From Sphingomonas aurea (GTDB lineage: Bacteria; Pseudomonadota; Alphaproteobacteria; Sphingomonadales; Sphingomonadaceae): a stretch of 64,000 bases of DNA. Location: contig NZ_JAUUDS010000004.1 of the NCBI RefSeq assembly GCF_030678875.1, positions 124,001 through 188,000 on the forward strand, in the 5' to 3' direction. Both the position numbers and the translations under genes were made by a program. The notes under the pieces are model-generated. The model saw only the letters and a list, made by a program, of their open reading frames with translations, made no database searches and was not told the origin of the DNA. This document shows, one piece after another, positions 1-64,000 of the stretch. Within the stretch, counting starts at the first letter, position 1; each line of letters opens with the position of its first letter.

Positions 1-40
1 CAGGTGGGCGAAGACCCGCCGGCTGTTGAGAGGATCACCG

Positions 41-2221
41 ATGCGCCTTCGCACCCTGCTTGCCGCTTCCACCGCACTCGTGCTCGCCCTGCCCGTAATG
101 GCGCACGCGCAGGTCGCGAATACGCCCGATGCGACCGATACCGCCGCACCGAACCAAGCCGTCGGACCGGCGCCGCAGACCGGCGACCAGGATATCGTCG
201 TCACCGCCCGCAAGCGCGCGGAGACGCTGCTCGACGTGCCGATCGCCGCCACCGCGATCAGCGGCAACACGTTGACAGAACGTGGCATCAACTCGGTGCG
301 CGAGGCGGCGGCGCTGACCCCCGGCCTGAACATCGCCAGCGACGGCGCGGGCCGCGCCTTCGTCTCGATCCGCGGCGTCGGCGTGACCCTGGTCCAGTCG
401 GTGCAGCCGGGCGTCGGCCTGTTTATCAACGGCATCTACCAGCCCAACACGTCCTACCTGAACAACCCGCTGCTCGACATCGACCGGATCGAGGTGCTGC
501 GCGGGCCGCAGGGCACCCTCTATGGCAAGAACACGCTGGGCGGCGCGATCAACGTCATCACCCGCCAGCCGTCCAACGAAGTCGAGGCGCGCGGCAATTT
601 CAGCTTCGCCGGCCCGGACGACAGCCTGCTCGCCTCCGCCTCGGTCAGCGGCCCGATCATCCGCGACGTGCTGCAGGTCCGGATCGCCGCCGGACACCGC
701 CAGCAGGACGGCTTCGCGCGCAACACGCTGCTGAACATCAACGCCAGCCCGTTCAAGACCGACTCGCTGAACGGCACGATCCGCTTCGCGCCGGTCGGCG
801 ACGTGGTGCTGACCGTCAACGGCTATTACGACTGGGTGAAGGGCGCCAACACGCCCTATGCCCGCGTCACCGGCCCGACCGACTATTCGCGCTCGGTCCA
901 GTTCAACGTGCCCTCGCGGATCGAGTATCGCTATCGTGGCGTGAATGCCCGGCTGGAGACGCCGATCGACGCGATCGGGTCGAAGTTCACGCTGGTCGGC
1001 TCCTATGACGCGCGCGACGGCCTGTCGCCCAACGCCGACGCCGATTTCGGCCCCGCCGACATCGCCCGCGCCAACGGCACCGACACGCTGCGCACGAAGA
1101 CGGTGGAGGCGCGGCTCGATTCGGACATCACCGGCACGGTCAGCTCGCTGTTCGGCCTGTTCTACAGTCGCGAGGAGGCGACGGCGTTCGACCGTACGCG
1201 GATCATCCCCGCCAACCTGACCCGCCTGACCAACAGCGCGAACAAGGCGGATACCTATGCGGCCTTCGGCACGCTGTTCTGGAAGCCGACGACCGCGTGG
1301 GAAGTCGCGCTCGGCCTGCGCTACGATCACGAGAAGCGCAGCTCGGATGGCAGTGTCAGCATCACCGCCGGCGCGGTGACGCTGCCGACTACCTTCACCA
1401 CCGCCCAGCTGAAGTCGAACCAGGTCGAGCCGCGCCTGTCGATTACCCGCCACTGGACCCCGCAGCTGATGACCTATGCCTCGGTCGCCCGCGGTTATCG
1501 TGGCGGCGGCTTCAACGCCCCGACCGCGCCGGTCCGCCAGTACAAGGGCGACTCGGCCTGGACCTATGAGGTCGGGTCCAAGTACATCTCGCCCAACCGC
1601 GCGTTCAGCCTGTCGGGCGATGTCTTCTACAACGACTATTCCAACTATATCGGCCTGAACTCGATCGCCCCGGCCGCCGGCGGCGGGCTGGTGACGGTCG
1701 ACCTGAACACCGGCGACGTCGAGAGCTATGGCGCCGAGCTGGAGGCTACGATCCGACCAACCAGCAACTGGTCGATCAACGGCGGCGCCACCTATATGCA
1801 CGCGCGGATCACCGACGCGTCACCCTATACCGCGGTGACCGGCCGGACCCTGTCGTCGGACCGGCTGACCTTCCAGCCCGATTTCACCGGCAACGTCTAT
1901 ACCGACTATACCATCCCGCTCGGCGGCACCGACACGCTGACCCTGACCGGCGGCGTCGTCGCAAAGGGCAAGCGGCTGGCCGCGACGCTCAACCAGACCA
2001 CGCCGACCTTTCTGAAGGGCTATGCGCTGGTCAACGCCGCGATCACCTGGCGCAGCGGCCCGGTCGAGCTGGCGGTGTTCGCCAACAACCTGTTCCAGAA
2101 GGACTATTTCGACGCCTATATTGAAAAGACGACGTTGGCGCTCGCCGGCCTGCCCGCGTCGGACCTGGGCATCATCGGCGACCGCCGCCGCGTCGGCGTG
2201 CGCCTCGGCTTCCGGTTCTGA
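41..2221 (+). CDS. TonB-dependent outer-membrane receptor
   Basis: A 726-residue TonB-dependent receptor for energised uptake of an unidentified substrate across the outer membrane. The ATG at 41 follows a purine-rich GAGAGG site and opens a clear signal peptide (MRLRTLLAAS..., cleavage near AHA-Q at about residue 24). A TonB-box-like segment (DIVVTARKRAE) follows, then the plug domain with VLRGPQGTLYGKNTLGGAIN near residues 150-170, and a long beta-barrel ending in the terminal aromatic F typical of outer-membrane barrels. A FAD dehydrogenase starts 4 bp after the stop, so the two are probably co-transcribed and the substrate may be linked to a hydroxy acid. Family is certain; the substrate is not. 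Confidence 0.95.
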   Translation: MRLRTLLAASTALVLALPVMAHAQVANTPDATDTAAPNQAVGPAPQTGDQDIVVTARKRAETLLDVPIAATAISGNTLTERGINSVREAAALTPGLNIASDGAGRAFVSIRGVGVTLVQSVQPGVGLFINGIYQPNTSYLNNPLLDIDRIEVLRGPQGTLYGKNTLGGAINVITRQPSNEVEARGNFSFAGPDDSLLASASVSGPIIRDVLQVRIAAGHRQQDGFARNTLLNINASPFKTDSLNGTIRFAPVGDVVLTVNGYYDWVKGANTPYARVTGPTDYSRSVQFNVPSRIEYRYRGVNARLETPIDAIGSKFTLVGSYDARDGLSPNADADFGPADIARANGTDTLRTKTVEARLDSDITGTVSSLFGLFYSREEATAFDRTRIIPANLTRLTNSANKADTYAAFGTLFWKPTTAWEVALGLRYDHEKRSSDGSVSITAGAVTLPTTFTTAQLKSNQVEPRLSITRHWTPQLMTYASVARGYRGGGFNAPTAPVRQYKGDSAWTYEVGSKYISPNRAFSLSGDVFYNDYSNYIGLNSIAPAAGGGLVTVDLNTGDVESYGAELEATIRPTSNWSINGGATYMHARITDASPYTAVTGRTLSSDRLTFQPDFTGNVYTDYTIPLGGTDTLTLTGGVVAKGKRLAATLNQTTPTFLKGYALVNAAITWRSGPVELAVFANNLFQKDYFDAYIEKTTLALAGLPASDLGIIGDRRRVGVRLGFRF

Positions 2222-2225
2222 TCCG

Positions 2226-3626
2226 ATGCACGGCGCCCTGCCCCCGCCCCGCACGCCGCTCGACCCGGCGTTCCTCGAGCGACTGCGCGAGCGGTTCGGC
2301 CGCGACCTGCACCAGTCGGCGTCGATGCTGCACCAGCACGGCGCGAACGAGGCGCATTTCGACGTCGTCCTGCCCGACGCCGTTGTCTTCGCCCGCTCGA
2401 CCGAGGACGTGGTCGACCTAGTCAAGCTGTGCGTCGCCGCCGGCGTGCCGATCGTGCCGTTCGGTGCCGGCACCTCGATCGAGGGCAATGCCGTGCCGGT
2501 CCGCGGCGGCGTCAGCGTCAACCTGGGCGAGATGAACCAGATCGTCGCGGTCAGCCCCGAGGATTTCGACTGCACCGTCCAGGCGGGCTGCCGCCGCGAG
2601 CAGCTGAACGAGCATCTGCGCGACACCGGCCTGTTCTTCCCGATCGATCCCGGTGCCAACGCGACGATCGGCGGCATGGCCTCCACCCGCGCGAGCGGCA
2701 CCAACGCCGTCCGCTACGGCACGATGCGCGAGGCCGTCCTGAGCCTGAAGGTGGTGACGCCCGACGGCAAGGTCATCACCACGGCCCGCCGCGCCCGCAA
2801 GTCGGCCGCCGGATACGACCTGACCCGCCTCTACGTCGGCAGCGAGGGGACGCTGGGCATCATCACGGAAGTGACGTTGCGCCTGCATCCCATCCCCGAG
2901 ACGATCTCGGCCGCGGTCTGCGGGTTCGAAACGCTGGAGGGGGCGGTCACCACCGTGGTCCAGTCGATCCAGTCGGGCGTGCCGCTGGCCCGGGTCGAGA
3001 TCCTCGACGACATGCAGATCCGCGCGGTCAACGCCTGGTCGAAACTGGCGCTGCCCGAGGTGACGACCTTGTTCTTCGAATTCCACGGCTCGCCCGGCAG
3101 CGTCGCCGAGCAGGTCGAGATCGTCGGCATGCTGGCGGCCGAGAATGGCGGCGGGGAGTTCGCCTGGTCGAACCTGCCCGAGGAACGCGCCAAGCTGTGG
3201 AAGGCGCGGCACGAGGCCTACTACGCCGCCGTCGCGCTCCGCCCCGGCGCGGTCGGCTGGGCAACCGACGTGTGCGTGCCGATCAGCCGCCTGCCGGAGT
3301 GCATCACCGAGACGAAGCGCGACCTGGCCGCCGCCAGCCTGCCCGCGACGATCCTGGGCCATGTCGGCGACGGCAATTTCCACGTCATCTTCGCGATGGA
3401 TCCCGACTCGGCCGAGGAGCAGGCCGAGGTACAGGCGATCAACGCCCGCCTGGTCGCCCGCGCGCTGGCGATGGACGGCACCTGCACCGGCGAGCACGGC
3501 ATCGGCCTGGGCAAGCAGGATTGGCTGGTCGAGGAACTGGGCGACGCCGTCGACGTGATGCGCGTGCTGAAGCGCGCACTCGACCCGCGCGACCTGTTCA
3601 ATCCAGGCAAAATCTTCGCGCTTTGA
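2226..3626 (+). CDS. FAD-binding D-lactate dehydrogenase (cytochrome)-type oxidoreductase
   Basis: A 466-residue member of the LDHD/GlcD flavoprotein family, which oxidises D-2-hydroxy acids (D-lactate, glycolate or similar) and passes electrons to cytochrome c or quinone. The FAD-binding PCMH domain carries PFGAGTSIEGN (about residues 78-88) and the GTNAVRYGTM stretch. The C-terminal FAD-oxidase domain carries GHVGDGNFH (about 378-386), GTCTGEHGIGLGK and a closing NPGKIF. Length fits the family. No signal peptide or membrane segment is seen. The gene starts 4 bp after the upstream TBDR and precedes an MFS transporter and two regulators, which suggests import followed by oxidation of a hydroxy acid. 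The exact substrate cannot be read from sequence. Confidence 0.9.
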   Translation: MHGALPPPRTPLDPAFLERLRERFGRDLHQSASMLHQHGANEAHFDVVLPDAVVFARSTEDVVDLVKLCVAAGVPIVPFGAGTSIEGNAVPVRGGVSVNLGEMNQIVAVSPEDFDCTVQAGCRREQLNEHLRDTGLFFPIDPGANATIGGMASTRASGTNAVRYGTMREAVLSLKVVTPDGKVITTARRARKSAAGYDLTRLYVGSEGTLGIITEVTLRLHPIPETISAAVCGFETLEGAVTTVVQSIQSGVPLARVEILDDMQIRAVNAWSKLALPEVTTLFFEFHGSPGSVAEQVEIVGMLAAENGGGEFAWSNLPEERAKLWKARHEAYYAAVALRPGAVGWATDVCVPISRLPECITETKRDLAAASLPATILGHVGDGNFHVIFAMDPDSAEEQAEVQAINARLVARALAMDGTCTGEHGIGLGKQDWLVEELGDAVDVMRVLKRALDPRDLFNPGKIFAL

Positions 3627-3653
3627 AAGGCTCGGTTACTGAAATCCGCGCTT

Positions 3654-3749
3654 CGTCATGCCGGGCTCGTCCCGGCATCCACCGGTCCGCAAAAACAACG
3701 GCGTGAGCGCACGCGGCGCGGTGGATGCCGGGACGAGCCCGGCATGACG
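3654..3749. repeat. REP-like element: perfect 31-bp inverted repeat
   Basis: Positions 3654-3684 and 3719-3749 are exact reverse complements over 31 bp, separated by 34 bp. Each arm is itself an internal palindrome (ATGCCGGG...CCCGGCAT), so the element can fold either as two small hairpins or as one long stem. This is the layout of repetitive extragenic palindrome pairs, and GTCATGCCGGG-type motifs are common between genes in alphaproteobacteria. It lies between the FAD dehydrogenase and the MFS gene, where it could attenuate transcription. No T-run follows. Only this one copy is present in the window. Confidence 0.85.
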
Positions 3750-3880
3750 ACGAGAGGGGCACTGGCCAAGAACTTCCACGCCAATCGCCTTCGGGAAGGG
3801 ACTGATCCTGGATCGGTCTGGCCCCACGCCCACCCCGCCCATGCCACTCCGGCACTACGCGACGAAAGATGAGGACGCCG

Positions 3881-5179
3881 ATGCCCGACACCGCAGCGAC
3901 ACCCGAGCGTCCCTTCACTCGCTCGCTTGGCCCGCTCCTGATCCTCGCTCTCGCCATGCTGCTGGGCTTCGCGATGATGCAGTCGTTCGGCACGGTGCAG
4001 GAGGGCGCCAAGGCGGAAATGGGCCTCAGCGACTATACGCTCAGCCTGATCCAGGGGTTGAGCGCGGCGCTGCCGCTGGCACTGTTCTCGATCCCGATCG
4101 GCATCCTCGTCGACCGACACAATCGCGTCCGGATCATGATCGCGCTGGTCGCCACCTTCGTCGCCGGTACCTGGCTGACGGCGTTCGCGACGGGGCCGTG
4201 GCTGCTCTTCGTCGCGCGGATGCTGGCCGGGGTCGGCACGACCGGCGCGCTGACCGCGGCGCTGTCGCTGTGCGCCGACCTGTGCGCCCCCGCCCAGCGC
4301 GGACGGGCGCTGCTGATCGTCGGGCTGGGCAAGTCGCTGGGCCAGGCGGCGGCGTTCGGGCTGGTCGGCCTGTTCTTCGGCTGGTTCGTCGGCAATCCCG
4401 GCCTGCTCGGCGGGCTGGCGCCGTGGCGCGGTTCGCACGCCCTGCTCGCGGCGGTCGGCACGGTGGCGATGCTGCCGCTGTTCCTGCTGCGCGAGCCGGC
4501 CCGTCACGAGGTCGCGGCAAGTACGCACGCGCCGTTCCGCATCATCGTCGCCGAACTGTGGGGCCGCCGCGGCTTCCTGCTGCCGCTATTCCTCGGCCAG
4601 GTCAGCGTCATCATGGCCGACGCCGCCGGAACGATCTGGGCGGCGCCGGTGCTGTCGCGCAGCTTCGCGCTGCAGCCGCAGGACTTCGCGGCATGGATGG
4701 CGCCGCTCATGTTCATCGCCGGCACCGCCGGTGCGGCCGTCGGCGGCCTGTCCGCCGATCTGGGTCAGAAGAGCGCGCGCCGCGGCGGCTTGCTGATCGG
4801 CGCGATCATCGCCGCTGCGATCGGCGTTCCCGCCGCGCTGTTCCCGGTCGCCCCGTCGGTGCCGATGTTCGCGATCGCCTTCGGGACGCTGATCCTGGCG
4901 GGCTCGCTGACCGGTGCCGTCACGTCGGTGGCGCTGACCGTGTTCATCCCCAACGAGCTTCGCGGCCTGTGCATCGGTGCCTTCCTGGCGGTTGCCGGAC
5001 TGATCGGGTTCGGACTTGCACCGCCGCTGGTCGCCGCGGTCAGCGGCCTGCTGGGCGGCGAGCAGCACCTGGCGGGCGGCCTGGCGATCGTCGGCGTGGC
5101 GACCAGCATCGTCTCGCTCATCGCGTTCATCGTCGCGATGCGCCGCGCGCCAATTTCGGCAACGGCGGAACCTATCTGA
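3881..5179 (+). CDS. MFS transporter
   Basis: A major facilitator superfamily inner-membrane transporter of 432 residues with about 12 hydrophobic segments and a short charged N-terminus (MPDTAATPERPFTRSLG). A loop motif of the DRHNRVR type follows the second or third segment (IPIGILVDRHNRVRIMIAL), as in MFS loop 2-3. The ATG at 3881 is preferred because GATGAGG lies 6 bp upstream; an in-frame ATG at 3869 would add four residues. It lies between the hydroxy-acid dehydrogenase and the AraC/GntR regulator pair and is a candidate for the inner-membrane uptake step of that locus. The substrate is unknown. Confidence 0.9.
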   Translation: MPDTAATPERPFTRSLGPLLILALAMLLGFAMMQSFGTVQEGAKAEMGLSDYTLSLIQGLSAALPLALFSIPIGILVDRHNRVRIMIALVATFVAGTWLTAFATGPWLLFVARMLAGVGTTGALTAALSLCADLCAPAQRGRALLIVGLGKSLGQAAAFGLVGLFFGWFVGNPGLLGGLAPWRGSHALLAAVGTVAMLPLFLLREPARHEVAASTHAPFRIIVAELWGRRGFLLPLFLGQVSVIMADAAGTIWAAPVLSRSFALQPQDFAAWMAPLMFIAGTAGAAVGGLSADLGQKSARRGGLLIGAIIAAAIGVPAALFPVAPSVPMFAIAFGTLILAGSLTGAVTSVALTVFIPNELRGLCIGAFLAVAGLIGFGLAPPLVAAVSGLLGGEQHLAGGLAIVGVATSIVSLIAFIVAMRRAPISATAEPI

Positions 5180-5191
5180 AAGCTATTGCAT

Positions 5192-5208
5192 CACCTATCG
5201 GATAGGTG
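5192..5208. promoter_or_regulatory. 17-bp palindrome upstream of AraC gene (operator or weak hairpin)
   Basis: CACCTATC-G-GATAGGTG is a perfect palindrome 12 bp after the MFS stop and about 42 bp before the AraC-type gene. No T-run follows, so it is unlikely to be an intrinsic terminator. Position and symmetry suit an operator for the downstream regulator genes. No experimental support is available. Confidence 0.4.
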
Positions 5209-5250
5209 CATGATCCTCCTCAGACCCGACAACAGGGCGCAGGAGCGAGG

Positions 5251-5997
5251 ATGATGAAGACGCGGCTCGAGGTTTCGCCGGAAATGCTCGCCTTTGTGGG
5301 GCAAGGGGCGCTGCCGGGCGGTGAGTGGCCGAAGGACTCGGTGGCCTTCGCCTATCGCCTCGCCCCTGCCAGCTTCGCCTTCCATCCCGATCCAGACGCG
5401 GACGATCTGGCGGACGGCGATATCGTCTTCGTCGTGGCGGTGGACGCATGCATCCGTATCTTCGGCGTGGTGCCGATGGTCGCCGCGACCTGGCACATCC
5501 CCATCGAGATGCGCGGCATCGCGCTGGCCGTGCAGGAATGCCGGCTGCCGGGCATGGCCGGCACCACGCTGCGCGTCGCCAAGAGCATCGAGCTGCTCTG
5601 CATCACCTTCGAGAAGCTGGGCGATGACAGCCTGATCCCCGCCGACGGCGCCGGCACCCTGTCTGCCGCGGAGGCGCAGCGGATCGCCGACGCCCGCCGC
5701 CTGATCGACGAGCGCTGGCACGAGAAGCTGACGCTCGACTCGATCTCCCGCGCCTGCGGACTGAACCGTGCCAAGCTGACCCGCGGCTTCCGCTCGATGT
5801 TCGCGATGAGCGTCGCCGACGCGATCGCCGACCGGCGGCTGGGCGGCGCGCGCGACCTGCTGCTGGCCACCGACCTGCCCGTCTCGTCGATCGGCTATCG
5901 CTGCGGCTATCTGAACAATGCCAGCTTCACCCGCGCCTTCTCGCGCCGCTTCGGCCAGGCGCCGACCCAGTTCCGCAACCGGCAGCTGGCGGCATGA
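5251..5997 (+). CDS. AraC family transcriptional regulator
   Basis: A 248-residue regulator. The last ~100 residues form the AraC/XylS double helix-turn-helix: first helix pair in LTLDSISRACGLNRAKLTRG, then the second with PVSSIGYRCGYLNNASFTRA and the family's closing F..RFG.APTQFR. The N-terminal ~140 residues are an unassigned sensing domain. The ATG at 5251 follows AGGAGCGAGG; a second ATG lies at 5254. The stop overlaps the GntR gene start (ATGA at 5994-5997), so the two regulators are translationally coupled. The palindrome at 5192-5208 may be a binding site. Likely targets are the upstream TBDR, dehydrogenase and MFS genes, by position only. Confidence 0.9.
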   Translation: MMKTRLEVSPEMLAFVGQGALPGGEWPKDSVAFAYRLAPASFAFHPDPDADDLADGDIVFVVAVDACIRIFGVVPMVAATWHIPIEMRGIALAVQECRLPGMAGTTLRVAKSIELLCITFEKLGDDSLIPADGAGTLSAAEAQRIADARRLIDERWHEKLTLDSISRACGLNRAKLTRGFRSMFAMSVADAIADRRLGGARDLLLATDLPVSSIGYRCGYLNNASFTRAFSRRFGQAPTQFRNRQLAA

Positions 5998-6692
5998 GCA
6001 CCGCCATATCGGGCTCGCTGGTCGAGCAGGCGGTCCGCCGCATCCGCAACCATATCCGCGAGCAGGACCTGAAGGTCGGCGACACGCTGCCCGGCGAAGG
6101 CCAGTTCGCCAGCGACCTGGGCGTCAGCCGCGCGGTGATGCGCGAGGCGTTCGGTGCCTTGGCCGCGCTGCGCCTGATCGACGTCGGCAATGGCCGCAAG
6201 GCGCGGGTCGGTGCGATCGACGGCTCGGTCATGGCCGCCTCGATCGATCACGCCGTCGCCACCGCACAGGTCACCACCGCGCAGGTGTGGGACGTCCGCC
6301 GCACGCTGGAGCTGCGCACCGCCGCCCTCGCCGCGGAGAATCGCAGCGACGAGGATGCGCGCGCCATCGCCGACCACGCCGCCTGCATGGCGCAGGACGG
6401 CAACGATCTCGACAAGCTGATCGGCCACGACATCGCCTTTCACCAGGCGGTGGCACGCGCGGGCGGCAACGCGCTGTTCCATCAGATCGTGCGCTCGTTC
6501 GAGCAGCTGATGCGCATCGCCGTGCCGACCGCCTGGCAGACGCGCGAGACGCCTCTCCAACGTGACGCGGTTTTCGCCGTGCACCGAAACCTCGCCACCG
6601 CCATCGCCGATCGCGACGCGGCCGCCGCAGCGACGCTGATGGAAGCGCATTTCGACAAGTCGATCAGCGACATATTCGACGGCTCGCGCTAG
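5994..6692 (+). CDS. GntR family (FadR/FCD subfamily) transcriptional regulator
   Basis: A 232-residue GntR regulator. Residues 8-75 form the winged helix (DTLPGEGQFASDLGVSRAVMREAFGALAALRLIDVGNG). The remainder is an all-helical FCD effector domain with the pattern D...H..F H......GN.L, which in this family holds a metal and a carboxylate ligand. FCD regulators commonly respond to organic acids, which fits the neighbouring hydroxy-acid dehydrogenase. The start overlaps the AraC stop by 4 bp. Effector and operator are not identifiable here. Confidence 0.92.
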   Translation: MSTAISGSLVEQAVRRIRNHIREQDLKVGDTLPGEGQFASDLGVSRAVMREAFGALAALRLIDVGNGRKARVGAIDGSVMAASIDHAVATAQVTTAQVWDVRRTLELRTAALAAENRSDEDARAIADHAACMAQDGNDLDKLIGHDIAFHQAVARAGGNALFHQIVRSFEQLMRIAVPTAWQTRETPLQRDAVFAVHRNLATAIADRDAAAAATLMEAHFDKSISDIFDGSR

Positions 6693-7062
6693 CCGCCCTC
6701 CCCCACGTCCGACCCGACCGTTCTGCCACAGGAGTGTGGCCGATCCGCCGCGCGCGTGCGGTTTTGGTATTGTGAACGATCTCAAAAGATGCTTATCAGA
6801 ACCCAAGCAGTGGAAATGACTGCGAATGGGAGGATGAGGATGATGACCGAGCAGGTCAGGCGTCACCGTCACGTGGCGCGCCGGGCAACCCGATCGAGAA
6901 TGACCGGCTGATCGCGCGCTGCTGCTGACGGCGCGTCACGTCGCGCGTCGCCACCAGGATTTTCACGGCTGTCGACACGGGCGGTGCGGAGACGCGCCGA
7001 CGCGGGCGCATGCGTGCGCTCTCCCGATAAGAACGAAGAATTACAGGAGAGGAACAGGGGAC
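6693..7062. other. Intergenic region, TBDR promoter region
   Basis: 370 bp between the GntR gene and the next TBDR. It holds a small stem at 6725-6740 (GCCACA-GGAG-TGTGGC, no T-run), a LacI-type operator at 6770-6785, and a possible 23-codon basic reading frame (6840-6911) behind a GGGAGG site. The TBDR itself has a strong AGGAGAGG site just upstream of 7063. No further gene is seen. Confidence 0.6.
6770..6785. promoter_or_regulatory. Putative LacI-family operator
   Basis: TTGTGAACGATCTCAA is a 16-bp imperfect palindrome centred on CG (6 of 8 pairs match). It fits the general LacI-family pattern TG..A.CG.T..CA. It lies about 280 bp upstream of the TBDR at 7063, whose locus encodes a LacI regulator at 13370. 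The assignment rests on pattern and context only. Confidence 0.45.
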
Positions 7063-10000
7063 ATGCACATTCGATCGACCATCGCCGCGCTGCTGGCGTC
7101 GAGCACGCTCGTCGCGCCGGCCATGGCGCAGACCGACGTGACCGCGCAGAACACGGTGACGCCGCCGTCGACCACCGAACCGGCGGTGGACGCGGGCGCG
7201 CCCAACGATGCCGGGTCCGGCGACGAGATCGTCGTCACCGGCATCCGCGCCAGCCAGGCCAAGTCGGTCGACATCAAGCGTCAGGCGGCGGCGATCGTCG
7301 ATGCGATCAGCGCCGAGGATATCGGCAAGCTGCCCGACGTCACCATCGTCGACTCGCTCCAGCGCATCTCCGGCGTCCAGATCCAGCGGTCGGCCGGCGA
7401 AGGCGCCACCGTCAACATCCGCGGCCTGCCGCAGGTGGTGACGCTGCTGAACGGCGAGCAGTATCTGTCGCCCGCCAATCTGGGCAGCGCACAGCCCAAC
7501 CTGAACGACATTCCCGCCCAGCTGATGAGCGGCGTGGTGGTGTTCAAGTCGCAGGACGTGCGCAACGCGCAGTCGGGTATTTCCGGCACGATCGACCTGC
7601 GCACCCGCCGCCCGTTCGACTTCAAGAACGGCCTGACCGTCTCGGGTCAGGGCGAATATTCGACCGGTCGCGACACCCGCGACGATAACTATCTGGCGAG
7701 CGGCCTGGTCAGCTATCGCACCGGGCGCCTGGGCGTGCTGGCGACCGCGGCGTACAGTGAGGTGACGCTGGGCAACAACTATGCCGGCATCTCGGGCGGC
7801 ACCTTCGGCAATAACGAGTGGGGCGGCAACGAGGCCGCCAACTGGATCGCGCCGCACGGCTACGACACCTTCCACCGCGAGGTGGAGCGCCAGCGGCTCG
7901 GCATCTCGGGCGCGGTGCAGTGGGAGATCGACGACGGCGTGACCCTGACCGGCGAGGGCTTCTACACCCGCTTCGTCGAGCATAACCGCGCCGCGGGCAT
8001 GAACATCTCGAACCGCTGGACCGGCGTGAACTGGACCCAGCCGCTGGTTTCCACTGACTCCGGTCAGGTCAATGCCGGCAACGGCAAGCCCTGGCTCGAC
8101 GTCGACCAGTATAATCTCGATGCCTGGTGGGTGAACTCCTTCTCGGTCAACCGCTCGATCAAGTCGGAGTCCAAGAACTTCAACCTCGAGCTGAAGTGGG
8201 ACAAGGGCGGCCCCTTCACCTTCACCGCGCGCGGCGTCTACGCGGATGCGAATTACCTCAACACCAACGGTCAGGTGCAGGGCGACCTGTCGAACTGGCG
8301 CGCGTCGACCACCGACGGCAGCGTCGACCACACCTTCACGCTGTTCCGCAACGCCGCAGACCCGACCCGCGGCACCTTCTATCCGGCGAACATCGCGTCG
8401 CGCTTCCCGGCGTCGCGCTATACGAACAACGTCGTCGGCAGCAACGGTGGTCGCTACGTCGATCCCAACCCGCTCGGCTATGCCCGCGATCCGCAGCTGA
8501 CGCTCGACATCTCGGGCCGCAACGCCGTCTGGTCCGGCTTCGACCGACCGATCGGCGGCGGGCTGGGCGCCAATTCGACGCTGCGCGACTATATGTCGAA
8601 CCTCGACAGCTATACGGTCGGTGCCTACTCGTCAGAGGGCAACAACCGGAACCGGTCGAACCTCTACGCCTTCCGCCTCGACGGTGCGTATGATTTCGAG
8701 AAGGACGGCGACAAGCTGTTCGGCCTGCTGAAGCGCGTCGACGTCGGCGGGCGCGGCAGCCGGCGGCGGACCTCGATCTCGGTCTATCACCTGTTCTCGA
8801 ACTTCTACGCCGGCAACGGCGCGTCGAACCCGAATGGCTGCCCGGTCCAGTGGAAGGCGATCGACGTCGTCATGGACAACCCGCAATGCTCCGCGGGCGA
8901 GCAGGTCGCCAATCCGTTGTTCAACCCGGCGCTGCCGGTCAGCGCGAGCAATCCGCAGACCGTATTCCAGGGCTACACCGTCAACCGCCCGACCCGGCTG
9001 GCCGAGAACAACAACACCTATTTCCTGACCGACTTCGGTTCGGTGACGAAGGGCTTCCCGGGCGTGTGGGTCGCCGACCCGCGCGACTTCGACGATCCCG
9101 TCGCCTTCCAGGAGCGGGTGTTCGGCAACGCCTTCCCGGTCATCATCCCCGGCTCGTCCTACGACGTCGATTTTTACGAGCAGTCGGCCTATGCCAACAC
9201 CGTGCTGGAAACCGGCCCGGTCACGGCCAATGTCGGGCTGAAGGTCGTCCGCACCAAGATCCGCGTCCGCCAGAACCTGACCGGCGCGACCGTGGCCTAT
9301 GGCGACACCAACATCGACACCGGCGATTTCTTCGCGGGCAACGAATATACCGATTGGCTGCCGACGGTGAACGTCCAGTGGAACGTCACCGACCGGCTGA
9401 AGCTGCGCGCGGCCTTCGCCAAGACGATGATCCCGCTCGACCTGGGCAATTACGGCGGCGGCCTGTCGATCTCGACGGCGGACTCCTCCGGCCCGACCGC
9501 GGCCAACCCCAACGCCTCGCCGATCGGCGTGCGCCAGGTGACGGGCGCCTCGTCTAGCGGCAACCCCGACCTGAACCCGTGGCGGTCGAACAACTATGAC
9601 GCGGCGATCGAATATTATCTCGGCCGGGCGACGCTGTTGAACGTCGGCGTGTTCAAGCTCGACATCAACAGCTTCGTCACCACCCAGACGCTGAACGACG
9701 GCCGCTTCGCCGACGGCGACGGCGTGATCCGCCGCGACGTGCCGTTCACCCGGCCGATCCAGGGCGACGGCGGCTCCCTGCAGGGTGTCGAGGCAGGCGC
9801 CAAGGTCGCCTTTGCCGACCTGATCGACGGTGGCGGGCTGTTCCGCAACTTCGGTATCGATGCGAACTACACCTTCTCGGACAGTTCGCAGCGTGACCGC
9901 AGCATCGACGGCAAGAAGCTGCCCTTCTACGACAATTCGCGTCACCAGGTGAATGCCGCGCTATGGTATCAGGACGCCCGGTTGCAGGCGCGTATCGCCT

Positions 10001-10263
10001 ATAATTATCGCACGCCGCGCCTGTCGGGCGTCTATGGCGGCGGCGGTGGCGGGTCGATCCCGATCTATCAGGATACCGCGCAGTACGTGGACGTGAACGT
10101 CACGTACAACTTCAACGACAATATTTCGATCTACGCCAACGGCTCGAACATCCTTGGCGAGATCGAGAAATATTACTATCAGTTCGACTCCAATTCGAAG
10201 CAGTTCAACAGCCGCAACGAGTTCGAGCCGCGCTACTCGCTGGGCGTGCGCGCCAAGTTCTGA
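7063..10263 (+). CDS. TonB-dependent receptor, large Xanthomonas/Caulobacter type
   Basis: A 1066-residue TBDR, longer than the usual 700-800 and typical of the TonB-Xanth-Caul type linked to carbohydrate or complex nutrient uptake. It has a signal peptide (MHIRSTIAALLASSTLVAPAMAQ), a TonB-box-like DEIVVTGIRAS, a plug with AEDIGKLPDVTIVDSLQRI and a very long barrel ending GVRAKF. AGGAGAGG lies just before the ATG. A strong terminator follows at 10278-10310, before the first halogenase, so the downstream genes may be read at lower level or from their own promoter. A LacI-type operator upstream and a LacI gene downstream suggest sugar-type control. Confidence 0.95.
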   Translation: MHIRSTIAALLASSTLVAPAMAQTDVTAQNTVTPPSTTEPAVDAGAPNDAGSGDEIVVTGIRASQAKSVDIKRQAAAIVDAISAEDIGKLPDVTIVDSLQRISGVQIQRSAGEGATVNIRGLPQVVTLLNGEQYLSPANLGSAQPNLNDIPAQLMSGVVVFKSQDVRNAQSGISGTIDLRTRRPFDFKNGLTVSGQGEYSTGRDTRDDNYLASGLVSYRTGRLGVLATAAYSEVTLGNNYAGISGGTFGNNEWGGNEAANWIAPHGYDTFHREVERQRLGISGAVQWEIDDGVTLTGEGFYTRFVEHNRAAGMNISNRWTGVNWTQPLVSTDSGQVNAGNGKPWLDVDQYNLDAWWVNSFSVNRSIKSESKNFNLELKWDKGGPFTFTARGVYADANYLNTNGQVQGDLSNWRASTTDGSVDHTFTLFRNAADPTRGTFYPANIASRFPASRYTNNVVGSNGGRYVDPNPLGYARDPQLTLDISGRNAVWSGFDRPIGGGLGANSTLRDYMSNLDSYTVGAYSSEGNNRNRSNLYAFRLDGAYDFEKDGDKLFGLLKRVDVGGRGSRRRTSISVYHLFSNFYAGNGASNPNGCPVQWKAIDVVMDNPQCSAGEQVANPLFNPALPVSASNPQTVFQGYTVNRPTRLAENNNTYFLTDFGSVTKGFPGVWVADPRDFDDPVAFQERVFGNAFPVIIPGSSYDVDFYEQSAYANTVLETGPVTANVGLKVVRTKIRVRQNLTGATVAYGDTNIDTGDFFAGNEYTDWLPTVNVQWNVTDRLKLRAAFAKTMIPLDLGNYGGGLSISTADSSGPTAANPNASPIGVRQVTGASSSGNPDLNPWRSNNYDAAIEYYLGRATLLNVGVFKLDINSFVTTQTLNDGRFADGDGVIRRDVPFTRPIQGDGGSLQGVEAGAKVAFADLIDGGGLFRNFGIDANYTFSDSSQRDRSIDGKKLPFYDNSRHQVNAALWYQDARLQARIAYNYRTPRLSGVYGGGGGGSIPIYQDTAQYVDVNVTYNFNDNISIYANGSNILGEIEKYYYQFDSNSKQFNSRNEFEPRYSLGVRAKF

Positions 10264-10277
10264 CAAGCCCCTCCCCT

Positions 10278-10318
10278 GATCGGCGGCGCGCCGGATGGCC
10301 GCCGCCGATCCTTTTTCT
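10278..10318 (+). terminator. Rho-independent terminator after large TBDR
   Basis: A perfect 11-bp stem (10278-10288 with 10300-10310; GATCGGCGGCG paired with CGCCGCCGATC), an 11-nt loop and a CTTTTTCTT tract. It sits 15 bp after the TBDR stop, and the halogenase begins at 10366. It probably ends most transcription from the TBDR promoter. Confidence 0.85.
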
Positions 10319-10365
10319 TCCTGATATTCCCGCGGGCGGCCGGGCCCGCTATCCGGGCAGGCATC

Positions 10366-11871
10366 ATGGCCGACGACATATCCTCCCCCATCCGGTCGGT
10401 CGTGATCGCCGGTGGCGGCACGGCGGGCTGGATGGCCGCCGCCGCGCTCGCCCGTCATTTCGGCAAGGCGGGCGTCGCGTTCACGCTGGTTGAATCGAGC
10501 GACATCGGCACGATCGGCGTCGGCGAGGCGACCATCCCGACCATCCGCCGCTTCATCGCCGCGCTCGGCCTGTCCGAGGCCGAGGTGATGCGCGAGACCG
10601 AGGCGACCGCCAAGCTCGGCATCCTGTTCGAGGGGTGGGACGCACCCAACGGCCGCTTCCTCCACCCGTTCGGCATGTACGGCCAGGACGCCGGCGACAT
10701 CGGCTTCCACCATCTCTGGTGGCGGGCGCGGCAGCAGGGGGACGCGACCCCGATCGACGCCTATTCGCTGGGCGCGCAGCTGGCACGGCAAGGCCGCATG
10801 GCCCTGCCCCGCACCCCTGCGCCGACGCCGCTCGCCACCTATGACTGGGCCTTCCACCTCGACGCCGGCCGCTTCGCCGCGCTGCTGCGCCGCTATGCCG
10901 AGGCGTCAGGCGTCACCCGCATCGACGCGCAGATCGCAACGGTGGAGCGCGGCGACCGCGGCGTCGCCGCGCTCCACCTGCACGACGGGCGGCGGATCGC
11001 CGGCGACCTGTTCGTCGACTGCACCGGTTTCCGCTCGCTGTTGCTCGGCGAGGCGATGGCGATCGGGTTCGAGGACTGGCGCCAATGGCTGCCCTGCGAC
11101 GCCGCGATCGCGGTGCAGAGCGAGGCCGGCAGCGGCGACCCGCCGCCCTATACCCGCGCCATCGCGCATGGCGCCGGCTGGCGCTGGCAGATCCCGCTCC
11201 GCCACCGCGCCGGTAACGGCATCGTCTATGCCGAAGGGACGCTGAGCGAGGACGAGGCGACCGCGCGCCTGCTCGCCGACCTGCCGGGCAAGCCGCTGAC
11301 CGAGCCGCGCCGCATCCCGTTCCGCTCGGGCCGGCGCACCCGCGCCTGGGCCGGCAACGTCGTCGCGCTAGGCCTCGCCGCCGGCTTCCTTGAGCCGCTG
11401 GAGTCCACCTCGATCGCGCTGATCGAGACCGGGATCGAGCGGCTGCGCCGCCTGTTCCCCGCCGGTTCCGACATGGCCGCGCTCGCCGACGAGTTCAACG
11501 ACGCCACCGCCGACGAGTGGGAGCGGGTGCGCGACTTCATCATCCTCCACTACAAGCTGACCGGCCGGCGCGACACCGGCTTCTGGCGCGACTGCGCGGC
11601 GATGGACGTGCCCGCCACGCTCGCACGCAAGCTCGCGCTGTGGGATGCGCGGGGCGAGTTCGTCCGCTATCGGTGGGAGATGTTCCACCCATCGAGCTGG
11701 CTGGCCCTCTACGCCGGCTTCGATCGCCGGCCCGCCGCGCTCGATCCGGCGCTTGCCGCCCTCCCGGCGGAGCAGACCGCCGCCGCCATGGCGCGGATGC
11801 GGGCCGGGGTGGCGCAGGCGGTGGCGGCGGCGCCCGGCCACGCCGATTTCCTGCGGTCGCTCGACCGATGA
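10366..11871 (+). CDS. Flavin-dependent halogenase (tryptophan halogenase family), copy 1
   Basis: A 501-residue FADH2-dependent halogenase. GGGTAGW at 16-22 is the FAD-binding glycine motif of the family. GWRWQIP at 271-277 is the family's WxWxIP signature, which separates halogenases from monooxygenases. K83 (in TAKLGILFEGW) and E346 (in FLEPLEST) match the catalytic Lys and Glu of the PrnA type. The enzyme would use chloride or bromide, oxygen and reduced FAD supplied by a separate reductase; none is encoded nearby. Its stop overlaps the second halogenase by 4 bp. Relatives beside TBDRs in sphingomonads and xanthomonads act on indole-like compounds, but the substrate here is unknown. Confidence 0.92.
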   Translation: MADDISSPIRSVVIAGGGTAGWMAAAALARHFGKAGVAFTLVESSDIGTIGVGEATIPTIRRFIAALGLSEAEVMRETEATAKLGILFEGWDAPNGRFLHPFGMYGQDAGDIGFHHLWWRARQQGDATPIDAYSLGAQLARQGRMALPRTPAPTPLATYDWAFHLDAGRFAALLRRYAEASGVTRIDAQIATVERGDRGVAALHLHDGRRIAGDLFVDCTGFRSLLLGEAMAIGFEDWRQWLPCDAAIAVQSEAGSGDPPPYTRAIAHGAGWRWQIPLRHRAGNGIVYAEGTLSEDEATARLLADLPGKPLTEPRRIPFRSGRRTRAWAGNVVALGLAAGFLEPLESTSIALIETGIERLRRLFPAGSDMAALADEFNDATADEWERVRDFIILHYKLTGRRDTGFWRDCAAMDVPATLARKLALWDARGEFVRYRWEMFHPSSWLALYAGFDRRPAALDPALAALPAEQTAAAMARMRAGVAQAVAAAPGHADFLRSLDR

Positions 11872-13373
11872 GCATGCGGGCCGGGCCGCTCGCCCGCATC
11901 TGCATCGTCGGCGGCGGCACCGCCGGCTGGATCGCGGCGGCGCTGATCGCCCACCACTATCCGCAGATCGCGGTCGAACTGGTCGAGTCCGACGATATCG
12001 GCACGATCGGCGTGGGCGAGAGCACCATTCCGCCCTTCCTCCAGCTGCTCGCCCGCCTCGGCGTCAGCGAGAGCGACTTCATCCGCGACTGCCAGGCCAG
12101 CTACAAGCTCGGCATCGAGTTTCGCGACTGGCAACGTCCCGGCACCGCCTATTTCCACCCGTTCGGCGATCTCGGCACGCCGGACACCACCGACTTCTAC
12201 CAGCTGTGGCTACGCGCCCGGGCCGAGGGGTTAGACCTGCCGCTCCAGGATTTCGCCCCGGCCAACGTCATGGCCCAGGCCGGGCGCTTCACCCTGCCCT
12301 TCGCCGCACGCCAGACGCCGGTCGGCACCGCCGCCTATGCGCTCCACGTCGATGCGAAGCGGGTCGCCGCCTTCCTTCGCCGGTACGCAGAGGCACGCGG
12401 CGTCGTCCGGACCGAGGGGCTGGTCGACGATGTCGCAGTCGATCCGGGCGGCTTCGTCCAGGCGATCCGGCTGCGCACGGGTGAGCAGATTACGGCCGAC
12501 CTGTTCCTCGACTGCACCGGGTTTCGCGCGCTGCTGGCGGGCAAGGCGCTGGGGGGCGGCTATCGCGACTGGTCGCACTGGCTGCTGTGCGACCGCGCGG
12601 TGGCGGTGCAGACCGCCAATGCCGGCCCGCCGCCGCCCTTCACCCTTGCGCAGGCGCAGCCCGCCGGCTGGCGCTGGCGCATCCCGCTCCAGCATCGCAC
12701 CGGCAACGGCCACGTCTTCTCCTCCGCGCACATGAGCGACGACGAAGCGACCGCGCTGCTGCTGGCGCAGGTCGAGGGCGAACCGGTCACCGCCCCGGTG
12801 ACGGTCCCCTTCCGCACCGGCGTCCGCGAGGCGCCGTGGCAGGGCAATGTCGTGGCGATCGGCCTGGCCCAGGGGTTTATCGAGCCGCTGGAATCGACCG
12901 CGATCCACCTCGTCTATCGCGCGGTCGACTATCTGTTCCGCTTCCTGCCGGCGCGCGACTGCGCGGCCGAGCTGGCCGGCGAGTTCAATCGCCGCATGAT
13001 CGCCGATTACGAGGAGATCCGCGACTTCGTCGTGCTCCACTATTGCCTGACCGAGCGGCGCGACACGCCCTTCTGGACGGCGTGCGCGACGATGGAACTG
13101 CCCGACAGCCTGGCGCGCCGCATCGCGCTGTTCCGCGTCAACGGCACCGTGCCGGACGGCACCGACGAACTGTTCCGCGCCGTCAGCTGGCAGGCGGTGA
13201 TAAGCGGCATGGGCGTGACCCCGCGCGGCTGGCACCCGGCGATGGATCGCGCCGCCGCCCCCACGCTGGCCCCCGACCTGACCCGCGCCGCCGCGACGCT
13301 GGCGCGCTTCGTCGATACCCTGCCCACCCATGCGCGCTTCATCGCCGACCATGTACGGGCACCGGCACCGTGA
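11868..13373 (+). CDS. Flavin-dependent halogenase (tryptophan halogenase family), copy 2
   Basis: A second 501-residue halogenase, starting on ATGA at 11868 overlapping the stop of copy 1; an ATG at 11874 is also possible. It keeps GGGTAGW (15-21), K80 (SYKLGIEFRDW), GWRWRIP (267-273) and E342 (IEPLEST), so it looks catalytically complete. It resembles copy 1 throughout but has diverged in the central substrate region, which suggests an old duplication with different substrates or a cooperating pair. It overlaps the LacI gene by GTGA at 13370-13373, so the halogenase, halogenase, LacI and MFS genes form one translationally coupled unit. Confidence 0.92.
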   Translation: MSMRAGPLARICIVGGGTAGWIAAALIAHHYPQIAVELVESDDIGTIGVGESTIPPFLQLLARLGVSESDFIRDCQASYKLGIEFRDWQRPGTAYFHPFGDLGTPDTTDFYQLWLRARAEGLDLPLQDFAPANVMAQAGRFTLPFAARQTPVGTAAYALHVDAKRVAAFLRRYAEARGVVRTEGLVDDVAVDPGGFVQAIRLRTGEQITADLFLDCTGFRALLAGKALGGGYRDWSHWLLCDRAVAVQTANAGPPPPFTLAQAQPAGWRWRIPLQHRTGNGHVFSSAHMSDDEATALLLAQVEGEPVTAPVTVPFRTGVREAPWQGNVVAIGLAQGFIEPLESTAIHLVYRAVDYLFRFLPARDCAAELAGEFNRRMIADYEEIRDFVVLHYCLTERRDTPFWTACATMELPDSLARRIALFRVNGTVPDGTDELFRAVSWQAVISGMGVTPRGWHPAMDRAAAPTLAPDLTRAAATLARFVDTLPTHARFIADHVRAPAP

Positions 13374-14413
13374 GCCGGCAGGCCGTCACCATCCGCCACG
13401 TCGCGGCAGAGGCGGGCGTGTCGCTGCAGACCGTATCGCGCGTCATCAACAACGAGCCGAACGTCCGCGACGCGGTGCGCGCGCGGGTCAACGCCGCGGT
13501 CGAGCGGCTGGGCTATATCCCCTCGATCGCCGCGCGGCGGCTGGGTGGCGCGCGCTCCTATCTGATCCTCGCCCTCAACGACCGCGACCGGACGATCGAG
13601 GGCTGGCGCCTGGGCGAGGGTAACGACTGGGTCGACCAGATGCTCTATGGCGGGATGCTGACCTGCGCGCAGCACGGTTACCGCATGATCTTCGAACTGG
13701 TCGACACCCATGCCGAGCATGTCGAGCGCGCGGTGCTGGCCGCCCTTGCCGCGCTTCGTCCCGACGGCGTGGTCCTGACCCCGCCGCACAGCGACAATCC
13801 GGCGATCACCCGATTGCTGGAAGAACGCGGCGTCCCGTTCGCCCGGATCGGATCGGGCGAGACCGGCGCGGGCTTCGCGATCGGCATGGACGAGGCGGCG
13901 GCCGGTCGCGCGGCGACCGAACATCTGCTGGCGCTCGGCCATCGGCGGATCGGCTTCGTCTCGGGAGACCCGGAATACCGGCTCAGCGTAGACCGGCGCG
14001 ACGGCTATCGTCAGGCGCTCGCCGCTGGCGGCGTAGCCGCCGATCCGGCGCTGGAGCAGCAGGGCGATTTCAGCTTCGCCTCCGGCGTGATCGCGGCAGA
14101 GGCGCTGCTCGACCTGCCCTCACCTGCGACCGCGATCGTCGCCTCCAGCGACCAGATGACGCTGGCCGCGCTCCACGTCGCCTATCACCGGGGCCTGCGC
14201 GTGCCGGCCGATCTGGCGCTGGTCAGCTTCGACGACACGCCGGTCGTCCGCTTCGCCATGCCGCCGCTGACCGCCGTGACCCAGCCGATCGCGGCGATGG
14301 CTTCGGCCGCCGCCGAACTGCTGATCCGCGCCTCGGCCGGCGAGGCGATCGATCCCGAACCGCGCATCCTCCCTTTCGCGCTCAACGTGCGGGCGTCTAC
14401 CGTGGGGGGATGA
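13370..14413 (+). CDS. LacI family transcriptional regulator
   Basis: A 347-residue LacI/GalR regulator starting at GTG 13370, overlapping the halogenase stop. The N-terminal helix-turn-helix and hinge are clear (IRHVAAEAGVSLQTVSRVIN, then RLGYIPSIAARRL). They are followed by a periplasmic-binding-protein-like effector domain with LGHRRIGFVSG and LALVSFDDTPV. It probably represses the TBDR-halogenase locus through the operator-like site at 6770-6785 until a small sugar-like inducer appears. The MFS gene begins within its stop (ATGA at 14410). Confidence 0.92.
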   Translation: MSRQAVTIRHVAAEAGVSLQTVSRVINNEPNVRDAVRARVNAAVERLGYIPSIAARRLGGARSYLILALNDRDRTIEGWRLGEGNDWVDQMLYGGMLTCAQHGYRMIFELVDTHAEHVERAVLAALAALRPDGVVLTPPHSDNPAITRLLEERGVPFARIGSGETGAGFAIGMDEAAAGRAATEHLLALGHRRIGFVSGDPEYRLSVDRRDGYRQALAAGGVAADPALEQQGDFSFASGVIAAEALLDLPSPATAIVASSDQMTLAALHVAYHRGLRVPADLALVSFDDTPVVRFAMPPLTAVTQPIAAMASAAAELLIRASAGEAIDPEPRILPFALNVRASTVGG

Positions 14414-15609
14414 CCCCACGCCCGATCTCGAACCCGCTCAACCGTTTCCTCATCCTCTTCGCCCTGGCCTATGCCGGCGGCGTCGCGCTCTATGGCCCCT
14501 TCCTGTCGCTGCTGCTGCCGCTGCGCGTGACGGAGATCGCCGGGGCGGCACGGCTGGGGCTGCTGGTGACGATCACCATGGCCGGCGCGGTGGCGGCGAG
14601 CGCGTCGAACATCCTGTTCGGCTGGCTCAGCGACCGGGAGCGGCAGCGGCGTGGCGACCGGCGCGGCTGGATGACGGCGGGGCTGGTCCTGACGCTGGTC
14701 AGCTATGCCGGCATCGCCGCCGCGACCGGCCCGGCCACATTGCTGGTGGCGGTGGTCGCGTATCAGCTGGTCCTCAACGCGCTGCTGGCGCCGCTGATGG
14801 CATCGATGGCCGATACCGTTCCCGACGAGCAGAAGGGGCTGGCCGGCGGGTTGCTCGCGCTGGCGCAGCCGGTGGCGGCGGTCAGCGGTGCGGTGGTGCT
14901 GGACCTGCCGGTGTCGCCGGTCGCGCGGCTGGCGATCATCGCGGTGGTGCCGGTGATCCTGATCGTGCCGCTGCTGCTGACCCGGCCGCCCGCCATCGCG
15001 GCTCCGGTCGCCGCTGCGCCGAAACCGGCGAAGCGCCGATCGCGGATCGACATGACGCTGATCTGGACGTCGCGGCTGCTGATCCAGATCGCCTGCAACG
15101 TGATGTTCGCCTTTGCCCTGTTCCTGCTCGGCGGCATCCTGCACCTGCCGATCTCCGACGCCTTCGCCGCCCGCGTCGGCCGGATCACGGCGGTCGCGCT
15201 GTTCGCCGCGCTGCCGATCTCGCTGCTGGTCGGCGCGGTGTCCGACCGGTTGCGGTTGCGCAAGCACATGCTGCTGCTGACGGCGGTGCTCGCCGCGGCC
15301 AGCCTGCTGACGGTCGCGGCGGCGGGCGACGGGTGGATCGCGATGCTCGGCTATGCCGCGTTCATCGGCGTGGCGACCAGCTTTCTCGGGCTGCACTCGG
15401 CCTATACGATGCAGATGCTGCCCTCGCCGCGCCATCACGGGCGCGACCTGGGGCTCATCAACCTCGCCAACACCATCCCGGCGCTGCTCGGGCCGCTATT
15501 GACCTGGGGCATGGCGCGGACGACCAGCTATGGCAGCGTGCTGGCGATGCTGGCCGCGCTGACGCTGCTCGCCGGGCTGCTGATCCTGCCGACCCGCGAA
15601 GACGGTTAG
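14410..15609 (+). CDS. MFS transporter (sugar-efflux-like)
   Basis: A 399-residue inner-membrane MFS protein with about 12 hydrophobic stretches. The N-terminal half has the FGWLSDRERQRRGDRRGW loop 2-3 motif. The general layout resembles SET-type sugar transporters, but this is a weak likeness. It is the last gene of the halogenase-LacI unit and may move the inducer or the halogenated product. The final residues are ...PTREDG and the TAG stop (15607-15609) lies in the end of the 190-bp MITE-like element, so the original C-terminus may have been a little different. Confidence 0.88.
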   Translation: MTPRPISNPLNRFLILFALAYAGGVALYGPFLSLLLPLRVTEIAGAARLGLLVTITMAGAVAASASNILFGWLSDRERQRRGDRRGWMTAGLVLTLVSYAGIAAATGPATLLVAVVAYQLVLNALLAPLMASMADTVPDEQKGLAGGLLALAQPVAAVSGAVVLDLPVSPVARLAIIAVVPVILIVPLLLTRPPAIAAPVAAAPKPAKRRSRIDMTLIWTSRLLIQIACNVMFAFALFLLGGILHLPISDAFAARVGRITAVALFAALPISLLVGAVSDRLRLRKHMLLLTAVLAAASLLTVAAAGDGWIAMLGYAAFIGVATSFLGLHSAYTMQMLPSPRHHGRDLGLINLANTIPALLGPLLTWGMARTTSYGSVLAMLAALTLLAGLLILPTREDG

Positions 15610-15796
15610 AGCGTTACCGTATCAGGTGGGATCATCGGCACGGAGGTGATTTCGACGTCGTGCAAGGCGTGGGGAGGGAGCGATGCCGCAGCATCGTAAC
15701 CGACGAACAACGCAGCACCACGTCGAAAGCGGCCCGCCGCGCAGCGGTCGCCCACAGGGCGAGGACGGTGGTTCAACCTGATACGGTAACGCTCTA
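15607..15796. mobile_element. MITE-like element with 21-bp terminal inverted repeats, TA-flanked
   Basis: Positions 15607-15627 and 15776-15796 are exact 21-bp inverted repeats enclosing a 190-bp segment without a gene. The ends read TA-GAGCG... on both sides, as expected for a TA target duplication of IS630/Tc1-mariner-type elements. Inside are a second inverted pair (15651-15663 with 15715-15727, one mismatch) and a central hairpin (CGATGC-CGCA-GCATCG at 15681-15696), so the whole element can fold into one long rod. The stop codons of the convergent MFS and LacI genes are both made by the TAG at its ends. Repeat geometry is certain; the family assignment is inferred. Confidence 0.75.
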
Positions 15797-16888
15797 GGAC
15801 TGGGTTTCCGGCAACCCGTGCGTCGGGCGGCGGCGGGGGGCGGCGTCCGACTGGCGGCGGATCAGCTCATATTCGAATACCCGGTGGCGCCGGTCCGCGG
15901 CCAGCCCGCCGGGCGTCGACACCTGTTCCAGCAGCATCGACACCGCCTCCTTGGTCATGTCGACCAGCGGCTGGCGGATCGTCGTCAGCTGCGGCCAGAT
16001 CGCGGTGGCGAGTACCGTGTCGTCGAACCCGCACACCGCCACGTCGGCCGGCACGTCCAGGCCAAGGCGATGGGCGACCGCGATAACCGCGGCGGCCATG
16101 TCGTCGTTGCACGCGAAGACGGCGGTCGGCGGCTGGTCGCTTGCGAACAACCGCTCGGCCGCCTCCAGCCCCGACGGGTAGGTGAAATCGCCCTCCATCA
16201 CCATCCCCGGATCGCTCGCGATCCCGGCAGAGGCGAGTGCGCGGCGATAGCCGTCCAGGCGCTGGACGCTCGCCGAAGAGCGCGCCGCGCCACCGACGAA
16301 CGCGATGCGCCGATGGCCCAGCGACAGCAGATGCCGGGTCATCGCCTCCGCCGCGCGGTCGTCGTCGATATGCACCGCCAGCGTCCGTGCATCGGGCATG
16401 CTGGCGGTCAGCGCCACCATCGGTATCTTCGCGCCGTCCAGCAGCGCGATCACGCGCGCATCCTCACCCAGTGGCGGCGGCAGGATGACGCCGTCGACCT
16501 TTGCCGCGATCAGGTTGGCCGTTCCGATCAGCGGATCGCCGCTGGCGTCCGCGTCCTCCATCAGGATCTGAACATGATTGCGACTTGCCGCACTCATGCA
16601 ACCCATCAGCACCGCACTCAGGAACCCCGCGCCCAGGTCGTTGAGCAGCAGGCCGAAACGGATCTCGCGCGATCCCGCCAGCCGCCGGGCGGCGGCATTG
16701 GGGACGTAACGCAGCGCGTCGACTGCCCGCATCACCGCGCTGCGCGTCTCCTCGCGCACCCGCCATGGTTCGTTCAGCGCGCGCGACACGGTCATGGCCG
16801 ACACCCCCGCGCGCTGCGCGACATCGGCGACCGTGGGCGTGCCCGAAGCGCGGGACGGCCGCTTAACGAAGGAGCGCGATGAAGACAT
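15794..16888 (-). CDS. LacI family transcriptional regulator
   Basis: A 364-residue LacI/GalR regulator. The DNA-binding head is VADVAQRAGVSAMTVSRALN, with a hinge in LRYVPNAAARRLAGSRE. The effector domain has LGHRRIAFVGG and VAVCGFDDTVLA. It is the last gene of the minus-strand run MFS, metallophosphoesterase, ArsB-like permease, LacI, 45 bp after the permease. A TGTTAGCGCT-type operator half lies just upstream of its start, which suggests autoregulation. The stop codon is supplied by the MITE end, so the last few residues may be altered. It is a different protein from the LacI gene at 13370. Confidence 0.92.
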   Translation of the reverse strand: MSSSRSFVKRPSRASGTPTVADVAQRAGVSAMTVSRALNEPWRVREETRSAVMRAVDALRYVPNAAARRLAGSREIRFGLLLNDLGAGFLSAVLMGCMSAASRNHVQILMEDADASGDPLIGTANLIAAKVDGVILPPPLGEDARVIALLDGAKIPMVALTASMPDARTLAVHIDDDRAAEAMTRHLLSLGHRRIAFVGGAARSSASVQRLDGYRRALASAGIASDPGMVMEGDFTYPSGLEAAERLFASDQPPTAVFACNDDMAAAVIAVAHRLGLDVPADVAVCGFDDTVLATAIWPQLTTIRQPLVDMTKEAVSMLLEQVSTPGGLAADRRHRVFEYELIRRQSDAAPRRRPTHGLPETQS

Positions 16889-16897
16889 CGTTCAGGG

Positions 16898-16911
16898 TGT
16901 TAGCGCTCGCG
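16898..16911. promoter_or_regulatory. Putative LacI-type operator before lacI-like gene
   Basis: TGTTAGCGCTCGCG has the AGCGCT core and a good left half of the LacI-family operator form TGTTAGCGCTAACA. The right half is degenerate. It lies 10-23 bp upstream of the minus-strand LacI start at 16888, where bound repressor would block translation or transcription start. Confidence 0.35.
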
Positions 16912-16933
16912 CCGCACTTGCGAAAGGGGCGCG

Positions 16934-18184
16934 CTATCCCAGCAGCAGCCGCGTGCCGAGCGCCGCTGCCAATGCGGGGATCATGGTGACGCTGCCCACC
17001 TTCAGGAACCGCCAGAACCCGACATCCTCGCCCTCGCGCCGGATCGCCTGCAGCCACAGGATCGTCGCCAGGCTGCCGGTGATCGACAGGTTGGGGCCCA
17101 AGTCGACGCCGATCAGCAGCGCGTCGACGATCAGCCGCGGCGGCTGCGCCTGGGCAACGGCGGTGCTGGCGACCAGCCCGGCCGGCAGGTTGTTCATCAG
17201 GTTCGACGCGAAGGCCAGGATCGTACCCGCCGCCGCTGCGCCCTGTACCGGCTCGGCCGCCGCGCGGGCCAGCGCGTCGGCGACGTGGCGGATCACGCCG
17301 GTGCGGTCCAGCGCCTCGACCAGCACGAACAGCCCGGCGACCAGCGGCAGCACGCTCCACGACACACCCCGCGCCAAAGTCACCGGCGAGCGGCGCGCCA
17401 TCGCGCACACGCCCAGCGTCGTGACCAGCCCGGCGATGCAGGTCGGCAAGCCGAGCGGCTGGTCATAGGCGGACATCACGATCAGCAGCACCGCCGTCGC
17501 GACGATCCCCGCAAATGCCGCCTTGCCCCCGGTCGACAACGGCGCTCGGGTGACGTCGCACGCGCATGTCCCCGTCAGCCGCGCCCGCTCTACCCAGCGC
17601 AGCGCCAGAAAGGTGACGCCGATCGCCGCCACCGAAGGCAGCGCGAACGAGCCGAACCACGCACCCAGCGGCGGCATCTTGCCGCCATAGAGGACGAGGT
17701 TGGCGGGATTGGAGATCGGCAGCACAAAGCTGGCCGCATTGGCGATCAGCGCGCAGGCGAACAGCAGCGGCAGCGGATCGGCCTTCGCCTTCCGCGCGGC
17801 GGCGTAGACGGCGGGGGTCAGCACCACCGCGGTCGCGTCGTTGGACAGGAAGGTCGTCGTGACGATACCCGTCGCATAGACCAGCGCGAACAGCCGCCGG
17901 GTCGAGCCGCCGGCATGGTTCGCCGCGGTCGCGGCCACCCAGTCGAACAGCCCTTCCTCGCGCGCGGTTTCACTCAGCAGCATCATGCCGATCAGGAACA
18001 GGTAGACGTCGGTGCCCTTGCCGATCGCGGTCAGCGCGGCCGACACGGGCATCAGCCCCAGCACCAGCAGCAGCACGGCCCCTGCCACCGCCCACAGCGC
18101 CTCCGGCCAGCGGAACGGACGCGCGATCACGCCCGCCGTCGCGGCGGCACAGATCCCCCATGTGACCCCGGTCGCCAGGATCAC
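16934..18184 (-). CDS. ArsB/SLC13-type anion permease
   Basis: An integral membrane permease of the arsenite pump/anion transporter superfamily with about 11-12 hydrophobic segments. Motifs typical of the family are present: FLSNDATAVVLTPAV, LPISNPANLVLYGG, NNLPAGL and GVDLGPNLSITGSLATILW. The chosen GTG at 18184 overlaps the preceding metallophosphoesterase stop (GTGA) and gives 416 residues beginning close to the first hydrophobic segment; a GTG at 18244 would add 20 residues. No ars regulator, ArsC or ArsA gene is nearby, so arsenite export is not certain. The operon contains a phosphoesterase and a LacI regulator, and another anion is possible. Confidence 0.85.
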   Translation of the reverse strand: MILATGVTWGICAAATAGVIARPFRWPEALWAVAGAVLLLVLGLMPVSAALTAIGKGTDVYLFLIGMMLLSETAREEGLFDWVAATAANHAGGSTRRLFALVYATGIVTTTFLSNDATAVVLTPAVYAAARKAKADPLPLLFACALIANAASFVLPISNPANLVLYGGKMPPLGAWFGSFALPSVAAIGVTFLALRWVERARLTGTCACDVTRAPLSTGGKAAFAGIVATAVLLIVMSAYDQPLGLPTCIAGLVTTLGVCAMARRSPVTLARGVSWSVLPLVAGLFVLVEALDRTGVIRHVADALARAAAEPVQGAAAAGTILAFASNLMNNLPAGLVASTAVAQAQPPRLIVDALLIGVDLGPNLSITGSLATILWLQAIRREGEDVGFWRFLKVGSVTMIPALAAALGTRLLLG

Positions 18185-19314
18185 CAGCCACAGCCATTCT
18201 TGTTGGGACCAAGCTGCGTGCCGAGGATCCGCCGCGACGGCCACGCGCCGATCGCGTGCACCGCATTGCCGGGCGCAACGGGTCGAACACGCTTCGGCCG
18301 ATCCTTGCCGAAGCCGCGCACCAGCACGTCGATCGTGTCGCTCGCCGCCCCGCTGCGCACGGTCAGCGCGTGCAGCCCTGGCTCGCCCACGACAATGGTC
18401 GTGTGCCAGGTGGCGGCCATGTCCTCCACCCGCCTCATCGGCCAGCGCTCGCCGCCGACCTCGGCCACCGGCGCCTCCTCGACCGGGCCGAGCAGCCGCG
18501 CCACCACGTCGACCGCACCGGGCGCGGGAACATGGCGGGGATCGTGGATACGGGTGGCGAGCCGCATATCGGCAGGCGACAGGATCTGGACGTGCGGCCA
18601 GCCGGGCGCGCCTTGACCGATCGGGCGAAATGTCCAGCTCGGCACGCGGTCATGAACGCTGACGATCGCATAGCCGGCCTCTCCGCCATCCTCCTCGATC
18701 TGCGCGGTCGACCGGGTGGCGCCATAGACGGTGCGACCGTCGTTCAGCAATTCATTGTAGTGGGTATGGCCGGTGTCGACGAACGCGACCCCGGCATCGG
18801 CGAACAGGGTCGCCAGCGCCTCGCCGCCAGCGCTCAGGTCGGACGGATAGGCATGCATGAACACCAGCGGCGTGACGCCCGCGTCGTCTGCCTCCGCCAG
18901 CGCTGCCTCGATCCGGCGGCGCTGGCCGGCGCCGATGCGGAAATCGGGACCACCGGTGCCGGCGCTGACCATGTCGAGAAACAGGCAGCGATGCCCCGCG
19001 ATCACCCGGTCGAACGGGCGCATCGCCTCCGGCAGGCCGGCGCGATAGGCGGCGAGCGTACCGTCCTCGAAATCGTGATCGCCCGGAATGGCGAAGACCG
19101 GCAGCGCCAGCGGCGCCAGCGCAGCACGGATACGGCGATACTGCTCCGCCGTCGCGTGATTGGCGTTGTCGCCGGGCAGGTAGACGAAGTCGATGCCCTC
19201 CCTGACCGCAGCGAGATCGTCGACGATCCGCTCCAGTCGCGCGATCCCCTGCCAATCGTCCGCTTCGTCGGCATGGAGGTCGCCGATATGGACCCAGCTG
19301 ATCGTGCCGCTCAT
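18181..19314 (-). CDS. Calcineurin-like metallophosphoesterase
   Basis: A 377-residue binuclear-metal phosphoesterase. The five family blocks are visible: GDLHAD (residues 11-16), PGDNANH, GDHDFE, the HAYP block and GHTHYN. The C-terminal ~130 residues after the catalytic domain form an extra beta-rich domain of unknown role. No signal peptide is seen, so it is probably cytoplasmic. Its ATG overlaps the stop of the MFS gene (19311-19314) and its stop overlaps the start of the permease, so it is tightly coupled to both. A cyclic-nucleotide or organophosphate substrate is plausible but not proven. Confidence 0.9.
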   Translation of the reverse strand: MSGTISWVHIGDLHADEADDWQGIARLERIVDDLAAVREGIDFVYLPGDNANHATAEQYRRIRAALAPLALPVFAIPGDHDFEDGTLAAYRAGLPEAMRPFDRVIAGHRCLFLDMVSAGTGGPDFRIGAGQRRRIEAALAEADDAGVTPLVFMHAYPSDLSAGGEALATLFADAGVAFVDTGHTHYNELLNDGRTVYGATRSTAQIEEDGGEAGYAIVSVHDRVPSWTFRPIGQGAPGWPHVQILSPADMRLATRIHDPRHVPAPGAVDVVARLLGPVEEAPVAEVGGERWPMRRVEDMAATWHTTIVVGEPGLHALTVRSGAASDTIDVLVRGFGKDRPKRVRPVAPGNAVHAIGAWPSRRILGTQLGPNKNGCGW

Positions 19315-20585
19315 GCCGGCTGCTCCTCATGCGTTCCGGCGCAGGCAGGCCGCAGCGTCCCTGCGAAACCGACCCACAACGCCACGCTGGCGATCGCGAA
19401 GCTGCCGAGCACGTAGAAGGCGGTCTGATAGCCCAGCACCTGTGCCAGCCACCCGCCGATCGCCGGGCTGAGCGAGGCGCCGACGCCCTGCACCGTCATC
19501 ACCGCCCCCTGCCCCACATTCACCCGCCCCGTACCGTTCAGCAGGCAGGCGACCAGCCCCGGCACCGCGACGCTCTGCAAGCCGGCGCCGATGCCGTCGA
19601 GCGCCTGCACCGGCCACACGCCCCAATGCTCGATGAAGGTGCCCGCCAGGAAACCCCGCAGCGGCAGCGCCGCGAACGAGATCAGCAGCACCAGCCAATA
19701 CCCCTTTCCTGCCGCCATCCGCATCGCGACCAGCGCGGCCAGGATCATCACCGCCTGGGCGACCACCACGGTCGTCGCGGTGAACAGCGCCGCATTGCCC
19801 TTCCCCGCGCCGACCACCGCCAGTCCATAGAGCGGCAGCATCGCGCCATTGCCAAGGTGGAAACAGGCAAGCGAAGCGGCCAGGATCAGCATCGGCCGGT
19901 TCTGGACCAGTGCCCTGAACCCTTCCGCCTTGCCGCCCTCCGCCTTGTCGTCCTGCCCCTTCTCCAATCCACGCGCCGCCTGATGGTCGATCGCGCGCTC
20001 CGGAATCAGCAGCACGCAGGTGATCGCCAGCACCCCGAACACTGCGGCGAGATAGAAGATCGCCGGCATCCCGAACCGCCAGCCGAGCCACCCCGAAAGG
20101 CCGGCACCGATCATGTTGCCGGCATGGTTCCACGCCTGGTTGCGGCCGTTCTGGGCATTGAACCCCCGCTGACGGACGATGCCCAGCGTCATGCCGGTCA
20201 CCGCCGGGCCGATCGCGGCGCCGGCGATCGCGGTCGCGACCTGGCTGACCGTCACCACCCATCCCGACTGCGACAGGAGGATCAGGAACGAGGCCATGAC
20301 CGTGCAGATGCCGGTCACGACGACCACCAGCCGCTTCTTCTCGGTGTGGTCGATGAAGGCGCCGGCCGGCACCGTCATCATCATGCCGGCAACTCCGCCG
20401 GCGGTCATCACCGTACCGATCGGGCCGGATGTCCAGCCGCGCTGTTGCAGGAACACGCCCAGGAACGGGCCGATGCCGGCCTGCATGTCGGCCATGAAGA
20501 AGTTCAGGGCCTGCAACGCGGTTGTCGCGCGCCGCTTGTCCGCATCGGTGCGCGGCAGCGAACCCGGTATCGCCTGCGTGACCAT
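19311..20585 (-). CDS. MFS transporter
   Basis: A 424-residue major facilitator protein and the first gene of a four-gene minus-strand operon (MFS, metallophosphoesterase, ArsB-like permease, LacI). It has about 12 hydrophobic segments. Loop 2-3 reads GAFIDHTEKKRLV, and a charged central loop (LEKGQDDKAEGGKAEG) separates the two halves. The C-terminus is short and cytoplasmic. A 17-bp inverted repeat lies 122-138 bp upstream. The substrate is not identifiable; linkage to a phosphoesterase suggests uptake of a phosphorylated or phosphate-releasing compound, which is an inference. Confidence 0.9.
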   Translation of the reverse strand: MVTQAIPGSLPRTDADKRRATTALQALNFFMADMQAGIGPFLGVFLQQRGWTSGPIGTVMTAGGVAGMMMTVPAGAFIDHTEKKRLVVVVTGICTVMASFLILLSQSGWVVTVSQVATAIAGAAIGPAVTGMTLGIVRQRGFNAQNGRNQAWNHAGNMIGAGLSGWLGWRFGMPAIFYLAAVFGVLAITCVLLIPERAIDHQAARGLEKGQDDKAEGGKAEGFRALVQNRPMLILAASLACFHLGNGAMLPLYGLAVVGAGKGNAALFTATTVVVAQAVMILAALVAMRMAAGKGYWLVLLISFAALPLRGFLAGTFIEHWGVWPVQALDGIGAGLQSVAVPGLVACLLNGTGRVNVGQGAVMTVQGVGASLSPAIGGWLAQVLGYQTAFYVLGSFAIASVALWVGFAGTLRPACAGTHEEQPA

Positions 20586-20706
20586 GAACGACGTCCTGTT
20601 GTTGCGCGCTGCTGAACAAGAGGAAATCGATTTCGCCCCAATGCCGCGCGGGGACGGGGTGGTATTTGACGACGCAGGCGCGGCATCGCCGTGTATTCAC
20701 ACCATT

Positions 20707-20723
20707 ATTTCACCGGATGAAAT
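20707..20723. promoter_or_regulatory. Inverted repeat upstream of MFS operon
   Basis: ATTTCA-CCGGA-TGAAAT is a perfect 6-bp-arm inverted repeat in an AT-richer island of the 177-bp gap between the MFS gene and the DUF1624 gene, both on the minus strand. It may be an operator of the MFS operon. No regulator can be assigned with confidence. Confidence 0.35.
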
Positions 20724-20762
20724 TTTCGTCATCGCCAAGTACGACGACAAGGCAGGTACGGC

Positions 20763-21959
20763 TCACAGATATTTGAGCCACCAGATGTCCCTGCGCCGCG
20801 ACTTCAGGCGAGAGAACCAGCGGGTCGGGAAATATAGTGGCACGAGCAGGATCAGATAGCAGATCCAGACCGAAGCGAAGCTGTCGAAGCCGTACATCGT
20901 GCCCTGGTTTGGCCCGACCACCGCCAACGCGATCAGGTACGTCACCCGCAGGACATAGAGGTGGAGCAGATAGAAGAACATCGGCGCACCACCCAGTACC
21001 GACAGCCAGTGCGAGATGCGGCCGCCCTCCAGCCGCTCGAACTGGGCCAGCAGGATCAGCCCCAGCCCCAGCGTGGGCAGAAGATAGAGCAATGAGGGCG
21101 GATATTTGGTCAGCGCCAGAAAGCTCATGACCGTGCGCAGTCCGTCGTCCGGCACCACGAACCACGGTCTGTCGCCGTAACCGTTCAGCGCGCGCAACAC
21201 GATGAAGCCGATGACCATTGCGCTGCCCAGCAGCATCAGCCGCTGTCGCCGCGCCTCGCCTTCCAGCGCGAACCATGGCCCCAGCGCATGGCCCAGCGCA
21301 ATGACGCCGATCCACGGCAGCACCGGATAGGTGGTCTTGACCGTCAAGCCGGCAAATTCGAACACGGCGCGCTGGTGCACCATCGCCCATGGCGCGAAGC
21401 CTGTGTCACCGGGCGCCAGTACGATGCCGTCGAGCAGGTTGTGCCCCGCGACGATCGCGATACCGATCGTCAGGACGGCGGGGCGCGGCAGGTGAATCAG
21501 CCCGGCCAGCGCCACCATGCTGATCCCGATCGCCCAAATGACCTGCAGCCACAGCGTCTGCGGCGGGAACTGCGCCGACCAGGCGAAGCCGACGAACGTC
21601 ACCTCCAGCACCATCAGGAACAGGCCCCGCTTCAGCAGGAATGCGCTCACCTCTGCCCTGCTGTGCCTGCGGCCGTACAGCCAGGCGGACAGCCCGGTCA
21701 GCCCGACGAAGACGGGCGCACAGATCATGCTGGTCAGCCGCGAGAAGAACAGCGCCGGCATCACCGTCCGCGCGTCGACCGGGTCTGCGACCTGCATGTG
21801 TACGAAGAACGTCTCGCGCACATGATCCAGCAGCATGATGACCATCACCAGACCGCGCAGCGCGTCGATGCTCGACAGGCGCGCGCCTGCGACGGCGCGG
21901 GCGACGGCCGGCTCCGCTATCGATGTCGCTCGGGGTTCGCCGCTCGCCAGGCTGGCCAT
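20763..21959 (-). CDS. DUF1624 (heparan-alpha-glucosaminide N-acetyltransferase-like) membrane protein
   Basis: A 398-residue polytopic membrane protein with about 10 hydrophobic segments. The N-terminal signature SSIDALRGLVMVIMLLDHVR is the DUF1624 motif, shared with membrane acyltransferases that move acetyl groups across a bilayer; the Asp-His pair in LLDHVRE is the likely active region. GAGGAAGTGAC precedes the ATG. It stands alone between the MFS operon and the copper genes and is not obviously part of either. It may acetylate an envelope sugar. The family is recognised; the substrate is unknown. Confidence 0.82.
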   Translation of the reverse strand: MASLASGEPRATSIAEPAVARAVAGARLSSIDALRGLVMVIMLLDHVRETFFVHMQVADPVDARTVMPALFFSRLTSMICAPVFVGLTGLSAWLYGRRHSRAEVSAFLLKRGLFLMVLEVTFVGFAWSAQFPPQTLWLQVIWAIGISMVALAGLIHLPRPAVLTIGIAIVAGHNLLDGIVLAPGDTGFAPWAMVHQRAVFEFAGLTVKTTYPVLPWIGVIALGHALGPWFALEGEARRQRLMLLGSAMVIGFIVLRALNGYGDRPWFVVPDDGLRTVMSFLALTKYPPSLLYLLPTLGLGLILLAQFERLEGGRISHWLSVLGGAPMFFYLLHLYVLRVTYLIALAVVGPNQGTMYGFDSFASVWICYLILLVPLYFPTRWFSRLKSRRRDIWWLKYL

Positions 21960-22030
21960 GTCACTTCCTCAAAATACTACGGCGCGCTTTAGAACGGCGG
22001 CCGCGCGACCGCGAGTTTCCAAACCGGCTC

Positions 22031-22879
22031 TCAGAACCAGAACCGCACCCCCGCCACCACGCTCGTGCCCGAAGCGCGCTCGTCCAGCGCGCGGGCGAAG
22101 CGGGCGGCATCGCCGAAGCGGCGCTCGGCGTGGATACCGATATAGGGCGCGAACTCACGCCGGATCTCGTAGCGCAGCCGCACGCCGACCTCCGCCTGCG
22201 ACAGGCCGGCACCGACCGCCAGCGCCGGAATGTCCTGCGCCGCCAGCGTCACCTCGATCGCGGGTTGCAGGATCAGCCGCTGGGTGATGCGCTGGTCGTA
22301 GCTCGCCTCCAGCCGCGCCTGCACCTCGCCCCGCGTCGACACGAACGCCTGCGCGCTGACGTCGAACCAATAGGGGGCGAGTCCGTCGATGCCGAATACC
22401 GCGTGGGTCCGATCGGCCCCGTCGCGAAAATCCTGTCGCACCCCGGTTTCCAGGTTGAACCACGGCCCGATCGCGTGGCGATAGAGCGCCTGCACCTCCG
22501 CCTCCTCCAGCGGACCGCCGATCTCGCCTTCGCCCTCGGTCGCGATGGCGAAACGGTCGATATCGCCGCCGATCCAGCCCTCGCCTTCCCAGGCATAACC
22601 GTCGCGGCCGCGCACCGCGCGATATTCCAGCCGGTCGAGCATCAGCTGCGAATAGCGGCCGCCGCCATGCTCGCGGATCATCCCCGCCCGCGCCTGCGCC
22701 ATCGCGTCGGGATCCCAGACGGTGTCGGCGGCATGGTCGCGCGGGATCGGCGGCGGCGTGCCCTGCGGGATCGCCTGATCCGCAGGGGCGTCGGCCGCCG
22801 CCTGCTCCGCCGGCGCATGGTGCATGTGCGCGTGATCCTGCGTCGTCGCAGCCAGCATCATGAGCGCCGCGAGGTTCAT
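22031..22879 (-). CDS. copB: Copper resistance protein B
   Basis: A 282-residue CopB/PcoB-type outer-membrane protein. A short signal sequence (MNLAALMMLAATTQ) leads into a His/Met segment (DHAHMHHAP) that can bind copper. It is followed by the family's WDPDAM and GGRYSQLMLDRLE region and a beta-barrel with strands such as LRYEIRREFAPYIGIHAERRFGD, ending VAGVRFWF. The ATG overlaps the copA stop (22876-22879), so the genes are translationally coupled. The Met-rich region is shorter than in Pseudomonas CopB. It probably works with CopA to hold copper in the periplasm and outer membrane. Confidence 0.93.
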   Translation of the reverse strand: MNLAALMMLAATTQDHAHMHHAPAEQAAADAPADQAIPQGTPPPIPRDHAADTVWDPDAMAQARAGMIREHGGGRYSQLMLDRLEYRAVRGRDGYAWEGEGWIGGDIDRFAIATEGEGEIGGPLEEAEVQALYRHAIGPWFNLETGVRQDFRDGADRTHAVFGIDGLAPYWFDVSAQAFVSTRGEVQARLEASYDQRITQRLILQPAIEVTLAAQDIPALAVGAGLSQAEVGVRLRYEIRREFAPYIGIHAERRFGDAARFARALDERASGTSVVAGVRFWF

Positions 22880-24612
22880 GCCCCCGTGCCCTCTTCGTGG
22901 CGGACGGTCACCACCCGCATCATCCCGGCGTGCATGTGCATCAGCATGTGGCAGTGGAATGCCCAGTCGCCCAGTGCGTCGGCGGTCAGGTCGAACGCCA
23001 CCTTGCCGCCGGGCAGCACGTTCACCGTATGCTTGCGCGGATCATGCGCGCCGGCACCGGTGACCAGCTCGAAGAAGTGACCGTGCAGGTGGATCGGGTG
23101 CGGCATCATCGTGTCGTTGATAAGTGTAACGCGGACCCGCTCGCCGTGGCGAAAGGCGATCGGCTGCGCCCCGTCCGACAGTTTAATCCCATCGAACGAC
23201 CACATATACCGTTCCATGTTGGCGGTCAGATGGATGTCGAGCGAACGTGTCGGCGTTCGGGCGTCGGGATTGGGCGTCAGCGACCGCAGCTCGGCATAGG
23301 TCAGGACGCGGTGGTCGACCTCCTCCAGCCCGGTCGGCCGGTCGGCGGTGCGGTCGGCGGGCATGGGTGACAGGGTAGCGACGCCCGGCCCCATCTTCAC
23401 CTGCGGCGCGACCGCGGGATCGAGCATCTTCATCGAGTGGCCGCCGCTGGAGGCCGGCTGCGACAGGTCGATGACCCCGTTCCGCCCCATATCCATGCCG
23501 CCCATGTCCGTGCCCATATCGCGCATCGTCAGCAGCGGTCGCTGGCGTAGCGCGGGGATGTCCGCCGCCATCCCCGCACGCGGCGCCAGCGTGGCGCGGA
23601 CCAGCCCGGACCGGTCGATCGCCTCCGCCACCAGAGCATAGGCGCGCGGCTCGGCTGGACGGACGACGACGTCATAGGTTTCGGCGATGCCGATCTGGAA
23701 CTCGTCGGTTTCGACCGGCTGGACGTGCTGGCCGTCGCACTGCACCACTGTCATCGCCAGCCCGGGCAGGCGGACGTTGAAATTGGTCATCGCAGAGGCG
23801 TTGACGATGCGCAGCCGCACCCGCTCGCCCGGTGCGAACAGCCCCGTCCAGTTCTCCGCCGTGCCATGGCCGTTGACGAGGTAGCTATAGGTGCTGCCGG
23901 TCACGTCCGACACGTCGGTCGGGTCCATCCGCATTTGCCCCCAGTCGATCCGCTCCTTCAGCGGCTGGCCCCTGCCCGCGAGCAGCCCGGCAAGCGTCTG
24001 GCGCTGCATGTTGAAATAGCCGCCCTCCTGCTTCAGCCGCTTCATCTGGAGATGCGGGTGGAGCGGGCTCCAGTCCGACAGGACGACGACATATTCGCGC
24101 TCTGCCGCGACCGGGTCGGTGCCGGCGGGATCGATCACGATCGGGCCATAGAGCCCCATCGCCTCCTGCATCCCCGAGTGGCTGTGATACCAGTAGGTGC
24201 CCGACTGGCGGACCGGGAAGTCGTAGACGAAGGTCTCGCCCGGCCGGATGCCCGGGAAGCTGATGCCGGGCACGCCGTCCATCTGGAACGGCACGATCAG
24301 CCCGTGCCAGTGGATCGAGCTGTCCTCCTTCAGGGTGTTGGTCACCGCCAGCCTGACCCGCTGGCCCTCGCGCAGCCGGATCAGCGGCGCGGGCAGCGTA
24401 CCGTTGACCGTGACCGCGTGGGCGGAGCGCCCACCGGTCGAGAAGTGGGACGTTCCGATAGTCAGGGCGATCGACTCGCCGCTCAGCACGCCGGGGCTGG
24501 CGGCCAGACCCATGTGACCGCTCTGCGCCCAGGCGGGCAGCGTGCGGGCCAAGGCCAGCGCGCCGGCGCCGCGGATCAGGGTACGGCGATCGATCGGGGT
24601 CGTCATCGGCAT
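22876..24612 (-). CDS. copA: Copper resistance multicopper oxidase CopA
   Basis: A 578-residue periplasmic multicopper oxidase (CopA/PcoA) that oxidises Cu(I) to the less toxic Cu(II). The N-terminus has a twin-arginine signal (DRRTLIRGAGALALA) for Tat export of the folded, copper-loaded enzyme. The copper ligands are present: HWHG, WYHSHSG, HPIHLHGHFFEL and HCHMLMHMHAGMM. A Met-rich stretch (MRDMGTDMGGMDMG) near residue 370 is the CopA copper-binding insertion. The start is ATG 24612, with an in-frame ATG at 24606; both lie in or beside an 11-bp inverted repeat shared with the divergent copC promoter. Confidence 0.94.
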   Translation of the reverse strand: MPMTTPIDRRTLIRGAGALALARTLPAWAQSGHMGLAASPGVLSGESIALTIGTSHFSTGGRSAHAVTVNGTLPAPLIRLREGQRVRLAVTNTLKEDSSIHWHGLIVPFQMDGVPGISFPGIRPGETFVYDFPVRQSGTYWYHSHSGMQEAMGLYGPIVIDPAGTDPVAAEREYVVVLSDWSPLHPHLQMKRLKQEGGYFNMQRQTLAGLLAGRGQPLKERIDWGQMRMDPTDVSDVTGSTYSYLVNGHGTAENWTGLFAPGERVRLRIVNASAMTNFNVRLPGLAMTVVQCDGQHVQPVETDEFQIGIAETYDVVVRPAEPRAYALVAEAIDRSGLVRATLAPRAGMAADIPALRQRPLLTMRDMGTDMGGMDMGRNGVIDLSQPASSGGHSMKMLDPAVAPQVKMGPGVATLSPMPADRTADRPTGLEEVDHRVLTYAELRSLTPNPDARTPTRSLDIHLTANMERYMWSFDGIKLSDGAQPIAFRHGERVRVTLINDTMMPHPIHLHGHFFELVTGAGAHDPRKHTVNVLPGGKVAFDLTADALGDWAFHCHMLMHMHAGMMRVVTVRHEEGTGA

Positions 24613-24638
24613 GATGCGGGCTATATGCGCATCATGCC
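24608..24638. promoter_or_regulatory. Inverted repeat at the copA start, facing copC
   Basis: GGCATGATGCG (24608-24618) and CGCATCATGCC (24628-24638) are perfect 11-bp inverted repeats around GGCTATATG. The left arm contains the copA start codon. Placement between divergent copA and copC suggests an operator for a copper-responsive regulator or an RNA hairpin hiding the copA start. No cop regulator gene is in the window. Confidence 0.45.
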
Positions 24639-24699
24639 GGCCCGTCGAAAGGTGCCACACGCCGCCCGCGATTTCGCGATCGGCCAACGGAGTAAGCGT

Positions 24700-25077
24700 A
24701 TGATCCGCCGCCTGCCGATGTTCGCGCTTTTCGCGCTCACCGTCCTGCCGTTCGCCGCAAACGCGCAGCCGCGCGTTGTCACTGCCGTTCCTGCGGCTGA
24801 CGCGACCGTCGCGAAACCGACCCGGATCGCGCTGACCTTCGCCGAACCCGTCGCGCCTGAAGCTGCCATCGAGCTGGTGATGACATCTATGCCCGGCATG
24901 GCCGATCACGCGCCGATGCCGATCAGGGGTTTCCGCACCGCCCTGTCCCCCGATCGCCGGACGCTGACGGCCACCCTGCCCCGCGCGCTGCCCGCCGGTC
25001 GCTACGACCTCAGCTGGCGTGCGAGCGATGCCGACGGCAAGGCGACCACCGGCCGCTACGCGTTCACCGTCAGGTAG
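24700..25077 (+). CDS. copC: CopC domain copper resistance protein
   Basis: A 125-residue periplasmic CopC/YobA-fold protein. A signal peptide (MIRRLPMFALFALTVLPFAANAQ) is followed by the CopC beta-sandwich (RVVTAVPAADATVAKPTRIALTFAEPV ... LPAGRYDLSWRASDADGKATTGRYAFTV). GGAG lies 7 bp before the ATG. A Met/His patch (MTSMPGMADHAPMP) could bind Cu(I). The mature N-terminus appears to be Gln or Pro rather than the His that binds Cu(II) in classic CopC, so it may be a Cu(I)-only variant. It is transcribed away from copAB, and no CopD gene follows. Confidence 0.9.
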   Translation: MIRRLPMFALFALTVLPFAANAQPRVVTAVPAADATVAKPTRIALTFAEPVAPEAAIELVMTSMPGMADHAPMPIRGFRTALSPDRRTLTATLPRALPAGRYDLSWRASDADGKATTGRYAFTVR

Positions 25078-26098
25078 AAGCCCGCGTCACGGCCCGATCG
25101 CGCGCCGCCGTGATCGATGCACCGCCGGTCAGCGCGCGCAGGCCATAGCGTACCACCACGCCGATATGGTCGGACAGCATCGTGCCGTCGCGATCGCGAC
25201 CGAACGGCGTCAGCTCGATCGGCCGGACCGCATAGAAAGCGGAGGGGCGATAGAGTAGCCAGTCCTTGCGCCGCTGCAGCGAGGCACGCAGGTCGTTCAG
25301 GCCCGCCGCCGCCACCCGCACGCCATTGGCCGCCGCGATGCCGAGCCGTCCGCTCGCTGCCACGAACCGGGTGCGGAAATCGGCGTTGCGGCGGGGGTCC
25401 TGCCCCACGTTGAAGTCGCCCGCGGTCAGCATCACCGTATCGGGTCGCGCCAGCGACTGCTCGAACCCGGCGAGCTGCTCCAGCTGCCGGCGATAGGCAT
25501 AGCGATGCCGCGCCCGCGGCACGCCAGAGGCGCAGGCGGAGTTCAGATGCGTGTCGATCACCGTCACCGGCCCCGCCCCCGGCACCGCGATCAGGGCCGC
25601 CAGCGCCCCCTTGTTGGCGAGGCAGTCATAGCCCGCACACACCGAATAGGCCATGCGCCGCACCGCCAGGATCGGATTGTCAGAGAAGATCACCAACCCG
25701 CTATCCACACGCTTGCCCAACCGCTCCCCCGCGAAAATGCTGCCATCGTCCATGAACCGGCGGTCACTCGCGGTCTGCGCGGGCGGCGACTGGTCGCGCG
25801 CCGGCCCCACCGCCATGTAGCGATAGCCGGCCGCCTGCCCGATCGCCTTGGCATCGTCGCCGAACGCCTCCTGCAGGGCAACCACCGCCGGCTGGCGCCC
25901 GGCCCGACGGAGGGCACGCAGCTGCGCTGCGATGGCCGCCATCGCCTCCGGGCGGCCCGAGGCGAGCGGCCAGGGCAGGCCGTCGACATTGTAGGTCATG
26001 ACCGACAAGCCCGCGGGCGTCGCGGCGGCCGGCATTGCCACCGTCGTCGCGGCCATTGCCACCAGCCCTGCCCCGATCCACCGTCCGATCATCATCAT
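25070..26098 (-). CDS. Secreted endonuclease/exonuclease/phosphatase-fold protein
   Basis: A protein of about 342 residues with an export signal (MIGRWIGAGLVAMAATTVAMPAAATP) and an EEP-fold catalytic domain: TYNVDGLP, LQEAFGDD (metal Glu), DTHLNSA, AGDFNVGQD and the closing LSDHIGVVV with the catalytic Asp-His. The fold covers nucleases, sphingomyelinase-like and inositol phosphatases, and the export signal points to an extracellular or periplasmic phosphodiesterase. AGGAG precedes a triple ATG (26098, 26095, 26092); spacing favours the second or third. It overlaps the convergent copC by 8 bp. The substrate is unknown. Confidence 0.85.
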   Translation of the reverse strand: MMMIGRWIGAGLVAMAATTVAMPAAATPAGLSVMTYNVDGLPWPLASGRPEAMAAIAAQLRALRRAGRQPAVVALQEAFGDDAKAIGQAAGYRYMAVGPARDQSPPAQTASDRRFMDDGSIFAGERLGKRVDSGLVIFSDNPILAVRRMAYSVCAGYDCLANKGALAALIAVPGAGPVTVIDTHLNSACASGVPRARHRYAYRRQLEQLAGFEQSLARPDTVMLTAGDFNVGQDPRRNADFRTRFVAASGRLGIAAANGVRVAAAGLNDLRASLQRRKDWLLYRPSAFYAVRPIELTPFGRDRDGTMLSDHIGVVVRYGLRALTGGASITAARDRAVTRAST

Positions 26099-26123
26099 AG
26101 CTCCTAGACGGGCCAAGGACGCC

Positions 26124-26178
26124 GCCGATGGTCCGGACCCACACCGGTCGTCGGCAGGTGCGGGTCCGGACCATCGGC
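26124..26178. repeat. 17-bp perfect inverted repeat in divergent promoter region
   Basis: Positions 26124-26140 and 26162-26178 (GCCGATGGTCCGGACCC and its reverse complement) are perfect 17-bp arms around 21 bp, with further partial pairing outside. They sit in the 299-bp gap between the divergent endonuclease and ECF sigma genes, in the 5' untranslated part of either gene. It could be an operator or a cruciform/RNA hairpin. There is no T-run. Confidence 0.7.
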
Positions 26179-26397
26179 GACGTCTTGGCAGGGAGAGCCG
26201 GTTCCATCGGGGACGACCGGCAACACCGGGGGAGGCGTGTGGAAGTTCATGATGATCGCAGCCGCCCTCGTGCCGTCGCTCTCGCCCGTCCCACCGGGCG
26301 AGCGGCGCGTGCCGCCGGTCGCACGCTGATGGCATCGACCTGCGCCCGGCTTCGCACTATGGGGGCGGCGCCAGTCCCGCAGTCCCGCGGGTCGACC

Positions 26398-26952
26398 ATG
26401 GCGGAGGTTCGCTTGATCGACGCGCACCCGCTCGCGCAGGCCTTTCTGGCTCATCGTGCCGTCCTACTGCGCTATCTCCAGGCGCGTGGCGCGCGCGACG
26501 AGGCCGAGGATCTGCTCCAAGATCTGTGGCTGAAGCTCGGCGAAGGTGCCGATGCGACCATCGCCGACCACCGCGCCTATCTGTTCCGCATGGCGCACAA
26601 CCTGATGCTCGACCGCGTCCGCTCCGCCCAGCGCCGCCGGCATCGCGAGGACGAATATGGCGGCGACCGCGGCACAGTGGACGAGGCGCCGGCCGGCATC
26701 GCGCCGCTGATCGCGCGCGAGCGGCTGGACCAGGTCGAGCGGGTGCTGACCGGCCTCGGCGAGCGGACCGACCGGATCTTCCGCATGCACCGGATGGAGG
26801 AACTGCCCCAGCGTAGTATCGCGGAACGATTGGACATTTCGCTCAGCGCGGTCGAGAAGCATCTCCAGAAAGCCTATCGGGCGCTCGCCGCGTACCGCCT
26901 GGGCGAGCAGAGTGGGGAACCGGCGATCAGGACCATCCATGCCGACCGCTGA
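26398..26952 (+). CDS. ECF sigma factor (FecI-like)
   Basis: An RNA polymerase sigma factor of the extracytoplasmic-function type, about 184 residues. Region 2 is ARDEAEDLLQDLWLKLGEG...HRAYLFRMAHNLMLDRVRS. Region 4 is LPQRSIAERLDISLSAVEKHLQKAYRAL, as in FecI. The ATG at 26398 has no good ribosome site, whereas GGAGG at 26403-26407 is well placed for a TTG at 26413, so the real start may be there. It overlaps the FecR gene by 14 bp. It is activated when the downstream TBDR signals through FecR and would then transcribe the receptor gene. Confidence 0.9.
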   Translation: MAEVRLIDAHPLAQAFLAHRAVLLRYLQARGARDEAEDLLQDLWLKLGEGADATIADHRAYLFRMAHNLMLDRVRSAQRRRHREDEYGGDRGTVDEAPAGIAPLIARERLDQVERVLTGLGERTDRIFRMHRMEELPQRSIAERLDISLSAVEKHLQKAYRALAAYRLGEQSGEPAIRTIHADR

Positions 26953-27895
26953 CGCCCTCTCGCCGCTGGACGCCGACGCGCTCGACTGGGTGCGGCGCGT
27001 CCACGATCCCGAATTTGCCGACTGGGACGCGCATCTGGCGTGGCTGGAGGAGGATGCGGCTCATGCCGACGCATTCGACCGGATGCAGCTGCTGGTCGAC
27101 GCGGCGACGGCGGACCTTGCTCCTTCGCCCGCGCCGGAGCCGGTCTTCGCTAACGACAACGCACCCGACCCGCAGCGCGGCTGGACGCGGCGCTGGTGGC
27201 TGGGCGGTGGCGTGGCGGTCGCGGCGACGGCGCTTGCGGTCCTCACCACGACGCTGGGCGGTGGACCGGTCGAACAGATCGTCCAGACCGCCAGCGGTGA
27301 GCAGCGCACCGTCGCCCTTGCCGACGGGACGACGATCGCGATGAACGGCGGCACCAGCATCCGCTTCGCCGGCCCCGCCGCGCGCGAGGTCGCGGTCGAG
27401 CGCGGCGAGGCGTTCTTCACCGTCCATCACGATACCGACCATCCCTTCGTCGTCCGGATCGGCGACGATGCGGTCCGCGACATCGGCACCGCCTTCAACG
27501 TCGCCCGGTCCAACACCGACCTGCGCGTCGCGGTGCGCGAGGGGGAGGTGGTGTACGACGCAGGCCGGTCGCAGGTGCGGCTGCCGGCCGGACGCCGGCT
27601 GACCGCGTACAAGGGCACTGCCGCCGTGTCGTCGGTCGATCCGGCGGCGGTCGGCGGCTGGCGCAGCGGGCGGCTGGTGTACCGCGACGCCACCCTGGCG
27701 GAGGTCGCGGCGGACCTGTCGCGCGCGATTGGGGAGCCGGTCGTCGCCTCGCCCGACAGCGACCTGACGCGGTTCACCGGGGTAATCCTGGTCAAGGGCG
27801 ATCGCCGCCGGATGTTCGACCGCGTCGAGGCGGTGACCGGCGCACGCGCGACGCACGATGCCACGGGCTGGCGACTGGCCGTGCCGGCGCGGTGA
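26939..27895 (+). CDS. FecR family anti-sigma regulator
   Basis: A 318-residue FecR-type membrane sensor. Residues 1-75 form the cytoplasmic sigma-binding domain, with the family's Trp-rich helices (DALDWVRRVHDPEFADWDAHLAWLEED). A single membrane span lies at about 86-106 (WWLGGGVAVAATALAVLTT). A periplasmic FecR domain follows (QRTVALADGTTIAMNGGTSI ... DIGTAFNVAR), with a C-terminal domain that contacts the receptor's signalling module. ATG 26939 lies inside the sigma gene. The TBDR begins on GTGA overlapping its stop. Together they form a complete three-part surface-signalling set. Confidence 0.93.
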   Translation: MPTADALSPLDADALDWVRRVHDPEFADWDAHLAWLEEDAAHADAFDRMQLLVDAATADLAPSPAPEPVFANDNAPDPQRGWTRRWWLGGGVAVAATALAVLTTTLGGGPVEQIVQTASGEQRTVALADGTTIAMNGGTSIRFAGPAAREVAVERGEAFFTVHHDTDHPFVVRIGDDAVRDIGTAFNVARSNTDLRVAVREGEVVYDAGRSQVRLPAGRRLTAYKGTAAVSSVDPAAVGGWRSGRLVYRDATLAEVAADLSRAIGEPVVASPDSDLTRFTGVILVKGDRRRMFDRVEAVTGARATHDATGWRLAVPAR

Positions 27896-30195
27896 GGCTT
27901 GCCGGGGCGGTAATTCTGGCGATGGTGGCAACGCCGTGCGCGGCAAAGCCTGCCCGCATCAGCATTCCCGCCGGTCCGCTGCACGAGGCGATCGTGCAGT
28001 TCGGCATCCAGGCGGGGGTGACGGTCGGCCTGTCGGATCAGACGCTCGCCGGCATTCGCGTGCGCGGCGTGGGCGGGCGACTGAAGCCGGCCGACGCGCT
28101 GAAACGCATGCTGCGCGGCAGCGCCGCCACCTTCGTACAGGGTGACCCGACCACCTTCCGCATCGTCCGCCGCGTTGCAAGTGGCGGCGCTGCGCAGGCG
28201 GACCTTGTCGTTCCGGGCGCGATCGAGAGCAACGCCGACATCGTCGTGCGCGCGACCAAGCGCGAGGTCTCGCTGGCCGACTATGCCGGCAGCATCGCGG
28301 TGGCGGACACCGCGACGCTACGTCCTAACCAGCTCGCCCGCGGGTCCGATGCGCTGGTCGAGCTGCTGCCGATCCTGTCCTCCACCCACCTCGGTCCGGG
28401 CCGCAACAAGCTGTTCATCCGCGGCATCGCTGATTCCAGCTTCAGCGGGCCGACCCAGGCGACGGTCGGCCAGTATCTGGGCGACGTCCGCCTGAACTAC
28501 AGTGCGCCCGACCCGAACCTGGCGCTGTACGATGTTGCCTCGGTCGAGATCCTCGAGGGGCCGCAGGGCACGCTCTATGGCGCGGGATCGCTCGGTGGCA
28601 TCTTTCGCCTCGTTCCCAATCCCCCCTCAATGACCGTGGCGTCGCAGTCGATCCAGGGCGGGGTCGCGACGACGCGCCATGGTGCCGCCAGCGCCGACAT
28701 CGCCGCGGTCGCCGACCTGCCGATCGTCCAAGGTCGCCTCGGGATCAGGGCGGTCGGCTATCTGAACGGCGAAGGCGGCTATATCGACGATCCGCAACGC
28801 CGCCTGTCGAACGTCAACGACACGCTGACCCGCGGCGGCCGCGTCACGGTGCGGTTCCGGCCCACGGACAGCTGGACGATCGACGTCGGCGGTGTGGTGC
28901 AGGACATCGCCAGCCGTGACGGCCAATATGCCGAGCGGGGACTCGGGCCGCTTCGGCACGCCAGCGCCATCGCCCAGCCCTTCGACAACGACTATGCGCT
29001 CGCCAGCCTGACCGTGCAGCACGACACCGGCGCGTCGACGCTGACCTCCGTATCGTCAGCGGTGTCGCACGACCGGGTGACGACGTTCGACGCCTCGGCC
29101 GGCGGCGGTCCGCGGGTCTATCACGAGGCGGAGCGGATCATGCTGCTCAGCAACGAGACGCGGCTGGCACGGCGGACCAGCAATGGCGGCTGGCTGATCG
29201 GGCTGGAAGTGTTGCAGAGCGACGACCGCTCGTCGCGCACGCTCGGCGTACCGGGCGAACCGCCAGACCTGGCCGGCACCCGCAACGTGGTGAGCGAGGG
29301 GTCGATCTTCGGCGAGTTCACCCGTTCGCTGACCGATGCCCTGTCGATCACCGGCGGCGCACGCTTCGTGTTCAGCCGGCTGGTCGCCCAGGCGCGCGCC
29401 GACCCGATCGACGAGGATCGGGAACCGGGCCGTCACTCGGCATCGGTGCTGCCGTCGATCGGGTTGCTGTGGAGCCCGCATCCCTGGCTGTCGATCTTCA
29501 CCCGCTATCAGGAAGGCTCGCGGCCGGGCGGGTTGACCGCCGGCGACGTTACCGCGCGGTTCAAGTCGGACACGGTATCTTCGGTCGAGGCCGGCGTGCG
29601 GCTGGGCACGCCGGCCGACACATTCTCGGGCAACGCCACCGTGTCGCGAGTTCGATGGAAGGACATCCAGGCCGATCTGGTCGGCACCACCGGGCTGCCG
29701 TTCATCGCCAATGTCGGCTCGGGCTATGTCGTCGGGTTCGAGGCGCAGGGCGCCTGGCGCCTGTCACGCGACCTGGTGCTTGACGGTGCCGCCTTCCTGA
29801 ACAGCAGCGGACTGGAGAGGCCGGCGAGCGGCTTCGGCGACAATCGCGGCGATTCGCTGCCCAATGTCGCGGCGATGAATTTTCGCGGCGGCTTCCGGGC
29901 GAACCTGCCGGTGGGGCGCAGGAGCGTCGAGCTGTCGGGCTCGATCCGCTATGTCGGCCGCTCGCGCCTGGGTGTCGGCGAGCTGCTCGACCTTGGTCAG
30001 GGCCGCTATGTCGACACCGCGCTCGGCGCGTCGGTGCCGGTCGGCAGGATCGCCCTCTCGCTCGACGCCACCAACCTGTTCGACGAGCGGGGTAACACCT
30101 TCGCGCTCGGCAATCCCTTTACGGTAACCGACCGGCGTCAGATCACTCCGCTGCGCCCGCGGACGATCCGGCTGGGCGCCCGCGTGGCGTTCTGA
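27892..30195 (+). CDS. TonB-dependent transducer receptor with STN domain (FecA-like)
   Basis: A 767-residue receptor starting at GTG 27892. After a signal peptide (MRLAGAVILAMVATPCAA) comes an N-terminal STN signalling domain (about residues 20-90: SIPAGPLHEAIVQFGIQAGV ... LKRMLRG), which binds FecR in the periplasm. The TonB-box-like DIVVRATKREV, the plug with ILEGPQGTLYGAGSLGGIFR and the barrel follow. The STN domain plus the upstream sigma and FecR genes make this a signal-transducing receptor. No iron-specific motif was recognised, so the ligand could be a siderophore or a carbohydrate. The 3' end overlaps the convergent glycosyltransferase gene by 53 bp. Confidence 0.94.
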   Translation: MRLAGAVILAMVATPCAAKPARISIPAGPLHEAIVQFGIQAGVTVGLSDQTLAGIRVRGVGGRLKPADALKRMLRGSAATFVQGDPTTFRIVRRVASGGAAQADLVVPGAIESNADIVVRATKREVSLADYAGSIAVADTATLRPNQLARGSDALVELLPILSSTHLGPGRNKLFIRGIADSSFSGPTQATVGQYLGDVRLNYSAPDPNLALYDVASVEILEGPQGTLYGAGSLGGIFRLVPNPPSMTVASQSIQGGVATTRHGAASADIAAVADLPIVQGRLGIRAVGYLNGEGGYIDDPQRRLSNVNDTLTRGGRVTVRFRPTDSWTIDVGGVVQDIASRDGQYAERGLGPLRHASAIAQPFDNDYALASLTVQHDTGASTLTSVSSAVSHDRVTTFDASAGGGPRVYHEAERIMLLSNETRLARRTSNGGWLIGLEVLQSDDRSSRTLGVPGEPPDLAGTRNVVSEGSIFGEFTRSLTDALSITGGARFVFSRLVAQARADPIDEDREPGRHSASVLPSIGLLWSPHPWLSIFTRYQEGSRPGGLTAGDVTARFKSDTVSSVEAGVRLGTPADTFSGNATVSRVRWKDIQADLVGTTGLPFIANVGSGYVVGFEAQGAWRLSRDLVLDGAAFLNSSGLERPASGFGDNRGDSLPNVAAMNFRGGFRANLPVGRRSVELSGSIRYVGRSRLGVGELLDLGQGRYVDTALGASVPVGRIALSLDATNLFDERGNTFALGNPFTVTDRRQITPLRPRTIRLGARVAF

Positions 30196-31591
30196 CCAGC
30201 AGGGTCAGCGCGCTGTCCGGCAGGGCGATGGCGGTCCCGCCGAACGCCCGCGCCAGCGCCGCGTCGAGCGTCGCGTCGCCCGCCGTCGCCGGTCCCTCCC
30301 CGCCGATCAATACCGCCTCTGCCTGCACCCGTCGCCCGCGCGCGATCAGGTGCAAGGCGCGCTCCCGTGCCGGGGGCAGCAGGCCGGCGCTGCGATAGTA
30401 AAAGGGTCCGGTCGCGAACCGGGCGTCGGGCAGGCGTCCGGTCGCGGCCAGAAACTGGGGAGAGAGCGTCGCAACGGGGCCGGTCACCCCGGCGGCATCC
30501 ATCGCCCGCCGCGCCGCATCCGCCTGTCGCATCGCCGGCAGCAGGTGGAGCGCCCCCGGCGTCAGCGTCGTCGCCACGCCCGCACCGATGCCGAGCATGG
30601 CGAAGAATGCCATCGTGCGCCGCGTACCCCCGCCCGGCGGCCGCTGCCAGATGATCGCGAGGCGGATGAACAGCGGCGGCAGCACGGGAAGCAGATACTG
30701 CCGCCAGGTGGGCGACGGCAGCAGCGCCGCGACGATCGCGCCGAGCAACAGCATGTCGAGCGCGTTCGGCCGCCGCCGCCGCCACGCGTCGCGCGCCACG
30801 ATCGCCACCGCCGGCAGCGCCGCGCCGAGCGCCAGGAACTTCAGCGTGTCGACCAGCTTGGCGGCGAGCGACATCTTCCACGGCCGGTCGGCATAGAATT
30901 GCGCGGGCGCGTGGGCGGGAAAGTCGAGCGTGCCGAACATGAACCCGGCCGGCGACAGCCACCACGTCCAGGCGACGAACACCGCCACGGGCAGCGCACC
31001 CGCGAGCAGCAGGATCGGCCGCTCGCGCCGGTCGGCCAGCGCATAGACGCCCAGCATTCCCGCCGGCACGGCGTAGGAGATCTTGGCCGCTGCCGCGAGC
31101 GCGAGCAGCGCGCCGGTCGCCACCGCCCGCCAGCCCTGCCGCTCGCGTCCAGCCACCAGCGCCGTCGCGATCGCAAAACAGGCGACCGGCAGCGCGTCGT
31201 TGCGAGCCACCGCGACCGAGAAGAGCAGGATGTCGCAACTCGCGAACAAGGCCGCCACCGTGACCGCGACCCGCGCGTCCGCTCCCGCCGCGCGGGCGCC
31301 CCGCAGGACCGCTGCCACCGCCGTCACGCCGAGCAGCGCGTTGACGATGCGCAAGCCCGGCCAGGTCCACAGCCCTGCGACCCAGACGACCGGCGCGAAC
31401 AGGAAGGGCTGCAGCGGCGTCTGCAGATAGGCGTAATCGCGATACGGCAGCCGCCCCGCCGCGGTCAGCATGGCGGCCGCGACATACTGGCTCTCGTCGT
31501 GATCGACCGGCCGCAACAGGGTGAGCGCGACGAAGCCGATGGCGACGCTCGCCAGCAGCAGCGTCGCACCGCCAATGCGCGCCCGTGTCAC
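30143..31591 (-). CDS. GT-C-type membrane glycosyltransferase (ArnT/PMT-like)
   Basis: A 482-residue polytopic membrane protein with about 10-11 hydrophobic segments. The first periplasmic loop carries DHDESQYVAAAML, the acidic DxE-type motif of lipid-phosphate-sugar-dependent GT-C transferases, followed by PYRDYAYLQTPLQPF. It probably transfers a sugar from a polyprenyl-phosphate donor to an envelope glycan or lipid. The GTG at 31591 overlaps the DUF2141 stop (GTGA). The gene ends 53 bp inside the convergent TBDR gene. It is last in a run GT4, flippase-like, DUF2141, GT-C. Donor and acceptor are unknown. Confidence 0.82.
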   Translation of the reverse strand: MTRARIGGATLLLASVAIGFVALTLLRPVDHDESQYVAAAMLTAAGRLPYRDYAYLQTPLQPFLFAPVVWVAGLWTWPGLRIVNALLGVTAVAAVLRGARAAGADARVAVTVAALFASCDILLFSVAVARNDALPVACFAIATALVAGRERQGWRAVATGALLALAAAAKISYAVPAGMLGVYALADRRERPILLLAGALPVAVFVAWTWWLSPAGFMFGTLDFPAHAPAQFYADRPWKMSLAAKLVDTLKFLALGAALPAVAIVARDAWRRRRPNALDMLLLGAIVAALLPSPTWRQYLLPVLPPLFIRLAIIWQRPPGGGTRRTMAFFAMLGIGAGVATTLTPGALHLLPAMRQADAARRAMDAAGVTGPVATLSPQFLAATGRLPDARFATGPFYYRSAGLLPPARERALHLIARGRRVQAEAVLIGGEGPATAGDATLDAALARAFGGTAIALPDSALTLLVRTPRGRPAGSSAGAAE

Positions 31592-32097
31592 CGATGCAGC
31601 GGACCGAAGGAGATCAGGCCGGTGCGATAGTTCATCACCACCGTCGTCGGCGTCGGCGAGGAGCCGATCGTCACCATCGCCGCCGCCGACTTCGGCTTGC
31701 CATAGCCCAGTTTCGGATTGCTGCCGAAGCCGATGCCGTCGCGCAGCAGGCTGAAGCCGCGCTTGCCGGTACGCGCGTGGATCACCGCCAGCGAGTAGGT
31801 GCCGGGCGCCGGCGCGCGGATGCACAGCCGCACCGGATCGGCCGGGATCGGCTCCACGATCGTCCGGCGGAACGTCTTGCCGGCCGAGACGAGGACATTG
31901 TCATCCTCCAGAAAGTCCTTGTCGTTCGCCGGATAGAGTTCCCCGCGCAGCAGCCCGGCGCGATCCTTCAGCCCCTCTACCGTCACGATCAGTTCCGGCC
32001 CGTGCTCGCCTGCATGGCACTGCGCCTCGGCCACGCCCAGCCGCGGGGTGGAGGGAATCGTCGCCTGGGCAGCGGCCGCGAGCAGCAGGGCGATCAC
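31588..32097 (-). CDS. DUF2141 family periplasmic protein
   Basis: A 169-residue secreted protein with a short hydrophobic start (MIALLLAAAAQA) and the DUF2141 beta-sandwich: LIVTVEGLKDRAGLLRGELYP, then PAPGTYSLAVIHARTGKRGF and the typical GIGFGSNPKLGYGKPKSAAA. DUF2141 has no established activity. Here it is coupled by 4-bp overlaps on both sides to a flippase-like membrane protein and a GT-C glycosyltransferase, which points to a role in envelope glycan or lipid assembly. Confidence 0.88.
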   Translation of the reverse strand: MIALLLAAAAQATIPSTPRLGVAEAQCHAGEHGPELIVTVEGLKDRAGLLRGELYPANDKDFLEDDNVLVSAGKTFRRTIVEPIPADPVRLCIRAPAPGTYSLAVIHARTGKRGFSLLRDGIGFGSNPKLGYGKPKSAAAMVTIGSSPTPTTVVMNYRTGLISFGPLHR

Positions 32098-33026
32098 CGC
32101 GCCCGCTCCGTCGCGAGTTCATACGCGGCCAGCACCACGCCCAGCAGCAGGTGGGTCGCCAGCCAGATCGCCGCGATCATCGTCATCACCGCGGTCACGC
32201 CCGACGCGTTGCCGACGGTGAACGCGACGAGCCCGGCAAAAACGATGTCCTTGTTCGGCAGCAGCGGCAGGCGCGAGACGAGCAGCCGCAGCGTCGCCAG
32301 TGCCAGCCACCAGGTCAGGGGGGCAGAGGGCAGCACGCTCGCCCACAGCAGCGCCGCCGCCACCGTCGTCGCGACGATGCGGACGAAATGGATGACGGCG
32401 ATGCGGATCAGTTCGGGTTGGCGCAGGGTGAACAGCCGCTTGCGCAGCAGGAAGGCGGTGACCGACGGGATCGTCATGCACGCCGCCGACACCGCCACCA
32501 GCCGCGTGTCGAAGCCGAACGGCGTGCCCGCGAACAGCCGCCACGTCGCCATTGCCAGCACCAGGGTACACAGGTTGGCGACCAGTGCAGACAGGATCGC
32601 AACGTCCTTGATTGCCCCGAACGGCGCGCCGACCATCGTCGCATGCCGCCGCGCCCAGCCATAGAAGTACAGCTCGCCGGAGTACCCCAGCACGATCTCG
32701 TTGCTGATCCGCTTGCGCAGGAGCGCGACGAAGCCGCGCGCGGGCAGCTGCCACAGCCGGCGGAAGATGATCCACTCGCTGGCGGGGGTGATGAGATAGC
32801 CGCCGACGAACAGCAGCCAGAACCCGGCGGAGCGCGGCACCATGCGTACCAGCTGCGCGAAATCGACCGATCGCAGCTGCCACAGCGCGGCGAGCAGGAT
32901 CGCGATCGAAATCGCCGGCGACAGCCAGCGGGTCAGCACCCCCTTGTTGAGGGCGACGGGGACGAGCGGCACGGCCGTCGTCGACGGGGGTTGCGACCCG
33001 TCATTGGCGATGAAGCGGGGAATCAC
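32094..33026 (-). CDS. Lysylphosphatidylglycerol synthase TM-like / flippase-like membrane protein
   Basis: A 310-residue protein with about 7-8 hydrophobic segments, similar in layout to the UPF0104/LPG-synthase membrane domain (PASEWIIFRRLWQLP, then NEIVLGYSGELYFYGWAR). Such proteins often move or modify lipids and occur in glycan operons. It has no cytosolic aminoacyl-transferase domain, so it is not a full MprF. It overlaps the GT4 stop (33023-33026) and the DUF2141 start by ATGA. A role in moving a glycolipid across the inner membrane is inferred from context. Confidence 0.75.
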   Translation of the reverse strand: MIPRFIANDGSQPPSTTAVPLVPVALNKGVLTRWLSPAISIAILLAALWQLRSVDFAQLVRMVPRSAGFWLLFVGGYLITPASEWIIFRRLWQLPARGFVALLRKRISNEIVLGYSGELYFYGWARRHATMVGAPFGAIKDVAILSALVANLCTLVLAMATWRLFAGTPFGFDTRLVAVSAACMTIPSVTAFLLRKRLFTLRQPELIRIAVIHFVRIVATTVAAALLWASVLPSAPLTWWLALATLRLLVSRLPLLPNKDIVFAGLVAFTVGNASGVTAVMTMIAAIWLATHLLLGVVLAAYELATERAR

Positions 33027-34195
33027 GAGTACGCGTGCTCCTGGCAGGGGATCGCGCGCGCGCGCTCACGCGCTGCACGGCGGAAGATGGGCAGGTAGGC
33101 GGAGGCAGCGGCATCGACCGCGTGCTCGCGCGCGAAGGCAAGCTGGGCGACCGGGTCGCAGGTGTCGGGGGTCAGATGCGCGATGGCATCGGCCAGCGCA
33201 TCGACATCACGCGGCGACACCAGCACCCCGCGCCGCTCGGCCAGCATGCCGGCCATGCTGGCGCAGCAGTCGGTCGCGACGACCGGCAGGCCCGCCGCCA
33301 TCGCCTCCAGCACCACCGCCGGCACGCCCTCATAGTCGGACGAGAGCAGCAACGCGTCGGCGCGGAGCAACCAGCCCGACACGTCCTCCGCATGACCCGC
33401 CAGCATCGCCCGGCCGGACAGTCCCAGCGTCTCGATCAGCGCCGCCAGCCGGTTCCGCTCGCGCCCAGCGCCGACGATCACCAGCCGGTCGTCTCTGCGC
33501 CGGCCGCGCGCGAAGGCGCGGAGCAACAGCGGCAGGTTCTTCTGCGGTTCCAGCCGGCCGATCGCGACCAGCATCCGCCCGCCCTTGGTACGGACCGACC
33601 GCGGGCCGGCGAGCCGGTCGAGCGCCGCGGCGTCGAATAGCGGGCTGGGGATCGTAGCCACCCGCCCGGACGACACGCCGAGCGCGCGCTGCGCCTCGCG
33701 CGTCATCGCCGGCGTCATGCCGACAAAGCCGTCGATCGCCCGGCCCTGCATCCGGCTCCACAGGTCGTGCAGCCGCCGGACGGGCGCCGGCAGGTCGCTG
33801 CGCGCCAGGCTGTTGCTGATCTTCGAAACCACCGGCGGGCAGCGCCGTCCGAGCAGCAGTTTCAGCACCACTGCGATGATCGAGTAGGTGTTGCCGGCGC
33901 AGAACAGCACGTCAGGCCGCTCGCGCAGTATCACCCGCGGCAGCCAGGCGAGCATCCACAGCGTCTCCCACAGCCGCGGAGATACGGCCGGCCGAGGCGC
34001 GATGACCATGTCGAGATCGCCCGCGCCGCCCCGCCAACCATCGTCGCGGCCAAGGGCGACCGTCACCCGCGCACTGGCGCCCCAGGCCCGGCAGAGGCGC
34101 AGCGCCGTCCGCTCGACCCCGCCAAGCTCCACCGCGTGCAGGTAGCAGAGAATGTGCAAAGGCCGCTCTCCGGCCTGGCTGCTGCGCGGCATCAT
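33023..34195 (-). CDS. Glycosyltransferase family 4 protein
   Basis: A 390-residue GT-B retaining glycosyltransferase. The N-terminal domain has YLHAVELGGVERTALRL, the glycine-rich acceptor-side loop. The C-terminal GT4 domain has VAIGRLEPQKNLPLLLRAFA, LVIVGAGRERNRL and the nucleotide-sugar site LLLSSDYEGVPAVVLEAMAAGLPVVAT, with the EGxPxxxLEAM signature. It is first in the four-gene minus-strand glycan operon; the start may be either of two ATGs (34195 or 34192). It probably adds one sugar to an envelope polysaccharide or glycolipid. Confidence 0.92.
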   Translation of the reverse strand: MMPRSSQAGERPLHILCYLHAVELGGVERTALRLCRAWGASARVTVALGRDDGWRGGAGDLDMVIAPRPAVSPRLWETLWMLAWLPRVILRERPDVLFCAGNTYSIIAVVLKLLLGRRCPPVVSKISNSLARSDLPAPVRRLHDLWSRMQGRAIDGFVGMTPAMTREAQRALGVSSGRVATIPSPLFDAAALDRLAGPRSVRTKGGRMLVAIGRLEPQKNLPLLLRAFARGRRRDDRLVIVGAGRERNRLAALIETLGLSGRAMLAGHAEDVSGWLLRADALLLSSDYEGVPAVVLEAMAAGLPVVATDCCASMAGMLAERRGVLVSPRDVDALADAIAHLTPDTCDPVAQLAFAREHAVDAAASAYLPIFRRAARERARAIPCQEHAYS

Positions 34196-34311
34196 GCGGA
34201 CAGGACGCCGCCGTAACCACCGACCCGCACTGCGGAAAAACTTTCTTTCGAGCGGCTGGTGCGGGATGCGACCGGCCGTAGCGTCGTTGATGCGTAGCCC
34301 TACGGAGTGAC

Positions 34312-35076
34312 ATGACGATGACGAAGGCGCCGCAGCGGCGGCTGGTGGTATCGATCCACGACGTGTCGCCGACGTTCGAACAGCCGGTCGACCGGCTCGT
34401 CGACCTGATCCACCCGATCCTGGGTGGACAGAAATTCGCCATGCTGGTGGTGCCCGATCACTGGGGCGCAGCGCCGCTGCACCGCGCGCCGGCCTTTGCG
34501 CGGCGGCTGCGCGACTGGGCGGACGCGGGGGTGGAGATGTTCCTGCACGGCTGGTTCCACCGCGACGACAGCGAGCATCGCTCGGCCATAACCGCGCTCC
34601 GCGCCCGCACGATGACCGCGCGCGAGGGCGAGTTCCTGGGGCTGGACGCGAGCGAGGCGGAGCGGCGGATGCGCGAGGGGCGCGACATGGTGCAGGACGC
34701 GATCGGCCGGCCGGTCGCCGGCTTCATCGCCCCCGCCTGGCTCTATGGCGCCGGCGCGCATGCGGCGCTCCGCGCACTCGATTTCCCGCTGGCCGAGGAT
34801 CACATGCGGGTGTGGCAGCCGCGCAGCGGGGCGGTGCTGGCGCGCGGCCCAGTCGTTACCTGGGCCAGTCGCACACGGGCGCGGACCGCCAGCTCGCTGG
34901 CGGTAGCCGCGGCGGCGCGGGTCCTGCCGCCGGTGCTGCCGACGATGCGCGTCGCGGTCCATCCGGGCGATGTCACCAAGCCGTCGCTGATCCGCAGTAT
35001 AGACCGGACGCTGCGCACCCTGGTGCGCCATCGCACACCGGCACGCTATACCGATCTGCTGGGAGCTGCAGCGTGA
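34312..35076 (+). CDS. Polysaccharide deacetylase family protein (DUF2334-like)
   Basis: A 254-residue protein of the carbohydrate esterase/NodB-like superfamily. The first motif is VVSIHDVSP, where the Asp acts as metal ligand/base. A second metal motif is FLHGWFHRDD (His-x3-His). GRPVAGFIAPAWLYG corresponds to the R/APxG-type motif 3. No signal peptide is seen. CGGAG precedes ATG 34312; ATG 34318 is an alternative. It is divergent from the GT4 operon and coupled by GTGA to another GT4 gene, so it likely removes acetyl groups from a lipid-linked sugar intermediate. Confidence 0.82.
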   Translation: MTMTKAPQRRLVVSIHDVSPTFEQPVDRLVDLIHPILGGQKFAMLVVPDHWGAAPLHRAPAFARRLRDWADAGVEMFLHGWFHRDDSEHRSAITALRARTMTAREGEFLGLDASEAERRMREGRDMVQDAIGRPVAGFIAPAWLYGAGAHAALRALDFPLAEDHMRVWQPRSGAVLARGPVVTWASRTRARTASSLAVAAAARVLPPVLPTMRVAVHPGDVTKPSLIRSIDRTLRTLVRHRTPARYTDLLGAAA

Positions 35077-36224
35077 AGATCGTCGATGTCTGCGCCTTCT
35101 ACACCCCGCGCGGCGGCGGGGTGCGTACCTATATCGACCAGAAACTGGTCGCCGGCGCCCGCGCCGGTCACGAGATCGTGGTGATCGCCCCCGGCGAGCG
35201 AGACGGCATCGAGCGGCGCGGCGACGGCGCGTCGATCCGCTGGCTGCGTGCGCCGCGCTTCCCGCTCGACGGCAATTACCGCTTCTTCTCCGACCGCGCG
35301 GCGCTGCACGCGGCGCTGGATCAGGAAAAGCCCGACATCCTGGAGGTATCGTCGCCGTGGCGCAGCGCGTCGATGGTCGCCGACTGGCGGGGACGGGCGC
35401 GGCGTTCGCTGATCGCGCACGCCGATCCGCTGTCCGCCTATGCCTATCGCTGGTTCGGCCCGGTCGCGTCGCACCGGACGATCGACCGCGCGTTTGACTG
35501 GTACTGGCGCCACCTGCGCCGGCTCGACCAGCGGTTCGACCATGTCGTCAGCGCCAGCGAGAGCCTCAGTCGCCGCCTGCGCGAAGGCGGCCTTGCCAAG
35601 GTATCGACCAACCCGATGGGGATCGAACCCGGCCGCTTCACCCCGAACCGCCGCGATCCGGCGCTGCGTCGACAGATGCTGGCACTGTGCGGCCTGCCCG
35701 AGGACGCGCTGCTGCTGATCGGTGTCGGACGCCATGCGCCGGAGAAACGGTGGGAAATGGTGGTCGATGCGGTGGCGATGGCCAGCGCCGCCGCGCCGCT
35801 CGGCCTGGTCCTGATCGGCGGCGGCGATCCCCGCCGGGCGCTGCGCGCCGCGGTCGGCGGCAACCCGCATGTCCGGCTGGTCGAGCCGGTCCGCGACCGT
35901 GATGCGCTCGCCCGCACCATGGCGAGCGCCGACGCGCTGATCCATGGCTGCGAGGCCGAGACCTATTGCTTCGTTGTCGCCGAGGCGATCGCATCGGGCC
36001 TGCCCGTCATCGCCCCGGACGAGGGGGGCGCCGGCGATCTCGCCCGCGCGGGCGGCGGACGGGTCTACCGCGCCGGCAGCGCGCCGGACGCGGCGGCGGC
36101 GATCCGCGACGTCGCCGATGGATGGGCGCGGCCGATCGGCGCGGCGCCACGCACGATGGAGGATCACTTCGCCGACCTTTTCACCCTTTATGCCGAGGGA
36201 CACAGGAGCCGTCATGCCGCATGA
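35073..36224 (+). CDS. Glycosyltransferase family 4 protein
   Basis: A 383-residue GT4 enzyme starting at GTG 35073, overlapping the deacetylase stop. The N-terminus VKIVDVCAFYTPRGGGVRTY is the GT-B acceptor loop. The donor domain has IGVGRHAPEKRWEMVVDA, LVLIGGGDPRR and HGCEAETYCFVVAEAIASGLPVIAP, with the E(x7)E donor motif of GT4. It is a different protein from the GT4 at 33023. The small membrane protein gene starts 11 bp before its stop. It may work with the deacetylase in making a glycolipid or capsule unit. Confidence 0.9.
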   Translation: MKIVDVCAFYTPRGGGVRTYIDQKLVAGARAGHEIVVIAPGERDGIERRGDGASIRWLRAPRFPLDGNYRFFSDRAALHAALDQEKPDILEVSSPWRSASMVADWRGRARRSLIAHADPLSAYAYRWFGPVASHRTIDRAFDWYWRHLRRLDQRFDHVVSASESLSRRLREGGLAKVSTNPMGIEPGRFTPNRRDPALRRQMLALCGLPEDALLLIGVGRHAPEKRWEMVVDAVAMASAAAPLGLVLIGGGDPRRALRAAVGGNPHVRLVEPVRDRDALARTMASADALIHGCEAETYCFVVAEAIASGLPVIAPDEGGAGDLARAGGGRVYRAGSAPDAAAAIRDVADGWARPIGAAPRTMEDHFADLFTLYAEGHRSRHAA

Positions 36225-36423
36225 GGCCGCCCTGCTGCGCGAGATGCCGGTCGCCGTCGAGGCGCCCCCGCCACCCCTGCCGCTCGCGCGGCGCCCGGCC
36301 CGATCCGCCTGGGCGATGCCGAGCTTCTATCTGGTGCCGCTGCTCTGCGCCTGCCTGTTCGTCGCGGTGTGGCTCGTCCGGCTCGCCATCGCTCTCCACG
36401 GCAGGATGCGCGCGCACCGCTGA
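36214..36423 (+). CDS. Small single-span membrane protein
   Basis: A 69-residue protein starting at ATG 36214, with AGGAG spaced 6 bp upstream and an 11-bp overlap with the GT4 stop. The first 35 residues are Pro-rich and cytoplasmic (PPPPLPLARRPARSAW). One membrane helix lies at about 36-60 (PSFYLVPLLCACLFVAVWLV), followed by a basic tail. The strong ribosome site and coupling to the GT4 suggest it is real and may anchor or regulate the glycosyltransferase. No family was recognised. Confidence 0.65.
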   Translation: MPHEAALLREMPVAVEAPPPPLPLARRPARSAWAMPSFYLVPLLCACLFVAVWLVRLAIALHGRMRAHR

Positions 36424-36435
36424 TCCGGGAGCCGA

Positions 36436-37398
36436 TCAGCTGCGACGGATACGCGCGCGGGCGAGCCGACGGTCCTCCAGCGAGTAATAGAGCCAGACGG
36501 CCCCCCGATCGACCACCACCGATGCGGCAAAGGCGATGTCGGTCGCGGTACGGTCGTCCACCGGCGGCGGCGTGACCAACGGCTCGATCCCGCGCGCCAC
36601 CACGGTGCGGCAGTCGCGATCGAACGCGATCCAGCCGATCCGCCAGCGCGCATCGCGGGTCGCCCCGTTGTAGAACATCACCGGCATGTCGGGATCGTCG
36701 GTCAGCAGCGGCCCGGTCGACAGGTGCCAGTCGTCCCAGCTCGCCTCGCGCGGCATGAAGGGGGTCGGCTGCTCTTCCCACGGCCCGACCTCGCCCTGCC
36801 CGATCGCGAGACCGACGCGCGACGCCTCGTCGGCGGCATATTCGTAGAACAGCCGCCAGCGACCGTCGACCGTCCGTTCGACCGTCGCCTCCTTGGTATT
36901 CCCCTCCGACTTGGACGAGGCAAGGACGACGCCGCTCTTTTCCAGCCGGTCGATCGAGGGACCGGCGGCATAGGACAGTTCGCCGTGCGCCCGGTCGGCG
37001 CGCACGCCGGTGTAATAGACGACATAGCTGCCGTCGTCGTGGCGCAGCACGGTCGGATCCTCGACCCCGCCGGCGTCGTGCTCGCCCGGCCCGGCCGCAA
37101 TCGAGGGTGCGTCGAGCATGACGAAGTGGCGTCCGTCGTCGCTCCACCCGCCCCAGATCACCCCGGTGTCCGCCGGGTCACCGCCGGCCTGGCCGCCCGG
37201 TCGCGGCACCGCGCGGACGAGCAGGCCGAAGCGCCCGTCCGGCTCCTGCCAGACATAGGGGCTCATCAGGTCGCGCTCCATGATCCCGGGCGGCCCCGCC
37301 AGCGTGACACCCTCGATCGCCTGGACGTTGAAGTCGAGCGTCAGGGTCGCGCTCTCCACCTTGTCCTTGACGCCGGTGTCGGCGATGTCGTCGCTCAT
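36436..37398 (-). CDS. GH130/GH43-like five-bladed propeller glycosidase-related protein
   Basis: A 320-residue beta-propeller protein. Repeated blades read YVWQEPDGRFGLLVRAV, VEDPTVLRHDDGSYVVYYTG, EGNTKEATVERTVDGRWRLF and MFYNGATRDARWRIGW, the pattern of GH130 phosphorylases and related GH43/32 enzymes. There is no signal peptide, so it is probably a cytoplasmic phosphorylase-type enzyme acting on mannose-like or other oligosaccharides. Its ATG overlaps the SDR stop (37395-37398), so the two are coupled. A Glu/Asp in the DP and EAT motifs is a plausible catalytic residue; this was not tested. Confidence 0.75.
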   Translation of the reverse strand: MSDDIADTGVKDKVESATLTLDFNVQAIEGVTLAGPPGIMERDLMSPYVWQEPDGRFGLLVRAVPRPGGQAGGDPADTGVIWGGWSDDGRHFVMLDAPSIAAGPGEHDAGGVEDPTVLRHDDGSYVVYYTGVRADRAHGELSYAAGPSIDRLEKSGVVLASSKSEGNTKEATVERTVDGRWRLFYEYAADEASRVGLAIGQGEVGPWEEQPTPFMPREASWDDWHLSTGPLLTDDPDMPVMFYNGATRDARWRIGWIAFDRDCRTVVARGIEPLVTPPPVDDRTATDIAFAASVVVDRGAVWLYYSLEDRRLARARIRRS

Positions 37399-38174
37399 GC
37401 GCCCAGCGCCTGCATCAGCGACAGGCCGCCGTCGATCACCAGCCGCGCACCGGTGATGTAGCGCGCCTTGTCGGAGGCGAGGAACACCGCCAGGTCGGCG
37501 ACCTCGGACGCCTCGCCGGCGCGGCCGATCGGGATATTCTTCTCCAGCGCGGCGCGATAGACGGCGTCCTCCTGCGCACGCTGGTTCATCGGTGTCAGGA
37601 TCATGCCCGGCTCGATCGCGTTGACGCGGATGCCGCGCGGGGCCTCCTCGATCGCCAGCGTCTCGACCAGGTTGGTCAGCCCGCCTTTCGCCGCGCAATA
37701 GTCCGCCCCGCCGGCGCGCACCGCATAGGCGTGGATCGACGAGATGTGGACGATCACCGCAGCGCCGCTGTCCGCGCCGCCGCCCCCGCCCCGCCCGGTC
37801 ACGAACCGGCGCGAGGTCAGGAACGCGCCGGTCAGGTCGGTGCCAATCGTCCGCTGCCAGGTGTCCAGCGTCATCGACCGGATCGGCGTACCGCTCATGT
37901 TCACGCCGGCCGAGTTGACCAGAATGTCGGCTGGCCCCCAGGCGGCCTCCACCGCGTCGAACGCCGCTGCGACCGAGGCTTCCTCGTCGACATGCGCCTG
38001 CACGGTCATCGCCTCGCCGCCCGCCTTGCGCACCGTGTCGGCGCTCGCCTCGGCCGCGGCCATGTCGGCATAGTAGCAGACGGCGACCCGGTCGCCCTCA
38101 GCCCCGAACGCCGCGGCGCAGGCGGCGCCGATACCCGACTCCGCCCCCGTCACCATCACGACCCGTCTCGTCAT
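37395..38174 (-). CDS. SDR family oxidoreductase (glucose-1-dehydrogenase-like)
   Basis: A 259-residue classical short-chain dehydrogenase. TGAESGIGAACAAAF is the NAD(P) glycine motif, NSAG the structural motif, HISSIHAY and DYCAAKGG the Ser-Tyr-Lys catalytic set, and NAIEPGMILTPM the PG motif. A Gly-rich insert (GRGGGGGADSG) near residue 130 is unusual. GGAGGGGAC lies before the ATG. It is coupled to the GH130-like gene, so it may oxidise a sugar released by that enzyme. Confidence 0.9.
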   Translation of the reverse strand: MTRRVVMVTGAESGIGAACAAAFGAEGDRVAVCYYADMAAAEASADTVRKAGGEAMTVQAHVDEEASVAAAFDAVEAAWGPADILVNSAGVNMSGTPIRSMTLDTWQRTIGTDLTGAFLTSRRFVTGRGGGGGADSGAAVIVHISSIHAYAVRAGGADYCAAKGGLTNLVETLAIEEAPRGIRVNAIEPGMILTPMNQRAQEDAVYRAALEKNIPIGRAGEASEVADLAVFLASDKARYITGARLVIDGGLSLMQALGA

Positions 38175-38330
38175 GTCCCCTCCGCACCGGTTTGCCTGGG
38201 TCGATGAACGTCGTGCGCCGCCGAACGGCTCCATGACATTATCGTAGGGTTTGCCGGGCGGGTCGGCAACGAACAGGCCCGCCAGACGCTGTCGACGGAC
38301 TTCCACGCGCGCGTTCGGCAGAGGTTTTCC

Positions 38331-38996
38331 ATGCACATCAAGGCGGTATTGTTCGACATCGACGGCACACTGGTCGACTCCAACGAGCAGCACGTCACCG
38401 TGTGGGACGCAGTCCTGCGGCAGGAAGGCAAGGCGTGCGCGCGCCGGACGATCCACGACCAGATCGGCAAGGGCGCCGACATGCTGATCCCCACGCTGGT
38501 CCCCGATGCCGACGACGCGCTGTGCGATCGGCTGGCCGAGGCCCATGGCACGATGTTCAAGGAGAGGTTCCTCGACGGGGTGCGCCCCTTTGCCAAGGCG
38601 CGCGACCTGCTCGCCCGGGTGCACGCCGCGGGGCAGCGGGTCGTCCTCGCCTCCTCGGCATCGGCGGAGGAGCTGGATCATTATCTCGAACTGCTGGGCG
38701 CCCGCGATCTGGTCGCGGCCACGACCAGCGCCGACGATGTCGGCAATACCAAGCCCGCGCCCGATATCTTCGCGACCGCCCTCGACAAGGTCGCGCCGCT
38801 GACCTCCGCAGAGGTCATGGTGGTCGGCGACACGCCCTATGACATGGAGGCGGCGGCACGCTGCGGCATCGCGGCGATCGCGGTCAGGTCCGGCGGGTTC
38901 GACGATGCAGCGCTCACGGAGGCTGGGGCGCGGTACATCTACGACGATGTCGCTGCGCTCTATGCGGACTATGAACGGTCGCCGCTCGTGCGCTGA
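38331..38996 (+). CDS. HAD-superfamily phosphatase/mutase (beta-phosphoglucomutase-like)
   Basis: A 221-residue HAD hydrolase. The catalytic motif is FDIDGTLVDSN (nucleophile Asp9, acid/base Asp11). LASSASAEEL is motif II, KPAPDIF motif III and VVGDTPYDMEAA motif IV. A small alpha-helical cap follows motif I, as in phosphoglucomutase-like and glycolate phosphatases. GAGG lies upstream of ATG 38331. It is divergent from the SDR/GH130 pair and convergent with pdxA (10 bp apart). It probably acts on a sugar phosphate. Confidence 0.88.
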   Translation: MHIKAVLFDIDGTLVDSNEQHVTVWDAVLRQEGKACARRTIHDQIGKGADMLIPTLVPDADDALCDRLAEAHGTMFKERFLDGVRPFAKARDLLARVHAAGQRVVLASSASAEELDHYLELLGARDLVAATTSADDVGNTKPAPDIFATALDKVAPLTSAEVMVVGDTPYDMEAAARCGIAAIAVRSGGFDDAALTEAGARYIYDDVAALYADYERSPLVR

Positions 38997-39005
38997 TCGC
39001 CCGGA

Positions 39006-40004
39006 TCAGCCTGCGGGCGTCGGAACCCTCATGCGCATGGCATAGTCGAACGCCGTCTCGATACTGGTCGGATCGGCAAGGCCCCGCCCAGCAATGTCGA
39101 ACGCGGTGCCGTGATCGGGACTGGTCCGCACGAAGGGAAGGCCGAGCGTCACGTTCACCCCCTTCTCGATCCCCATATATTTGACCGGGATCAGGCCCTG
39201 GTCGTGATACTGGGCGACGACGATGTCGAACCGGCCCTTGCGTGCCTGCATGAACACGGTGTCGCCCGGCCATGGTCCGGACGCGTCGATCCCCTCCGCC
39301 CGCGCCGCCTCGATCGCCGGGCGGATGATGCGGATCTCCTCGTCACCGAACAGCCCGTCCTCGCCGGCATGGGGGTTCAGCCCGGCGACCGCGATGCGCG
39401 GGTGCGGGATACCCAGCGCTACCCCGGCTGCCTGTGCCAGGCGCAGCGCCGACATCTGCGCCGCGAAATCGGCACGCCGGATCGCGTCGGCCAGCGAGCA
39501 GTGGATCGTCACCAGCACGGTGCGGATCTCCTCGTTCGCCAGCATCATGGCGACGGTGCAGCCGCCGGCGTGATCCGCCAGCATCTCGGTATGCCCCGGA
39601 TAGCGGATGCCCGCGGCCGACAGCGCCGCCTTGTTGATCGGCGCGGTGACGATACCGCGCACCCGGCCGCGCTTCGCCAGGTCGATCGCAGCGACGATCG
39701 CGTCATAGGCCGCCTGCCCCCCGGCGGCCGACACCTGCCCGACCGGCGGCAGCGTCGCCAGCCGCGAGCTGGCCAGCACGGGCAGCGCGCCGTTCCCGAT
39801 CTCCACCTCGCCCGGCTCGCCGATCACCCGGACCTGCGCCTGGCCGTCGACGGCGCGCAGGGCCGCGGCCATCACGCCGGGATCGCCGACAACGATCCAG
39901 TGCCGCCGGTCGGGTCGGCGCACGAACATGCGAGCCACGATCTCCGGCCCGATCCCGCAAGGGTCGCCCATCGTCACGGCGAGCGGCGCATCGGCCAAGG
40001 TCAT
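39006..40004 (-). CDS. pdxA: 4-hydroxythreonine-4-phosphate dehydrogenase PdxA
   Basis: A 332-residue NAD-dependent dehydrogenase of the PdxA family, the usual length. Motifs are TMGDPCGIGPEI, APINKAAL, GHTEMLA, the metal site around NPHAGEDGLFG, QYHDQGLIPVKY and SPDHGTAFDIAGRG. PdxA makes part of pyridoxal phosphate; PdxA2 paralogues oxidise 4-phospho-D-threonate or erythronate in catabolic clusters. With a HAD phosphatase and oxoprolinase genes nearby and no other pdx genes, this copy could be the catabolic type. ATG 40004 gives the family's usual N-terminus. Confidence 0.92.
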   Translation of the reverse strand: MTLADAPLAVTMGDPCGIGPEIVARMFVRRPDRRHWIVVGDPGVMAAALRAVDGQAQVRVIGEPGEVEIGNGALPVLASSRLATLPPVGQVSAAGGQAAYDAIVAAIDLAKRGRVRGIVTAPINKAALSAAGIRYPGHTEMLADHAGGCTVAMMLANEEIRTVLVTIHCSLADAIRRADFAAQMSALRLAQAAGVALGIPHPRIAVAGLNPHAGEDGLFGDEEIRIIRPAIEAARAEGIDASGPWPGDTVFMQARKGRFDIVVAQYHDQGLIPVKYMGIEKGVNVTLGLPFVRTSPDHGTAFDIAGRGLADPTSIETAFDYAMRMRVPTPAG

Positions 40005-40372
40005 GGCCGCGCCATGCCAGAAAACATCGGATCCCGATACGGATGTCGATGGATCGCGACCGGCAGCGCCGCCGCCATCCTCACCCGGCCCGCCGCAGAC
40101 CCCATTGATCGTAGGCATAGCGGCAAGCACCCAGCTGGAAGTGCCGATCGTCCAGCCGCTCCGCTTCTGCGCCCCTGGCGACGCCGCGCGCCATCCAGCC
40201 GGGCACCGACACCTGCCCGATCAGTCTTGGTCAGCTTGATCCCAATCACCCTCGCAGACTCCCCCGCATCCGCGGGGATCGCCCTCGTTTGCCACAGTCC
40301 GAAAACACGTCCGCACACGCGCTCGAACGCGACCAATCGACAAGGTCCGGGCCCCCTGCGATAGCCCACCAC
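40005..40372. other. Intergenic divergent promoter region with CRISPR-like repeat unit
   Basis: 368 bp between divergent pdxA and the 5-oxoprolinase gene. It has no convincing reading frame and no clear ribosome site for the oxoprolinase at 40373. It holds one 29-bp element resembling a type I-E CRISPR repeat (40257-40285). Nothing else is recognised. Confidence 0.6.
40257..40285. repeat. Solitary type I-E CRISPR-repeat-like hairpin
   Basis: The 29-bp unit has the type I-E repeat form: GACTC, then CCCCGC-ATCC-GCGGGG (6-bp stem, 4-nt loop, 40262-40277), then AT and a C-rich tail. Its spacing matches the E. coli repeat GAGTTCCCCGC...GCGGGGATAAACCG. Only one copy exists in the window and no cas gene is present, so this is not an array. 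It may be a relic or chance. Confidence 0.4.
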
Positions 40373-43300
40373 ATGGCTCTCTCGACCAACGACCACTTCC
40401 CCCTCAGCCGGATCGCCATCGATCGGGGTGGGACGTTTACCGATGTGGTGGCGGAGCGTGCGGACGGGTCGATCGAGACGATCAAGCTGCTCTCGGTCGA
40501 TCCCGGCCGCTACGACGATGCCGCGGTCGAGGCGGTGCGGCGGCTGACCGGTGTGCGGGACGGCGATCTGCCGCCGATCGATGTCCGGATCGGTACCACC
40601 GTGGCGACGAACGCGCTGCTCGAGCATCGCGGCGAACCGACGCTACTTGCGATCACGCGCGGGTTCGGCGATGCGCTGGCGATCGGATATCAGGAGCGGC
40701 CCGACATCTTCGCGCGCGATATCCGCAAGAACCCGCCGCTGCCCGCCCGCGTAGTGGAGATCGACGAGCGCGTCGACGTCGATGGGCGGACGGTCCGCGC
40801 GCTCGACCTGGTGGCAGCGGAGGCCGCACTGCGCAGCGCGCATGACGACGGTCTCCGCAGCATCGCCACCGTCCTGATGCACAGCTGGCGATATCCCGCG
40901 CACGAGCAGGCCCTCGCCGAACTCGCCGCACGGATCGGCTTTACCCAGATCTCGGTCAGTCACCGCGTCTCGCCACTGATCCGACTGGTCGCGCGCGGCG
41001 ATACGACGACGGCGGACGCCTATCTGTCGCCGGTGCTGCGCCGCTATGTCGACGGACTGGAGGCGGCGTTCGGTGGCGAGCGGGTGCCGCTCTTCATGCA
41101 GTCCTCGGGCGGGCTGGCCGAGGCGCGCGGCGTCAGCGGCAAGGACGCGCTGCTCTCCGGCCCGGCCGGCGGGATCGTCGGCATGGCCGCCGCCGCGAAG
41201 GCGGCCGGGGTCGACCGGGTGATCGGGTTCGACATGGGCGGCACCTCGACCGACGTGTCGCTGTGGGCAGGCCGTTTCGAACGGCGGCAGGAGGCGGTGA
41301 TCGGCGGCGTGCGCGTGTCGGCGCCGATGCTGCGGATCGACACGGTCGCCGCGGGCGGCGGATCGATCTGCCGCTTCGATGGCGGTCGCTTCGTGGTGGG
41401 CCCCGAGTCCGCCGGTGCCGATCCAGGGCCGGCCTGCTATCGCCGGGGCGGTCCGCTGACGGTGACCGACTGCAACCTGCTGCTCGGCAAGATCGTCCCC
41501 GGCCATTTCCCGGCCGTGTTCGGGCCGGACCGCGACCAGCCGCTCGACCGCGATGCCGCGGTGGCCCGGCTCGACGCGCTGCTGGATACGGTCGAGGCCG
41601 CAACCGGAACCCGCCCCGATCCGCTCGCCGCCGCAGAGGGTCTGGTCGCGATCGCGGTTGCCAACATGGCCGGTGCGATCAAGGCGGTGTCGGTCGCGCG
41701 CGGGCACGATCCGGCGAGCTATGCCCTGATGAGCTTCGGCGGCGCGGGCGGCCAGCACGCCTGCCTGGTCGCCGACGCGCTCGGCATGACGGAGGTGCTG
41801 GTCCACCCGATGGCGGGCGTGCTGTCCGCATGGGGGATCGCGCTGGCAGACCGTCGCGCGGTGCGGCAGCGGACGATCGGCCTGCCGCTGGACGATGCGG
41901 ACTGGCGCGCTGCGCTGGGCGATCTGGCGGACGAGGCGCGGCGCGAGCTTGATGCCGATGCGGTGATCGAGGCGACCGCGACACTGCGGTACGCGCGCAC
42001 CGACCAGGGCATCGACGTCCGCGTCGAGGATGGTGCGGCGATGGCGGCGGCGTTCGCGGCGGCGCACCGCGACCGTTTCGGGTTCGAGAGCGACGACGCG
42101 CTGATCGTGGAGCGATTGCAGGTCGAGGCGGTGCTCGCCACCGCGCCGCTCGCACAGATTCCCGTGGCTGCCACCGCCAGCACCGCCGAGCGGATCGAGG
42201 TAGCGATGGACGGTACGCTCCATCAGGCACCGCTCCACCGCCGCGATGCGCTGGGTGCGGGTAGCTGCGTGGGCGGGCCGGCACTGATCGTCGATGCGAC
42301 CTCGACGGTCGCGGTCGAGCCGGACTGGTCTGCCGTCGTCCTCGGCGACGGCACGCTGCGGCTGACCCGATCGGCGCCGCGCCTTGTCGATGCCGGCAAC
42401 GACACGGAAGTCGACCCGATCCGCCTCGCCATCTTTGCCGGGCTGTTCATGGGCCTGGCCGAGGAGATGGGTTCCGCGCTCCAGCGCAGCGCCGCCTCGG
42501 TCAATATCCGTGAGCGGCTGGATTTCTCCTGCGCGATCTTCGACGCGGGCGGCCACCTGATTGCCAATGCGCCGCACATCCCGGTGCATCTCGGCTCGAT
42601 GGGCGACTGCGTCCGCCACCTGATCGCCAGTCGGTCCACGGACGGGCGCGGGATGCGGCCGGGCGACGCCTATGCCGTCAACGATCCCTATCGCGGCGGC
42701 ACCCACCTGCCCGACATCACCGTCGTCCAGCCGGTGTTCGCAAGCCGGGATACCCCCGCCTTCTTCGTCGCGGCGCGCGGTCACCACGCCGATGTCGGCG
42801 GCACCAGCCCCGGCTCGATGCCCGCCGACAGCCGCACCATCCATGACGAGGGGGTGGTGTTCGACGACGTTCTGGTCCTTGCCGAGGGGCGGCTGCGCGA
42901 TGCCGAGTTGCGCGCGCTGTTCGGCGGCGGAGCCTATCCCGCCCGCAACATCGACCAGAACATCGCCGACCTCGCCGCCCAGCTCGCCGCCTGCGCGCGC
43001 GGGGTCGCGGGGCTGGAGCGGCTGGCCGGGGAACAGGGGCTGGCCGTCGTTTCCGCCTATATGGAGCATGTCCAGGCCCATGCCGAAATGCTCGCCCGCC
43101 GCGTCATCCGCGACCTCGGCGACGGCGACTTCGCCTATCCGACCGATGATGGCGCGGTGGTGCGGGTTGCTGTGTGGGTCGACGCGCCGACGGGCGCGCT
43201 GACCGTCGATTTCACCGGCACCAGCGATCAGCGCCCCGGCAACACCAACGCACCGCTGGCGGTGACGCGGGCGGCCGTGCTGTATGTACTGCGCACGCTG

Positions 43301-43948
43301 GTCACGTCGGACACGCCGCTGAACGACGGGTTCCTGCGCCCCGTGACGCTGATCGTGCCGGAGGGATCGATGCTCAACCCGCGCTTCCCCGCCGCCGTCG
43401 TCGCCGGCAATGTCGAGACCAGCCAGGTCATCACCGACGCGTTGATGGGCGCGCTGGGCGCGATGGCGGCGAGCCAAGGGACGATGAACAACTTCACCTT
43501 CGGCGACGACAGCCGCCAATATTACGAGACGATCGCCGGCGGTGCCGGTGCGGGGCCCGGTTTCGCCGGGGCAAGCGCGGTGCAGACGCACATGACCAAC
43601 AGCCGGCTGACCGATCCGGAGGTGCTGGAGACGCGCTTTCCCGTGCTGCTCGAGGAGTTTTCCATTCGCCGCGGCTCGGGCGGCGGGGGCGCGTGGCCGG
43701 GCGGCGACGGCGCGACCCGGCGAGTGCGCTTCCGCGAACCGATGCGCGCCAACATCCTGTCCAACCATCGTCAGGTCGCGCCGTTCGGCCTGTCGGGTGG
43801 CGGCGATGGGACGGTCGGCGCCAACCGGATCGAGCGTGCCGATGGCCGCATCGAGACGCTGGCCTCGGTCGCTTCGGCCGATATGGCTCCCGGCGACGTG
43901 TTCGTGATCGAGACGCCGGGCGGCGGCGGTTACGGCGGGGTACGCTGA
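40373..43948 (+). CDS. Fused 5-oxoprolinase/hydantoinase A-B protein
   Basis: A 1191-residue ATP-dependent hydrolase in which the HyuA and HyuB modules are fused, as in eukaryotic-type 5-oxoprolinase (about 1200 residues). Hyu[12 protein letters not shown] (near residue 17) and [14 protein letters not shown] (near 285), the ASKHA-type ATP motifs. Hyu[21 protein letters not shown] (near 770), [10 protein letters not shown] and [12 protein letters not shown]. The reaction would be 5-oxoproline plus ATP to glutamate, or hydantoin ring opening. It is followed immediately by DUF969, DUF979 and DUF2891 genes with overlapping stops. ATG 40373 gives the usual length; no good ribosome site was found. 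Confidence 0.9.
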
Positions 43949-44601
43949 TGCTCGTCCTGTCCGGCGTCGCGGTGATCGCACTCGGTTTCCTGCTGCGGTT
44001 CAACCCGCTTCTCGTCATCGTCGTCGCGGCGCTGGTGACCGGCCTCGCCGCCGGTCTGGACCCGCTGACGGTGCTGGCGCGGTTCGGTCATGCCTTCAAC
44101 GAGACGCGCTACGTCACCGCGATCTACATGGTGCTGCCGGCGATCGGGCTGCTGGAGCGCGCCGGGTTGCAGGCGCGTGCCCGCTCGCTGGTCGCGGGCC
44201 TGCGCGGGTTGACGGTCGGGCGGCTGCTCGCCGGCTACCTGCTGTTCCGCCAGATCTCGGCGGCGCTCGGCCTGACCGCGGTCGCCGGCCACCCGCAGAC
44301 GGTCCGCCCGCTCGTCGCGCCGATGGCGGAAGCCGCTGCCGAGCGGCAGGGCGATGCCGATCCCGAACGGGTTCGCGCCCTGGCGGCGGCGACCGACAAT
44401 ATCGGCCTGTTCTTCGGCGAGGACATCTTCATCGCGATCGGATCGATCCTGCTGATGAAGGGGGTGCTAGACGGATATGGCATCCATATCGAGCCGTTCC
44501 ACCTGTCGGTGTGGGCGATTCCGACCGCGATGGCCGCCTTCCTGATCCATGGTTTTAGACTCTGGCTGCTCGACCGACGCTTGGGGCGGCGGCCGGCATG
44601 A
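43948..44601 (+). CDS. DUF969 membrane protein
   Basis: A 217-residue membrane protein with about 5-6 hydrophobic segments and the DUF969 signature around ETRYVTAIYMVLPAIGLLERAGLQ and FRQISAALGL. Its ATG overlaps the oxoprolinase stop (TGATG at 43946-43950). DUF969 always pairs with DUF979, which follows directly. The pair looks like a two-subunit inner-membrane transporter. Because the first gene of the operon is a 5-oxoprolinase, 5-oxoproline or a related cyclic amide is the natural candidate substrate. That is an inference. Confidence 0.85.
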   Translation: MLVLSGVAVIALGFLLRFNPLLVIVVAALVTGLAAGLDPLTVLARFGHAFNETRYVTAIYMVLPAIGLLERAGLQARARSLVAGLRGLTVGRLLAGYLLFRQISAALGLTAVAGHPQTVRPLVAPMAEAAAERQGDADPERVRALAAATDNIGLFFGEDIFIAIGSILLMKGVLDGYGIHIEPFHLSVWAIPTAMAAFLIHGFRLWLLDRRLGRRPA

Positions 44602-45497
44602 TCGGGATCGGCTTCGTCTATCTGGTCGCCGGCAGCTTCTTCGCCACCTGCGCGCTGCTCGGGCTCGTCGACCGGCGCTGGGCCAACGCGCTGTTCCACG
44701 CGCTCCTCGCCACCTCCTTCTTCGCGGGCGACCGCATCGGGGACCTCGGCAACGGCGTGCTGGTGCTCGCGCTGGTCGCCACCGCGACATCGGGGCGGAT
44801 GCGGCGCGGCGAGCCGGCCGATCAGGTGGCGCCGCGCGGCCCGCTCCTGATGCTGGCGCTGGTGATCCCCGCAACCGCGCTCGGCGGCACGCTGCTGTTC
44901 AAGCAGATGCCGGCGCTGATCGATCCGGCGCAGGCGACGCTGGTGGCGCTCGCCATCGGCGTGCTCCTCGCCCTCATCCTCTGCCATCTCTTCCTGCGTC
45001 CCGCTCCGCTCGACGGGATCAGGGCCGGGCGGCGGCTGCTCGACGAGATCGGCTGGGCGGCGGTGATGCCGCAGCTGCTCGCCAGCCTCGGCGCGGTCTT
45101 CGCGCTCGCCGGGGTCGGCGACGTGGTCGGCCGGCTGGTCGGCGGCGCGATCCCGGCGGGCAGTGTGTTCGGCGCGGTCGTCGCCTATGGCCTGGGCATG
45201 GCGCTGTTCACGATCGTGATGGGCAATGCCTTTGCCGCCTTTCCGGTGATGGCGGCGGCGGTCGGCATTCCCCTCCTCGTCCACCAGTTCGGCGGCGATC
45301 CGGCGCCGGTGGCGGCGATCGGGATGCTGGCGGGCTTTTGCGGCACGCTGCTGACCCCGATGGCGGCGAACTTCAACATCGTCCCCGCCGCCCTCTTGGA
45401 ACTGAAGGACCGCTACGGCGTGATCCGCGCGCAGGCGGCGACGGCGCTGCCGCTCCTCCTCTTCAATATCCTGCTCCTCTGGTGGGTGATCCGATGA
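44598..45497 (+). CDS. DUF979 membrane protein
   Basis: A 299-residue membrane protein with about 9-10 hydrophobic segments. Its DUF979 features are the N-terminal VYLVAGSFFATCALLGLVDRRW and the central GNAFAAFPVMAAAVGIPLLV with LTPMAANFNIVPAALLEL. It is coupled to DUF969 (ATGA at 44598-44601) and to DUF2891. It probably forms the second half of a transporter. The NFNIVPA stretch is conserved-looking and may be in the substrate path. Confidence 0.85.
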   Translation: MIGIGFVYLVAGSFFATCALLGLVDRRWANALFHALLATSFFAGDRIGDLGNGVLVLALVATATSGRMRRGEPADQVAPRGPLLMLALVIPATALGGTLLFKQMPALIDPAQATLVALAIGVLLALILCHLFLRPAPLDGIRAGRRLLDEIGWAAVMPQLLASLGAVFALAGVGDVVGRLVGGAIPAGSVFGAVVAYGLGMALFTIVMGNAFAAFPVMAAAVGIPLLVHQFGGDPAPVAAIGMLAGFCGTLLTPMAANFNIVPAALLELKDRYGVIRAQAATALPLLLFNILLLWWVIR

Positions 45498-46486
45498 CTG
45501 CGCTCGACCCGATCCTCGCCGCCCGCTTCGCGCGGATCACGCTGGACCATATCGGCCGCGAATATCCCTATAAGCTCGACCATATCCTGACCGGTCCTCA
45601 CGACGCCGTGACCCCGGCGACGCTCCACCCGATCTTCCACGGCAGCTTCGACTGGCACAGCTGCGTCCATGGCTGGTGGCAGCTGCTGACGCTGCGTCGG
45701 CTGTTCCCCGACCTGCCCGAGGCGGAGGCGATCGCCGCGCGCGCCGACGCGAGGCTAACCCCGGCACTGGTCGCGGGCGAACTTGCCTATCTCGACCGGC
45801 CGATGAGCGCGGGGTTCGAGCGGCCCTATGGCTGGGCCTGGCTGCTCGCGCTCCATGCCGAGGCCATGCGCCACGACGCACCATGGGGTGGGGCGCTGGC
45901 CCCGCTCGCCGCCGCCTTCGCCGCGCGCTTCGCGGCCCATCTGCCCCGGCTGACCTACCCGATCCGTGTCGGCACCCACTTCAACACCGCCTTCGCCCTG
46001 ATGCTGGCGCGCGACTGGGCGGTCGAGCACGACGCGGCGCTGGTCACGCTGATCGACGACCGCGCGCGCGACTGGTTCGGCCAGGATCGCGGCTGTCAGG
46101 CGTGGGAGCCGTCCGGCGACGACTTCCTCTCCCCCGCCCTGACCGAGGCGCTGCTGATGAGCCGCGTCCTGCCCGCGCCCGCGTTCGCGAAGTGGTTCGA
46201 CGCGTTCCTGCCCGACCTGTGCCGGGGCGAGCCCGCGACGCTGTTCACGCCCGCCCATGTCTCCGATCGCAGCGACGGCAAGATCGCGCATCTCGACGGC
46301 CTCAATCTCAGCCGCAGCTGGTGCTGGCGATCGATCGCCGCCGCGCTCGGGGCGGCTCATCCGGTCGCGACCGACATGGCGGAGGCCGGCCGGCGGCATC
46401 TCGCCGCCAGCCTGCCGCACCTCGACGACAATTACATGGGCAGCCACTGGCTCGCGACCTTCGCGCTGCTCGCGACGGTGGGCTGA
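45494..46486 (+). CDS. DUF2891 family protein
   Basis: A 330-residue soluble protein of the DUF2891 family. The family signature HGSFDWHSCVHGWWQLL lies near residues 50-67, with further conserved blocks RPYGWAWLL, GTHFNTAFAL and GSHWLATFA near the end. The fold resembles an alpha/alpha toroid, as in glycoside-processing enzymes. No signal peptide is seen. It is last in the oxoprolinase-DUF969-DUF979 operon (ATGA overlap). Its activity is unknown. Linkage to an oxoprolinase suggests processing of a pyroglutamate-containing or cyclic amide compound. Confidence 0.85.
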   Translation: MTALDPILAARFARITLDHIGREYPYKLDHILTGPHDAVTPATLHPIFHGSFDWHSCVHGWWQLLTLRRLFPDLPEAEAIAARADARLTPALVAGELAYLDRPMSAGFERPYGWAWLLALHAEAMRHDAPWGGALAPLAAAFAARFAAHLPRLTYPIRVGTHFNTAFALMLARDWAVEHDAALVTLIDDRARDWFGQDRGCQAWEPSGDDFLSPALTEALLMSRVLPAPAFAKWFDAFLPDLCRGEPATLFTPAHVSDRSDGKIAHLDGLNLSRSWCWRSIAAALGAAHPVATDMAEAGRRHLAASLPHLDDNYMGSHWLATFALLATVG

Positions 46487-46503
46487 TCGCGCCGATCCGG
46501 ACC

Positions 46504-47271
46504 CTACCCGATCGTCACGCCCACCACGCGCCAGCCGCCGGCCTCGCGCTCGAGCGTGACCGTCTCCACCGCATCCGCCTCGTTGGCGAAGCTGGTGCTA
46601 AACTTCACCACCTCGTACCCGTCCGGCGGAGCGGGCAGGTTTTCCTGGCTCAGCAGGGTGCGTGAGATCATCTTGCCCAGCGGCACGCGGACCTTCTCCG
46701 ACACCGTCACCCAGACCTGCGGCGTGTTCAGCTTGCGAAACGCCGCCCCGGTCATCCGGTAGCTCTCGTCCCAGCGCCCCTCGTCGACCAGGACCAGCCA
46801 GCGTCGCGCCGCGTCGGACACCTCCGACGGCGCCACCGCTGTCGCCGCGGGAGGCGGGGCGGCGACCTGAGGCAGGGCGGCAAGGGCGAACAGGCCGAGG
46901 ACGAGGGTCATGAGCACGACTCCGATGAAGATCGCCGGACGGTGTGCCGCCGGGCGTGCGCCGCCGACCGGCGCTGTGCCCTGATCCGCGTCCGGCCCGC
47001 CCGGGTCACCCCCGATCCTGTCGTCCGCAAGTAAATCGGGGTGCGCGGCGCCGCCCCGACCCTCCGCATCCAGCAGCAGGCGTGCCGCCTCGCGGCTGCT
47101 CGACACCGCCAGCTTCCGCCGCGCGTCGCGCAGCCGCTCGTTGATCGTGTGGACCGACAGGCCCAGGCTGCGCGCGGTCGATTTCGCGTCGTGCCCACGC
47201 ACGATCAGGCGAAGCGTCTGCTTCTCCTTCTCGGTCAGCGCCGACAGGCGTTCGTCCACCGGCGCGATCAT
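46504..47271 (-). CDS. LuxR-type HTH, membrane-anchored DUF4019 regulator
   Basis: A 255-residue protein with an unusual order. An N-terminal LuxR/GerE helix-turn-helix (8-65: LTEKEKQTLRLIVRGHDAKSTARSLGLSVHTINERLRDARRKL) precedes a Pro/Gly-rich linker, one membrane span (about 113-134) and an extracytoplasmic DUF4019 domain (150-255). It would be a one-component regulator sensing in the periplasm and binding DNA at the membrane, like ToxR or CadC but with a LuxR head. It is convergent with the DUF2891 gene (18 bp apart) and divergent from paoA, so it may control the molybdenum enzyme. Confidence 0.85.
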   Translation of the reverse strand: MIAPVDERLSALTEKEKQTLRLIVRGHDAKSTARSLGLSVHTINERLRDARRKLAVSSSREAARLLLDAEGRGGAAHPDLLADDRIGGDPGGPDADQGTAPVGGARPAAHRPAIFIGVVLMTLVLGLFALAALPQVAAPPPAATAVAPSEVSDAARRWLVLVDEGRWDESYRMTGAAFRKLNTPQVWVTVSEKVRVPLGKMISRTLLSQENLPAPPDGYEVVKFSTSFANEADAVETVTLEREAGGWRVVGVTIG

Positions 47272-47406
47272 CGTCCACGGCCTAGGCCGCGCCCATCGCC
47301 ACAGCTACCCTGAAAAATTTGTAGCCGCGCAAACGGGATGTGCGGCGGCACCATCCATGTTAGCCTTACGTTTCCGACGCGCGCAGTCGGCGGAACGGAG
47401 GCAAGC

Positions 47407-47909
<503 letters not shown>

Positions 47910-47913
<4 letters not shown>

Positions 47914-48899
47914 CCCCCTTCAGCTACGCCCGCGCCAACGACGCGGCAGAGGCGCTGCAACTGGGTCGGGACGCCGCCGCAGCCTATCTCGGCGGCGGCA
48001 CCAATCTGGTCGACCTGATGCGCGAGACGGTGGCGCGACCCGACCGGCTGGTCGACGTGTCCGGCCTGCCAGCCGACATCGCGGAAACCGAGGACGGCGG
48101 ACTGCTGATCGGCGCGGCGGTGCGCAACACCGCACTGGCCGAGCATCACGCGGTGCGGACGCGCTATCCGATGCTGTCGCGCGCCATCGTCGCGGGGGCA
48201 TCGGCGCAGATCCGCAACATGGCCACGGTCGGCGGCAATCTGCTGCAACGGACGCGCTGCACCTATTTCTACGATACCGACGGCTCCCGCTGCAACAAGC
48301 GGGCGCCCGGATCGGGATGCGACGCGCGCGAGGGGTTCAACCGCATCCACGCCATACTCGGCGCTTCCGACGCCTGTGTCGCGACGCATCCGTCGGACAT
48401 GTGCGTGGCGCTGGCGGCGCTCGACGCGACTGTGCATCTGGAGGGGAGCGGAGGCGCGCGGAGGCTGCCCTTCGCCGACCTGCACCGCTTGCCGGGCGAC
48501 CGGCCTGACATCGACACCGTGCTGGAGCCGGGCGAGCTTGTCACCGCGGTCGAGCTACCGCCGCTGCGCCTTGCCGCCACCTCGACCTATCGCAAGGTGC
48601 GCGACCGGGCGAGCTACGCCTTCGCGCTGATCTCGGTCGCCGCCGCGCTGGAGCTGGACGGCGACCGGATCGCCGACGTGCGGATCGCCTTCGGCGGCGT
48701 CGCGCACAAGCCGTGGCGCGCAACCCGCGCCGAGGAGGCGCTGCGCGGCGGTCCGGCGACCGATCAGGCGGTCCACGCGGCGGCGGCGCTTGAGTTCGCC
48801 GACGCCCGGCCGCTGCGCGACAATGCGTTCAAGCCGGCACTGGCGGCACGGACGCTCGCCGCCGTGCTCGGCGGCCTGGCTCGGGGAGAAGCGGCATGA
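47910..48899 (+). CDS. paoB: FAD subunit of molybdenum aldehyde oxidoreductase
   Basis: A 329-residue FAD-binding subunit. FAD motifs are YLGGGTNLVDLM (about 26-37) and TVGGNLLQRTRC. Four cysteines at 117, 128, 137 and 156 in the insert CTYFYDTDGSRCNKRAPGSGC match the extra [4Fe-4S] cluster of PaoB, which separates it from the usual xanthine dehydrogenase FAD subunit. The C-terminal CO-dehydrogenase flavoprotein domain begins with YRKVRDRASYAFALISVAAAL. Coupled by 4-bp overlaps on both sides. Confidence 0.93.
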
Positions 48900-51238
48900 G
48901 CATCGTCGACACCGCCAAACAGGCTGCGCAGGGCCTGATGCAGGGCGCGATGGAGAAGCTGGTGCCGCTCGCCCCCGACAGCTGGATACCGGGCGGCGTT
49001 CCCGACCCGCTGATCGCGCGCAAGCACGGGCTGATCGGCACGCCCGTCTCGCGCCTCGACGGTCCGCTGAAGGTAAAGGGCGGCGCGCGCTTCGCCGCGG
49101 AGTACCGGTTCGACGACATGGTCTATGCCGCGCTCGTCTACGCGACGATCCCGCGCGGCCGCATCGTCGCGATCGATCAGGCGGCGGCCGAGGCAGCCAC
49201 CGGCGTGGTCCTGGTGATGACCCACCGGAACGCGCCGCGGATGAACACGCCCGCCGTGTTCGGATCATCGCCGACCGCGGTCGGACCCGCCGACCTGCCG
49301 ATCCTGCAGGACGACCGTATCCATTGGAATGGCCAGCCGATCGCCTGCGTACTGGCAGAGACGCAGGAACAGGCGGACCACGCCGCCTCGCTCATCGCCG
49401 TCACCTATGATGAGGAGCCGTCGACCACCTCGCTGGCCGGGGCCAAGGCCAACGGGATGGAACAGGGCCTGTTCATGGGCCAGCCGCTGCTCAACGAGAT
49501 CGGCGACGCAGAGGCGGCGCTGGCATCGGCGCCGCACCGCATCGACCATGTCTACCGAACGCCGCGCCACAACCACAACCCGATCGAGCCGCACGCCGCG
49601 ACGCTCGCCTGGGTCGATGGCGGGCTGGTGATCCACGACGCCAGCCAGATGGTGACCCAGCAGGCGCAGACCATCGGCGAGGTATTCGACCTGACGCCCG
49701 ATCAGGTTCGCCTCACCTCGCCCTATGTCGGCGGCGGTTTCGGGAGCAAGGGGCTGTGGGATCATCAGGTCATCGGCGCCGCCGCGGCGCAGCTGGCCGG
49801 ACGGCCGGTCCGCATCACGCTGTCGCGGGAGGGCGTGTACCGCGTCGTCGGCGGACGGACGCTGACCGAACAGCGCGTCGGGATCGGCGCGACGGCGGAT
49901 GGCCGGTTCCAGGCGCTCATCCACTCCGGTCTGTCGGTCATGACCCCGCACAATTCCATGCCCGAGCCGTTCATCCTCGGCACCCGTGCCGCCTATGCCG
50001 CACCGAATATCGCGCTGAAGGTGGAGATCGCGCGCATGAACATGCTCGCCAACACCTTCATGCGCGCGCCGGGCGAGGCGGTCGGCACCTTCGCGCTCGA
50101 ATGCGCGGTCGACGAGCTGGCGGTGCAGATCGGCATCGACCCGGTCGACCTGCGCATCCTGAACGAGCCGGACAAGGATCCGACCTCCGGCCTGCCCTTC
50201 TCGTCGCGGCACATCGTCGAGGCGTGGCGCCGGGGGGCGGAGCGGTTCGGCTGGTCCGACCGCCCCGCCACCCCCGCCTCGCGCCGCGACGGCGAGTGGC
50301 TGGTCGGCATGGGCTGCGCCACCGGCACCTATCCCTATTACCGGATGCCCGGCGCGGAGGCACGGATCACCCTGACGCGCGACGGCGACGCTGTGCGCGC
50401 GACCGTGGAGGTCGCGGCGGCAGAGATGGGCATGGGCACCTCGACCACCACGGCGATCGTCGCGGCGGAGCGGCTGGGCCTGCCGCTCGACCGGGTCGAG
50501 GTGGCTTACGGCGACTCGGCCATCCCAGGCGCGATCATGGCCGGCGGGTCGCAGCAGACGGCGGCGATCGGTGCGGCGGTGATCGCCGCGCACAACGCGC
50601 TCGTCGCCGAGTTGCTGAAGCTCGCCGGCAATGATTCGGGATTGGCCGGCCTGTCCCCGGACGATGTCGGCAGCGTCGATGGCGGCCTGTCCAAGCGCGA
50701 CGATCCGGTGCGGCGCGAGAGCTATGCCTCAATCCTGTCCCGCGCCCGGCGCGACAGCGTGACGGTGACGGCGGCGGGTTCGCCGCCGCTCGAGCTGATG
50801 CACTGGTCGATGCACTCGCACAGCGCGCTGTTCTGCGAGGTGCGGGTCAACGCGGTGACCGGCGAGACGCGGGTCACCCGCATGCTGGGTTCGTTCGATT
50901 GCGGGCGCATCCTCAATCCCCGCACCGCGACCAGCCAGTTCCGCGGCGGCATCATCATGGGGCTGGGCATGGCGCTGATGGAGGAAACCCAGTTCGACGA
51001 GCGGAGTGGCCGGATCATGAACCCCAGCCTCGCCGAATATCACCTGCCGGTGCACATGGACGTGCCGGAGATCGACGTGATCTGGACCGACATCGCCGAT
51101 CCCCACACCCCGATGGGCGCGCACGGCATCGGCGAGATCGGCATCACCGGCGTCGCCGCCGCGGTCGCCAATGCCATCTACAATGCCACCGGCAAGCGGG
51201 TGCGGAACCTGCCGATCACGCTCGACAGGCTGCTTTAG
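48896..51238 (+). CDS. paoC: Molybdopterin subunit of molybdenum aldehyde oxidoreductase
   Basis: A 780-residue molybdenum cofactor-binding subunit of the xanthine oxidase family, PaoC-type (E. coli PaoC 732). Cofactor and substrate regions are YVGGGFGSKG, FMRAPGEAVGTFALE, GGSQQTAAIGAAV and GAHGIGEIGITG, the last holding the catalytic Glu. The N-terminal ~35 residues (MSIVDTAKQAAQGLMQGAM) are an extension. It oxidises aldehydes to acids. No PaoD-type cofactor-insertion chaperone follows; the next gene is convergent. The final stop is TAG at 51236-51238, 9 bp from the gcd stop. Confidence 0.92.
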   Translation: MSIVDTAKQAAQGLMQGAMEKLVPLAPDSWIPGGVPDPLIARKHGLIGTPVSRLDGPLKVKGGARFAAEYRFDDMVYAALVYATIPRGRIVAIDQAAAEAATGVVLVMTHRNAPRMNTPAVFGSSPTAVGPADLPILQDDRIHWNGQPIACVLAETQEQADHAASLIAVTYDEEPSTTSLAGAKANGMEQGLFMGQPLLNEIGDAEAALASAPHRIDHVYRTPRHNHNPIEPHAATLAWVDGGLVIHDASQMVTQQAQTIGEVFDLTPDQVRLTSPYVGGGFGSKGLWDHQVIGAAAAQLAGRPVRITLSREGVYRVVGGRTLTEQRVGIGATADGRFQALIHSGLSVMTPHNSMPEPFILGTRAAYAAPNIALKVEIARMNMLANTFMRAPGEAVGTFALECAVDELAVQIGIDPVDLRILNEPDKDPTSGLPFSSRHIVEAWRRGAERFGWSDRPATPASRRDGEWLVGMGCATGTYPYYRMPGAEARITLTRDGDAVRATVEVAAAEMGMGTSTTTAIVAAERLGLPLDRVEVAYGDSAIPGAIMAGGSQQTAAIGAAVIAAHNALVAELLKLAGNDSGLAGLSPDDVGSVDGGLSKRDDPVRRESYASILSRARRDSVTVTAAGSPPLELMHWSMHSHSALFCEVRVNAVTGETRVTRMLGSFDCGRILNPRTATSQFRGGIIMGLGMALMEETQFDERSGRIMNPSLAEYHLPVHMDVPEIDVIWTDIADPHTPMGAHGIGEIGITGVAAAVANAIYNATGKRVRNLPITLDRLL

Positions 51239-51247
51239 CCGGCTGCC

Positions 51248-53611
51248 TCAGGTCCGCGGCAGCGCGAAGGCCATGGTATAGTCGCCGTAGCGGGTGCCGA
51301 GCGCGCCGTGCCCGCCGGCGGTGATGACCACATATTGCCGCCCGTCACGCCCGCGATAGGTCATCGGCGTCGCCTGCGCGCCTGCCGGCAACCGGGCCTT
51401 CCACACCACCTCGCCGGTGTTCAGGTCATAGGCGCGCAGATACTGGTCGGTCGTCGCGCCGATAAAGGCAAGGCCACCGGCGGTGATGATCGACCCGCCA
51501 AGGTTGGGCACGCCGGTCTTGATCGGCACGCCCAGATGCGATCCGAACAGACCGGTGTCGCGCGCGGTGCCCAGCACCTTCTTCCACGCGATCTTGCGCG
51601 TGTTCAGGTCGATCGCGGTCAGGTGGCCCCAGGGCGGCGCCACGCAGGGCGCGCCGAAGATGCCCACCCACGCCTTCACCACCGCGACGTACGGCGTATT
51701 GTACTGGGTCTGGAGCTGCGCCTGCATGGCGTTCTCGCCACCCTGCTTCTGCTTCATCAGGGAGGCGACGCGCGGATCGTCGCGGCGCATCAGCCACAGC
51801 TTGAACGGCATTTCCATCGTGTTGACGGTCATGATCCCGCGCACCGGATCGACCGCCGCGCCGCCCCAGTCGGTGACACCGTCGAAGGCGGGATGGCCGA
51901 TGATCGGCTTCAGGCCCATCGGCTGGTAGATGCCGGTCCCCTGCGCACGACGAATGTCGATACGGCAGAACAGCTGATCGATCGGCGTCGCGCCCCAGGT
52001 CGCGACCTCGGTCGGGGCGGGCGGCGTGAAGCTGGGCATCCCGGTCGAGAAGGGCTGGGTCGGCGACACGCGCACGCCCGGCGTCGCGCCATCGGTCCGC
52101 ACCGGTCGCTCGGTGATCGCGGCGATCGGCTGGCCGGTCAGGCGGTTCAGGAAGAACACCTGCCCCATCTTGGTGGTCTGGATCAGCGCCGGGACAACCT
52201 GTCCGTTCGGCGCGCGATAGTCGAACAGCGACGGCCCGATCGGCAGATCCATGTCCCACATGTCGCGGTGTACCAGCTGACGGGTCCAGCGCAGCTTGCC
52301 GGTCGCCACGTCGAGCGCGACGATCGAGCTGCCGAACCGGTCGTCGAACGGCCGGCGATACCCGATCCAGTAATCGGGAGAGGCGTTGCCGGTGCCCAGA
52401 TAGACGATGCCGTTCGCCGCGTCCGCGGTGATCGCGCCCCAGACGTTCGGCGTGCCGCGTGTATAGACCTGCCCCGCCGGCAGTGGGGCGATCGCGTCCT
52501 GCGACCGGCCCACGTCCCATGCCCAGACTGGCGCACCGGACACGGGGTCATAGGCGCGGACCACCCCGCTTGGGATGTCGCGGTTGACGTTGTCGGTGAT
52601 CCGCTCGCCGATGATGAGGCGACCGTTCACGACCACCGGCGGGGTCGTGCCGATCTGGTCGGACGGCTTCGACGTGCCCATGTTCGCGCGCAGGTCGATC
52701 GCGCCGCCGTTCGCGAAGCTGGGGCACGGCCGTCCGGTATCGGCGTCGAGCGCGACGAGGCGCGCGTTGAAGGTCGGCGCGAAGATGCGGTGCGGGCACG
52801 GCGTGCCGGCCGGTGCCTCGAAATAGGTGACGCCGCGGCAGACCAGATAGTTGTTGCCCTGGATCTTCGCGTCCTCGTGCCAGCTCCACTTGGTCTTGCC
52901 GGTGGTGGCGTCGATCGCCTGGACGAAGGAATGCGGCGTGCAGGTGTAGAGCGTGTCGCCGATATGGATCGGCGTCGCCTCGGAATGATATTCGCGCTTA
53001 TGCTCGGTCGCCTCCGCCGGCATGGGCAGGTCGCCGGTGCGTTGCGTCCAGGCGAGTTGCAGGCGGCCGACATTCTGCGGCGTTATGTCGGCAAGCGTCG
53101 AGTAGCGGCGCCCGGACAGCGTGCCACCATAGTCGCGCCAGTCGCCGTCCGCCTCGCCCGTCGGCGCTGCCGGCAGCTGCACCGCTGGCGCGTCCTGCGC
53201 GACGACTCCTTGCCCGTGCAGCGTCAGCCCGGCGACGCACAGCACCGCTAGTCCCGCAGCGACGGCGGGCATCGCATGCCCGCGCGACCGCCACGAACGC
53301 CCGCGCAGGCCGGTCAGCAGCACCAGCACCAGCAGCACGGTGGGCGCAACCAGCCGCGGTACCAGCTGGAGCCCGTCCAGCCCCACCTCCCACACCGCCC
53401 AGATCAGCGTGCCGATCCACAGCGCGACGAACAGCCATCGCCCGAGCGGACTTTCGCGCCCGATCAGCGCTCCGCTGGCCACCATCGCGACGCCGACGAT
53501 AAGATAATAGGGCGAACCACCCAGCGAGACGAGCACCCCGCCTGCGACCACGAAGAAACCACCCAGAATGGTGATGACCCAGGCCAGGACGATGGTGAGC
53601 AGCCGTGCCAT
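51248..53611 (-). CDS. gcd: Membrane-bound PQQ-dependent glucose/quinate-type dehydrogenase
   Basis: A 787-residue quinoprotein. The first ~130 residues hold five membrane spans. A periplasmic eight-bladed propeller follows (DWRDYGGTLSGRRYSTL..., then HRDMWDMDLPIGPSL near residue 450, TGNASPDYWIG, and C-terminal GGHGALGTRYGDYTMAFALP). This is the layout of Gcd, which oxidises glucose to gluconate and reduces ubiquinone. Quinate/shikimate dehydrogenases share the form, so glucose is likely but not certain. No PQQ biosynthesis gene is in the window. The start is ATG 53611; upstream ATG 53644 would add 11 charged residues. Confidence 0.88.
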   Translation of the reverse strand: MARLLTIVLAWVITILGGFFVVAGGVLVSLGGSPYYLIVGVAMVASGALIGRESPLGRWLFVALWIGTLIWAVWEVGLDGLQLVPRLVAPTVLLVLVLLTGLRGRSWRSRGHAMPAVAAGLAVLCVAGLTLHGQGVVAQDAPAVQLPAAPTGEADGDWRDYGGTLSGRRYSTLADITPQNVGRLQLAWTQRTGDLPMPAEATEHKREYHSEATPIHIGDTLYTCTPHSFVQAIDATTGKTKWSWHEDAKIQGNNYLVCRGVTYFEAPAGTPCPHRIFAPTFNARLVALDADTGRPCPSFANGGAIDLRANMGTSKPSDQIGTTPPVVVNGRLIIGERITDNVNRDIPSGVVRAYDPVSGAPVWAWDVGRSQDAIAPLPAGQVYTRGTPNVWGAITADAANGIVYLGTGNASPDYWIGYRRPFDDRFGSSIVALDVATGKLRWTRQLVHRDMWDMDLPIGPSLFDYRAPNGQVVPALIQTTKMGQVFFLNRLTGQPIAAITERPVRTDGATPGVRVSPTQPFSTGMPSFTPPAPTEVATWGATPIDQLFCRIDIRRAQGTGIYQPMGLKPIIGHPAFDGVTDWGGAAVDPVRGIMTVNTMEMPFKLWLMRRDDPRVASLMKQKQGGENAMQAQLQTQYNTPYVAVVKAWVGIFGAPCVAPPWGHLTAIDLNTRKIAWKKVLGTARDTGLFGSHLGVPIKTGVPNLGGSIITAGGLAFIGATTDQYLRAYDLNTGEVVWKARLPAGAQATPMTYRGRDGRQYVVITAGGHGALGTRYGDYTMAFALPRT

Positions 53612-53674
53612 ATCCGCGCATTCCCTGTGATCTACGGGCCACAACGCAGCCGGCGGCGAAAAGTCCCCGTGCGG

Positions 53675-53914
53675 TCAGGCGCGACTGATCCGGTACGGCC
53701 CTGCACGAACGGACAGCGGCTGCCCCTTCCAGCTCAGCCGTACCGCACCCTCGGCAAGGAGCCGGTCGACCGCATCGTGCACGGCGGGCATCGCGTCGCG
53801 CCACGCATCGGCATGGCCGGCGGTCAGCGCGCGTGCGACCTCGCTCGGACAGACACTCGCCTCGGCGGCGCGGGCCGCGAGCAGCGCCAGGGTGGCTGCC
53901 CGCGCCTCGGTCAT
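53675..53914 (-). CDS. DUF3253 small protein
   Basis: A 79-residue protein with the DUF3253 pattern: [23 protein letters not shown], then DAWRDAMPAVHDAVDRLLAEGAVRLSWKGQPL. It looks like a small winged-helix unit. Its ATG overlaps the tag stop (53911-53914), so it is translationally coupled to a DNA glycosylase. It may be a repair or DNA-binding partner. No activity is known for the family. Confidence 0.8.
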   Translation of the reverse strand: MTEARAATLALLAARAAEASVCPSEVARALTAGHADAWRDAMPAVHDAVDRLLAEGAVRLSWKGQPLSVRAGPYRISRA

Positions 53915-54471
53915 GCCCGGCGGAAGCATGTTGCCTCGTGATCGTCGATCAGCCCGCACGCCTGCATCCAGGCATAGACGATCACCGGGCCGACGAACTT
54001 GAACCCCCGTGCCTTCAGCGCTGCCGACAGCGCCTCGGATTCGGGCGACCGGGTCGCGGTGCCGTCGCCGACGATCGGATGTCCGCCAACGAAGCTCCAG
54101 CAGAAGGCGGCGAAATCCTCGCCCTTGTCCGCCATCGCCAGGACCGCGCGCGCATTGCCGATCACCGCCTCGATCTTGGCGCGGGAGCGCACGATTCCGG
54201 CGTCGGTCATCAACCGCTCGACATCGGCCGCGTCGAACCGCGCGACCCGCACCGGGTCGAAGCCGGCGAACGCGGCCCGGAACGCCTCGCGCTTGCGCAG
54301 GACGGTGATCCAGGCGAGCCCGGCCTGGAACCCGTCGAGCATCAGCTTTTCCCACAGCGCGCGGGCATCATGCTCGGGCACGCCCCATTCCGCGTCGTGA
54401 TACGCGGCGAGCAGCGGCGCGCTCTGCGCCCAGCGGCAGCGCGGACGGTCAGGATCGATCGGCGAGGTCAT
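53911..54471 (-). CDS. tag: DNA-3-methyladenine glycosylase I
   Basis: A 186-residue alkylation-repair glycosylase that removes 3-methyladenine. Features are CRWA near the N-terminus, YHDAEWG with the catalytic-region Glu, LDGFQAGLAWITVLRKREAFR, AFCWSFVGG and VGPVIVYAWMQACGLIDDH. The zinc ligands of Tag (Cys, His, His, Cys) are consistent with C in RCRW, H in YHD, and H and C in DDHEATC. ATG 54471 gives the usual length. Coupled to DUF3253. Confidence 0.93.
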   Translation of the reverse strand: MTSPIDPDRPRCRWAQSAPLLAAYHDAEWGVPEHDARALWEKLMLDGFQAGLAWITVLRKREAFRAAFAGFDPVRVARFDAADVERLMTDAGIVRSRAKIEAVIGNARAVLAMADKGEDFAAFCWSFVGGHPIVGDGTATRSPESEALSAALKARGFKFVGPVIVYAWMQACGLIDDHEATCFRRA

Positions 54472-54508
54472 GACGCTGGTGGCTAGGCGCTTCCACGAGC
54501 CGGGTCGA

Positions 54509-55294
54509 TCAGTTCCGCGTGCCGCCGAACACCGGCGCACGCTTGCCGAGAAAGGCGGCGACGCCCTCGCGATAATCGTCGCTGCACCCCAGCACCCGCA
54601 TCGCGTCGCGCTCGGCGTCCAGCTGCGCGTCGAGCGTAGTGCCAGAGGCCGCGCGGATCAGTCGCTTGGTTTCCGCCAGCCCCTGTGCCGGCCCGGCGGC
54701 AAGCCGCTCTGCTAGTGCCGTGGCGGTGTCGATCAGCGCATCGTCGTCGACACAGTCCCAGATCAGCCCCCACGCCGCCGCCCTCTCGGCCGACAGCGCG
54801 TCTCCGGTCAGCGCCAGGCCCAGCGCCCGCGCCTGTCCGACGAGGCGCGGCAGCACCCAGGTGCCGCCCGAATCGGGGATCAGGCCGACCTTCGCGAACG
54901 ACTGGATGAACTTCGCCGACCGGCCGGCGACCACGATATCGCAGGCCAGCGCGACGCTGACTCCCGCCCCCGCGGCGACGCCGTTGACGGCGCAGACCAC
55001 CGGCTTGGGCAGGATCGTCAGCCGCCGGATCAGCGGGGCATAGTGGCGCTCGATCGACTCGCCGAGGTCGATCGGCGTGCCATCGGCCGGCGCGACCCGG
55101 TCGGACAGGTCCTGCCCCGCGCAGAAGCCGCGACCGGCGCCGGTCAGCAGGACGGCGCGAACCTCGCCGTCCTCCGCGATCCTGTCGAGTGCGGCGGCCA
55201 GTTCGCCGTGCATCGCGGCGGTGAAGCTGTTCAGCCGCTCGGGCCGGTTCAGCGTGACACGCGCGACACCGTTCGCGCGTTCGACCAGGATCAT
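54509..55294 (-). CDS. paaG: Enoyl-CoA hydratase/isomerase family protein, PaaG-like
   Basis: A 261-residue crotonase-fold enzyme. It matches PaaG, the 1,2-epoxyphenylacetyl-CoA isomerase, in GRGFCAGQDLSDR, NGVAAGAGVSVALACDIVVAG and the long block LIPDSGGTWVLPRLVGQARALGLALTG. PaaG turns the phenylacetyl-CoA epoxide into an oxepin. Epoxidase genes (paaABCDE) are absent from the window, so another CoA ester may be used. The thiolase gene lies 11 bp upstream on the same strand. Confidence 0.88.
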   Translation of the reverse strand: MILVERANGVARVTLNRPERLNSFTAAMHGELAAALDRIAEDGEVRAVLLTGAGRGFCAGQDLSDRVAPADGTPIDLGESIERHYAPLIRRLTILPKPVVCAVNGVAAGAGVSVALACDIVVAGRSAKFIQSFAKVGLIPDSGGTWVLPRLVGQARALGLALTGDALSAERAAAWGLIWDCVDDDALIDTATALAERLAAGPAQGLAETKRLIRAASGTTLDAQLDAERDAMRVLGCSDDYREGVAAFLGKRAPVFGGTRN

Positions 55295-55305
55295 CTCACG
55301 TCCCC

Positions 55306-56508
55306 TCAGACCCGTTCCAGCATCAGCGCGATCCCCTGCCCCACGCCGACGCACATGAACGCCATCGCATAGCGGCCGCCGGTGCGGTGCAGCTCCTCGA
55401 CCGCCGACAGGGTGATGCGCGCACCCGACATGCCGAGCGGGTGGCCGAGCGCGATGGCGCCACCATTGCGGTTCACCCGCGGGTCGTCCCACGCGATGCA
55501 CAGGTCGCGCAGCGTCGCGATCGCCTGGCTGGCGAACGCCTCGTTCAGTTCGATGACGTCGAGCCGATCGAGCGCGATGCCGGTGCGGTGCGCCAGTCTG
55601 CGCGCCGCCTCTATCGGACCGACGCCCATGATCCGTGGTGCGATGCCGGCCGCTGCCATGCCGAGCACCCTTGCCCGCGGTGTCAGGCCGTGGCGCGCCG
55701 CCGCGGCCTCCGACGCGACCAGCATGGCCGCGGCCCCATCGTTCAGCCCGGAAGCATTGCCGGCGGTCACCGTGCCATCGGCGCGCACCACCGGCTTCAG
55801 CTGCGCGAGCGCGGCGAGGCTGGTGGCGCGCGGGTGCTCGTCCTGCGCGAACAGGATCGGCTCGCCCTTGCGCTGCGGGATCTCGACCGGCACGATCTCC
55901 GCGGCCATGCGCCCGCTGGCGATCGCCGCGGCGGCCTTTTCCTGGCTGGCGAGCGCGAACCGGTCCTGCTCCTCGCGCGACACCTGCCACTGGTCGGCGA
56001 CGTTCTCGCCCGTCTCGGGCATCGAATCGACGCCGTACGCATGCCGCATCGCCGGATTGACGAAACGCCAGCCGAGGACCGTATCCTGCAGCGTCTGCGC
56101 GCGGTCGAACGGGCCCGCCGCCTTGCCCAAAACATAGGGCGCACGGGTCATGCTCTCGACCCCGCCGGCAATCATCAGCTCGGCGTCGCCGGCGCGGATC
56201 GCTTGCGCGGCCGATCCGACCGCGTTCAGCCCCGACCCGCACAGCCGATTGACGGTCACCCCCGCCACCGTATCCGGCAGACCGGCGAGCAGCACCGCCA
56301 TGCGTGCGACGTTGCGATTGTCCTCACCCGCCTGATTGGCGCAGCCCAGGATCGCATCGTCGACCGCCGCCCAATCGACGTGCCGATTGCGCGCCGCGAG
56401 CGCACGGATCGGCACGGCGGCGAGATCGTCGGCACGGATCGTCGACAGTCCGCCGTTCAGCTTCCCGATCGGGGTACGGACGGCGTCGCAGATATAGGCG
56501 TCGGGCAT
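55306..56508 (-). CDS. pcaF: 3-oxoadipyl-CoA-type thiolase
   Basis: A 400-residue thiolase. The acyl-binding Cys is in VNRLCGSGLNAVGSA (near residue 90). The opening YICDAVRTPIGKLNGGL, the block GCANQAGEDNRNVARMA and YGVDSMPETGENVA are typical of PcaF/PaaJ (3-oxoadipyl-CoA thiolase). The catalytic His is in ALGHPLGMSGAR and the second Cys in AFMCVGVGQGIALML. It cuts 3-oxoacyl-CoA to acetyl-CoA and a shorter acyl-CoA. It pairs with the PaaG-like gene downstream, so the two likely share a ring-cleavage or beta-oxidation path. It is divergent from an SDR gene. Confidence 0.9.
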   Translation of the reverse strand: MPDAYICDAVRTPIGKLNGGLSTIRADDLAAVPIRALAARNRHVDWAAVDDAILGCANQAGEDNRNVARMAVLLAGLPDTVAGVTVNRLCGSGLNAVGSAAQAIRAGDAELMIAGGVESMTRAPYVLGKAAGPFDRAQTLQDTVLGWRFVNPAMRHAYGVDSMPETGENVADQWQVSREEQDRFALASQEKAAAAIASGRMAAEIVPVEIPQRKGEPILFAQDEHPRATSLAALAQLKPVVRADGTVTAGNASGLNDGAAAMLVASEAAAARHGLTPRARVLGMAAAGIAPRIMGVGPIEAARRLAHRTGIALDRLDVIELNEAFASQAIATLRDLCIAWDDPRVNRNGGAIALGHPLGMSGARITLSAVEELHRTGGRYAMAFMCVGVGQGIALMLERV

Positions 56509-56681
56509 ATGACCTCGCGCTTGGGTGACTGGATGATGCGCAGCGATACCGCGCCCCGACGGTGGTCTGCCATAGCCGCGTCGGCGGCACTGCGACATTC
56601 CAACCGTGATTTACATCCGCCCGCCCGGCCGCGCGTGACCGCACCCGCCTGCCCACCTAGCATCCGGTCGTGGACAGGATC

Positions 56682-57407
56682 ATGAGCGGAACGGCGCTGG
56701 TCACGGGCGGCGCGCGCGGCATCGGCGCGGCAACGGCAGAGGCCCTGGAGCGGGCGGGCTGGCGCGTGCTGGCCGCCGATATCGACGCACGGGCGGTCGC
56801 CGAAGCGGATACAGGCTGGTGTGCCGCCGGTCGGGCCATCGCCGGTGTTCAACTCGACGTGACCGACCGAGCGGCGGTCGGCGCGCTGCTCGACGCGCAC
56901 GGGCCGGTGACGCTGGTCGTCAACAATGCCGCAGTGCCGGCCGACATGCTCCCATTCGCCGATCTGACGGCACCTCAGTTCGAACGGGCTTTGCGCATCA
57001 ACGTGCTCGGCAGCTTCATCGTCGGGCAGGAGGCGGCGCGGCGGATGACGGGCGGCGCGATCGTCAACATCGCCTCGCGCGGGTATCTGGGCGGCATCGG
57101 CGGCGCACATTACGTCGCCTCCAAGGCGGCGGTGGTCGGGCTGACCCGCGCGATGGCGATCGAACTCCGCTGGCGCGGCATCGCGGTGAACGCGGTCGCT
57201 CCGGGCATGGTGGACACTCGCATGATCAAGCATTTCACCCCGGCGATGCGCGCCCGCCTGACCGAGCTTGAGCCGAGCGGCGGCGCGCTCGACCCGCAGG
57301 TCATCGCCGACACGATCGTCTTCCTCGCCTCTCCCGCAGGCCGCGCGATGAGCGGGCAGGTGCTGCTGGTCGACGGCGGCAAGGCGCTCGGCGTGGCCCT
57401 TTACTGA
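56682..57407 (+). CDS. SDR family oxidoreductase
   Basis: A 241-residue short-chain dehydrogenase. TGGARGIGAATAEAL is the cofactor motif, NNAAVP the structural motif, NIASRGY with HYVASKAAV the Ser-Tyr-Lys set, and NAVAPGMVDTRM the PG motif. ATG 56682 is preferred (ACAGGATC upstream); GTG 56670 is an alternative. It starts 173 bp from the divergent thiolase gene and is followed after 9 bp by an SDR-like protein that lacks catalytic residues. It may oxidise a hydroxyacyl-CoA. Confidence 0.9.
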   Translation: MSGTALVTGGARGIGAATAEALERAGWRVLAADIDARAVAEADTGWCAAGRAIAGVQLDVTDRAAVGALLDAHGPVTLVVNNAAVPADMLPFADLTAPQFERALRINVLGSFIVGQEAARRMTGGAIVNIASRGYLGGIGGAHYVASKAAVVGLTRAMAIELRWRGIAVNAVAPGMVDTRMIKHFTPAMRARLTELEPSGGALDPQVIADTIVFLASPAGRAMSGQVLLVDGGKALGVALY

Positions 57408-57416
57408 GGCGGAGAC

Positions 57417-57959
57417 ATGATGGCTGCACGATCCCTGCTGGTACTGGGCAAAGCGGACGGCGTTGCCGCCGCGATCGGTGCGGTGCTGTGCGCCGGCGAC
57501 TATTCTCCCGTTGCGGAGGGACAGATCGCCGACGCGATCCTGATCGACGGTGTCGATGAGGCGCCCGACACCCCGTTCCTCGACCTGACGGAAGAGGCGT
57601 TCGTGGCGCAGGCGATCGACGCTACGCTTGACCGGCGCGCCGCCCTGCTGACCGCGCTGGAATGCGCCGCGGCGGATGCGGCGATCCTGGTGATCGCGTC
57701 GGACGCGTATCTGGGGCGGTGGCACGGCGCCGGACAGGCGGCGGGCAGCGCGGCGCTGATCGGCATGATGCGCAGCGTCGCGATGGAGCATGGCCGCTCC
57801 GGCCTGCGCGTCAACGCGCTGGCGCTGCCTTCCGGGGTCGACCCCGAGGCGGCCGCCGTCCTGGCCGCGGCGCTGATCGAGAGCCCCGCCGCACACGGCC
57901 AGTGCGTGCTGGCCGACGGCGGCGACAATCTGAAGCTGCGTCAGGCGCGGCGACGCTGA
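57417..57959 (+). CDS. SDR-like protein lacking catalytic residues
   Basis: A 180-residue protein that resembles the C-terminal half of an SDR: ILVIASDAYLGRWHGAG, GSAALIGMMRSVAMEHGRSG, LRVNALALPSGVDP and GQCVLADGGDNLKL. The TGxxxGxG cofactor motif is absent and the YxxxK pair is replaced in GQAAGSAAL. It is shorter than a full SDR (about 250). It directly follows an active SDR gene, so a heterodimer with that enzyme is possible, as in FabG-type pseudo-subunits. ATG 57417 or 57420 may be used; GGAG suits 57420 better. Confidence 0.75.
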   Translation: MMAARSLLVLGKADGVAAAIGAVLCAGDYSPVAEGQIADAILIDGVDEAPDTPFLDLTEEAFVAQAIDATLDRRAALLTALECAAADAAILVIASDAYLGRWHGAGQAAGSAALIGMMRSVAMEHGRSGLRVNALALPSGVDPEAAAVLAAALIESPAAHGQCVLADGGDNLKLRQARRR

Positions 57960-57963
57960 GCCG

Positions 57964-59577
57964 CTACGCGGTTTCCAGCCCCAGTTCCCGCATCGCGATG
58001 GTGAGTGCGGTACGATAGTCGCTCTTGCCGCTGGCGTGGCGCGGCAGGGTGTCGAGCAGGATGATGTGCTTGGGCATCTTGTACGCTGCCAGTTCGGCCA
58101 GCATCTCGCGCTGTGCGACGCCTGCATCGTACCGATCGGTGACGCAGGCCAGCGCCACGACCTTCCGCCCCCAGACCGGGTCGGGCACACCGACGACGAT
58201 CGCGTCCTCGATCCCCGACGCACGCTTCATCGCCTCTTCCACCTCTTCGGCGAACACCTTCTCGCCGCCGGTGTTGATGACCATGTTACCGCGGCCGACC
58301 AGCCGCAGCCGGCCGTCCGCCTCGCGCACCGCCATGTCGCCGGGGATCGCCAGCACCTCGTCGCCGATCCGGCGATAGGTCGCGGCGGTCTTGGCCGGGT
58401 CGCCGTGATAGCCCAGGCCGAACGGCGCGCGGCGCGCCAGCCAACCCTCGCCCGGCTGGTCCGCCTCCAGCACGCGGTCGGTTTCCGGCTCGACCAGCAC
58501 GGTGTGGCGGCCGGGCTCGAACCAGCCGGTCGGCGTCTCGCTGGTCGCGGTGGTGATCGCGTACCCGAAGCCGGACGCCTCGGAGGCACCCAAGATGTCG
58601 ACCAGCGTCAGCTGCGGGATGGCGTCGACCAGCACCCGCTTCACCTCACGACTCCACATCAGCCCGGCGGACGAGATGACGCGCAGCGACGAAAGGTCCC
58701 ATCGGCCGGGATGACGCTGCAACGCCTGCGCCATCGGCCGGGCGAAGACGTCGCCGACGATCAGGATGCGGGTGGCGCGCGTCCGCTCCGCCTCGTCCCA
58801 CAGGCGTTCGGCGTCGAAGCGGGTGTCGGGCAGCAGCACCGCGGTGCCGCCGCCCACCAGCTCCGCCATAGAGCTGTTCAGCCCGGCACCGTGCATCAGC
58901 GGACAGGCCGGGATGACCCGGCCGGGCAGTGGGTTCTCCGCCACCATCGCAACATGGTCGGCCATGGTCCGCACGACCGTCTTGATCGTCGGCGCCTCCA
59001 GCTGCGACACGCGCGCGTCGCCCGACCGCCACATCACGCCCTTGGGCTTGCCGGTCGTGCCGCCGGTATAGAGCAGATACCCATCCTCGGGCGAGCGGGT
59101 GATGTCGAGCGGGCGGCCATCGCCCTCCCCGACCATCGCGTCGTATTGGCCGCCGTCGATCTGCACCGCCAGCGCCAGCGACGGCAGCAGCGGCGCGACC
59201 AGCTCGGCGAACTCCGCCTGATAGAACAGGCCCTGCGCCTGGCAGTCCTGCAGGACATAATCGATCTCGCCGGTCGTGTAGCGATAGTTGATATTGACGT
59301 GGCTCAGCCGGGCCTTGAACGCGGCACAGGCGATCTCGATGAACTCGGGGATGTTGCGCGCCAGGATGGCGACGCGCGCGCCGGTCGGCAGCCCGGCGGC
59401 GAGCAGCGCGCGCGCGAGCCGGTTGGTGCGCGCGTCGAAGTCGGCCCAGCTGACGACGCGCTCGCCGTGGATCAGCGCGGGGCGGTCGCCCGGCACCGCC
59501 GCCGCCGTCGCGTCGAGCAGGTCGCCGAAGTTCCAGTCGCCTGCGACCGGTCGCACCGTCCCCTCCCCGGCGGTCAT
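57964..59577 (-). CDS. Acyl-CoA synthetase (AMP-binding)
   Basis: A 537-residue ANL-superfamily ligase. YTGGTTGKPKGVMW is the P-loop, GASEASGFGY the adenine region, NTGGEKVFAEEVEEAM the hinge/C-terminal core and HASGKSDYR holds the catalytic Lys. The enzyme activates a carboxylic acid as an acyl-AMP and then as a CoA thioester. Sequence alone does not give the acid. The hydratase gene lies 2 bp upstream on the same strand, so the two form an operon and the ligase likely starts the local CoA pathway. Confidence 0.92.
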   Translation of the reverse strand: MTAGEGTVRPVAGDWNFGDLLDATAAAVPGDRPALIHGERVVSWADFDARTNRLARALLAAGLPTGARVAILARNIPEFIEIACAAFKARLSHVNINYRYTTGEIDYVLQDCQAQGLFYQAEFAELVAPLLPSLALAVQIDGGQYDAMVGEGDGRPLDITRSPEDGYLLYTGGTTGKPKGVMWRSGDARVSQLEAPTIKTVVRTMADHVAMVAENPLPGRVIPACPLMHGAGLNSSMAELVGGGTAVLLPDTRFDAERLWDEAERTRATRILIVGDVFARPMAQALQRHPGRWDLSSLRVISSAGLMWSREVKRVLVDAIPQLTLVDILGASEASGFGYAITTATSETPTGWFEPGRHTVLVEPETDRVLEADQPGEGWLARRAPFGLGYHGDPAKTAATYRRIGDEVLAIPGDMAVREADGRLRLVGRGNMVINTGGEKVFAEEVEEAMKRASGIEDAIVVGVPDPVWGRKVVALACVTDRYDAGVAQREMLAELAAYKMPKHIILLDTLPRHASGKSDYRTALTIAMRELGLETA

Positions 59578-59579
59578 CG

Positions 59580-60344
59580 TCAGCGCCCCTGGAAGACCGG
59601 CGGGCGCTTCTCGACAAAGGCGGCGACGGCCTCGCGCGCGTCCTCCGACTGGGCGAGCTTGGCGGTGTTGCCCTGCTCGTACACATAACCGTCGCGCAGC
59701 GTCATGTTCTCGATCGTCCGCATCGAATCCTTGGCCAGCCGCGTCGCCAGCGGGCTCTTCGACGCGATGGTGCGCGCCATATCCATCGCAAACGGCATCA
59801 GCTCGTCATGCGGCAGGCACGCCTCGATGATGCCGCGGCGATACAGCTCCTCGGCCGGCGCGCGATAGCCGGTCAGCATCATGCGCCGCGCCAGCGAGTG
59901 CGGCAGGATGCGCGCGGCGTGCTTGCCCCCGCCCATCAGGCCGACATCGACCTCCGGCAGGCCGAATACCGCGCGCTCGGAGGCGACAATGATGTCGCAC
60001 GCCGCGACCAGCCCCAGCCCCGCACCCAGTGCCGGGCCGTTGACCGCTGCGATCGTCGGCTTGGCGTTGTCCATGATGCAGTATCCGACCTCGCGCACCC
60101 AGCGGTTGCGGCTCCAGCGCGCACCCGGCGCCGACAGGTCCATGCGGTTCTTCAACTCCGCTCCCGCGGAGAAGCACTTGCCCGCGCCGGTCAGCACGAC
60201 GCAGCGCACGTCGTCGCGGTCGTTGAAGGTGTCGAAGACGGCGATAAGCTCCTGGATGAACTCCATCGGCTGCGCATTCACCGGCGGGTTGTCGAGCGTC
60301 ACCACGGCGACGTAATCGGCGACGTCCAGCTTTATCAGGCTCAC
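59580..60344 (-). CDS. Enoyl-CoA hydratase/isomerase family protein
   Basis: A 254-residue crotonase-fold protein. GKCFSAGAELKNRM and NGPALGAGLGLVAACDIIVA form the oxyanion site, and LPEVDVGLMGGGKHAARI is the second conserved block. The GTG at 60344 follows GGGAGAGG at good spacing; ATGs further upstream lack a site. It is first in an operon with the acyl-CoA ligase. The catalytic Glu pair of classic hydratases is not fully clear, so it could be a hydratase, isomerase or hydrolase. Confidence 0.88.
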   Translation of the reverse strand: MSLIKLDVADYVAVVTLDNPPVNAQPMEFIQELIAVFDTFNDRDDVRCVVLTGAGKCFSAGAELKNRMDLSAPGARWSRNRWVREVGYCIMDNAKPTIAAVNGPALGAGLGLVAACDIIVASERAVFGLPEVDVGLMGGGKHAARILPHSLARRMMLTGYRAPAEELYRRGIIEACLPHDELMPFAMDMARTIASKSPLATRLAKDSMRTIENMTLRDGYVYEQGNTAKLAQSEDAREAVAAFVEKRPPVFQGR

Positions 60345-60602
60345 TTGCCTCTCCCACATTGCGCTTTGATTTGGCCGTATCATTGATCGGTGCGCGCCCG
60401 CGGTGAAGCCGCATCGCCGCCTGCCCGGCCCTTAATCCTATATGCGATTGCCCCGCGATCGGGCCTCCGGGTCGGATATCCCGTCTATGATATTGGCCCG
60501 CGACGGGCCGAACGCGTTGAGGGGCGACCATCCCCGTGGCGACAATGTGCGCAACGAACACGCAATATCGTGTCTTAAAAAGCCTGGGGAGGATCACACT
60601 TC

Positions 60603-62813
60603 ATGCGCGTCCAACGTCTCTCGACCCTGCTACTGCTAAGTTCGGCCCTGATCGTGACCCTGCCGGCCGCGGCGCAGACCAGCACGGATACTCCGCCGGA
60701 CATGCCCCCCGCCGCGGCGGATACGCCCGAGCAGCAGAGCAATGAAATTCCCTCTCGCAACGGCGGCCTAGACGACATCGTGGTCACCGCGACCAAGCGC
60801 GGCGAGGCGCAGAGCGTGCAGGACGTGCCCTTCGCCGTCACCGCGTTCGGCAGCAACCAGCTCGACGAACAGCACATCCGCTCGATCGCCGGGCTCAGCT
60901 ACGACATCCCGAACGTCCAGCTGACCGAACTCGGCACCGCGCCGGGCTACGCCAATTTCTCGATCCGCGGCCTCGGCATCAACAGCTCGATCCCGTCGAT
61001 CGACCCGACCGTCGGCACCTTCATCGACGGCGTCTATCTGGGCGTCGGCGGCGGCGTGGTGCTCGACACGTTCGACCTGGCGGGCGTCGAGGTGCTGCGC
61101 GGCCCACAGGGCCTGTTGTTCGGCCGCAACGTGACGGGCGGTGCCGTCGTGATCCGCTCCACCGTGCCCAGCAACACCTTCCACGTCGACTTCAAGGCGG
61201 CGCTGTCGACCGGCCTGGAAAAGAACGCCAGCATCGTCGTCAGCGGCCCGCTGGTCCAGGACAAGCTGCAGGCGAAGCTGGCCGTCTATTACAACTACGA
61301 CAATGGCTGGTTCACCAACCAGTTCAACAACAACAAGAATTTCGGCCGCGACCGTACCATGATCGTGCGCCCCGTGCTGCGCTGGACGCCGACGAGCGAC
61401 GTCGAGGCGATCCTCCGTTTCGAACATGGCGCGATGCGCGGCGACGGCGCGCGGCCGACCAATTTCGGCCTGTTCGGTGCCAACACCTTCAACATCTCGG
61501 TCAACGAGGAAGGGCTGTCGCGCAACCTGTGGAACCAGCTGAGCCTGGAGACGAATTTCGACGTCGGCTTTGGCAACGGCAAGATCACCAACATCGCCGC
61601 CTATCGCGACTTCAAGGGCGACCTCATCACCGATCTCGATGCGACGCCGCGCACCGACTACCACTTCTACACGCACACCGACCAGAACCAGTTCAGCAAC
61701 GAGCTGCGCTACGCCGGCACGTTCGGGCGCGTCGACGTGACGACCGGCCTCTACTACTTCGGCCAGCAGATCGAATATCTCGAGAAGCGGCTGCTGTCGG
61801 GCGGCAATCTGACCATCGCCGGTGGCGGTGTGCAGAACCAGCACTCCTACGGCGCCTTCGCCTCGTTCGACTGGCACCTGACCGACCAGATCACCTTGAA
61901 CATCGGCGGTCGCTATTCCAACGAGGACAAGCGCGTCCGCATCGCCAACATCGTCGCGGGCAGCTGCAACTTCGACGCGCGCACCTGCAACTACACCTTC
62001 TTCAGCAAGAAGCGCTGGGACGGCTTCACCCCGCGCCTGGGCGTGCAGTTCAAACCGACCGATCAGACCCAGCTCTACGGCTTCTACGCGCGCGGTTTCC
62101 GCAGCGGCGGCTACAATCTCCGCTCGATCAACACCGCGGTCGCACCGGGCCCGTTCGACCAGGAGGTGCAGGACTCGTTCGAGATCGGCCTGAAGCAGGA
62201 TTTCGGCCGGGTGCTGCGCGTCAATCTCGCCGGCTTCCACAACAAGATCCACAACGTCCAGCGCGAGATCGTGACCCCGGTCGCCGGCGTCGGCGCGTTC
62301 CAGGTCATCAACAACGCCGCCGACGTGACGATCAAGGGCGTGGACGCCGAAGTGGTGCTGAAGGTGCCCGGTACCGGCCTGTCGATGACCGGCCAGCTCG
62401 GCTATACCGATGGCAATTACGACCGGATCTTCGCCGACCTGAACAACGATCGGGTGATCGACGCGAAGGATTATGCCCTGATCCTGCCGCGACTGTCGAA
62501 ATGGACCTATGGCGGATCGGTCAACTACTCGCTGCCGGTCGGCGACGGCACGATCGACGCACGCGGCGCGGCCAATTACCGCAGCATCGCCTATTATAAC
62601 GAGCTGAACACCGGCATCCTGCCTGCCGCGACGATGGTCGACGCGAACCTCGCCTATTCCGTTGGCCGCTACAAATTCTCGATCTTCGGCACCAACCTGC
62701 TGAACGAGGTTACGTTTGGGATCTCCGGTCCGCTGCCCTTCTTCGCGGGCAGCACCTTCTCGGCACTGAACAAGGGCCGCGTCATCGGCGCGGAATTCCA
62801 GTACAAGTTCTGA
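60603..62813 (+). CDS. TonB-dependent receptor
   Basis: A 736-residue TBDR with a signal peptide (MRVQRLSTLLLLSSALIVTLPAAAQ), a TonB-box-like DIVVTATKRGEAQ, a plug with VEVLRGPQGLLFGRNVTGGAVV and a barrel ending GAEFQYKF. A GGGGAGG site lies upstream of ATG 60603. It is divergent from the ligase/hydratase operon (258-bp gap) and followed by a strong terminator. It is probably the outer-membrane entry for the CoA-activated substrate of this catabolic cluster. The sequence style (LGINSSIPSIDPTVG) is that of sphingomonad catabolic TBDRs. Confidence 0.95.
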   Translation: MRVQRLSTLLLLSSALIVTLPAAAQTSTDTPPDMPPAAADTPEQQSNEIPSRNGGLDDIVVTATKRGEAQSVQDVPFAVTAFGSNQLDEQHIRSIAGLSYDIPNVQLTELGTAPGYANFSIRGLGINSSIPSIDPTVGTFIDGVYLGVGGGVVLDTFDLAGVEVLRGPQGLLFGRNVTGGAVVIRSTVPSNTFHVDFKAALSTGLEKNASIVVSGPLVQDKLQAKLAVYYNYDNGWFTNQFNNNKNFGRDRTMIVRPVLRWTPTSDVEAILRFEHGAMRGDGARPTNFGLFGANTFNISVNEEGLSRNLWNQLSLETNFDVGFGNGKITNIAAYRDFKGDLITDLDATPRTDYHFYTHTDQNQFSNELRYAGTFGRVDVTTGLYYFGQQIEYLEKRLLSGGNLTIAGGGVQNQHSYGAFASFDWHLTDQITLNIGGRYSNEDKRVRIANIVAGSCNFDARTCNYTFFSKKRWDGFTPRLGVQFKPTDQTQLYGFYARGFRSGGYNLRSINTAVAPGPFDQEVQDSFEIGLKQDFGRVLRVNLAGFHNKIHNVQREIVTPVAGVGAFQVINNAADVTIKGVDAEVVLKVPGTGLSMTGQLGYTDGNYDRIFADLNNDRVIDAKDYALILPRLSKWTYGGSVNYSLPVGDGTIDARGAANYRSIAYYNELNTGILPAATMVDANLAYSVGRYKFSIFGTNLLNEVTFGISGPLPFFAGSTFSALNKGRVIGAEFQYKF

Positions 62814-62832
62814 ACGCCGGACGATTCCGAGG

Positions 62833-62865
62833 GAGGCGCCGACCCGAGTGGTCGGCGCCTCTTTT
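62833..62865 (+). terminator. Rho-independent terminator after TBDR
   Basis: A perfect 11-bp stem (62833-62843 with 62851-62861; GAGGCGCCGAC paired with GTCGGCGCCTC), a 7-nt loop and a TTTT tract. It sits 19 bp after the TBDR stop and against the stop of the convergent SDR gene. Confidence 0.88.
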
Positions 62866-64000
62866 CTATTCTGCCGCCGGGCCGACGTCGCCATAAGCGG
62901 AATAGCCGCCGTCGACCGCATAGCTCATGCCGGTGACGTAGGAGGCCGCGTCCGACGCAAGGAAAGCGACGGCGTCCGCCACCTCGTCCGGCTGGCCCAA
63001 CCGCCCCATCGGCACGCGCGCGCGGATCGCGTCTAGGTCGCGCAAGCCTGCATCGGCAAGCCCCTGGATCCCGGGCGTCGATATGTACCCCGGCGCGACC
63101 GCATTGACGCGAATGCCATGCTCCGCCCACTCGCAGGCCAGGCTCTTGGTCAGCATCGTCACGCCCGCCTTGGCCGCGCAATAGGCGTTGCGCCGCGGCA
63201 GGCCGCCGGTCGCCGCGATCGACGACAGGTTGACGATCGCACCGCCCCGTCCGCCCGCGACCATGCTCCGCGCCACCGCGCGCGACGCGATCAGCGTTCC
63301 GGTCAGGTCGACGTCGAAGACGCGGCGGAAGCGCTTGGTCGCCTGATCGATCGTCGCCTCGAAGCGGTCGGCGATGCCGGCGGCGTTGACCAGCACGGCA
63401 ACGGGGCCGTGATCGCGCACCACCGCCGCGACCGCCGCCTCCACCGCCGCCTCGTCGGTCACGTCGACCGGGATGTCGGCAGTGCGATCCAGTACCGCCA
63501 CCGTCCGGCCTGCTGCCGCGAGCCGCGCCGCAACCGCCGCGCCGATCCCGGACGCGCCGCCGGTCACGATCGCGCAGCCCGCCGGCACCTGTCCACCGAC
63601 GGCCGCGACCGACGCCGGCGCGCGACCGCCATAGGCCGCCACCCCGCCATCGGCGACGATCGCGGCGCCGGTGACGTAGGGGGCGTCGGCGACATGGGCG
63701 ATCACCGCTGCGATCTCCGCGGGTTCCGCCATCCGGCCGAGCGGCACCGCCGCCCCTGCGACCGCAGGATCGAACTTGCCCGCGCGCTCCAGCGAAGCGA
63801 GGATCTCGGTCCGGACATAGCCGGGCAGCACCGCGTTGACGCGCACCCCGCCCGCCGCCCACTCGCAGGCCAGGGCACGGGTCAGGCCCAGCACCGCCGC
63901 CTTGGTCATGCTGTACGGCGTTCGCCCCGGCAGCGCGGCAAGCGCGGCGCCGGACGACAGGTTGACGATCGCACCACCGCCCTGCGCCAGCATCACCCGC
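62866..64000 (-). CDS. Tandem two-domain SDR protein, cut by the window end
   Basis: Partial gene: the 5' part lies beyond base 64000. At least 378 residues are visible. The first visible part is the C-terminal half of one SDR domain (SGAALAALPGRTPYSMTKAA, then NAVLPGYVRTEI). The second is a complete SDR with TGGASGIGAAVAARL, NAAG, NLSSIAATGGLPRRNAYCAAK and NAVAPGYISTPG. Both domains keep YxxxK. Two fused SDRs would give a protein of about 510-520 residues with two active sites. The gene is convergent with the TBDR and shares the terminator region. Confidence 0.9.
   Translation of the reverse strand, partial: RVMLAQGGGAIVNLSSGAALAALPGRTPYSMTKAAVLGLTRALACEWAAGGVRVNAVLPGYVRTEILASLERAGKFDPAVAGAAVPLGRMAEPAEIAAVIAHVADAPYVTGAAIVADGGVAAYGGRAPASVAAVGGQVPAGCAIVTGGASGIGAAVAARLAAAGRTVAVLDRTADIPVDVTDEAAVEAAVAAVVRDHGPVAVLVNAAGIADRFEATIDQATKRFRRVFDVDLTGTLIASRAVARSMVAGGRGGAIVNLSSIAATGGLPRRNAYCAAKAGVTMLTKSLACEWAEHGIRVNAVAPGYISTPGIQGLADAGLRDLDAIRARVPMGRLGQPDEVADAVAFLASDAASYVTGMSYAVDGGYSAYGDVGPAAE

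Follow-up and report, generated by a model that had tools for sequence, protein, structure and literature searches.

The window analysed here, a 64,000-nt stretch of the Sphingomonas aurea genome, contains a gene (46504–47271, minus strand) for a 255-residue protein that joins a LuxR-type helix-turn-helix (HTH), a predicted membrane helix and a DUF4019 domain, and that diverges from a set of paoABC-like genes; this raises the question of what such a regulator would control, and through which DNA site. The open reading frame starts with ATG and has no internal stop codons. The GerE domain (PF00196; residues 11–65, 47077–47241, minus strand) scored 33.6 bits against a Pfam gathering cut-off of 23.5, and DUF4019 (PF13211; residues 154–251) scored 91.4 bits against 26.5; both were matched at E ≤ 0.001 in all 24 members of alignment A1 (window protein included), which has 36 invariant columns and members 38–71% identical to the window protein. 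The most hydrophobic 19-residue stretch has a mean Kyte-Doolittle value of 2.74 and begins at residue 114 (counted from a start placed four codons downstream). The AlphaFold2 model, based on 24 aligned sequences (mean pLDDT 82.8, pTM 0.46), contains the HTH helices and a single predicted membrane helix at residues 112–131 (46879–46938, minus strand; pLDDT blocks of 64 and 74). The linker ahead of this helix is modelled as disordered, with residues 74–77 and 81–109 at pLDDT below 50, and it includes an invariant P78 and a nearly invariant G87. Pfam, hydropathy and model bear out the layout given in a preliminary description of this DNA, namely an N-terminal LuxR HTH, a single predicted span and a C-terminal DUF4019 domain.

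In structural comparison the modelled HTH matched SdiA, LasR, VraR and LiaR (Z about 11), and by sequence it matches NarL and GerE. Among the Pfam hits to E 1, an autoinducer-binding domain is absent and the HTH is N-terminal, so the protein is not a classical quorum-sensing LuxR; a receiver domain is also absent, so it is not a NarL/FixJ response regulator; and there is no OmpR-type winged-helix, the head being GerE, so it is not a member of the ToxR family. ToxR, CadC and TcpP have an N-terminal cytoplasmic DNA-binding head, a single span and a C-terminal periplasmic domain, and their head is an OmpR-type winged-helix. The window regulator has the same order of head, span and outer domain, but with a GerE-type head and a predicted NTF2-like domain, in agreement with the earlier proposal, which likened the layout to that of ToxR and set the DNA-binding fold apart.

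A predicted DNA-binding domain and a membrane region predicted by hydropathy and model thus occur in one chain, as in the transmembrane transcription regulators (TTRs). These form an established, very common class of regulator; in the portion of a survey available to us, single-pass forms are the commonest, and about 57% lack any further recognisable domain (PMC10269533). The words LuxR and GerE are absent from the main text of that survey, and neither a DUF4019 fusion nor a conserved own promoter was met in the portion available (PMC10269533). Membrane-tethered LuxR-type HTHs are also represented by DadR, CadR and HcdR of Eggerthella lenta, which the accessible text reports as activators with 10–12 transmembrane helices (PMC9734109). 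In these the HTH is C-terminal, after the 10–12 helices, whereas the window regulator has an N-terminal HTH, one helix and an outer domain; furthermore, the three studied E. lenta genes lie near their targets as described in that text, whereas the window regulator has no recurrent neighbour (PMC9734109). A literature search, with most subscription journals outside its scope, found no description of a LuxR-span-DUF4019 protein. The novelty is this combination; tethered transcription regulators are already known as a class.

The DUF4019 part (residues 150–255, 46507–46824, minus strand) is modelled as four helices and four strands, at pLDDT 96–98 in every block from residue 151 on except one. 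Its best structural match was the DUF3887 structure 4hyz (Z 13.5, rmsd 2.1, 103 aligned residues), with further matches to the N-terminal domain of PBP2a (4bl3; Z 12.0, rmsd 2.5, 101 aligned) and to TraM (4ec6; Z 11.6, rmsd 2.1, 94 aligned); these Z scores are a re-comparison of Foldseek's own matches, the best of which had an E of 2.7e-4. With helices packed on a curved sheet and matches to solved members, DUF4019 is predicted to adopt an NTF2-like fold; sharing a fold is in itself no evidence of function. The preliminary description had held that signalling by DUF4019 is not understood, and this is in keeping with the literature, in the accessible part of which the term was met only in the context of Salmonella severity.

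DUF4019 would sit on the periplasmic side of the membrane and the HTH on the cytoplasmic side. The main support for this placement comes from HTH-less relatives outside the family, for which 21 hits in 14 genomes were considered, with a partial one containing a stop (L203) left out: in the 20 of the 21 that were read, no LuxR-type HTH is visible by eye, and the DUF4019 domain comes after a signal-like hydrophobic stretch. Such proteins share DUF4019 with the regulator and carry the signal-like stretch instead of its HTH and span. One genome outside the family (G567) has five DUF4019 hits on a single contig (C5, 689982–742910; L187, L197, L200, L202 and L203), comprising four full-length short secreted-looking proteins and the partial one with a stop.

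Judged from genome and protein searches, the predicted membrane-anchored LuxR-DUF4019 regulator is widespread in sphingomonads. DUF4019 was matched at E ≤ 0.001 in 76 of 199 sampled genomes of the family (73 above the cut-off), representing 52 of its 96 sampled genera, and there is one match in the window's own genome. The HTH-span-DUF4019 layout, judged from translations, was found in 29 of the 30 best DUF4019 loci of the family, the window's own included, to which this count is confined; shorter, weaker family hits were read in part. The remaining locus (L030) encodes a DUF4019 protein without an HTH, as does L195 from another genome of the window's genus. The best 80 of 398 relatives at E ≤ 1e-3 were kept, each aligned across nearly the whole protein; they are named as Sphingomonas, Sphingobium, Novosphingobium and kin, except for unclassified metagenome bins and a few records with odd names (Microvirga, Bacillus). 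DUF4019 was present in 8 of 289 genomes of a class sample (five outside the family) and in 17 of 299 genomes of a phylum sample (nine outside the family).

The divergent genes encode PaoABC-like molybdenum hydroxylase proteins (47407–47913, 47910–48899 and 48896–51238, plus strand). The ATG of the first is at 47407, leaving an intergenic gap of 135 bp, so the statement that the regulator faces the paoABC promoter is right as to position. The label itself is loose: PaoA is the best NCBIfam model for the first gene (258.8 bits) and PaoC for the third (600.9 bits), but these scores lie below the respective cut-offs of 322 and 1180, and the best model for the second gene is not a Pao model. Because of the sub-cut-off scores, and because the PaoA match starts at model position 54 (the first 53 positions missing), the window proteins may differ from the exported PaoABC of E. 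coli. Convergent with these genes is one for a PQQ-dependent dehydrogenase (51251–53644), and adjoining DUF979 and DUF2891 genes (44598–46486) lie on the strand opposite to the regulator gene, ending just past its stop codon.

The shared gap would suit local control of the paoABC-like genes by the regulator, since the conserved element described below lies 84–105 bp ahead of the paoA start codon. Against this, full paoABC was found beside none of the 80 relatives by tblastn with paoA, paoB and paoC (E ≤ 1e-10) in flanks of up to 10 kb, shortened by contig ends at some loci (545 bases upstream in L065, 1024 in L053); the queries at this threshold also comprised the DUF2891, DUF979 and PQQ dehydrogenase genes. 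Short paoC-like matches occurred in just two relatives (L083, 35%; L099, 33%), and the locus corresponding to G155, of the window's own genus (L040), is without pao genes. In relatives that lack pao genes, the element is kept and is oriented toward the regulator gene. Local control of this kind is thus highly improbable, although some effect on paoA by way of the shared 135-bp gap is conceivable, and the link to paoABC claimed earlier is not supported; paoABC was rejected as the regulator's target because none of the 80 relatives has the full set beside it, and is dropped as the assumed one. The paoABC-like genes look like a chance neighbour, probably outside the system.

No other neighbour takes their place. 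Among ORFs of at least 110 aa within 6 kb, no cluster was present at more than 8 of the 80 loci, once the regulator gene and three clusters (67, 40 and 15 loci) made up mostly of overlapping ORFs had been set aside, and the regulator gene is thus an orphan. In 14 further regions, mostly of relatives without the element, differing genes lie in front of the regulator gene. In a distant clade (L165, L167, L168, L169, L171 and L172), the element is absent and the gene is directly behind varied housekeeping-like genes, labelled by eye (guanylate kinase, DNA polymerase III).

This neighbourhood also bears on the possibility that a signal triggers proteolysis that frees the HTH from the membrane, with linker and helix acting as a cleavage device rather than as a rigid transmitter. 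Residues 81–109 of the linker, at pLDDT below 50, together with G87 and P78 would fit such a device, and ToxR undergoes controlled proteolysis, according to the accessible part of the source (PMC6242745). On the other hand, no gene for a protease or partner recurs near the regulator gene, and we regard release by proteolysis as rather unlikely.

Upstream alignments, a profile and whole-genome scans point instead to the regulator's own promoter, in which a conserved element, TACAAATTTTTCAGGGTAGCTG (family form TACRAAWTTTTTNGGGGTRGCYG; 47302–47323, minus strand), constitutes a candidate operator. It is followed by a −10-like CCTAGG (47281–47286, minus strand), with a predicted leaderless transcription start near 47271–47272. 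The family promoter, TACRAAWTTTTTNGGGGTRGC and then CNTAGG, was present in 88 of 105 upstream regions (82 distinct); 109 genes had been tried (the window's, those of 80 named loci, and L002–L029), of which four were dropped because the HTH pattern missed them. The 17 regions without the element by pattern belong to 11 members of the distant clade and to L023, L025, L057, L105, L106 and L109; L023 and L025 have a variant of it.

Columns −12 to +6 of the element carry 0.97–2.64 bits, column −1 excepted (0.13), and the flanks 0.01–0.24. Part of this conservation arises by construction, because the search pattern requires two A/T, GGGT and a stretch rich in A/T, and thereby forces or biases columns −9 to −2 and 0 to 6; the unforced TAC at −12 to −10 carries 1.32, 1.88 and 1.56 bits. 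Downstream, a TA at +27/+28, likewise unforced by the pattern, reaches 1.8 bits (T at +27 and A at +28 each in 67 of 82 promoters), the exceptions being mostly displaced by one base. The ATG lies 12–15 nt past the T of this TA in 72 of the 82, so that the mRNA is probably leaderless, and Shine-Dalgarno-like words occur in 7 of the 82 upstream regions. The element would lie about 42–44 bp ahead of the predicted transcription start, at the place of the missing −35 box. A consensus promoter scan of 46450–47450 returned no match on either strand, which is uninformative either way. The element is mostly asymmetric: inverted-repeat arms reach a length of at least 6 in 5 of 82 sites, and the outer TAC and GTR show no covariation in those 82; a perfect dyad operator was ruled out for most sites on these two counts. 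In Stakelama sediminis (L109, 9681–10010), the promoter is split: the element is shifted upstream by about 270 bp, CCTAGG is present both by the displaced element and by the gene, and inverted repeats flank the intervening stretch, which resembles an insertion of a small mobile element into the CTAG.

The specificity of the element was assessed with a sequence-only profile for which 58 of 67 candidate sites were used; the nine left out include several with shifted spacing. In the window's own genome the profile gave one hit (E 7.5e-10), the next being at E 0.137. Across the 199 family genomes, several of which had also supplied sites to the profile, there were 29 hits at E ≤ 1e-3, and 28 of these lie ahead of a DUF4019 gene, on the same strand and 438–520 nt before the DUF4019 domain, which in G015 scores below the family cut-off. 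The exceptional hit (G010, C29) is so close to a contig end (30 nt) that the gene downstream is not visible. At E between 0.001 and 0.0273, 7 of 17 hits are at DUF4019 genes; conversely, 49 of 86 DUF4019 hits have no counterpart among the element hits used; these come from the distant clade, from HTH-less proteins and from weak cases. The profile hit 79 of the 80 named loci at E 0.1 or better, once per locus and on the gene's strand, the weakest being L088, L098 and L080 (0.0015–0.0019) and L095, L079, L105 and L103 (0.016–0.081). Fifty of these loci had built the profile, and 29 of the other 30 were hit (L106 was missed), which is no independent test because most of the 30 resemble sites in the model; loci outside the profile are mostly near-duplicates of sites within it. 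As a pattern with at most one mismatch, the element gave 28 hits in the 199 genomes, 23 of them before DUF4019 genes, and the reversed-pattern control gave none.

From this phylogenetic footprint and the modelled domain layout, we posit that the protein may be an orphan transmembrane one-component transcription regulator that controls its own promoter, with paoABC as a chance neighbour, a reading that we hold at even strength for and against. A periplasmic ligand, partner or stress would alter the DUF4019 domain, probably its dimerisation, and this in turn would alter DNA binding by the membrane-tethered HTH, for which the main predicted site is the conserved element ahead of the regulator's own gene. 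LuxR-type activators classically touch RNA polymerase from sites near −42. Because the −35 box is missing and the element has an inferred position of −42 to −44, the regulator would most likely activate, rather than repress, its own leaderless transcript. Any additional targets would be reached via weaker or different sites. For the unstudied DUF4019 family, the analysis supplies a fold prediction, the probable side of the cell membrane on which the domain lies and a 22-bp candidate DNA site; if the HTH binds that site, a reporter fusion would provide a direct read-out with which to screen for DUF4019 signals.

That the regulator itself reads the element is a proposition to which we give a weight of about one half. 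It is favoured by the position of the element, by its privacy and by the likeness of GGGGTA, reversed TACCCC, to the NarL heptamer TACYYMT as given in the part of the source consulted (PMC4886647). Counting against it are the largely asymmetric make-up of the element and the distant clade, in which the recognition helix is nearly the same and the element is absent; a private site at a single gene is also expected of any gene-specific promoter. It is accordingly possible, with a smaller share of our confidence, that another conserved factor, either a regulator or an alternative sigma factor, reads the element, and that the LuxR-DUF4019 protein is an output with an unrelated regulon of its own. 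The asymmetry of the element, with little dyad, and the element-less distant clade would both accord with such a factor; but a factor of general reach would be expected to act at several targets, whereas strong copies occur essentially only before the regulator gene, and the NarL-like heptamer likewise speaks for a LuxR-type reader, as far as that source was available (PMC4886647).

If the regulator does read the element, a stricter form of self-regulation is conceivable, though we consider it improbable: a self-contained circuit in which, throughout many sphingomonad genera, each genome has a single strong site for the regulator, namely the leaderless promoter of the regulator gene. The output of such a circuit would be the regulator's own membrane level rather than a regulon, and the protein might serve as a bistable periplasmic sensor, or its periplasmic NTF2-like domain as an effector. 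A look-alike in the window's own genome makes this self-only circuit somewhat less likely. It is the genome's next best match and only two-mismatch copy, lying outside the window (G000:C7:185611–185662; L112 1467–1518, minus strand) and 34 nt upstream of the lptF start codon, lptF being the gene of an LPS export permease (258.7 bits against a cut-off of 230); its distances from element to TA to ATG equal those of the regulator promoter, and it scores 6.1 bits with the element profile. The element core with at most two mismatches was found in the own lptF upstream region and in none of the 29 others examined, these 30 being the best-scoring of 97 genomes with a match, own included. Those without it include carriers of the regulator element (G027, G057, G001, G043 and G076), so that the lptF copy is peculiar to this genome, whether as a look-alike or as a target, and is not conserved; it may be taken as a lead in this strain rather than as a regulon member. 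A wider regulon through the same site was rejected: the loose pattern gave 19 hits in the own genome against 17 for the reversed control, with a single hit at fewer than two mismatches, and the lptF copy is unconserved.

Five copies with at most one mismatch are not before a DUF4019 gene (G010, G166, G174, G171 and G016). The copy in G166 lies within an ORF, that in G171 lies where a methyltransferase-like ORF begins, and that in G016 has no matching ORF; these three and the copy in G174 are taken as chance. The one-mismatch copy in G174 (L224, 1501–1606) is 88 nt before the start of a gene labelled by eye as GcrA-like.
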